A DNA stretch of 37,801 nucleotides, taken from NCBI GenBank assembly GCA_025354825.1, contig JANXMC010000356.1, forward strand, positions 1 to 37,801. The letters are read 5' to 3'. Below are positions 1 to 37,801 of the stretch, one piece after another. Source of the DNA: Myxococcales bacterium. GTDB lineage: Bacteria; Myxococcota_A; Polyangia; Polyangiales; Polyangiaceae. The notes under the pieces were generated by a model. The model had not been told where the DNA came from. It was given only the letters and a program-made list of their open reading frames with translations, and ran no database searches. The position numbers and the translations under genes were made by a program. Position 1 is the stretch's first letter. Every line of letters begins with the position of its first letter.

Positions 1-2
1 GC

Positions 3-299
3 CCGGAATACGGCTACCGCTTCCGCGCGTACCCGTTCGCCGAGAGGCTGCCCGGGTTCATCAACGTGCGCATCTACAACGAGAACGCCGTGAAGGCGGT
101 GCTTTCGATCCCCGATTTGTGGCGCGGCACGCACCCGATGAAAGGGATGCACGACTGGTTCGCAACGGCGGTGCGAATGACCTTCTCGCGCCCCGTACCG
201 CTGCAGATCGGCGGCGACGCCAGCGGCATGCGGCAGACCATCGAGTACCGCGCCGCCGATCGCCACGTCGACATTCTCGAGTGGCGGAGGCTCGGTTAA
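3..299 (+). CDS. Diacylglycerol kinase / YegS-like lipid kinase, C-terminal fragment (5' end outside window)
   Basis: Open frame 3 from the window edge: PEYGYRFRAYPFAERLPGFINVRIYNENAVKAVLSIPDLWRGTHPMKG...PVPLQIGGDASGMRQTIEYRAADRHVDIL; resembles the C-terminal beta domain of DAGK-family kinases (iGGD...). Confidence 0.6.
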   Translation, partial: PEYGYRFRAYPFAERLPGFINVRIYNENAVKAVLSIPDLWRGTHPMKGMHDWFATAVRMTFSRPVPLQIGGDASGMRQTIEYRAADRHVDILEWRRLG

Positions 300-656
300 G
301 TGAGCGACGCGCGCTGGCTTTACCACCTGCTCCTTCGCAGCGATCTCGGGCGCGGCGGCCTCGACGCCTATGCCCCCGAATCGCTCGCGGCCGAAGGGTT
401 CATCCACGCGTCCTACCAGCCCGCGGTGGCTGCGAGCGCGGCGCTCTATTTTGCCGAAGGTGCGCCGCTCGTCGTGATGCGCATCGACCCGCGCGTGCTT
501 GCGCAGCACGGCATCGCGATCGACGTCGCCGCGACGCCCCGCGGCCCGATGCCGCACATTCTCGCCGCCCTTCCGCGGCGCGCCATCACCCAGGTTTCGA
601 GCCTCGGCGACGTCGCCCACGCGCCCGACGCGATTCGCGATATGCTCGACGCGTGA
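300..656 (+). CDS. DUF952 family protein
   Basis: 118 aa; WLYHLLLRSDL...FIHASYQPAVAASAALYF...LVVMRIDP pattern of DUF952; GTG start directly after the upstream stop. Confidence 0.8.
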   Translation: MSDARWLYHLLLRSDLGRGGLDAYAPESLAAEGFIHASYQPAVAASAALYFAEGAPLVVMRIDPRVLAQHGIAIDVAATPRGPMPHILAALPRRAITQVSSLGDVAHAPDAIRDMLDA

Positions 657-1621
657 ATCTTTTGGTTACAGGCGGTGCGGGCTACATCGGCTCGCACATG
701 GTTCGCGAGCTCGTTCGCGCCGGGCACAAAGTCGTCGTCGTCGACAGTCTGCTCACGGGCCACGAAGACACGATCCCGAAGGACGTGATGTTCGTGCAGG
801 CCGACATTCGCGACCGCAGCGAAGTCACCGAAGTGCTGCGCGCCTACGACGTGGGCGCGATCTTCCATTTCGCGTCGCGCATTCAGGTCGGCGAGTCGGT
901 ATCCAATCCCCGACTCTACTTTCGCGACAACCTCGCCGCGAGCATCGAGCTGTTCGAGAGCGCCCTCGACGCGAAGGTTACGCGGATCGTGTTTTCGTCG
1001 ACGGCCGCGGTCTACGGCGACCCGATTCGCTCGCCCATCGACGAAGACCACCCGAAGAATCCGGTGAACCCTTACGGCGAAACGAAGCTCGCCGTCGAGC
1101 GTGTGCTCGCCGCGTACGATCGCGCGTACGGCCTGCGCTTCGCGGCGCTTCGCTACTTCAACGCGGCCGGCGCCGACGCCGCCGACGGCCTCGGCGAGCG
1201 CCACGACCCCGAGACGCATCTCATTCCGCTCGTCATCGACGCAGCCCTCGGCCGTCGCCCGCACATCACGGTCTTCGGCGGCGACTACGCCACGCCCGAC
1301 GGCACCTGCGTGCGCGACTACATCCACGTGCGCGACCTCGCCGAAGCGCACCTCGCGGCCCTCGGCTACCTCAATGCCGGTGGCGCGAGCGGCGCGTTCA
1401 ACCTCGGCACAGGCCGCGGCCACTCGGTGCGCGAGATCATCGACGCGGTCGAACGCGTCAGCGGCCGCAAGGTGCCCGTCGTTCACGGGGCCCGTCGCGA
1501 CGGTGATCCGCCCGTGCTCGTCGCATCGCCACGCCGCGCGCAAGATCTGTTGGGCTTCCGCGCCAAGCGCTCATCGATCGACGAGATCATCCGCGACGCG
1601 TGGGCTGCCCGCACGCGCTGA
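653..1621 (+). CDS. galE: UDP-glucose 4-epimerase (SDR family)
   Basis: VNLLVTGGAGYIGSHMVRELVRAGHKVVVVDSL; NPYGETKLAVE (YxxxK); LRYFNAAGAD; RDYIHVRDLAEAHLAAL. GTG start overlaps the DUF952 stop (GTGA). Confidence 0.93.
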   Translation: MNLLVTGGAGYIGSHMVRELVRAGHKVVVVDSLLTGHEDTIPKDVMFVQADIRDRSEVTEVLRAYDVGAIFHFASRIQVGESVSNPRLYFRDNLAASIELFESALDAKVTRIVFSSTAAVYGDPIRSPIDEDHPKNPVNPYGETKLAVERVLAAYDRAYGLRFAALRYFNAAGADAADGLGERHDPETHLIPLVIDAALGRRPHITVFGGDYATPDGTCVRDYIHVRDLAEAHLAALGYLNAGGASGAFNLGTGRGHSVREIIDAVERVSGRKVPVVHGARRDGDPPVLVASPRRAQDLLGFRAKRSSIDEIIRDAWAARTR

Positions 1622-1631
1622 CAGAATCGAA

Positions 1632-1665
1632 ACCGCGCCGCCACGCGTGAGCGTGAGGGCGCGGT
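1632..1665. terminator. Hairpin between convergent galE and acyl-CoA synthetase genes, possible bidirectional terminator
   Basis: ACCGCGCC-gc-CACGC-gtga-GCGTG-ag-GGCGCGGT: 8-bp stem, 2x2 internal loop, 5-bp stem, tetraloop; no T-tract. Confidence 0.5.
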
Positions 1666-1690
1666 CGTCGTCGCAAAGAGCGGGTACGTG

Positions 1691-3574
1691 TCAGTGCGCG
1701 GCGGCGGCGGTCGTCTTCTCGACCTTCGACTTCTTCGCATAGAGGCCGTCGAGGAGCGCGCCGTAGACTTCCATCACTTTGCGACGCTTCAACTTGAGGC
1801 TCGGCGTGAGCATGCCGTTGTCGGTCGTGAAGTCCTTCGCGATGAGCGCGAACTCTTTCACCTCCTCGAACGCCTTGAAGTGCGACGAGTTCTTCGTGAT
1901 CTCCTCTTTGAACAGCGCCCGCACTTTGGGATCGGCCAGGAGCGCGTCCGCGTCGCCGGTCGAGATCTGGTTCGCGGTCGCCCAGTCCTTCACTTGGTCG
2001 ACGTTGGCGACGACGAGCGCCACGTTGTAGAGGCGGTTGTCGCCGTAGACCATGACGTTGGCGACGTAGGGCGAGAGCTTCAACTGCTCTTCGAGGGGCG
2101 TGGGAACGACGTACTTGCCGTTCTCCAGCTTGTACTGCTCCTTGATGCGACCCGTGATGTAGAGGTAGCCGTGCGGGTCGAGATACCCCATGTCGCCGGT
2201 GCGAAAGCCGCCGTCCTTCGTGAAGACCGCGGCGTTCTCCTCGGGCCTGTTGTGGTAGCCCTTCATCACGTTGTGGCCGTAGACGATGATCTCGCCTTCG
2301 ACGCGGTCGCGTAGGAGATCGTTGACCGGCTGCTTGTCGGCCATTCCAGTGGGGTCGATCTCGATCCGCACGCCGGGGATGGCGCGACCGACCGAGCCGA
2401 TGCGCCGCTCGCCGGGGCAGTTCATCGTCGAAATCGGAGACGTCTCGGTGAGGCCGTACCCCTCGAAGACCGTGATGCCGAGTCCATCGATGAACTCGGC
2501 CACGTCCTTCGAAATGGCCGCGCCGCCGCTCGCCGCGAACTTGAGGCGACCGCCGAACTTCGCGCGCACCTTCTTGAAGACGAGGCGGTCGGCCATCTGC
2601 AACGCGGCGTGCTCGCGAATGCCGAGACGAACGCCGGAGCGCTCTTTCTGCGCCGCCTTCATGGCGAACTTCACGAGCTCTTGAACGGCCTTGGGCTTGG
2701 CCGCGAGCTGCTTCTGAACGCCGGCGTAAATCTTGTTGAAGATGCGCGGCACGCTCATGAGAACGGTCGGCTGCACCTCGGCGAGGTTCTCGATGATCTT
2801 CTCGACGGACTCGGCCATGGCCATGCTCGACCCGGCCGAGAAGAGCGCGTGGAGCTCGCAGGTCTGGCCGAAGGAGTGCGCCCACGGCAAGAACGAGAGC
2901 GAGCGATCCTGGCGATCGAACGGGAACGTGTAGCGAGCCGCGCTCACGTTCGCCGCGATGTTGTAGTGCGTGAGGATCACCCCCTTGGGGTTGCCCGTCG
3001 TGCCGCTCGTATAAATGAGGCACGCCATGTCGTCCTTCGACGGCTTCTGCATCGGCGCCTCTTTGCCGGCGTCGAGAAGCTGCTGGAAGGTGTGAATCTT
3101 CTCTTTTTTGCCGTTCTGCGCGCCGGGATTTCCGTCGAGAACGATGATGTGCTTGAGCGACGGGATCGTATCGAGGAAGCCCTTCGTCTTCTCGAGGATG
3201 GCCGTGTTCGCAACGATGAGAATCTTCGCTTCGCAGTCGCGAATGATGAACTCCCAATCTTTGTCGAGCTGGGCTTCGTACATGGGGGCGTAGGCCGCGC
3301 CGAGGCCGAACGCGGCGTACTCGCCGACCGCCCACTCGACGCGGTTGTTCGCGATGACGGCGATGATGTCGCCGCTCTTCACGCCGAGGCTGGCGAGGGC
3401 GCCGCGGAAGCGATCGACCTTCTTGCCGAACTCGTTGTACGTGAGCCACTGCCAGGTGCCGTTGCGCTTCGTCCCGAACAGCTCACGAAACCCGTAGGTC
3501 TTGATGCTGTCTTCGTAGATATCGATGAGCGTTTCGTAGCGCGGCTGAAATCCCATGATGCGGAGCGTAAACAA
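1691..3574 (-). CDS. Long-chain fatty acid--CoA ligase (AMP-forming); likely ATG start at 3556
   Basis: CLIYTSGTTGNPKGVILTHYN (AMP-binding motif), GYGLTETSPIS, GYLDPHGYLYITGRIKEQYKLENGKYVVP. Confidence 0.93.
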   Translation of the reverse strand: MFTLRIMGFQPRYETLIDIYEDSIKTYGFRELFGTKRNGTWQWLTYNEFGKKVDRFRGALASLGVKSGDIIAVIANNRVEWAVGEYAAFGLGAAYAPMYEAQLDKDWEFIIRDCEAKILIVANTAILEKTKGFLDTIPSLKHIIVLDGNPGAQNGKKEKIHTFQQLLDAGKEAPMQKPSKDDMACLIYTSGTTGNPKGVILTHYNIAANVSAARYTFPFDRQDRSLSFLPWAHSFGQTCELHALFSAGSSMAMAESVEKIIENLAEVQPTVLMSVPRIFNKIYAGVQKQLAAKPKAVQELVKFAMKAAQKERSGVRLGIREHAALQMADRLVFKKVRAKFGGRLKFAASGGAAISKDVAEFIDGLGITVFEGYGLTETSPISTMNCPGERRIGSVGRAIPGVRIEIDPTGMADKQPVNDLLRDRVEGEIIVYGHNVMKGYHNRPEENAAVFTKDGGFRTGDMGYLDPHGYLYITGRIKEQYKLENGKYVVPTPLEEQLKLSPYVANVMVYGDNRLYNVALVVANVDQVKDWATANQISTGDADALLADPKVRALFKEEITKNSSHFKAFEEVKEFALIAKDFTTDNGMLTPSLKLKRRKVMEVYGALLDGLYAKKSKVEKTTAAAAH

Positions 3575-3681
3575 GAACGCGGCCGTAGGAAATGCTCAGT
3601 AAACGGAACGTGTCGCCTCCGCGTCGTCCGGGACGCGGACGGCCGGCGTGGCGCCGGGTTCGTGCTAGACAACGCGCCGCC

Positions 3682-5298
3682 GTGCCGTCCCCTCCCGAAG
3701 CCAATCCAAGCCTGCTTTTGCCCGAGACTGCCCCCCTCGCGACGCCGCTTCCGGCCGTGGAGGCAGGTGCGCAAGCCTCGCCAACGGCCGTAGAGCGTCG
3801 CTATTTCCTCCACACGTTCGGCTGCCAAATGAACGTGCACGACTCGGATCGCATGGAGGAGGTGCTCAAGAGCCACGGCTTCGCGCCCGTGGCGAGCGCC
3901 GAAGAGGCCGACTTGGTCATCTTCAACACCTGCAGCGTGCGTGAGAAGGCCGAGCAGAAGCTCCGTAGCGAGGTGGGGAAGCTCGCGCCGCTGAAACGCG
4001 ACCGCCCCGAGCTCGTCGTCGCCGTCGCCGGCTGCGTCGCGCAGCAAGAGGGCGAGAGGCTCCTCGAGCGCGTCAAGCACATCGACTTGGTCATCGGCCC
4101 GGACAACATCGCGGAGCTTCCTGCGCTTGTCATGGCGCAGTACGGCGGCGCGCTGCCCGTCGCACGCACGGTGTTCGATCTCGACGCGCCCCAGTGGCTC
4201 GCGGCGGCTCCCACGCCGGGACGCGCGCCGGTGAGCGCCTTCGTGACGACGATGAAGGGGTGCGACGAGCGCTGCTCCTTTTGCATCGTGCCGTATACGC
4301 GTGGGCCCGAGCGTTACAGGCCGGCGGGGGAGATCGTTGCCGAGGTTGCGCGGTGGGTTCGCGAAGGGACGCGCGAGGTCGTGCTCCTCGGACAGACGGT
4401 CGACAGCTACCGCGACGCGAGCCTCCCGCCGCCCGAGAGCGACGATCCGGACGAGAGCCAGTTCCCTGCTCTGCTGCGCCTGATCGCGCGTGAGGTTCCC
4501 GGGCTTGCGCGCCTTCGGTACACGAGCCCGCACCCGCGCCATGCCACCGAGTCGCTCGCACGGGCGCACGCGGAGATCGACATTCTCGCGCGCCACATTC
4601 ACCTGCCCGTCCAGTCGGGGAGCGACCGCATGCTGCGGCGAATGATCCGCAGATACACGCGTGCGGAGTACGTCGAGCGCGCGCGCCGACTGATGGCCTC
4701 GCGGCCAGGCATGACGATGACGACGGACGTGATCATCGGCTTCTCGGGCGAGACCGACGACGACTTCGAGCAGACGCTTTCGCTCGTGCGCGAGGTGGGC
4801 TTCACGTCGCTCTTCGGCTTCAAGTACTCGCCGCGCCCATACACGCCGGCGCTCAAGCTGAAAGACGACGTTCCCGAATCGGTGAAGTCCCAGCGCCTCG
4901 CGCGCCTCTTCGAGACGGTCGAAGCGCAAGGTCGCCTGCACTTGGAGTCGCTCGTGGGGAGCACCGCGCGCGTCCTCATCGAAGGGGCGAGCAAGAGCGA
5001 CACGGGGGCCGATCCGTCGGGGCCGCTCGTTCAGGGGCGCACGGACCGCAACGAGATCGTCCACGTCGCCGCCGGCATCGGCTCGGACGCAATCGCCAGC
5101 TTGGTGGGCGAGGTCGTCGAGGTGAGCATCGTGCGGGCGAACAAGCATTCGCTCGCGGGCGAGCTTTCGGTTGCATCGCGGGCGCGGCTCGTCGAGACGC
5201 TCGCGCGCGCGAGCACGTCGGGCGCGTCGCCGCGCCCCGTCGCGAAGGCTGGCGAGACGCGCCGCCGCGCGCTTCCGCTCCTCGTCACGCCGTCGTGA
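3682..5298 (+). CDS. miaB: tRNA (N6-isopentenyl adenosine(37)-C2)-methylthiotransferase MiaB; start uncertain (ORF opens at 3592)
   Basis: YFLHTFGCQMNVHDSDRM; NTCSVREKAEQK; GCVAQQEGERL; radical-SAM CDERCSFC; C-terminal TRAM-like region. Confidence 0.9.
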   Translation: MPSPPEANPSLLLPETAPLATPLPAVEAGAQASPTAVERRYFLHTFGCQMNVHDSDRMEEVLKSHGFAPVASAEEADLVIFNTCSVREKAEQKLRSEVGKLAPLKRDRPELVVAVAGCVAQQEGERLLERVKHIDLVIGPDNIAELPALVMAQYGGALPVARTVFDLDAPQWLAAAPTPGRAPVSAFVTTMKGCDERCSFCIVPYTRGPERYRPAGEIVAEVARWVREGTREVVLLGQTVDSYRDASLPPPESDDPDESQFPALLRLIAREVPGLARLRYTSPHPRHATESLARAHAEIDILARHIHLPVQSGSDRMLRRMIRRYTRAEYVERARRLMASRPGMTMTTDVIIGFSGETDDDFEQTLSLVREVGFTSLFGFKYSPRPYTPALKLKDDVPESVKSQRLARLFETVEAQGRLHLESLVGSTARVLIEGASKSDTGADPSGPLVQGRTDRNEIVHVAAGIGSDAIASLVGEVVEVSIVRANKHSLAGELSVASRARLVETLARASTSGASPRPVAKAGETRRRALPLLVTPS

Positions 5299-5332
5299 AC
5301 GCCTGAAATCCGCCTAAGAGAGCCCGCGAACG

Positions 5333-5869
5333 ATGCCCCTCTACGAATACCTCGGCACGCGCCCGACCATCGGCCGCGACGTGTTCATCGCGCCCAACGC
5401 CACTGTGATTGGCGACGTTGTCCTCGGCGACGATTCGAGCGTCTGGTTCGGCGCGACGCTTCGCGGCGACGTCTACCCCATTCGCCTCGGCGCGCGGACG
5501 AATCTGCAAGACGGCTGCGTCGTCCACGTCACGGGCGGCATGGCCGCGACGACCATCGGCGACGACGTGACCGTCGGCCACATGGTTCTTCTCCACGGCT
5601 GCACGGTTGGCAACGGGTCGCTCGTCGGCATGGGCTCGACCCTGCTCGACGGCTGCGTCGTCGGCGAAGAGTGCATCATCGGGGCGGGCTCGCTGGTTCC
5701 GCCGCGTGCGGTGATTCCGCCGCGATCCCTCGCCATCGGCCGCCCTGCTCGCGTGATCAAAACGCTGAAGGACGAAGACCTCGCGTGGGTCCGTGAAGCG
5801 AGCAAGCTCTACATGGAGTACGCGAAAAACTACCGCTCCGGCGCGGTGAAGCTCATCGAGCAGCCGTAA
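5333..5869 (+). CDS. Gamma carbonic anhydrase-like left-handed beta-helix protein
   Basis: Hexapeptide repeats: PNATVIGDVVLGDDSSVWFGATLRGDVYPIRLGARTNLQDGCVVHVTGG...VTVGHMVLLHGCTVGNGSLVGMGS. Confidence 0.9.
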   Translation: MPLYEYLGTRPTIGRDVFIAPNATVIGDVVLGDDSSVWFGATLRGDVYPIRLGARTNLQDGCVVHVTGGMAATTIGDDVTVGHMVLLHGCTVGNGSLVGMGSTLLDGCVVGEECIIGAGSLVPPRAVIPPRSLAIGRPARVIKTLKDEDLAWVREASKLYMEYAKNYRSGAVKLIEQP

Positions 5870-5894
5870 CGGGCGCGGGTCGCTCGCCACGGAA

Positions 5895-6380
5895 TTAGGG
5901 GCCGCGGACGACGCGAATTTCGACGCGGGCTGCGCCCACGCCGACGAGGTCGAGAACGTCGGCGGCGGCCTTGGAGACGTCGATGACCTTGCGGTTGTCG
6001 CCCCACGGGCCGCGGTCGTTGATGCGGACCCGAACGCTGCGCCCGGTGTCGACGCGGCGAACCTCGACCCACGTGTTGAAGGGCAACGTGCGATGGGCCG
6101 CCGTCATCGCCTTCGGGTCGAAGCGTTCGCCGTTCGCCGTCTTTTTCCCCGCGAACGCGGCGCCGTACCAGGTTGCAAGGCCTGCTTCGTCGGCTCTGCG
6201 CGCGCCGGGGCCGCCACTCGCGTGGCCAAAATCGAGATCCGCCGCGGTCGCCGCTTCCGAGTGCGTCGATCCCGACGGAAGATTCGGGCGCCGGCCGGGA
6301 GAGCCGCCGCACGCCGAGACAGCCGCGCCCGCGAGGAGGAGACCTGCGAGCCATCGAGCCGTGACGGTGGGGTGCGTCAT
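5895..6380 (-). CDS. rlpA: Septal ring lytic transglycosylase RlpA-family lipoprotein
   Basis: Lipobox-like LLLAGAAVSACGG; GLATWYGAAFAGKKTANGERFDPKAMTAAHRTLPFNTWVEV...VRINDRGPW (double-psi beta-barrel). Confidence 0.88.
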   Translation of the reverse strand: MTHPTVTARWLAGLLLAGAAVSACGGSPGRRPNLPSGSTHSEAATAADLDFGHASGGPGARRADEAGLATWYGAAFAGKKTANGERFDPKAMTAAHRTLPFNTWVEVRRVDTGRSVRVRINDRGPWGDNRKVIDVSKAAADVLDLVGVGAARVEIRVVRGP

Positions 6381-6388
6381 CGCGCGAA

Positions 6389-6394
6389 AGCTTA
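6389..6394 (-). promoter_or_regulatory. Candidate -10 box TAAGCT for rlpA, 8 nt from the ATG
   Basis: Reverse complement reads gcgcTAAGCTttcgcgcgATGACG. Confidence 0.4.
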
Positions 6395-6523
6395 GCGCGG
6401 CCGCGGGCGAGACCGGGAATCGGCCTGGGCATTGACATTTCATCGCACATTGCCGGCAGCCGGAGGGGACGAACCTCGACGCGAGCGCGCCCCTTCGGCT
6501 TGTAGTAAGCAGACGAAGCTCTC

Positions 6524-7309
6524 ATGCGAAGCCCCGCCTTTTTTTGCGCCGCAGCCGCCGCCCTCGTCTTCGCCGCCACCGCGGGCTGTAGCGAGAGTGG
6601 GGGCGACAAGATCGTGAACCCCACGCCGAGCCCGATTGGGCAGGGGCTCCGTTTGAGCGACGTGGGGGATCCCAACAGCCCGAAGCGACCGCCGGTCGGA
6701 GCGACTGTGAGCTGCACCGGCCTTAGCGTGGTCACGACCGACACGTTCGACGAAACGCGCGACGGCAAAAGCTCCGGCACGCTCTTCGTTCAGGACGTCG
6801 GCTCCCACGCGCCGTATGCGGGCGTCGGGACGTTCCAGGCGGCGTTCATCCCGTCGAGCCTCCGCGTGGCGCCGGGCGATGTGCTCGATATGACGGGGCA
6901 ATACCAGGAGAACGCGAAGATCGGCGGCGCGGTATTCCCCGCCGGGCAGGTGCTGCCGCAGCTCTTCAAGCCGACGGCGACCTTTCGCTTCGAAGCGCCG
7001 GCCGTCGAGCCGACCGACATCGACGTGGCCGACCTCGCCGATTTTGCGAAGGGCCGCCAGTGGCTCGGGATGCTCGTGCGCGTGAAGAACGTCACCCTCT
7101 CGACGCTGCTCGACGACGGCAGCGGCCGCATCTCGGGGCGCATCATGAGCGGCAACACGTCGAACCTTCCGACGATGACCAACGAGCTTTTCCCCATCGT
7201 CGCGGCCGACTACCCCGCCAACACGACGTTCGCGTCGATCACCGGCGTCGTCACGTACTTCTTCAATCTGCACCTGGCGCCGCGGTCGGCCGAAGACATC
7301 GTGAAATGA
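6524..7309 (+). CDS. Lipoprotein with OB-fold-like domain (resembling nuclease-associated YhcR-type OB region), function unknown
   Basis: Signal/lipobox AAAALVFAATAGCSES; GTLFVQDVG...YAGVGTF...LRVAPGDVLDMTGQYQE pattern. Confidence 0.6.
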   Translation: MRSPAFFCAAAAALVFAATAGCSESGGDKIVNPTPSPIGQGLRLSDVGDPNSPKRPPVGATVSCTGLSVVTTDTFDETRDGKSSGTLFVQDVGSHAPYAGVGTFQAAFIPSSLRVAPGDVLDMTGQYQENAKIGGAVFPAGQVLPQLFKPTATFRFEAPAVEPTDIDVADLADFAKGRQWLGMLVRVKNVTLSTLLDDGSGRISGRIMSGNTSNLPTMTNELFPIVAADYPANTTFASITGVVTYFFNLHLAPRSAEDIVK

Positions 7310-9864
7310 CGGTGCGGGCGAAGGCGCGATCATCGCGCCTCCTCGCCGTGCTCGTGCTCGTCGCGGTGGCCTGCGTGCCGGCGTGCGGCGGTGCGGGCGG
7401 CTCTGGGCGTGGAGCGGCGGGCGCCGAAGGGCTCCGTACGCGCGGCAGCAAAGACCGACCGCCCGTGTCGGTCGTCGCGCGCGAGGGGGATCCGCGAGGC
7501 GCCATAGCCGCGGCCATCGTGACCGCAGGCGTCGCCGATGCGCGTGGCGCCGACGTCGCCGTAGGCCTTTCGGGGCTCGCCGAAGCGCGGCTGCGTGCAG
7601 CGGGGCTGAAGGACGCACAGGTCACCGCGACGGCCAACGGGTACCGCGTTCGGAGCTTCGTTGCGACGGACGCCGACGCGGCGGCCTTTGCCACGGCGCT
7701 TCGGAGCGCGCTCCTCACGCCCGTCACCGCCGCCGACGCCGAGGGTCTCGCGGCGGCGCAACGCAAGGTCACAGCCCTCACGCGGAGGCCGTTGCCCGAC
7801 GCGGCGCTCGCCGACGTCGCGCGGTGCACCGGCGAAGCGTTCGGCGCGCCCCACGCCGCAGCCCCACGCGGTGCGCCGGTCACCGCCGCGGAGCTCGAGG
7901 CGTGGCGTGCGGCGGCCCACGGCATCGGTCGCGTGGCGCTCGCGACGGCCGGCGCAGAGAGCCTCGGCGACGCCGCGGGCACTGCCCTCGCACGCGCGGC
8001 CGCATGGCCCGATGCGCCGTCGCGCCCCGCAGCCGTCGCGCTCCCCGCCGCCGACGCGCGCGCCGAAATCTACGAGCTCACCCCCGAGCTCTCCGCCGGT
8101 GCTGCGCGCGCCCACGTCGCCGTCTTCACGCAGCGCCCGCTCCAAGCGGTCACCGTCGCCGCCGCCATCGCCGACGCCCGCGGGGCGTTCGTCTCGCGCA
8201 TCGGGGCCCTCGAAGCCGGCCCGCGCGTCCGCAACGTCGCGGCCACAGCCCATGTCGGCGGCGGCTGCGTCGCCGTGACGCTCGAGTGGTCCGCGCGCGA
8301 TCTCGCCGTCGGCGGCGCGGCCCGCATGGCCACGGCCATCGCCCTCGCGCGCCAAGAGCTCGCCGTCGAGATCGCCGAGGTGCCGCCCGACGGCACCGAT
8401 GCCAGCGCCGTCACGGTCATCGCGCACGCGGCGGAAGATCCGCGCGATGCGGCCGAGCGTGCCGCATTCTGGAGCTTCGCATCGAGCCGCGACGACGCAT
8501 CGCTCCGCACCGTGACGACGGTCGGAATCGTCGCCGGGAAAGACACGGCGACCGACGGCGCCTTCGCGCAGCGTGCGCGCGACGTCCGAGCAGCGCTCGA
8601 TCGCGCGGTCATCGCATGGCACGAGCCGGTGGTCGAAACGCGGTCGCGCGTCGAGCAGGGGCAGGGCGAGCTGTGGCTCCTGTTCGCCTCGCCGTGCGGA
8701 ACGCACTCGGAGGGAGACGCGGACGCGGGGCTCTCGGCGCTCGTCGCCGCGGCGGCCGCTGAGCACGTGAACGACGGGCTGCGCGGCGAAGGTGCCCGCG
8801 CCGAAGGGTGGGCCACGCAAGAGGGCGTGGGGATCATCGTGCACGGCGCGGCGCGCCCGTCGGAAACACCGCGTGCCCACGCGCGAAGGCTCGCGGACGC
8901 GGCCGCCCGCGCGTTCGCCGCGGAGGCGCTCCCCGCCCACGCGATCACGCGGGCACGCGCACAAGTCGTCGCGCGCTTCGCCGAGCAGCAGGACGGCGCA
9001 CGGAGCGCCGCGGTTCTCGCGAGCGCCCTCGCACCCGGGCATCCGTCGTGGGTCTTGCCGTGGGGCGTGGCCGATGCCGTGGGGCGCGCGTCCGATGCGT
9101 CGGTCGCCGCGCGTGCGACGGCGCTGCGTGCGGGCCCCTTGCGCGTCGCGGTCCTCGCCAACGTCGACGCCGCCCAGGCGCAAGCGGCCACGCAAGCGAT
9201 CGATCGATGGATCGCGCGACGCCCCGGCGAGGCGCGCGCGTGCCCGGCCGCGAGCCCCGTCGTCGCCGCGAAGTCGGGGACGTACGCGGCCGACGGAACG
9301 GGGGGCCTCGCCGAAGCGTGGATCGCAGCTCCGCTCGCGAACGGCGCCAACAGCGCCAACGCCGTGGACGACGACGCGCGCGAGGCCGCATCGGTACTGG
9401 TCGCGGCCCTCGACGGCGACGGCGGCCTCCTCGCCCGCGCCTTCGAGGGGACGGGTCTCGCCCGCGCCACGAGCGCGCGCCTCCTCGGCGGCACGCGCGC
9501 GCCTGCCCTCGTCATTCGCATCACAACGCCGCCGGGAAGCCTCGACGCCGCCGTCGCGCAGGTGCGCGCGATGCTCGACCGCCTTCGCCAGGGCGCCTTC
9601 TCCGACGCCGACCGCGCGCGTGCGCAGTCGATGCGCGAGGTCGCGGCCGTCCCCCTCGCGTCCGATCCGCGCGCGCGCCTCATGGCCCTTTTCCGCGACG
9701 ACAAGCCGCACGCGGCGCCGAGCCTCGACGCGCTCCGCGCGCTCGCGGCGGTCGCGCTTAAGGACGAAGCTCTCGTCATCGTGGCCGAGCAGCCACGCAG
9801 CGTCACGCCGTCTGCGCCCGGCCAGCCTTCGACGGCGCCGGCGACGGCAACGCCCACCCGTTAG
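7306..9864 (+). CDS. Large lipoprotein, M16 (pitrilysin)-like, probably catalytically inactive
   Basis: ATG overlaps upstream TGA (ATGA); lipobox LVLVAVACVPACGG; C-terminal GGLAEAWIAAPLAN...EAASVLVAALDGDGGLLARAFEGTGLARATSARL...MLDRLRQGAFSDADRARAQ resembles M16 C-domains; no HxxEH seen. Confidence 0.6.
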   Translation: MTVRAKARSSRLLAVLVLVAVACVPACGGAGGSGRGAAGAEGLRTRGSKDRPPVSVVAREGDPRGAIAAAIVTAGVADARGADVAVGLSGLAEARLRAAGLKDAQVTATANGYRVRSFVATDADAAAFATALRSALLTPVTAADAEGLAAAQRKVTALTRRPLPDAALADVARCTGEAFGAPHAAAPRGAPVTAAELEAWRAAAHGIGRVALATAGAESLGDAAGTALARAAAWPDAPSRPAAVALPAADARAEIYELTPELSAGAARAHVAVFTQRPLQAVTVAAAIADARGAFVSRIGALEAGPRVRNVAATAHVGGGCVAVTLEWSARDLAVGGAARMATAIALARQELAVEIAEVPPDGTDASAVTVIAHAAEDPRDAAERAAFWSFASSRDDASLRTVTTVGIVAGKDTATDGAFAQRARDVRAALDRAVIAWHEPVVETRSRVEQGQGELWLLFASPCGTHSEGDADAGLSALVAAAAAEHVNDGLRGEGARAEGWATQEGVGIIVHGAARPSETPRAHARRLADAAARAFAAEALPAHAITRARAQVVARFAEQQDGARSAAVLASALAPGHPSWVLPWGVADAVGRASDASVAARATALRAGPLRVAVLANVDAAQAQAATQAIDRWIARRPGEARACPAASPVVAAKSGTYAADGTGGLAEAWIAAPLANGANSANAVDDDAREAASVLVAALDGDGGLLARAFEGTGLARATSARLLGGTRAPALVIRITTPPGSLDAAVAQVRAMLDRLRQGAFSDADRARAQSMREVAAVPLASDPRARLMALFRDDKPHAAPSLDALRALAAVALKDEALVIVAEQPRSVTPSAPGQPSTAPATATPTR

Positions 9865-9889
9865 CGCAGTCTGCTACTTGAGACCTCGC

Positions 9890-10714
9890 ATGTCCGAGAT
9901 GAACCCCGAGCTCCGCCGCGCTCTACGCATCACTGGCTTTGCCGCCGTCACCGGCACGCTGCTCCCTGCGTTTGCGCTCCGCGAAGCGATGACGCCGAAG
10001 GGGAGCCGCGAGGCGCTCCGCGACCGCTGGCTCGCGCGCTGGAGCGACGCGCTGCTCAAGCTCTTCGCCGTGACGGTCGTCGCCGGCGACGGACGCCCGG
10101 CCCCCGCACGCACGCGCGGCCGCGGTCGGCTCATTGTCGCCAACCACCGTTCGACGATCGACATCGCCATCGCCCTCCGCACCTTCGGCGGCTTCATGGT
10201 GAGCCGCGGCGACCTCGCCAACTGGCCCCTCGTCGGCGCCGCGGCCCGTCGCGTCGGCACCGTTTTCGTCGACCGCAGCGACTCGGTCAGCGGCGCAGCG
10301 GCGATTCGCCACATTCGCGATCTCCTCAAGGGGGGCCACACCGTCACGATTTTCCCCGAGGGGACGACGTTCCCCGGCGACGAGGTCCGCCCGTTTCACC
10401 CCGGCGCGTTCGTCGCGGCGCTCCATACGCAGTGCGAGGTCATCCCCGTGGGGATCGCCTACGAGACAGGCTCGGGCGCCGCATTCGTCGACGAATCGTT
10501 CATGCAGCACTTGAACCGAATGGCGAGCGCACCGCCCACGCGCGTGGCCGTAACGATCGGCGAGCCGATCGTCGTCCGCGAAGGGGTCCGCGGCGCGGAG
10601 CTTCGCGAGCGGTCCCACGCGGCCGTCGTCGCCCTCGTGAAGAGCGCACGCGCGGCGGTCGATCGCGACCTGGTTGCTCCGCCGGCCGAATCGACGACGA
10701 CGCCGTCGACGTAG
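9890..10714 (+). CDS. 1-acyl-sn-glycerol-3-phosphate acyltransferase (PlsC family)
   Basis: VANHRSTIDIAIALRTFGG (HX4D) and TVTIFPEGTTFPG motifs. Confidence 0.88.
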   Translation: MSEMNPELRRALRITGFAAVTGTLLPAFALREAMTPKGSREALRDRWLARWSDALLKLFAVTVVAGDGRPAPARTRGRGRLIVANHRSTIDIAIALRTFGGFMVSRGDLANWPLVGAAARRVGTVFVDRSDSVSGAAAIRHIRDLLKGGHTVTIFPEGTTFPGDEVRPFHPGAFVAALHTQCEVIPVGIAYETGSGAAFVDESFMQHLNRMASAPPTRVAVTIGEPIVVREGVRGAELRERSHAAVVALVKSARAAVDRDLVAPPAESTTTPST

Positions 10715-10720
10715 CCCCGC

Positions 10721-10921
10721 TCAGCCGCCGCCGACGAAGAGGACGACCTCGATGGCGTCGCCTTCGGCCACGGCGCGCACGACGTGCTCGGCCCGCGGCA
10801 CGATGTCGCGGTTGATCTCGACAGCGACGGGCCCCTGCGTGAGGCCGAGGTGGTCCAAAAGCGCCCGGACGGTGAGGCCGTCGGGGACGTCGCGGAGGGT
10901 TCCGTTGAGGGTGACCTGCAT
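10721..10921 (-). CDS. thiS: Sulfur carrier protein ThiS
   Basis: MQVTLNGTLRDVPDGLTVRALLDHLGLTQGPVAVEINRDIVPRAEHVVRAVAEGDAIEVVLFVGGG; C-terminal GG and ThiS spacing. Confidence 0.9.
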   Translation of the reverse strand: MQVTLNGTLRDVPDGLTVRALLDHLGLTQGPVAVEINRDIVPRAEHVVRAVAEGDAIEVVLFVGGG

Positions 10922-10931
10922 GGCAACGGGC

Positions 10932-10937
10932 ACCCTA
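10932..10937 (-). promoter_or_regulatory. Candidate -10 box TAGGGT for thiS, 10 nt from the ATG
   Basis: Reverse complement ctgcTAGGGTgcccgttgccATG; extended -10 context TGc. Confidence 0.4.
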
Positions 10938-10970
10938 GCAGCAGTCGCTTCCGTGCTAAATCGGCGGGCG

Positions 10971-12221
10971 ATGCCGACCGAAAAGCTCTTCTGGCTCGAC
11001 CCCTTCGCCACCACGTTCGACGTCACGGGCGCGCGAATCGCCGCGTACGAAGACAAGGCGTCGGTCGTGCTCGACAAAACGGTGTTCTACGCCGAAGCGG
11101 GCGGGCAGCTCGCCGACACGGGCGCGCTGGAGCTCGACGGGCAGCCCTTCGCCGTGAGCGACGTGCAAGTCGACGACGACGGCGTGATTCACCACCTCGT
11201 CGACGGGGCCGGGGCCGCGCGCCTCTCGCTCTCGTCCAGCACGGCGGTCAAGGGTCGCATCGAGCCCGCGCGTCGCCGCGACCACATGGCGCAACACACC
11301 GCGCAGCACATGCTCTCGCGCGCGCTGCTCGACGAAGCCCGCGCCGAGACCGTCTCGTCGCGCCTCGGCGCCAACGTCTGCACGATCGACGTCTCGCGCG
11401 CGACGATCCCCGACGCCGAGCTCGCCCGCGCCGAAGCAGCCGTGAACGCGGCGATTCAAAGCGACGTCGTCGTGCGTGCGTTCTTCCCGTCCGAGAGCGA
11501 GCTCAAGGCGCTTCCGCTGCGCCGCGCTCCGAAGGTCGCCACGGGCATACGGATCATCGACATCGACGGCTTCGACGTCTCGCCCTGCGGCGGCACGCAC
11601 TGCACGCGCACCGGGCAAGTCGGCCTCGTTCGCATCGTCGGCACGGAGAAGTACAAAGGCATGACGCGCGTGACGTTCCACGCCGCCAACCGCGCACTCG
11701 ACGACATGCGCAGCAAGGAGCGCGCGCTGTCCGACCTCGCGCGCGAGCTCACGTGCGGCGCGCTCGACGTCGGCAACGCCGTCGCCAAGCTCCGCGCGGA
11801 CATGAAGGCACGCCTCGATGCGCTCTCGGCCGTTCGCGGCGAGCTCGTCGCGTTCCTCTCCGCGCAGGCGCTCGCGGCCCATCCCCCCGACGCGAGCGGC
11901 ACCACGCGTGTCGTTGTCGTTCGCACGGCGGACGACATTGGGATGCTCCGCGCGCTCGCCGCCCGCATCGCGTCGCGCCCCGATGTCGTCGCGTTTTGCG
12001 CGAGCGCGGGCGAGCCCGGCGCAGCGGGCGAACGCGACCTCATGGTGGTGGTGCAGCGCGGATCGGCCACGACCTTCGACTGCGGCGGCTGGTTCAAGAC
12101 CGCCGCGACAACCGTGGGCGGCCGTGGCGGCGGCAGGCCCGAGCGTGCCGAGGGGAAGCTCCCCGAGAACACATCGCTAAGTGTGCTCGTCCACGGCGAG
12201 AGCGCAAAAACGGCCGGGTAG
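10971..12221 (+). CDS. Alanyl-tRNA editing protein, AlaX-like with C-terminal DHHA1-like region
   Basis: FYAEAGGQLADTG; HTAQHMLSRAL (HxxxH); DGFDVSPCGGTHCTRTGQVG (CxxxH); C-terminal VVQRGS...FKTAATTVGGRGGGRPERAEG. Confidence 0.88.
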   Translation: MPTEKLFWLDPFATTFDVTGARIAAYEDKASVVLDKTVFYAEAGGQLADTGALELDGQPFAVSDVQVDDDGVIHHLVDGAGAARLSLSSSTAVKGRIEPARRRDHMAQHTAQHMLSRALLDEARAETVSSRLGANVCTIDVSRATIPDAELARAEAAVNAAIQSDVVVRAFFPSESELKALPLRRAPKVATGIRIIDIDGFDVSPCGGTHCTRTGQVGLVRIVGTEKYKGMTRVTFHAANRALDDMRSKERALSDLARELTCGALDVGNAVAKLRADMKARLDALSAVRGELVAFLSAQALAAHPPDASGTTRVVVVRTADDIGMLRALAARIASRPDVVAFCASAGEPGAAGERDLMVVVQRGSATTFDCGGWFKTAATTVGGRGGGRPERAEGKLPENTSLSVLVHGESAKTAG

Positions 12222-12272
12222 CCAAGCGTTCCAACGGGGCGGCCATTTCGCGCGTATCGTGGAGGGAGCGCC

Positions 12273-13376
12273 ATGGCCCACGACTCGAAAACGCCGCGAG
12301 GCGATGGCCCCCGGGCCGGTGAAAAGCTCGTGTTCCCCCGCGTTCGCGCCGACGACGCGGAAGACGTCTCGTGGGCCCTCTCGACCGCCGAGGCGATGTG
12401 GAACCGCGGCGATCACCTCGAGGCCGTGAAGTGGATTCGCCGCGCGGCCGAAGCCGCGTCCGAGTGTGAAGCCGACGAGCGCCACTTGGAGCTCGCGAAG
12501 GCCGCCGCCGAGCTCGCGTCGCAGCTGGATGCGGGCGAGCGCATGACCACTGTCGCGCCCCCGCCCGTGGCTGGCGTGCCGTCGTCTGCCCGCCAGACGC
12601 CGCAGACGCCGCCGTCGTCCATGACGCCGAACGCGCCCGGCGTGAAGCCCGGCAATCCGCAGTCGATTCCGCCGCCGCTCGTGAAGCGCACGCTCCCCCT
12701 TCAATCGCAGACGCCGCCGCCCGTCGCCGTCACGGTGAAAGAGCCGTTCGCGCACTCCCCAACGGCGCCGCGGGTGGCGCAAGGTCCCGCGCCAAGCTCT
12801 CGCCGCGAAGGCGCAGGGCCGCTCCGCCCCGCCGAGCCGCGCACGTCGCGACGTCGTTCCCATGCGAACCTCGGCGACGAAGCGCGCGGCGCGAAGAGCG
12901 CACGAGCGGCCGCCGTCGTGGTCGATCCGGACACGACCGCCGAGATTCACGTGCCGGTCATCGCGCCCGAACCGCGGAAGCGCGGGCGGAGCAAGCCCGT
13001 CATCGACGACGAGCCACCGTCGACGGTCATCCCTAGCGATCTCCAGCGCATCATCGCGCGCAGCGACGACCCGGACGCGTGGCCAACGCAGTCGTTCAGC
13101 GGCGAGGACATGGACGACATGGTCGAGGAGCACACGCGCATCGGCACGTCGGCGTACGTCGAGAAGGCGATCGCGGGCTCGCAGATCCCGCCTCGCATGG
13201 AGCCGTTCCAGCCCGCCGTGAAGCCGTCGCAGGCGGTGCGCGTCGTCGTCTGGCGCGACAACGAGGGCGTGCGCGTCGCGCCCCTCGGCACGAAGGTCTC
13301 GGCCATCGCGGTCGAGGCCGTGCTCGTGGCGCTCGACCCGACGGCCGATCTCGCCGCGTGGCTCACGAAGAAGTGA
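12273..13376 (+). CDS. Hypothetical protein: TPR-like N-terminus, Pro-rich linker, conserved-looking C-terminus
   Basis: 367 aa; helical EDVSWALSTAEAMWNRGDHLEAVKWIRRAAEAASECEADERHLELAKAAAELA, low-complexity P/T/Q linker, compact end VRVVVWRDNEGVRVAPLGTKVSAIAVEAVLVAL. GGAGGG ahead of ATG. Confidence 0.7.
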   Translation: MAHDSKTPRGDGPRAGEKLVFPRVRADDAEDVSWALSTAEAMWNRGDHLEAVKWIRRAAEAASECEADERHLELAKAAAELASQLDAGERMTTVAPPPVAGVPSSARQTPQTPPSSMTPNAPGVKPGNPQSIPPPLVKRTLPLQSQTPPPVAVTVKEPFAHSPTAPRVAQGPAPSSRREGAGPLRPAEPRTSRRRSHANLGDEARGAKSARAAAVVVDPDTTAEIHVPVIAPEPRKRGRSKPVIDDEPPSTVIPSDLQRIIARSDDPDAWPTQSFSGEDMDDMVEEHTRIGTSAYVEKAIAGSQIPPRMEPFQPAVKPSQAVRVVVWRDNEGVRVAPLGTKVSAIAVEAVLVALDPTADLAAWLTKK

Positions 13377-13377
13377 G

Positions 13378-13400
13378 CCCTCGCGCGCCCCTCGCGAGGG
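13378..13400. terminator. Hairpin between the hypothetical gene and uppP
   Basis: CCCTCGCG-cgcccct-CGCGAGGG, perfect 8-bp stem; no T-tract. Confidence 0.4.
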
Positions 13401-13419
13401 CGTGGTAAGGCACGCGGCC

Positions 13420-14226
13420 ATGACGCCCCTCATCGCGGTGCTCTTAGGCATCGTCGAAGGTCTGACGGAGTATCTCCCGGTCTCGTCGACGGGCCACCTC
13501 ATTCTGGTGGCGGACCTGCTGGGTCAAAACGATGCCGCGGCCGACTCGTTCAACATCGTCATTCAGCTCGGCGCAATCCTCGCGGTCGTCGTCCAGTACC
13601 GGCGCCTCTTGGCCGAGCGCGCGGTAGGCCTCCTGTCGCGCAAGCCCGAGTCTGTCGCGCTGCTCGTCGCGCTCATCGTCGGCTTCGTTCCGACGGCGAT
13701 CACCGGGCTCTTGCTACGCAAGACCATCAAGCGGTTGCTCTTCGGGCCCGCCCCCGTTGCGATCGCGCTGATCGCCGGCGGAATTTTGATGATCGTCATC
13801 GAGCGCATTCGCGCGAAGAAGCACATCACCGGCCTCACCGGGCTCGAGCACGTGACGCCCAAGCGCGCGTTTCTCATCGGCCTCGGTCAGTGCTTCGCGA
13901 TGTGGCCCGGCTCCTCGCGCTCGATGTGCACGATCATCACGGGGCAGCTCACCGGCCTCTCCACAGCGACCGCCGCGGAGTTCTCATTCCTCCTGGGTCT
14001 GCCGACGCTCGGCGCAGCGACGCTGTACGAAGGGTACAAAGCGCGGCACGAGCTCTTAGCTGGCGGAGGCGGGGTCAACCTTGTCATCGGCCTCGTCGTC
14101 TCGTTCCTCGTCGCGTGGGCCGTCATCGCCGGGTTCATCAAGTACCTGCAGTCGCGCGGCCTCGAGCCGTTCGGCTACTACCGCATCGTTCTAGGCGCGG
14201 TCGTGTTCCTCGTTCTCGCGCACTGA
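13420..14226 (+). CDS. uppP: Undecaprenyl-diphosphate phosphatase
   Basis: GIVEGLTEYLPVSSTGHLILV and GSSRSMCTIITGQLTGLS motifs; multi-TM. Confidence 0.94.
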   Translation: MTPLIAVLLGIVEGLTEYLPVSSTGHLILVADLLGQNDAAADSFNIVIQLGAILAVVVQYRRLLAERAVGLLSRKPESVALLVALIVGFVPTAITGLLLRKTIKRLLFGPAPVAIALIAGGILMIVIERIRAKKHITGLTGLEHVTPKRAFLIGLGQCFAMWPGSSRSMCTIITGQLTGLSTATAAEFSFLLGLPTLGAATLYEGYKARHELLAGGGGVNLVIGLVVSFLVAWAVIAGFIKYLQSRGLEPFGYYRIVLGAVVFLVLAH

Positions 14227-14284
14227 CCGGCCGCGGGGCCTCGCAGTACGAAACAGAGACGTCACCTCGCTGTCACCTGTCCGC

Positions 14285-14290
14285 TATGCT
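14285..14290 (+). promoter_or_regulatory. Candidate -10 box TATGCT upstream of the metallophosphoesterase gene
   Basis: ccgcTATGCTccgg 38 nt before ATG 14329, with ggagga RBS; GTCACCT direct repeats (14261-14267, 14272-14278) just upstream. Confidence 0.4.
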
Positions 14291-14328
14291 CCGGCGCCCG
14301 TCAAATCGCGGGCGTCCGGGGAGGATTC

Positions 14329-15909
14329 ATGCGGCAGGCTCTCGTTTCACGCGCGCGATCGACGTTCACCCTTTCGGCGTTCGCCGCGAGCCTCTTCGTT
14401 CTGACCCTCACGAGCGCCGCGTGCTCGTCGAGCGCGGTCGACGACGGCCCGCGCTTCACGCCGCTCGTGCCGCTCGAATCGGCGGTGATGACCGACGAGC
14501 TTCTGTACACGCCCGTCACGCCGCGCGAGCTCCCCGACGCGAACCCCAATCCGTCCGACCCCACGGCCCTCGCATCCTACGAAGCGCGCGGCTACGGCAC
14601 GCTCGCATCGGCCGCGGGGGAGAAGCACACCACGCGCACGATCGACGGCGCCACCGCCCCCGCCGCCGGCGCGAATGCGAAGCGCCTCTTTCGCTTCGTC
14701 CACATGCCCGACCTTCAGCTGAGCGACGACGAGTCGCCCAACCGCGTCGGCGCGCTCGACAGCTACTCGGCCGGCGACGCCGCCCTTCGCCCGCAAGACC
14801 CGTTCATTTGCCGCATGGTCAATGCGAGCGTGCGAACGATTAACGCGCTCCACCGCAACGATCCGATCTCCTTCGTGCTGCTCGGCGGCGACAACTCCGA
14901 CAGCGCGCAGACCAACGAGGTCGAGTGGGTGCTCAAGGTCTTGAGCGGTGCGCCCGAGGTCGAATGCGACTCCGGAAATGACGACCAGATGACGCCCGGC
15001 CCCGACAACGACGGCAAGGATCCGTTCAAGCCCGAGGGGCTCGCGATGCCGTGGAAGTGGGTCACCGGGAACCACGACGTCAACGTGCAGGGGACGTTCC
15101 GCATCGACGACGCGAAGCGCGAGATCGCGGTGGGCTCGACGGCGGCGCTCGGAACCCGCGACTACACGCGCGGCGGCGCCTCGTACCGCGGCGACTTCGT
15201 CGTCCCCGATGCGAAGCGCGCGCTTCTCTCGCGCAAAGACTTGATGGCGACCATCGCCGCCGACGGCGACGGGCACGGCATCGGCGACGCACAAAAAGCG
15301 AGCGGCAAAGGGATCTACACCTACGACGTGCCGGGCTCGCAAGTGCGCCTCCTCGTCCTCGACACCGCCGCCGAGACGGGCGGAGCCGAAGGGGTGATTC
15401 ACCAGAGCGACGTCGACAGCGCGATCAAGCCGGCGCTCGACAAGGCCAAGGCCGACGCGAAGTGGGTCGTGCTCGCGTCGCACCACGCCGTCGGAAGCCT
15501 GACGAGCGACGGCGGCGCATTCGGCGAGCTCCAGGCAGACGCGCTCACCGCCGACGCGTGGACGGCCTTCGTCGGCGGCTACCCGAACGTGATTTTCAGC
15601 ATGGTCGGCCATTCGCACCGCCACGCGGTGCGCGCCATCACGCCCGCGGGCGGCCACGCGTGGTGGGAAGTCATGTCGAGCGCCATCGCCGACTTCCCCC
15701 ACCAGTTTCGTGTCCTCGAGCTGTACGACCAAGACAACGGGTGGTTGATGATGCGTGCAACCTGCACCGACTTCTCGACCGACGGCGACCCCGTTGCCGC
15801 CGAAGGGCGTGCGCGCGGCGTCGTCGACTTCGTGTCGGGATGGCTGCCGAGCGACGGGCGCGGCGACGTGGCCGACCGCAACGTCGAGCTCTGGATCCCA
15901 AAGCCCTGA
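14329..15909 (+). CDS. Metallophosphoesterase (calcineurin-like) lipoprotein
   Basis: Lipobox LTSAACSSS; FVHMPDLQ, LLGGDNSD, VTGNHDVN, ASHHAVG, MVGHSHRH metal-binding motifs in order. Confidence 0.85.
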   Translation: MRQALVSRARSTFTLSAFAASLFVLTLTSAACSSSAVDDGPRFTPLVPLESAVMTDELLYTPVTPRELPDANPNPSDPTALASYEARGYGTLASAAGEKHTTRTIDGATAPAAGANAKRLFRFVHMPDLQLSDDESPNRVGALDSYSAGDAALRPQDPFICRMVNASVRTINALHRNDPISFVLLGGDNSDSAQTNEVEWVLKVLSGAPEVECDSGNDDQMTPGPDNDGKDPFKPEGLAMPWKWVTGNHDVNVQGTFRIDDAKREIAVGSTAALGTRDYTRGGASYRGDFVVPDAKRALLSRKDLMATIAADGDGHGIGDAQKASGKGIYTYDVPGSQVRLLVLDTAAETGGAEGVIHQSDVDSAIKPALDKAKADAKWVVLASHHAVGSLTSDGGAFGELQADALTADAWTAFVGGYPNVIFSMVGHSHRHAVRAITPAGGHAWWEVMSSAIADFPHQFRVLELYDQDNGWLMMRATCTDFSTDGDPVAAEGRARGVVDFVSGWLPSDGRGDVADRNVELWIPKP

Positions 15910-15921
15910 TAGAACGCTCCC

Positions 15922-17274
15922 ATGCGTTCGCCTTTCTCGCGCTCGGTCTCCGCCGGCGCGATCGCGCTCTCCATCGCCGTGTCGATCGCCGCGCTCGCCG
16001 CGTGCGATGACGACGTGGACACGTTCGGGAAAGCCGTCGACGGCGGCGCCGGCGACGCGACGGCCCACGATGCGGGCGTGCCCGACGCCGCGCTCGATGC
16101 CGGCGATGCGGTCGACGGCTCCGCGGCCGCGAGCGCCCGCCTCCTCGTCACGGCCGTCGACTTCGTCGGCGGCGCGAGCGAGCTCCTCGTGGCGAATCTC
16201 GCGACCCATGCCGTCGACGGCCGCCTCGCGATCGCGAGCACGGCACCGACCACGGTGGCCTCGGGCGGGCGCCTCTTCGTCGTCGCGCGGGACACCGGCG
16301 CGGTCGTCGAGCTCGACGCCGATGCACCCTGGAACCGCAGCGCCACGTGGAGCATCGACCGCGCGAGCGTAGACGGCGGCACGCGCGCCATCGCATCGAC
16401 CGCATCGGTCGTCGCCACGGACACGAAGGCCTACGCCCTCTTCGCCGACAGCAACACGGTGTCGATCCTCGGCGCTCCCGGGTCCGACGCCGGCGGCGTC
16501 GGCGCGCGCGTCGATCTCGCGCGCTACGTCCAGGCAGGCGACTCCGACGGCGTCGTCGACCCGCTCGGCGGCGTGTACGTCCCCGCGCGGCGCCTGGTGT
16601 ATCTCGTCCTGCGAAACGTCGACACCACCACCGCGGCGACGACGCCGGGCGACCGCGTCGCCTGCGCCGGCACGAAGAGCACGGTGGTCGGCATCGACGT
16701 CGACTCCGACACCTTCGTCGATCTCAACGGCGACGCCGACGGCACGGCGTTGGACCTCGCCGGTGTGAACCCCGTCGCCGTCGCCTACGACGCGGCGGGC
16801 GATCGCCTGCTCGTCGCCCACGCCGGCTGCGGGCTCGGCGGCATCGACGACGCGAGCGACGCCGACGTCGCGGGGCGCCTGGTCGGTCGGCAAATCGAGG
16901 AGCTCTCTCTGTTCACCAATGCGGTCCGCACGCTTCTCGACGCGACGGATCTCGGCACCCCGGTCCGCTTCGTCGTCGTCGGCGATCACCGCGCCGTCGT
17001 GCAGCTCATGACCGACGACGCCGTCCGCCGCACCTTCGTGTGGGATCCGTCGTCGACCACCCTCGGGCGCGCCATCACGGCGCCCGATGCGTTCTCCGTC
17101 GACCCGTCGGGAAAGCTCTACGGCGTCGAACGCCAGTTCACCCACGACGGGGGCGCCGACACGTTCGATGCCGTCTCGGTGCGCATCGCCGACGGCCGCA
17201 AAGCGACGCTCCTCACGCTGCCGTTCACCGCAAGGGAGCCGTTCGTCGCGAGCGCCGAGGTTGTGACGCGCTAG
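15922..17274 (+). CDS. Hypothetical lipoprotein, likely beta-propeller-like
   Basis: Lipobox IAALAACDDD, D/G/A-rich linker, then repeated beta-strand segments (LLVTAVDFVGGASELLVANLATHAVDGRL..., AVAYDAAGDRLLVAHAG). Confidence 0.6.
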   Translation: MRSPFSRSVSAGAIALSIAVSIAALAACDDDVDTFGKAVDGGAGDATAHDAGVPDAALDAGDAVDGSAAASARLLVTAVDFVGGASELLVANLATHAVDGRLAIASTAPTTVASGGRLFVVARDTGAVVELDADAPWNRSATWSIDRASVDGGTRAIASTASVVATDTKAYALFADSNTVSILGAPGSDAGGVGARVDLARYVQAGDSDGVVDPLGGVYVPARRLVYLVLRNVDTTTAATTPGDRVACAGTKSTVVGIDVDSDTFVDLNGDADGTALDLAGVNPVAVAYDAAGDRLLVAHAGCGLGGIDDASDADVAGRLVGRQIEELSLFTNAVRTLLDATDLGTPVRFVVVGDHRAVVQLMTDDAVRRTFVWDPSSTTLGRAITAPDAFSVDPSGKLYGVERQFTHDGGADTFDAVSVRIADGRKATLLTLPFTAREPFVASAEVVTR

Positions 17275-18497
17275 CGCCGCACGCGCGCTTTAATGCGGTC
17301 GAGGATCGCGTCTGCGAGCTTGCGCTTGCTCATCGCCGGCGTGCTCTCGGCGCCCTGGGCATCGACGAAAATCGCGCGGTTGTCGTCGCCGCCGAAGGCC
17401 GTCTCGGCGCTGTTCGCGACGACGAGATCGACCCGCTTCGCCGTGAGCTTTCCGCGCGCGTAGGCCGTGATGGCCGCGTCGTCGCCGCTCTCGACGGCGA
17501 ACCCCACGAGCATAGGGTGCGCGAGCTTGTCGCCCCGTGCCGCACCGAGCTCGGCGAGCAAGTCGGGGTTCTTCACGAGGTCGATCGACGCCGTGTCACC
17601 CTGTTTTTTGAGCTTCGTCTCGCTCACCGCCGCCGCGCGATAGTCGGCGACCGCGGCCGTCATGACGAGCGCGTCGAAGCCCGCGAGATAGGGCCCGCCC
17701 GCGTCCCAAAGTGCCGCACGCATCTCGAGGGCCGACCGCACGTCGACGCGGTGCACGTGGGCCGGCGTTGCGAGCGTGACGGGCCCCGCGACGAGCGTCA
17801 CGCTCGCGCCCCGGAGCGCCGCCCGCTCGGCCACGGCGAACCCCATTTTTCCGCTCGATCGATTGCCGAGGAAGCGCACCGGATCGAGGTCCTCCACGGT
17901 GGGACCGGCCGTCACCACCACGCGCAGCCCGGCGAGATCGCGCGGCGCGAGGCTCGCGGCGATCGCATCGACCACGGCTTGCGGCTCGCTCATTCGACCG
18001 ATGCCCGACTCGCCCGACGCCACCGCGCCGTGCACGGGCCCAACGAGCGTGACCCGCCCCTGCCGCGCGAGCGCCGTGACGTTCGACTGCGTCGCCGGAT
18101 GGTTCCACATGCGCGGATGCATCGCCGGCGCCGCCAACACGGGGCCGCGCGCGACCAGGGCGAGCGCCGTCACCAGATCGTCGGCTCGCCCTCCCGCGAG
18201 GCGCGCGAGCACGTCCGCGGTCGCAGGCACGATGACGACGGCGTCGGCCCGCGCCGCGAGGCTCACGTGCATCTCGCCCGCGAACGACGCGTCCCACATG
18301 TCCGTCGCGACGGCCTCCCCCGTGATGCCCGACAGCGTGACCGGGCCGACGAAGCGTGCCGCGGAGGCCGTCATGACAGGCAGAACCTTGGCGCCCGCCT
18401 TAATGCACAACCGCGCGACCTCGACGCTCTTGTACGCAGCGATGCTCCCCGTCACGCACAGCGCGACGACGCGCCCTTCGAGGTCCGACGTTGCCAT
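17271..18497 (-). CDS. coaBC: Bifunctional phosphopantothenoylcysteine decarboxylase / phosphopantothenate-cysteine ligase
   Basis: VALCVTGSIAAYKSVEVARLC; IVPATADVLARLAGGRADDL; VTAGPTVEDLDPVRFLGNRSSGKMGFAVAE; AAVADYRAA...KLKK. Start M6 of the ORF; TAAAGT -10-like box at 18511-18516. Confidence 0.92.
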   Translation of the reverse strand: MATSDLEGRVVALCVTGSIAAYKSVEVARLCIKAGAKVLPVMTASAARFVGPVTLSGITGEAVATDMWDASFAGEMHVSLAARADAVVIVPATADVLARLAGGRADDLVTALALVARGPVLAAPAMHPRMWNHPATQSNVTALARQGRVTLVGPVHGAVASGESGIGRMSEPQAVVDAIAASLAPRDLAGLRVVVTAGPTVEDLDPVRFLGNRSSGKMGFAVAERAALRGASVTLVAGPVTLATPAHVHRVDVRSALEMRAALWDAGGPYLAGFDALVMTAAVADYRAAAVSETKLKKQGDTASIDLVKNPDLLAELGAARGDKLAHPMLVGFAVESGDDAAITAYARGKLTAKRVDLVVANSAETAFGGDDNRAIFVDAQGAESTPAMSKRKLADAILDRIKARVRR

Positions 18498-18517
18498 CTT
18501 GGTAACGCGCACTTTAG

Positions 18518-20218
18518 TCAGTCGGCATCGCGCGCGGGAGATTCCTGCGCGGCGGCCTTTGCCGCTTCGACATGCTTACCCGCCGGGGCCACGTCATTCG
18601 CGAACCCTTCGCGCACCGTCCAGCCTGCCGCGCCGTACCGCCCGGCCACGCGCGTTCGCGTCGTGTAGCCGCCACGCGGCGCCTCGCCCGCGTTGCCCGC
18701 GCGATCGCTCGCCACGCCCGGCCCCTGCGTGATCGTCACGACCTCGTCGACGAGCGCTTCGGAGCGCCCGTCGTCCCGTGCTTTGCGTGCGAATGCCGTT
18801 GTCGTCGCGTCGGGATCGGCGGTGCCGATGCGCCAAATCTGCGTCGTCGGCGCATAGATGCTCGTCCACGGCGCGTCGACGATCGACCGCGTTCCGTCTC
18901 CTGCAACCAGGCGAACCGTTCGCGTGTCCGCCACCGTGACGCCGGGCGCGCCCCGCTGCACGAGCACGCGCTCGCCCCGCGGCAGGCGCGCGTCGTCGGT
19001 CTTCCTATCGACGAACCGCACGACGCGGGTCACCGTCCGTGTGACGGACACGCTGCGGTCCCGCGCCGGCCCGAGGATCTCGGCGCGCACCGTGCCCGCG
19101 CCGACGGTCTCGCGAAGGACGATCGGAACGTCGAACGGATTGCGAATACGGAGCGTCACGCCTCCATAGGCCACCGCCGCGTCGAGCCCCATCGGCACCT
19201 CGGCGCTCGCGCGAAAGCCCGCATGCCTCTCGACGATCTCGAGCCCCGCCAACACCGCTGCAGCGTGCAGCGTGCCGGCGTTCTGCGAGACCGCCGCGGC
19301 ATAGCCCTCCATGGCGTCGCCCGCGCCGAGCGACGCCGTCGCATGAAACTGCGCGTCGTCGCTGCGCGCCCCAACGACGCCATTGAAGTCGAACGTCTCC
19401 CCGGCGAGCACCACCCAACCATCGAGCTTCGCCGCCGCGATTTTCAGGTTGTGCGTTCGATCGACGTACCGTTCGCCGCGCGGATAGGGGGTCTCGAAGT
19501 AGCCGAGGACGTCGCTCGCATTCACAGCGGCGACGTCGGCATCGGACCGCGAAAAAGGCAGACTCACCAGAACGGCGTCGAACGTAGAGGCGCCTCGCAG
19601 GAGAGCGACATCGAGCCCTGCGAGGGTCGCGTAGACGTCGATTCGGCGGCCTAGCGCCGAAGGGACGGGGCGCGCGGCGTCAACGTCCCACCGCGCATCG
19701 ACAGGCGAAACGGCGACGTCGAAGCTCGCCTGCTCGAGGGCCGCGACGGCGCGTGCACGGTCGATTTCGAGCGGGATGCGAAGCTCGAGGGGCGTGCCTC
19801 GGTGCCGCGCGTCGTGACCGCGCCGAAGCGCGCTCGAGGGGTCGCGCGCGCTCTCGAGAAGTGCGACGAGTCGATGGACATCGGCGGTCACACCAAAGGC
19901 TTCCCGCGGCATCGTCCGCTTCACGGCCCCCGCGACCAGCGTGATCGGCGTGGCGAGCGCCGCGTCGACGATCGCGGCGACGCGCGCCTCGGAGACGTCG
20001 CCCTCGCGTAGCGAGAACGGTCGCCCGTCGAGCACGACACCGAGCCCCGGGTCGGCGGCGGCGGGCGCGGGGCGACGCTCGCCACCCGCGGGAACGCCGA
20101 TGTAGCCGGCCAGCGCGCCGAGCAGGCCTACGGCCACGATCCGCAGGCGCGTCGACGCACAAAACTCGAAAAAAGCGCTTGGAAACGCTGGTCCTCGGCC
20201 GATGACGGGCTGCACCAC
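18518..20218 (-). CDS. VanW family protein with N-terminal PG-binding-like region
   Basis: RTHNLKIAAAKLDGWVVLAGETFDFNGVVGAR...AGLEIVERHAGFRASAEVPMGLDAAVAYGGVTLRIRNPFDVPI matches the VanW pattern; preceded by a TM segment. Confidence 0.82.
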   Translation of the reverse strand: MVQPVIGRGPAFPSAFFEFCASTRLRIVAVGLLGALAGYIGVPAGGERRPAPAAADPGLGVVLDGRPFSLREGDVSEARVAAIVDAALATPITLVAGAVKRTMPREAFGVTADVHRLVALLESARDPSSALRRGHDARHRGTPLELRIPLEIDRARAVAALEQASFDVAVSPVDARWDVDAARPVPSALGRRIDVYATLAGLDVALLRGASTFDAVLVSLPFSRSDADVAAVNASDVLGYFETPYPRGERYVDRTHNLKIAAAKLDGWVVLAGETFDFNGVVGARSDDAQFHATASLGAGDAMEGYAAAVSQNAGTLHAAAVLAGLEIVERHAGFRASAEVPMGLDAAVAYGGVTLRIRNPFDVPIVLRETVGAGTVRAEILGPARDRSVSVTRTVTRVVRFVDRKTDDARLPRGERVLVQRGAPGVTVADTRTVRLVAGDGTRSIVDAPWTSIYAPTTQIWRIGTADPDATTTAFARKARDDGRSEALVDEVVTITQGPGVASDRAGNAGEAPRGGYTTRTRVAGRYGAAGWTVREGFANDVAPAGKHVEAAKAAAQESPARDAD

Positions 20219-20278
20219 GCGCCCGCATCCATGAGCGTCGGTGCGCGAGGCGTCAAGAAGGAGTATGAAGCCGGCATC

Positions 20279-21385
20279 ATGGGTCTCTCGGTCGGTATTG
20301 TCGGTCTCCCGAACGTCGGTAAATCAACCCTTTTCAACGCGCTCAGCTCGGCGAAGGCCGAAGCGGCCAACTACCCGTTCTGCACGATCGAGCCGAACGT
20401 CGGGGTCGTCGTCGTCCCCGACCCTCGAATCGCAGCGCTCGACGCGGTGGTGAAGGCCGACAAGCTCGTCCCCACGGTCATCAACTTCGTCGACATCGCT
20501 GGCCTCGTCCGCGGTGCGTCCAAGGGTGAAGGCCTCGGGAATCAGTTCCTGAGCCACATTCGCGAGGTCGACGCGATCGTCCAGGTCGCGCGCTGTTTCG
20601 AGGACGCGAACGTCGTCCACGTCGAAAACCGGGTCGATCCGGTGGGCGACATCGCGACGGTCACGACCGAGCTGTGCCTGAAAGACCTCGACACCGTCCA
20701 GAAGCGGCTCGATCGCGCGCGCAAGATGGCGAAGGCCAACCTGCCCCTCGAGAAGCTCGCGACAGATATTTGCGAAGGGCTTTTGAAGCACCTCGACGAC
20801 GGCAAGCCCGCGCGCAGCTTCAAGCTCCCCGAAGCCACCGACGCGCCCCTCGTCCTTCGCGACATGCAGCTTCTCACGTCGAAGCCGGCGTTCTACGTCG
20901 CCAACGTCGACGAAGCCTCGCTGTCGAACCTTACGGCGAACAAGCACTTCATGGCGCTCAAGGCGCTGGCCGACAGCGAAGGCGCGCCGATCGTCCCGGT
21001 CTGCGCGTCGCTCGAAGAGCAGATCGCCGAGCTCGATCCGAAAGACCGCCCCGAGTTCCTCGAGAGCGCAGGGCTCAAAGAGCCGGGCCTCAACGCCGTC
21101 GTCCGCGCCGGCTACGAGCTCTTGAACCTGCTCACGTTCTTCACGGCCGGCAAAGTCGAAATCCGCGCCTGGACGACGACCAAAGGCGCGAAGGCGCCGC
21201 AGGGCGCCGGCGTCATCCACACCGACTTCGAGAAGGGCTTCATCAAGGCCGAAGTCATCTGGTGGGAAGACTACGTTCGCCTCGGCAGCGAGGCGAAGTG
21301 CCGCGACGCGGGCAAGCTTGCGATCGAAGGCAAGGAGTACGTCCTGCGCGACGGCGACGTGGTGCACTTCCGCTTCAACGTCTGA
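20279..21385 (+). CDS. ychF: Redox-regulated ATPase YchF
   Basis: MGLSVGIVGLPNVGKSTLFNALSSAKAEAANYPFCTIEPNVGVV; FVDIAGLVRGASKGEGLGNQFLSHIREVDAI; C-terminal TGS-like VIHTDFEKGFIKAEVI. Confidence 0.96.
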   Translation: MGLSVGIVGLPNVGKSTLFNALSSAKAEAANYPFCTIEPNVGVVVVPDPRIAALDAVVKADKLVPTVINFVDIAGLVRGASKGEGLGNQFLSHIREVDAIVQVARCFEDANVVHVENRVDPVGDIATVTTELCLKDLDTVQKRLDRARKMAKANLPLEKLATDICEGLLKHLDDGKPARSFKLPEATDAPLVLRDMQLLTSKPAFYVANVDEASLSNLTANKHFMALKALADSEGAPIVPVCASLEEQIAELDPKDRPEFLESAGLKEPGLNAVVRAGYELLNLLTFFTAGKVEIRAWTTTKGAKAPQGAGVIHTDFEKGFIKAEVIWWEDYVRLGSEAKCRDAGKLAIEGKEYVLRDGDVVHFRFNV

Positions 21386-21389
21386 TTCG

Positions 21390-21421
21390 CGCGCGGCGCC
21401 CGGGCGCTCCGGCGCCGCGCG
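21390..21421. terminator. Perfect 11-bp GC hairpin between convergent ychF and DUF2752 genes
   Basis: C-GCGCGGCGCC-cgggcgctcc-GGCGCCGCGC-G; no T-tract. Confidence 0.5.
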
Positions 21422-21433
21422 GATTCGTGCGTC

Positions 21434-21844
21434 CTAAATGGGCACCGGGCCGCCGAACGCGCCCATGAAGCGCGCGGCCCAGACGATGAGCAGCGCGGCG
21501 AAGACGGCGGTGAAGGCGTAGCGGAACGCGGGGCGTTCGGCGGCGGCGCCCCACGTGCCCGTGCGCGCGTAGCCGACGACCTCGACGATGAAGGCGACGG
21601 CGAGCACGGGGAGCATGACGGCCCAGAGCGGGTGGACGTGCGTCGCATCGGCGAAGTGACCCGTGCATGCGAGGCGCGCCGCGCGGGTCATCCCGCACGA
21701 CGGGCACGGGATGCGGAGCACCACGCGCATTGGGCACATCGGCGGAGCGCCTGGCCACGCCAGGAGGGCGACTCCCGCTGCGAGGAAAACGGCGGGGCCG
21801 AGAAGGCCCCGCGCGCGCGTGCGAATCAGCCGGGCGTCGACCAC
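21434..21844 (-). CDS. DUF2752 domain membrane protein
   Basis: [46 protein letters not shown] segments. Confidence 0.83.
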
Positions 21845-23199
21845 GCCTTGTTGAGCTCACCCTGAAGGAGCAGAACGTTGTAAATCGGGATGATGTACAT
21901 AATGCCGTGATTTTGCGGGTTCGCGACCCCCGCGCGCTGCTGGATCTCCTGCATCAGCGACGGCAACCGCGTGATCATCCAGTACAGCGAATAGACGCCG
22001 CACGTCACGGTGCTGAGCAGGAAGATCTTCACGAACGACGGCTCGTCGCGCTTCAGGAAGCCCGCCATCTCGTTGCAAATCGAGAAGAACCAATAGAGCT
22101 GGTAAAACGGAATCAGCACCGAGAAGAGCAGCACGTTCATCTCGGGGCGAACCATCCCCTTGGGGCCGTTGTCACCCGAGGGGACGCCCGCCTGCATCAT
22201 GGGGCCGCCCTGCGCGTAGCCGCCCATGGGCTGCATCGCCGCGGGGTTCTGCGCGCCGTAGTCGCCGTAACCGCCCTGTCCTTGCGGAGGCGCGCCGTAG
22301 CCTTGCTGCGCAGGGGCGCCGTACCCCTGCTGCGGAGCGCCGTACCCTTGCTGCGGAGGAGCGCCGTAACCCTGTTGCGCCGGAGCGCCGTACCCTTGCG
22401 GCGGCGGAGCGCCGTAACCCTGTTGCGGAGCGCCGTACCCTTGCGGCGGAGCACCCGCGTTTGGATCGACACCGGGCGGTGAACCGTAGCCGCCGTACCC
22501 CTGCCCCTGCGGCACGCCGTACTGCTGCGGCGGCGTTTGAAGCGCGGCGGGCGGAGGCGCGCCGCCACCTTGCTGAAAGCCCTGGTCGAGCGGCTGCCCA
22601 CCATAGGGCGCGGGCGGCGGCGGCGGCGACGAGCCGAACGGGTTGAACGCGGGCGGACCGTCCGCGGCCATCGTTCCGCCGAGAGGGTTCACGCCTTGGT
22701 TGCCGTAGGCGTTCGGGTTGGGAGCACCGTAAGCGCCCGCATCGTGGGGCGGCGGCGCACCGTACGGCGCGGCCGGCGGCGGAGCGTACACGGCGGGCGC
22801 AGGCGGCGGGGCGTACGCGGCCGGCGGGGGCGCGCCGTACGCCGGCGGCGGAGCAGGCGCGTTCGTGGGGGGTGGCGGCGCGCCCATCCCGAACGCCGAC
22901 CCACCCACGGGTGGCATTGGCGGCGCAACGCCGACCATGGTCCCTTTGAGCTTGCTGGGGATCGCGTGAGGCGCGGGCGGCGGCGGCGCGGCGATGGGCT
23001 GTCCGCCCGGCGGCGTGGGAACCCGCGTCGGCGCGGGAGGCGCTGCAGGAGCTTGCCCCGGCTGATTCATCATCAGCATCGTCCCCTTGAATTTAGGGGC
23101 CGAGGAGCTCTTTAGCTGGAAGCCGCACTTCCCGCACGTCGACGCCGTCTCGGCGTTTTGAGTTCCACAGTTCGGGCAGAACACGCGAGCCACCTCCAT
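21826..23199 (-). CDS. Zinc-ribbon / Pro-Gly-Tyr-rich repeat / C-terminal DUF4234-like membrane protein
   Basis: N-terminal [19 protein letters not shown]; central PPAYGAPPP and QGYGAP repeats; C-terminal [25 protein letters not shown]...[14 protein letters not shown]. Overlaps DUF2752 start by 19 nt. Confidence 0.8.
22280..22460. repeat. In-frame tandem repeat encoding QGYGAP units
   Basis: Seven QGYGAP copies with variable spacers (e.g. ggagcgccgtaaccctgttgc units) in the zinc-ribbon/DUF4234 gene. Confidence 0.85.
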
Positions 23200-23300
23200 G
23201 ACGACCCCGCGCGAAAGCACGTTGGGCCCAGAGTCGATTCGGGCAACGTCGCGGCAGCGGCCGAGGACGCGCAACTTCAAGCAGACGACGGATCGAGCGG

Positions 23301-23330
23301 AGGATACCGACACCTCTCACGAACGGACAA
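23301..23330 (-). promoter_or_regulatory. Candidate sigma70-like promoter for the zinc-ribbon/DUF4234 gene
   Basis: Reverse strand TTGTCC (23330-23325) - 18 nt - TATCCT (23306-23301). Confidence 0.45.
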
Positions 23331-23393
23331 CAACATTGTTCCGTCTTGATGGGCGGCCCCCGCGGCCAGCGCCGGGCGGCGCGCGTGAAGGCC

Positions 23394-23436
23394 GTGTCAG
23401 CCCGCCTTGACACTAAGCGAGTCCCGCCACTAGCTT
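23394..23436 (+). promoter_or_regulatory. Candidate nuoE promoter with overlapping palindrome
   Basis: TTGACA (23407-23412) - 18 nt - TAGCTT (23431-23436); GTGTCA-N8-TGACAC palindrome 23394-23413 overlaps the -35. Confidence 0.5.
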
Positions 23437-23517
23437 CGCCGCGTTTTTCCGACTCCGCCCCTGACTTTCCGACAACCCTCACTTCGCCCGCCGACTCGAA
23501 ACGCTAGGACCCACCGC

Positions 23518-23997
23518 ATGCCCTTCGCCTTGACGGAACAGCGCGAGCGCGAGCTTGACGACATCCTCACCCGCTACCCGACGAAGATGGCGGCGTGCAT
23601 CCCGGCGCTCCACCTTTGCCAAGATCAAAACGGCTGGGTGAGCGAGGACGTCATTATGTACGTGTCGACGCGGCTCGATTTGCCGCCGTCGCACGTGAAG
23701 GGCGTCGTCACGTTCTACACGCTCTTCAATCAAGAGCCGGTCGGCAAGCACCAGGTCTGGGTCTGCCGCACGCTGCCGTGCGCGCTCCGCGGCGGGCTCG
23801 ACGTTCTGCACCAGTGCGAGAAGAAGCTCGGCATCAAGCCCGGCGAGACGACGGCCGACGGCATGGTCACGCTCCGCACGGCCGAGTGCCTCGCCAGCTG
23901 CGGCACCGCGCCGATGATGCAGGTCGATAAAGCCTATTACGAAAATCTCACGTCCGAGCGCGTGGACGAAATCCTCGCTCGCCTGAAGGAGGCGTGA
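23518..23997 (+). CDS. nuoE: NADH-quinone oxidoreductase subunit E
   Basis: VVTFYTLFNQEPVGKHQVWVCRTLPCALRGG...TAECLASCGTAPMMQVD; 2Fe-2S cysteines CX4C and CX3C. Confidence 0.94.
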   Translation: MPFALTEQRERELDDILTRYPTKMAACIPALHLCQDQNGWVSEDVIMYVSTRLDLPPSHVKGVVTFYTLFNQEPVGKHQVWVCRTLPCALRGGLDVLHQCEKKLGIKPGETTADGMVTLRTAECLASCGTAPMMQVDKAYYENLTSERVDEILARLKEA

Positions 23998-24001
23998 CCG
24001 G

Positions 24002-25354
<1,353 letters not shown>

Positions 25355-25443
25355 GCGAACGGCGAGCGCGCGGGTGTTCGGCCCCTCGAGGGCCGTCCGC
25401 AACGCGCTCATGAATCACGAACTGCTTATGTAGCGTCCGCTTC

Positions 25444-25470
25444 GTCACCCGCCGCATCACGCGGCGTGAC
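25444..25470. other. Bulged hairpin in the nuoF-nuoJ intergenic region
   Basis: GTCAC-cc-GCCGC-atcac-GCGGC-GTGAC: 10 bp with a 2-nt bulge. Confidence 0.4.
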
Positions 25471-25621
25471 GCGGGGGCCCTTCTCCGAACGCCGATGGCG
25501 GCCGCGTCTCTGCGGCGAACCATGAACAACCGTGCCGGCAATTGCGCTCGCCACGGGCCGCGCGTTTGGGGTAAAGGGCTCGTCGAGCGGACCTGTCCCC
25601 TCCGCGAGGTTAGAGGCTCCG

Positions 25622-26209
25622 ATGAACCTGGCCCAAGTTTTCTTCTTCCTCTGCGCCGCTGGCACCCTCGTCGGCGCCATCGCAGCGGTCGCATCGAAAA
25701 ACCCGATTCGCGGCGCGCTCGGCCTCATGGTCATGATCATGGGCATCGCCGCGCTCTACCTCGGGCTCGGCGCTCAGTTCCTCGCGGCCATTCAGCTCAT
25801 CGTCTACGCCGGCGCGGTCGTCGTTCTCTTCCTGTTCGTCATCATGCTCCTCGGACCCGACGCCACGAGCGCGACGGACATGCGAGGCCTCGCCCCCCGC
25901 GTGCTCGCGGGCGTGCTGTTCGCCGTCACCGGCGGCGCCGCCATCTCGCTGACGATCGCGGTCAGCAAGCACCACATGATCCCGCGCGTCGGGCCGGACT
26001 TCGGCGGGGTCGACGCCTTCGGGCGCGAGCTGTTCAGCACCGGCATCGTGCCGTTCGAGCTGTCGAGCGCGCTGCTCATGGTCTCCGTCATTGGCGCCAT
26101 CGCCATCGCCCGCGGCAAGCACGGCGGCCTCCCCGGCGAGCTCAAGTCGGCCGACGAAATTCGCGCTTCCCTCGCCGCGCAAGCCACGAGCTCCGAGGAA
26201 CACGGATGA
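25622..26209 (+). CDS. nuoJ: NADH-quinone oxidoreductase subunit J
   Basis: MNLAQVFFFLCAAGTLVGAIAAVASKNPIRGALGLMVMIMGIAALYLGLGAQFLAAIQLIVYAGAVVVLFLFVIML. Confidence 0.93.
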   Translation: MNLAQVFFFLCAAGTLVGAIAAVASKNPIRGALGLMVMIMGIAALYLGLGAQFLAAIQLIVYAGAVVVLFLFVIMLLGPDATSATDMRGLAPRVLAGVLFAVTGGAAISLTIAVSKHHMIPRVGPDFGGVDAFGRELFSTGIVPFELSSALLMVSVIGAIAIARGKHGGLPGELKSADEIRASLAAQATSSEEHG

Positions 26210-26511
26210 ACCACATCGACTACTACCTCGTTCTCAGCGGGCTGCTGTTCACCATCGGCGGCACGGGCTTTCTCGTGCGCCGCAACGTGATCTTCACGCT
26301 CATCAGCATCGAGGTGATGCTCAACGCGGTGAACGTGGCGCTCGTCGCCTTCAACCGCGCGCGCCCCGAGAATCACTCGGGCCAGGTGTTCGCGTTTTTC
26401 ATGATTGCGGCAGCTGCCGCAGAAGCGGCCATCGGGCTCGCCATCGTGCTGTCGCTCTATCGATTGAAGCGCACCGTGCGCTCCGACGAGGCTGACTTGC
26501 TGAAGAACTGA
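26206..26511 (+). CDS. nuoK: NADH-quinone oxidoreductase subunit K
   Basis: LLFTIGGTGFLVRRNVIFTLISIEVMLNAVNVALVAF...GQVFAFFMIAAAAAEAAIGLAIVLSLYR; both conserved Glu retained; ATGA overlap with nuoJ. Confidence 0.95.
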   Translation: MNHIDYYLVLSGLLFTIGGTGFLVRRNVIFTLISIEVMLNAVNVALVAFNRARPENHSGQVFAFFMIAAAAAEAAIGLAIVLSLYRLKRTVRSDEADLLKN

Positions 26512-26569
26512 CGCGGCGCCGCCGGCGTATCTCGCCTTCGCCCCCCGTATCGATTCAGGAGTGTATTGG

Positions 26570-28732
26570 ATGGAATCCGGCGTTCTATCGACGCTTTTCC
26601 CGGCGGAGAACTTCTCCCTCATTGCGGTCATCCTCGGGATGCCGCTGCTCGGCGCGTTCGTAAACGGCATATGGGGCAAGAGGCTCGGCAACAACGCCGT
26701 TCGCCTCATGGCTCTGTCGGCCGTTGGCGTGAGCTTCCTGGCGTCCGTCGTGTCGTTCGCGTCGCTTTATGCGCTCGTGCACGCCTCGGGGGTCACCAAG
26801 GGTGAGCACGGCGAGTCCATGCACGAGCACGTGAAGCTCGCGTGGACGGCGTGGGAGTGGATGCACACGACAGGCGGGAAATCCGTCGTCACGATCCCCA
26901 TCAACGTGAAGTTCAGCATCGACGCGCTCTCGAGCGTGATGATGCTGGTCATTACCGGGGTCGGCTTCCTCATCCACCTCTACTCGACCGCGTACATGGA
27001 GAAGGACAAGGGCTTCGCCCGGTTCTTCGCCTACCTGAACCTGTTCATCTTCTCGATGCTGGTTCTGGTGCTCGCCGACAACCTTCCGCTCCTGTTCGTC
27101 GGCTGGGAAGGCGTCGGGCTCTGCTCGTACCTGCTCATCGGCTTCTGGTACGAGAAGAACGAGAACGCCTCCGCCGGCAAAAAGGCGTTCATCGCCAACC
27201 GCGTCGGCGACCTCGGCCTCCTCTGCGCGATGTTCCTCCTCGCGTATTACACGGGCGCTCTCGACTGGACGGGGATCGCGGCGGGCGCCGATTCGCTCGC
27301 GACGACGACGCCTTCCACGGGCGTTCACATCTGGCCCATAGGCGGCAACCAGTACACGAACTTCCTCTCGTTCCTCCAGCCGAAGGTTCCGATAACCGTG
27401 ACGGGCGCCACGGGCGTCGCCATCATGTTGCTCCTCGGCTGCACGGGGAAGAGCGCGCAGATTCCGCTCTACGTATGGCTCCCGGACGCGATGGCCGGTC
27501 CGACGCCGGTCTCCGCGCTCATCCACGCAGCGACGATGGTCACGGCAGGCGTCTACCTGATCTGCCGCCTCTCGTTCGTGTTCGTGCTGTCGCCGTTCGT
27601 GATGATGCTCGTCGCGTGCATCGGTGCCGCGACCGCGCTCTTCGCCGCGACGATTGCCCTCGTGCAGACCGACATCAAGAAGGTCCTCGCCTATTCGACC
27701 GTGAGCCAGCTCGGCTTCATGTTCCTCGGCGTCGGCGTCGGTGCGTTCACGGCGGGCTTCTTCCACGTCTTCACGCACGCCTTCTTCAAGGCCTGCTTGT
27801 TCCTCGGATCGGGCAGCGTCATCCACGCGATGCACGGTCGCGTCCACGACGACGTAAAGGCGCAAGACATCCGCAACATGGGCGGCTTGCACAAGTACAT
27901 GCCCATCACCTTCTGGACGTTCGCTGCGTCGACGGCGGCCATCATCGGCTTCCCGTTCACCAGCGGCTTCTTCTCGAAGGACGAGATTCTCTACAAGGTG
28001 ATGGTCAACCGCACGCTCCACCCAATGCGCGTCGCCTACGAGAAGTCCCACTTCGACTACTTCTCGCCGCCGCCCTGGTTGGGAACCGTCCTCTACGCCG
28101 TCGCCATCTTGGCGGCGACGATGACGGCCTTCTATATGTGCCGCGTCTTCTTCATCACGTTCTTCGGAACGTTCCGCGGCTGGACGGTAGGTCGCCCTTC
28201 GGCGCTCGCGCAGGTCGAAGCCGCCCACGGTGATCACGGCCACGACGACCACCACGACGAAGACCTATCGATCCCCGGCTACGCGCCCCACGAGTCGCCG
28301 TGGCAGATGACGGTGCCGCTGATCCTCCTCGCCACGATGGCGATCGGCGCGGGCATCCTCAACGCCGGTCTCTTCCACTTCGAGCCGCTCAACAACTGGC
28401 TCGATCCGGTGTTCGAATCGGCGAGCCACGCGGGCGTCGTCGACGGCGATCCGGAGCACCACAAGATGTGGTCGCTCGCGGCGCCCGGCATGCTTGCCTT
28501 CGCGATCGGCACCGCCATCGCCTACTGGATGTACATCCTGCAAAAGGGCGGGCCCGCGAAGAAGCTCGCGGAAGCCGCGCCCGGCCTCCATGCGCTCGTT
28601 TACGACAAGTGCGCATCGACGAGCTCTACGACAACACGGTCATCGCGGCCGTCGAGTCGCTCGCAGAAACGGCGGCGGCCTTCGACAAGTGGGTCGTCGA
28701 CGCCATCATCGCCCGCGTATCGGTCGCCGTAG
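26570..28732 (+). CDS. nuoL: NADH-quinone oxidoreductase subunit L; reading frame apparently shifts near 28609, so the annotated tail after ...VYDK is likely spurious
   Basis: GWEGVGLCSYLLIGFWYEKNENASAGKKAFIANRVGD; LLGCTGKSAQIPLYVWLPDAMAGPTPVSALIHAATMVTAGVYL; GGAG before ATG 26570. After LHALVYDK the frame loses NuoL similarity. Confidence 0.93.
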   Translation: MESGVLSTLFPAENFSLIAVILGMPLLGAFVNGIWGKRLGNNAVRLMALSAVGVSFLASVVSFASLYALVHASGVTKGEHGESMHEHVKLAWTAWEWMHTTGGKSVVTIPINVKFSIDALSSVMMLVITGVGFLIHLYSTAYMEKDKGFARFFAYLNLFIFSMLVLVLADNLPLLFVGWEGVGLCSYLLIGFWYEKNENASAGKKAFIANRVGDLGLLCAMFLLAYYTGALDWTGIAAGADSLATTTPSTGVHIWPIGGNQYTNFLSFLQPKVPITVTGATGVAIMLLLGCTGKSAQIPLYVWLPDAMAGPTPVSALIHAATMVTAGVYLICRLSFVFVLSPFVMMLVACIGAATALFAATIALVQTDIKKVLAYSTVSQLGFMFLGVGVGAFTAGFFHVFTHAFFKACLFLGSGSVIHAMHGRVHDDVKAQDIRNMGGLHKYMPITFWTFAASTAAIIGFPFTSGFFSKDEILYKVMVNRTLHPMRVAYEKSHFDYFSPPPWLGTVLYAVAILAATMTAFYMCRVFFITFFGTFRGWTVGRPSALAQVEAAHGDHGHDDHHDEDLSIPGYAPHESPWQMTVPLILLATMAIGAGILNAGLFHFEPLNNWLDPVFESASHAGVVDGDPEHHKMWSLAAPGMLAFAIGTAIAYWMYILQKGGPAKKLAEAAPGLHALVYDKCASTSSTTTRSSRPSSRSQKRRRPSTSGSSTPSSPAYRSP

Positions 28733-29115
28733 TGCAGGGGCTAGGCCTCTTCCTCCGCGCCTTCCAGACCGGCGTTATTCACGTCTACGGCGCCTTTATG
28801 GTCGTCGGCATCGCCATCGTCGGATGGTTCTTCGTCGCGCCCCACGCGAGCGTGACGCTGAACGAGTCGAACGGCGACTACACGCTGAACGCCGCCCCGG
28901 GCCTTCAGTACTCGTACCTCTGGGACGCCAACGGCGACGGCAAGCCCGACGCGCAAGAGTTCGGCGGCCAGAGCCAGGTGAAGGTTCACCTCGAGCCGGG
29001 TGGCACCCAGGTGGTGCGCCTCCAAGTGAAAAACGCCTTCGGCCTTCAGGCGTCGAAGGAGATCGTCCTCTCGCGCCCGCAGGCGTCCAAGGTGATCGAA
29101 GTGGGGCAAAACTGA
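28609..29115 (+). CDS. NuoL C-terminal portion in the -1 frame (lateral helix, TM16) plus an extra C-terminal PKD-like domain
   Basis: Frame 1 from GTG 28609: VRIDELYDNTVIAAVESLAETAAAFDKWVVDAII...RAFQTGVIHVYGAFMVVGIAIVGWFFVAPHASVTLNESNGDYTLNAAPGLQYSYLWDANGDGKPDAQEF...; stop overlaps nuoM ATG (TGATG). Confidence 0.85.
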   Translation: MRIDELYDNTVIAAVESLAETAAAFDKWVVDAIIARVSVAVVQGLGLFLRAFQTGVIHVYGAFMVVGIAIVGWFFVAPHASVTLNESNGDYTLNAAPGLQYSYLWDANGDGKPDAQEFGGQSQVKVHLEPGGTQVVRLQVKNAFGLQASKEIVLSRPQASKVIEVGQN

Positions 29116-31055
29116 TGTCTGCCACCGACCACGACCACGACGGCGCGCTCGAAGCCGAGTCGCCTCCCCTTCACGTGAAACCGGCGACGTTCGCGGCCTT
29201 CGCGGCGGGCGCCGTCGCCATGTTCGTCCTCTCGCGTTTCGTGCCGGGCTCGTTCCCCGTGCTGCTCGCTGCCGTCGTCGGCGCTCTCGTGCCCGGCAAG
29301 CTTGGTCGCGGCGATCAGGGTTGGAAAGTCCGCGCGCCGATGGCCATCATGGCCGGTCTGCTTGCGCTGTTCGTCGTCCGCCTCTGGCCGGCGACGAGCG
29401 GGATGGACATCCCCGACGGCCCCCCTCCGGCGGAGTCGGCGTCGCTTCTGTCGTGGCTCATCGCGCTCCCGATCTTGGGCGCCATCGCCATTCTCTTCAC
29501 GCCGCGCCAGGCGGTGCAAACGCTCCGAGGAATGACCCTCGGCATCATGCTGGCAACCCTCGCGTTGAGCCTGCCGCTCCTTCGCGTGAAGATGGGGCGC
29601 GAGTTCCACTTCAACCAAGACGTCGTCTGGATGAAGGATCTCGGCATCCACTACCACGTGGCCGTCGACGGCATCTCGCTCTGGCTCATTCTCTTGACGA
29701 CGTTCATCGTTCCCATCGCGACGTTCGCGTCGTTCGGGTCGATCGACAAGCGCATCAAGGATTGGTGCTTCGCGCTGCTGCTCCTCGAAGGGGCGATGAT
29801 CGGATCGTTCCTCGCGCTGGACCTCTTCCTCTTCTACGTGTTTTGGGAGCTGATGCTCGTCCCCATGTACGTCATGATTGGCGTCTGGGGAGGCGAGAAC
29901 CGCATCAAGGCGGCCATCAAGTTCTTCCTCTACACGATGTTCGGATCCGTGCTGATGCTCGCCGCGATCCTGTACCTCGCGTACACGTACGGCAAGGTTA
30001 CCGGCGGCGTCGCATCGTTCGATTACTTCGAGCTTCAGCGGCTGATGATCCCGCGGAACACGCAGCTTTGGCTCTTCGGCGCCTTCGCGCTGTCGTTCGT
30101 CATCAAGGTGCCGATGTTCCCGGTGCACACGTGGCTGCCCGACGCGCACACCGAAGCGCCGACGGCGGGCTCCGTGATCCTTGCCGCGGTCATGCTCAAG
30201 CTCGGAACCTACGGCTACCTGCGCTTCTGCATGGGGCTTTTCCCCGAGGCGTGCGCAGAAGCCGCAGCCAACTTGGCGGGCGTCGCGGTGCTTGGCGGCA
30301 TCCTCTACGGCGCGCTCTGCGCGTGGCGGCAAGACGACGTGAAGCGCCTCGTCGCGTACTCGTCGGTCGCCCACCTCGGCTACGTGATGCTCGGCATCTT
30401 CTCGGCGTCGAACGCGAGCCTCGAGGGCGCGGTTCTCCAGATGGTGAACCACGGCATCTCCACCGGGATGCTCTTCCTCCTCGTCGGCGTCGTCTACGAC
30501 CGCCGCCACACGCGCCAGCTCGGTGACTTCGGCGGCCTCGCCAAGGTGATGCCGATCTACACCGCGCTCTTCATCGTCGCGACGATGGCAAGCGTGGGTC
30601 TCCCCGGCACGAACGGCTTCGTCGGTGAGTTCATGGTCATCACCGGCACGTTCAGCAGCACGCGCCTCGGCACGTTCAACGGTGTGCAGGCGGCGGGCGC
30701 CGCGTTCGGCGTCATCCTCGGCGCGCTCTACATGCTCACCGCGGTGCAGCGCATGTTCTACGGCCCCATCACGAAGGTCGAGAATCGCCACCTGAAGGAC
30801 GTGAACAGCCGCGAGCTTCTCGCGCTCGCGCCCCTCGCCGTCATGGTCTTCGTGATCGGCCTTTTCCCGAACATCTTTCTCCTTCAGATTCGCGACGCCT
30901 GCGCACGTGTCAGCTCGGACATGAGCGCGCGCGTCGAGATGAACCGGGCCCCCCTCTTCTACCAGGGGCCGCCGACGCTCATCGCGCGCAAGCCTGAAGC
31001 GACGAAGCTTCCGGTCGCCACGGGCTCCGCTTCGACCGCCCTGAGCTCCAAGTAG
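29115..31055 (+). CDS. nuoM: NADH-quinone oxidoreductase subunit M with extended N-terminus
   Basis: LALDLFLFYVFWELMLVPMYVMIGVWGGENRIKAAIKFFLYTMFGSVLML; KVPMFPVHTWLPDAHTEAPTAGSVILAAVMLKLGTYGYLRF; 110 residues precede canonical TM1 (LLSWLIALPILGAIAILF). Confidence 0.95.
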   Translation: MSATDHDHDGALEAESPPLHVKPATFAAFAAGAVAMFVLSRFVPGSFPVLLAAVVGALVPGKLGRGDQGWKVRAPMAIMAGLLALFVVRLWPATSGMDIPDGPPPAESASLLSWLIALPILGAIAILFTPRQAVQTLRGMTLGIMLATLALSLPLLRVKMGREFHFNQDVVWMKDLGIHYHVAVDGISLWLILLTTFIVPIATFASFGSIDKRIKDWCFALLLLEGAMIGSFLALDLFLFYVFWELMLVPMYVMIGVWGGENRIKAAIKFFLYTMFGSVLMLAAILYLAYTYGKVTGGVASFDYFELQRLMIPRNTQLWLFGAFALSFVIKVPMFPVHTWLPDAHTEAPTAGSVILAAVMLKLGTYGYLRFCMGLFPEACAEAAANLAGVAVLGGILYGALCAWRQDDVKRLVAYSSVAHLGYVMLGIFSASNASLEGAVLQMVNHGISTGMLFLLVGVVYDRRHTRQLGDFGGLAKVMPIYTALFIVATMASVGLPGTNGFVGEFMVITGTFSSTRLGTFNGVQAAGAAFGVILGALYMLTAVQRMFYGPITKVENRHLKDVNSRELLALAPLAVMVFVIGLFPNIFLLQIRDACARVSSDMSARVEMNRAPLFYQGPPTLIARKPEATKLPVATGSASTALSSK

Positions 31056-31066
31056 GAATCGCGACC

Positions 31067-32545
31067 ATGGGACTCGTCTTCGCCCTCTCTCCGCTTCTCA
31101 TCATCGCCGTCGGCGCGCTCCTGCTGATGATGGCGGAGGTCTTCTTCAAACAGAGGAACGGCCTCGCGCTCGGCGCCACGCTGGTCTTCGCGACCGCAGG
31201 CGCCTTCGCAGGCTCGATCTGGATGGTCGGCGTCGAGAACCTCCCGGGCATCGAAGCTCTCTCGCCCTGGCTGATCACCGACCGCTTCACGCTGTTCTTC
31301 GACATGATCCTCTGCCTCGGCGGCGCGCTCGCGTCGCTCTTGGCGGGGGGCTACCTGCCGGAGCACAACATCGACCGCGGCGAGTTCTACTCGCTCCTCC
31401 TCTTCGCGACGTTCGGCGCAATGATGCTCGCCGGCTCGGGCGATCTCCTCACGGTCTTCCTGGGCCTCGAGACGATGAGCCTCGGCGCCTACGCGCTCAC
31501 GGCGTTCCGTCGCGCGTCGCCGCGGTCGATCGAAGGCGCACTCAAGTACTACCTCCTCGGCTCCTTCGCCGCGGCGGTGCTCATCTACGGCTTCGCGCTC
31601 ATTTACGGCGCCACTGGCCACACCGACCTCGCGGGGATCACGCAGGTCATGGCCTCTGGCAAAGCGGAAATGCCGCTGATGCTCATGGCGCTCGGCCTCG
31701 TCTTCGTCGGCCTCGTCTTCAAGGTGAGCGGCGTGCCTTTCCACATGTGGACGCCCGACGCGTACGAAGGCGCGCCGACCCCGGCGACGACGTACATGGC
31801 CGTGGCCGTGAAGAGCGGCGGCTTCGCGATGATGCTCCGTGTTCTGCTCACGGTCTTCGGCGACGCGCAGTCGATGTCGTGGTCGAGCGGCTGGCCGCCG
31901 GCGATGGCGATGGTCGCCGTGCTCACGATGACCGTCGCGAACCTCGTCGCAGGCCGGCAAGAGTCGGTGAAGCGGATGCTCGCGTACTCGAGCATCGCCC
32001 ACGCGGGGTACCTCCTCGTCGGCGTGGTCGCGACCATGCGGTCGCAGACGCAGGCGAGCGCCGCGGTCATGTTCTACCTGCTCACGTACACGGTCTCCAC
32101 GGCCGGTGCGTTCGGCGCGCTCATTCTCTGCGGCAGCCGGGGCGCCGAAGCGGTCAGCTACGAAGACCTCGCCGGCCTCGGTCGTCGCCACCCCGCGGCT
32201 GCACTGCCGTTCGCGCTCTTCCTGCTTTCCCTCGCCGGCATCCCGCCGACCGCGGGCTTCTTCGGCAAGTGGTTCGTCTTCCACGCGGCGATCGACGGCG
32301 GCTTCTACGCCCTCACGATCATCGCCTTCATCAACAGCGTCATCGGCGCGTATTACTACCTCCGCGTCCTCGTCTACATGTACATGCGCGAGCCCGCCGC
32401 CGGCGCGCCCGTCGCCATTCCCATGAAGTCGGGGTACGTCACCGCTGCATTGGTCCTCAGCGCGATCCTCGTCATCGCCCTCGGCCTCGCGCCGGCGGGG
32501 ACGCTCGACATGGCCGTCCAGGCGGCGACCCACTCGGCCGGCTAG
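31067..32545 (+). CDS. nuoN: NADH-quinone oxidoreductase subunit N
   Basis: FLGLETMSLGAYALTAFRRASPRSIEGALKYYLLGSFAAAVLIYGFALIYGATG; KVSGVPFHMWTPDAYEGAPTPATTYMAVAVKSGGFAMMLR. Confidence 0.95.
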   Translation: MGLVFALSPLLIIAVGALLLMMAEVFFKQRNGLALGATLVFATAGAFAGSIWMVGVENLPGIEALSPWLITDRFTLFFDMILCLGGALASLLAGGYLPEHNIDRGEFYSLLLFATFGAMMLAGSGDLLTVFLGLETMSLGAYALTAFRRASPRSIEGALKYYLLGSFAAAVLIYGFALIYGATGHTDLAGITQVMASGKAEMPLMLMALGLVFVGLVFKVSGVPFHMWTPDAYEGAPTPATTYMAVAVKSGGFAMMLRVLLTVFGDAQSMSWSSGWPPAMAMVAVLTMTVANLVAGRQESVKRMLAYSSIAHAGYLLVGVVATMRSQTQASAAVMFYLLTYTVSTAGAFGALILCGSRGAEAVSYEDLAGLGRRHPAAALPFALFLLSLAGIPPTAGFFGKWFVFHAAIDGGFYALTIIAFINSVIGAYYYLRVLVYMYMREPAAGAPVAIPMKSGYVTAALVLSAILVIALGLAPAGTLDMAVQAATHSAG

Positions 32546-32552
32546 CGCGCTC

Positions 32553-33527
32553 GTGGCTCGACGCTCGCCCCTGTTCTCGAAGCGCGCGCGCATCGCCGGT
32601 GCCGGCGGCGCGCTTCTCGCGGCGCTCGCCGCTGCATTCGCCGGTTGCAAGGACGCCCCCAAGAGCGACCCCGCGCCGGCCGCGAGCGCGACGCCCGCAC
32701 CGTCGACGCCGGCCGTGGGCTCGCCGATCCCATCGGCCTCCGTGGCCGCGATCCTGAACCCGTCGAGCATGCCGCCCTACCAAGGGCCTACGGGGAGCAT
32801 CGAGGGGACGATTTTGATCACGGGCGACCCTGCCCCTCCCCTGCTCGGCAAGAACTTTTCAAAGTGTCCGGCTGCGACGCAGACGCGGGCCCACCTCTTT
32901 CGCACCGGCGCGACGATCGCTTCGACCGATGGCGGCGCCCCCGCGAAGCAGCTCGCCGACGCCATCGTCGCGGTGACGGGCTACCAAGGGTTCGTGGCCG
33001 AGCGCAACGAAGTGAAGCAGCTCGTCGTCGAGTCCTGCGAAGAGGTCCCGCGAACGATCGACGTGACCTTCGGGCAGCGGCTCGAGGTGCAGAACAAGAC
33101 AAAGGTTCTCTTCGCCCCCGCGCTCGCAGAAGCGCAGAATCCGGCGCTGATGGTCGCGCCTCCAGGCGGCGACTTCGTGAAGGTTTACATCCCGCGGCCG
33201 GGTCGCTTCACGATGTCCGACAGGCTCGGTGGTGACTTTTTCTCGGGTGACGTGTACGCGCTCTTGCACCCGCTGCACGCGACGAGCGGCGTCGATGGGC
33301 ACTTCCGCATCGACGGGATCCCCATCGGCAAGGTGCAGGTCGGCGCGCGGCTCTCCGCCATCGGCAAAGAGGCGACGCAGTCGATCGAAGTCCTCGCGGG
33401 CGTCATTCATCGGGTCGATCTGACGCTGCACTACGTGGCACCCGCCGAGCCTGCACCGTTCGCATCGAGCGCGCCTAATGCCGCTGCGCGCGACGCGGGC
33501 AAGGCGCCGCCGACCCTCCTTCACTGA
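32553..33527 (+). CDS. Lipoprotein with degenerate plastocyanin/methylamine-utilisation-like domain
   Basis: Lipobox LAAAFAGCKDA; GSIEGTILITGDPAPP...SCEEVPRTIDVTFGQRLEVQNKTKVLF...GRFTMSDRLGGDFFSGDVYALLHPLHATSGVDGHFRIDGIPIGKVQVGARL. GTG start 7 nt after nuoN stop. Confidence 0.6.
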   Translation: MARRSPLFSKRARIAGAGGALLAALAAAFAGCKDAPKSDPAPAASATPAPSTPAVGSPIPSASVAAILNPSSMPPYQGPTGSIEGTILITGDPAPPLLGKNFSKCPAATQTRAHLFRTGATIASTDGGAPAKQLADAIVAVTGYQGFVAERNEVKQLVVESCEEVPRTIDVTFGQRLEVQNKTKVLFAPALAEAQNPALMVAPPGGDFVKVYIPRPGRFTMSDRLGGDFFSGDVYALLHPLHATSGVDGHFRIDGIPIGKVQVGARLSAIGKEATQSIEVLAGVIHRVDLTLHYVAPAEPAPFASSAPNAAARDAGKAPPTLLH

Positions 33528-33546
33528 GCTCCCGCGCCGCGGCGAG
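33525..33546. terminator. Hairpin at the convergent junction of the nuo cluster and the TPR lipoprotein gene
   Basis: AGCTC-CCGC-gcc-GCGG-c-GAGCT; no T-tract. Confidence 0.35.
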
Positions 33547-33555
33547 CTTGCGCGG

Positions 33556-35280
33556 CTACCGCGCTTCCGCCGCGGGTGTGGCGCCGGGAGCCGTCGCGCC
33601 GCGCGACAGCGCGCGTTCGGCATCGGTCACGGCAAGCGGCGCGAGGTACATGCGCGCACGGGCGGCCGCGGCTGCATCCCCTCGGCGATTTGCACTGGCC
33701 ACGAGGGTCGCGGCCGCGAGCGGATCGACGGGGGCGATGAGCTCGAGCCGCGCCTGTGCGGCGGGGAGGACGGCCGTGTTCTCGAGCGCAGCGAGGCGCG
33801 TGAGAGCGACCGCGACGACGGAATCGACGGACGCGGCAGGCGCGAGTCGAAGGGCGAGGGCGCGGGTGGCCGGTGCTACGGGCTGCACGGAAGAGAGCGC
33901 GAGGAGACGGTGGCGAGCATCGGGGCCCCGCGTCGTGTCGGCGACGGGCGCTGCGAGGGCGGCGAGCGCGGCGGCGTCACCGCCTCGCGCCGCGAGCTCG
34001 ATACGCGCGTCGGCGGACAAATCGGTGTCACGCGCGACGCCACGCGCCGCGAGGTCGGCGGCGATGGGCGTCAGGAGCGCGTCGCCGGCGTCCACCGCCT
34101 CGCGTGCGACGTCGCACGGCGCGCGCGCCCCGTCGACGGTCGCTTCGCCACCTCGGAGGCTCCGGGCGCATGCCGCGAAGGCCGCGAACGGCACTGCTTC
34201 GTCGCGCGGCTCGTTCGCGCCCCGCACGCTTCGCGCGCCTCGGCCACTGCGCGGCGGCGAAGTCGCGGATGCGCTCGCGACCAGCTGCGCGCCGCGCGAT
34301 CGCGGATCCGCCTCGACGACAGGCGCAACGAGCTCGCGCGCCGCCGCGGCATCGCCCGCGAGAAGCGCCCGCGCGGCAACGTCGTCTAGCGCGAGGTGCA
34401 TCGTCGTCGACCTCGTTCGTGCGAGGTCGAGATCGTGGCGCGCGATAGCGTCGTCGACGGCGAGGAGGCCGACGAGGCGGCGCACGCGCGCACTCTCGGG
34501 ACGCGCCCGCGCCCACGCGCCGTCGCGCGAAACGTCGACGAGCTCGCCGGACAGGGCACGCGCCGCATCGGCAAAGCCGCTCCCCGCGAGGTCGACGGCG
34601 GAGTCCGCGACCATCCCGCGGCGGTCGCTCCGCTGGCGTGCGACGTGGCCGAGGGCGCGCGCCACGAGCCGCGCGTCGCCGTGCGCCACACCCCAGCTTG
34701 CGAGTGTTTCCCACGCCGCGGGGCTTTGCGCGCGAAGCAACGTCAGCGCGACGAGCCGCTCGCGTGTCGCACCGTCTGCCGTCGCTTGCGCCCCCTCGGC
34801 CACGCGTCGCTCAAGGCTCGCGAGCCCCACGTCGCCGTCGGCCGCTCGTCGCGCCGATGCCGCCGCGCGCACCTTGTCGCCACGCCCCGCGGCACATTCG
34901 GCGTCCGCCGCCCACGCGCCTGCGAACCCCGCGTCGAGGCTCAGGGCGCGGTCGACGTCTTCGCGGGCGGCAGGGTCCCGCGCATCGCGGCGGCACCGCA
35001 CGAGGGCCAAGCGTGCCCAGATCTCCGGGTCTTTCGGATCACGCGCGGCGGCTTGCGAGAACGAGGCGATCGCGGCAGCTGTGTCGCCCGACGCCTCGGC
35101 GATCGCGCCGCGCAGGTACGCGGCGTACGCCTCGGGCCCGACGAAGGGGCCCGCGACGACCCGGCCGTCGACGATGCGATCGACGCGTCCACCCGTGCCC
35201 ACGCACCCCGCGCTCACCAGCGAGGCAAACGCCCACGCGACGGCGCCCGCGAGCGTGCGCGCGCGCGTCAGATCGCGCAC
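33556..35280 (-). CDS. TPR-like repeat lipoprotein, function unknown
   Basis: GTG start; VAWAFASLVSAGCVG lipobox; AAYLRGAIAEASGDTAAAIASFSQAAARDPKDPEIWARLALVRCRRDARDPAAREDVDRALSLD. Start overlaps hisC end by 13 nt. Confidence 0.75.
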   Translation of the reverse strand: MRDLTRARTLAGAVAWAFASLVSAGCVGTGGRVDRIVDGRVVAGPFVGPEAYAAYLRGAIAEASGDTAAAIASFSQAAARDPKDPEIWARLALVRCRRDARDPAAREDVDRALSLDAGFAGAWAADAECAAGRGDKVRAAASARRAADGDVGLASLERRVAEGAQATADGATRERLVALTLLRAQSPAAWETLASWGVAHGDARLVARALGHVARQRSDRRGMVADSAVDLAGSGFADAARALSGELVDVSRDGAWARARPESARVRRLVGLLAVDDAIARHDLDLARTRSTTMHLALDDVAARALLAGDAAAARELVAPVVEADPRSRGAQLVASASATSPPRSGRGARSVRGANEPRDEAVPFAAFAACARSLRGGEATVDGARAPCDVAREAVDAGDALLTPIAADLAARGVARDTDLSADARIELAARGGDAAALAALAAPVADTTRGPDARHRLLALSSVQPVAPATRALALRLAPAASVDSVVAVALTRLAALENTAVLPAAQARLELIAPVDPLAAATLVASANRRGDAAAAARARMYLAPLAVTDAERALSRGATAPGATPAAEAR

Positions 35281-36362
35281 GTACGCAACGTTTCGAGGAG
35301 CCTGTCGTTCTGCGCGGGCGAGCCGATGGTGATGCGAAGTTGATGGGCCATTCGGCCGCCCGCCGCGTGGAATCCGCGCACGAGGATCCCCTTCGCGGTA
35401 AGTGCACTCTGCACGTCGACGGCGGGCTTCGTGGTCTTCACCCACAGGAAATTCGCGTCGCTCGGCGCCGGCGCGAGCCCATCGATAAGCGTCATCGCCG
35501 CCTCGACGCGCGCGCGCTCCGAAACGACGACGCGCACGTCGGCCTGCACGGCGTCCCACGCGTCGCGCAGCACGGCGGTCGCGGCGACCTGCGTCGTCGC
35601 GCTCAGGTTGAACGGCTGACGGCCTTTGTCGATCTCGCGAACGAGCTCGGCGTCGGCCTCGAGCCAGCCGACGCGCAGCGCGGCGAGGCCTATTTTGCTG
35701 AGCGTGCGGAGGATTCCGACGTTGGGAAACCGCTCGCGCAGGCGACGCAACGACCCCTTCGCGTAGTCGATGTACGCCTCGTCGAGGATGACGAACGCCC
35801 CCTTCGCCTCTTCGATCAGGGCGACGATTCGGTCTTCGCTCATCGCGTTGCCCGTGGGGTTGTTGGGGCTCGCGAGGAAGACCACGTTGGGCGGCGCGAA
35901 CGCGAGGGCGCGGCTCATCGAGAGGCTCGCCAAGTCCCACGACCCATCGAGCGGCACTTCGATCACCTTGAAGCCGTGAACGCGCGCGGTGACGCGGTAC
36001 ATGACGAAGGTCGGCGTCGGCACGAGAATCACGGGGTTGCGCGCGTCGGCTCGTGGGCGCGCGAGCGCGTTCAAGACGAGCGAGATGACCTCGTCGGAGC
36101 CGGTGCCGAGGAGAAGGTCGTCGGGACGCGCGCCGGTGCGTGCGGCGATCTGCTCCTTCAAAGCGGTCGCGCGCGCGTCGGGGTAGCGCTCGAGCGGCAG
36201 GCTCGAAATCGCACGCACGACCGCCTCTTTGATCGCGGGCGACGTGGTGGGCGGAGCTTCGTTCGCATCGAGGCGAACCTCGATGCCGGACGGGCTCTCC
36301 GGAATGTAAGCGGAGAGCTCTGAGAGCTCGGGGCGGAGGAGCGCGCGTAGAGAATCGTCCAC
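35268..36362 (-). CDS. hisC: Histidinol-phosphate aminotransferase (GTG start at 36362 preferred; ORF opens at 36371)
   Basis: VRLDANEAPP; VFLASPNNPTGNAMSEDRI; FVILDEAYIDYAKGS; RTLSKIGLAALRVGWL (PLP lysine). Confidence 0.92.
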   Translation of the reverse strand: MDDSLRALLRPELSELSAYIPESPSGIEVRLDANEAPPTTSPAIKEAVVRAISSLPLERYPDARATALKEQIAARTGARPDDLLLGTGSDEVISLVLNALARPRADARNPVILVPTPTFVMYRVTARVHGFKVIEVPLDGSWDLASLSMSRALAFAPPNVVFLASPNNPTGNAMSEDRIVALIEEAKGAFVILDEAYIDYAKGSLRRLRERFPNVGILRTLSKIGLAALRVGWLEADAELVREIDKGRQPFNLSATTQVAATAVLRDAWDAVQADVRVVVSERARVEAAMTLIDGLAPAPSDANFLWVKTTKPAVDVQSALTAKGILVRGFHAAGGRMAHQLRITIGSPAQNDRLLETLRTCAI

Positions 36363-36369
36363 GCCGCGC

Positions 36370-36375
36370 ATCCTA
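36370..36375 (-). promoter_or_regulatory. Candidate -10 box TAGGAT for hisC, 7 nt from GTG 36362
   Basis: Reverse complement cgcgTAGGATgcgcggcGTGGAC. Confidence 0.4.
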
Positions 36376-36401
36376 CGCGAGGTTCATGCCTTTTACAGGT
36401 G

Positions 36402-37801
36402 TCAGCGCACGCGGAAGTCCGCGCTGTCGCCGTCGCCGCCAGGGCCGTCGTCGGCGCTTCCGCCGTGGTGCGGCTCGAACGGCCCGTGACCTTCGGCCAC
36501 GCGAAGGCGTTCGGCGATCTCGATGATGCGCCGCTCGACGCGACCGAAGACGCTCGACGCCGGAAAGCGCCCCGCGCTGTCGCGCTCGCCGGCCGGAAAG
36601 CCCGTGAGCGCTTCGATCCCCTGCGCCACCGTTTCGATGGCGTAGAGGTGGAACGAGCCTGCCGCGATCGCGTCGGCGACGTCTTTACGAACGACGAGGT
36701 GAGGCAGGTTCGGCTTGGGGATGAGCACACCCTGCGATCCGTTCAGGCCGCGTGCGTGGCACAGATCGAAGAACCCTTCGATCTTCGCGCAGACGCCGCC
36801 GATCGCCTGCATTTCGCCCAGTTGGTTCACGCTTCCCGTGACGGCGAGCCCCTGCTCGAGCGGCACGTCGGCGAGGGCGCTCAGCACGGCGAAGAGCTCG
36901 CTCGACGACGCGCTGTCGCCGTCGATCTCGCCGTAGCTCTGTTCGAACGCGAGCTGCGCGCGGAGGCTCAGCGGCCGCTCTTGCCCGAACATGCGCGACA
37001 GGTAGCCACGAAGGATCGCGACCCCCTTCGTGTGAATCGCGCCGCCGAGCTGCGCCTCGCGCTCGACGTCGATAATCCCCTCGCGCCCCAAGGCGACGAC
37101 GGCGGTGATGCGCATCGGTTGGCCGAACTCGACGTCGCCGGTGCTGTAGACGCTGAGGCCGTTGACGACGCCGACACGTGAGCCTGCCGTGTCGAGCGCG
37201 ACCTCACCCCGAAGCGTGATTTCGCGGATGTGACGCTCGGCCGAGCCCAGTCGTTCGCGACGTTCGCGCCAGGCCGAATCGACGTCGTCGGCCGTGACGA
37301 CGAGCGAGGCGGGTGGCGGAAGCGACGCGCGCGCGATGGCGTCGTCGGTTTCGTCGCCACCTCCAACCTCACGCACCGCGGCGACCGCGCTCGCGAACGC
37401 GGCGGTCTCTTCGAGGGGCGAGAGCATGAGCGCGATGCGCTCGCGATCGCCGGCGAGGCGCGTGGCGAGATCGAGAAGGCGCGCGCGAGCGGCTCTGTCG
37501 AACTCGCCCCATTCGCGCTCTTTCGCCATCGCCATGAGATACGCATCGAGGGCCTGCATGCTCTCGGGCGTGCGCGGGATGGACGGATCCACTTCGACCT
37601 TCACGCGGAAGAGCGACGCGAAGTCAGCGTCGGCTTCGAGGAGCGCGGCGTAAAGGTCCTGGGGGCCGACGAGGACGACGCGCACGCGAATCGGCGCGGG
37701 CACCGGACGCAGCGTCGTTGCATAGAGACCGAGCGGCCCCAGCGGATCTTCCGCCGCAATCTTCTGCTCGCGCAGCACGCGCTTGATGCGATCCCAAATG
37801 A
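36402..37801 (-). CDS. Lon-like (AAA_32/LonB-type) ATP-dependent protease, C-terminal part (5' end outside window)
   Basis: FEQSYGEIDGDSASSSELFAVLSALADVPLEQGLAVTGSVNQLGEMQAIGGVCAKIEGFF: Ser/Lys dyad motifs of Lon proteases; frame open to the window edge. Confidence 0.88.
   Translation of the reverse strand, partial: IWDRIKRVLREQKIAAEDPLGPLGLYATTLRPVPAPIRVRVVLVGPQDLYAALLEADADFASLFRVKVEVDPSIPRTPESMQALDAYLMAMAKEREWGEFDRAARARLLDLATRLAGDRERIALMLSPLEETAAFASAVAAVREVGGGDETDDAIARASLPPPASLVVTADDVDSAWRERRERLGSAERHIREITLRGEVALDTAGSRVGVVNGLSVYSTGDVEFGQPMRITAVVALGREGIIDVEREAQLGGAIHTKGVAILRGYLSRMFGQERPLSLRAQLAFEQSYGEIDGDSASSSELFAVLSALADVPLEQGLAVTGSVNQLGEMQAIGGVCAKIEGFFDLCHARGLNGSQGVLIPKPNLPHLVVRKDVADAIAAGSFHLYAIETVAQGIEALTGFPAGERDSAGRFPASSVFGRVERRIIEIAERLRVAEGHGPFEPHHGGSADDGPGGDGDSADFRVR

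Follow-up and report, generated by a model that had tools for sequence, protein, structure and literature searches.

NuoL, the antiporter-like subunit of complex I, carries in most of the class Polyangia an additional folded domain after its last transmembrane helix (TM16), and this domain is a diverged PKD domain. The PKD fold of the tail, its conservation and its restriction within the phylum are practically certain. The best overall explanation, which we consider probable, is a Polyangia NuoL with a PKD domain after TM16 that would act as a putative periplasmic brace or docking module.

The window, that is, the whole stretch of 37,801 nucleotides that was analysed, includes part of a complex I gene cluster, and all features listed for nuoL are on the + strand. 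The features are the following.

24002-25354: nuoF, an ORF identified by reading its translation.
From 25532: nuoJ, identified by a Pfam match.
Frame ending at 26511: nuoK, identified by reading its translation.
26561-28610, + strand: nuoL body, TM1 to TM15, starting at GTG 26561 or ATG 26570, with its 3' end frame-broken.
28605-28611, + strand: one-base frame break, from the ORF table, a DNA comparison with nine relatives and the single open frames in relatives.
28612-28770, + strand: C-terminal part of the lateral helix (HL), AlphaFold helix 2-53, with NuoL profile matches.
28774-28836, + strand: TM16, AlphaFold helix 55-75; in the phylum's other classes, NuoL ends just past this helix.
28837-29112, + strand: extra C-terminal PKD domain, with strands in 28849-29073 and the last ~13 residues at low confidence.
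28924-28959, + strand: acidic loop DANGDGKPDAQE, directly after the strand-C Trp, at the position of the PKD WDFGDG turn.
29113-29117, + strand: TGATG overlap of the nuoL stop and the nuoM start, read from the sequence.
From 29115: nuoM, an antiporter-like Pfam match named by position.
From 31067: nuoN, an antiporter-like Pfam match named by position.

The protein is the Polyangia-typical form of NuoL, the antiporter-like complex I subunit ending in TM16. Its body passes the NCBIfam equivalog PRK06590.1 (612.8 bits, cut-off 556), scores 607 bits with TIGR01974 and matches Pfam Proton_antipo_M at 3.8e-77. The lateral helix and TM16 are present after TM15 in a gene adjoining nuoK and nuoM; in the window they are found only past the frame break. 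The 92-residue tail and its acidic loop lie exactly where an earlier sequence-only reading of this DNA had placed them. The stop codon TGA of the tail (29113-29115) overlaps the nuoM ATG, as would be expected if the tail is the genuine end of a gene within an operon. Two observations concern other antiporter-like genes. NuoM is extended at its N-terminus (29115-29445), ahead of the canonical start, by ~105 residues that include about three hydrophobic stretches; an extension of shorter or similar length occurs in many Polyangiaceae relatives, is absent in L088, L091, L092 and L094, and in the Sorangium NuoM (L064, L067, L068) includes a His/Asp-rich loop. Elsewhere in the source genome, contig C796 encodes a second set of such subunits (L004-L006).

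The NuoL body (ORF 26561-28732) and the part with the lateral helix, TM16 and tail (ORF 28300-29115) are in different frames. One base is missing at about 28605-28611, just before the lateral helix, and the surrounding codon string is common to nine relatives. In nearly all relatives, one open frame of about 840-930 codons covers both halves. An assembly error or local lesion is the likeliest cause of the break, which is local, since the intact relatives read carry both halves in one frame. That the two frames are real, either as a programmed frameshift or as a shortened NuoL whose tail is translated separately, would agree with what is seen in the window, but we regard it as extremely unlikely: the relatives read have a single frame, the difference amounts to one base within a shared codon string, and no other full NuoL is found in the source assembly (859 contigs). 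In addition, E. coli complex I loses nearly all quinone reductase activity when NuoL is truncated in the lateral helix (K551fs; PMC3274701). A programmed frameshift in particular is rejected because the relatives need none.

For the window's own 167 residues together with 55 relatives, AlphaFold predicts the long helix (HL), TM16 and a six-stranded beta sandwich, with a pLDDT of about 87-96 for the tail domain of the window. For the full-length in-frame NuoL of L037 the predicted arrangement is the same, and the domain has a pLDDT of about 75-89. Compared with the PDB by Foldseek, the best match of the tail is PKD1 4l9d (E=1.2e-4, TM 0.68 of target); the top matches, PKD1 4l9d and 6aem, have TM 0.65-0.68 of target, and an archaeal S-layer protein with PKD and the ColG PKD come lower. 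The PKD/Ig-like beta pattern that the sequence-only reading had proposed is thus an ordered six-stranded sandwich in the model, not disorder, with PKD1 first among its structural matches. Sequence profiles are less generous. The tail of the window scores 18.9 bits with Pfam PKD, below the cut-off of 23.5, and 3/56 close relatives match Pfam PKD at E<=0.01. A phmmer search of the tail against PDB sequences gives no match at E<=10, and the tail profile against the same sequences gives weak matches alone, such as the ColH PKD at E=0.71. Tails from elsewhere in the class do pass the Pfam PKD cut-off, namely L123 (27.7 and 31.0 bits) and L125 (28.5), with L120 just below, and hhalign aligns the window-type with the class-type tails at 96% probability (E=2.9e-9). 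Since NuoL tails of other families pass Pfam PKD and the two groups align by profile, the tail is a diverged PKD domain. What is conserved across the tails is the structural core: a glycine, the Y, the W and the VxNAFG strand. DUF4232 matches the window tail at E=0.00024, below its cut-off and slightly better than PKD; as 1/56 members match it, we set it aside. We also note that in L088, L094, L096, L148, L149, L151 and L154, which come from other families of the order, the same tail is enlarged by a long stretch of roughly 90 residues inserted after the strand-C loop and before the VxNAFG strand.

A relative of the 168-residue C-terminal piece is encoded in 56/59 related genomes, in most of them including the tail. 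With so many related genomes encoding it, nearly all in one open frame, the C-terminal piece is not there by chance. Named carriers of the tail, found by an alignment-based query of the contigs where a single-sequence query with the window piece gave nothing, include several Sorangium cellulosum strains, Polyangium species, Labilithrix and many Polyangiaceae MAGs. In the same class, a match is present in 178/241 genomes and, for most families, extends well beyond TM16. In the sample of the phylum, matches from the other classes reach only profile position about 70-90, often with a stop codon at that point. The NuoL that we read from other classes and from outside the phylum have their C-terminus just after TM16 (for the absence of the fusion outside Myxococcota, the scope is a few loci, L095 and L097-L106), and so has E. 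coli NuoL with its 613 residues. The sequence-only reading was therefore right that known NuoL end soon after TM16 and that here a further domain follows, which proves to be clade-wide and present in close relatives. On a tree of the NuoL core, with the tail left out, tail presence takes 3 changes of state, versus 20 in shuffles, and 27/27 members of an order-level clade have the tail. Judging from these sequences, the tail may have had one origin. Its presence in most of one bacterial class suggests a useful domain. Two family exceptions in the class, L124 without a tail and L119 with a different short one, indicate that the tail is not indispensable. Separately, a genome of the same family has a second NuoL-like paralogue without a tail, L147 (G033:C43).

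NuoL has 16 TMs, with a long helix on the N-side between TM15 and TM16 that spans almost the whole membrane domain and whose proximal part is anchored by TM16 (PMC3274701). Because the long helix is on the N-side, TM16 should bring the chain back to the P-side, and because TM16 anchors this helix proximally, the domain should come to lie near NuoN and the small subunits. From this topology, the tail domain is very probably periplasmic and would lie on the proton-exit face, at the proximal end of the arm and beside NuoN and the small subunits. A periplasmic tail is what the sequence-only reading had deduced, but it had assigned the domain to the distal arm, and the proximal anchoring by TM16 (PMC3274701) points to the opposite, NuoN end.

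That reading had also seen a Ca2+-loop motif in the acidic stretch; a calcium loop as the defining feature of the domain is not supported. The loop of the window, DANGDGKPDAQE, fits the EF-loop pattern DxNxDGxxDxxE exactly, and for some PKD domains Ca2+ binding with a stabilising effect is known (PMC4356367), so one could propose that the loop binds periplasmic Ca2+ and tunes complex I, by sensing or by stabilisation. We find this highly improbable. Among 77 distinct tails, the complete 12-residue pattern occurs in 7 and the 9-residue core in 25; on the tree, the core switches between presence and absence at least 7 times, and none of the Sorangium and Polyangium sequences read has it. The EF-hand, dockerin and TSP3 profiles, with which the same reading had compared the loop, give no match to the window tail at E<=1; with the loop so poorly conserved, we reject an EF-hand, dockerin or TSP3 identity. 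The calcium site of clostridial PKD domains consists of DxD before strand C and the D in VxLxVxD (PMC4356367), and these residues are absent in the window, which has AAPG before strand C and VRLQVKN in place of VxLxVxD. The acidic loop is a variant of the usual PKD turn, and the conserved role does not depend on it. On the sequence evidence, Ca2+ binding is possible for the domain of the window species and cannot be the general role of the tail.

As to what that role would be, E. coli without TM16 retains about 40% of complex I, with negligible quinone reductase activity (PMC3274701); the same paper cites milder effects of TM16 removal from another laboratory. Fused right after TM16, the domain is well placed to hold the TM16 anchor or to contact proteins. 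We tentatively propose that it may be a brace or docking module in the periplasm, permanently attached to the complex. The PKD domain would hold TM16, and hence the lateral-helix clamp, in place, and/or it would present a surface for protein-protein contacts, in analogy to the supernumerary subunits in mitochondrial complex I. A bolder version, which we find rather doubtful, is that a class-wide, vertically inherited PKD domain at the proximal periplasmic end serves as an integral module for docking or regulation such as has not been described for any complex I, where the options would be supercomplex formation, an envelope tether or ion-dependent control. More specific proposals fare less well. 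PKD domains are common contact modules, which counts in favour of the domain binding an electron carrier or another respiratory complex at its periplasmic face. The position deduced for the domain, on the periplasmic face of the membrane arm (PMC3274701), also suits such supercomplex docking, which we nevertheless judge unlikely. Anchoring in the envelope, with the domain binding peptidoglycan or a surface polysaccharide and so fixing complex I in place, draws on the occurrence of PKD domains in carbohydrate-active and surface proteins and on the glycan-binding and S-layer proteins among the Foldseek matches; the tail is short and near the membrane, and we consider this anchoring very unlikely. 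For the brace or docking module that we favour, as for its alternatives, the cultivated carriers (Sorangium cellulosum, Polyangium) make roles in assembly, stability, supercomplexes or regulation directly testable.

Complex I core subunits are highly conserved membrane proteins. Foldseek finds matches to solved NuoL/ND5 chains, and the whole core, HL and TM16 are alike in the window NuoL and in NuoL/Nqo12/ND5 of E. coli (3RKO), Thermus (4HE8) and Paracoccus (8QBY). Unlike E. coli NuoL, the window NuoL adds a folded domain after TM16, which is not seen in any NuoL/ND5 chain among the PDB matches listed, and among solved complex I structures we found none in which a folded domain is fused to NuoL at this place. 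Nor did we find, in the open-access literature, a description of a NuoL or of a complex I/NADH dehydrogenase with a PKD domain. With known PKD domains (Pfam PF00801 and PF18911; PrtV PKD1 4l9d, ColG PKD 4aqo) the tail shares the six-stranded Ig-like fold, the YxW and VxN/D motifs and the turn after strand C. It differs from them in being on a respiratory membrane subunit, in scoring below the Pfam cut-off in the family of the window, and in having no clostridial calcium site. The nearest parallel within complex I is provided by the C-terminal extensions of E. coli NuoB, NuoI and NuoF and the G-loop (PMC8357420), which are likewise lineage-specific structured additions to core subunits. Those extensions are in the cytoplasmic peripheral arm, whereas the tail of Polyangia NuoL is an entire domain that very probably lies on the opposite face of the membrane arm: a known fold in a new place on a known protein.
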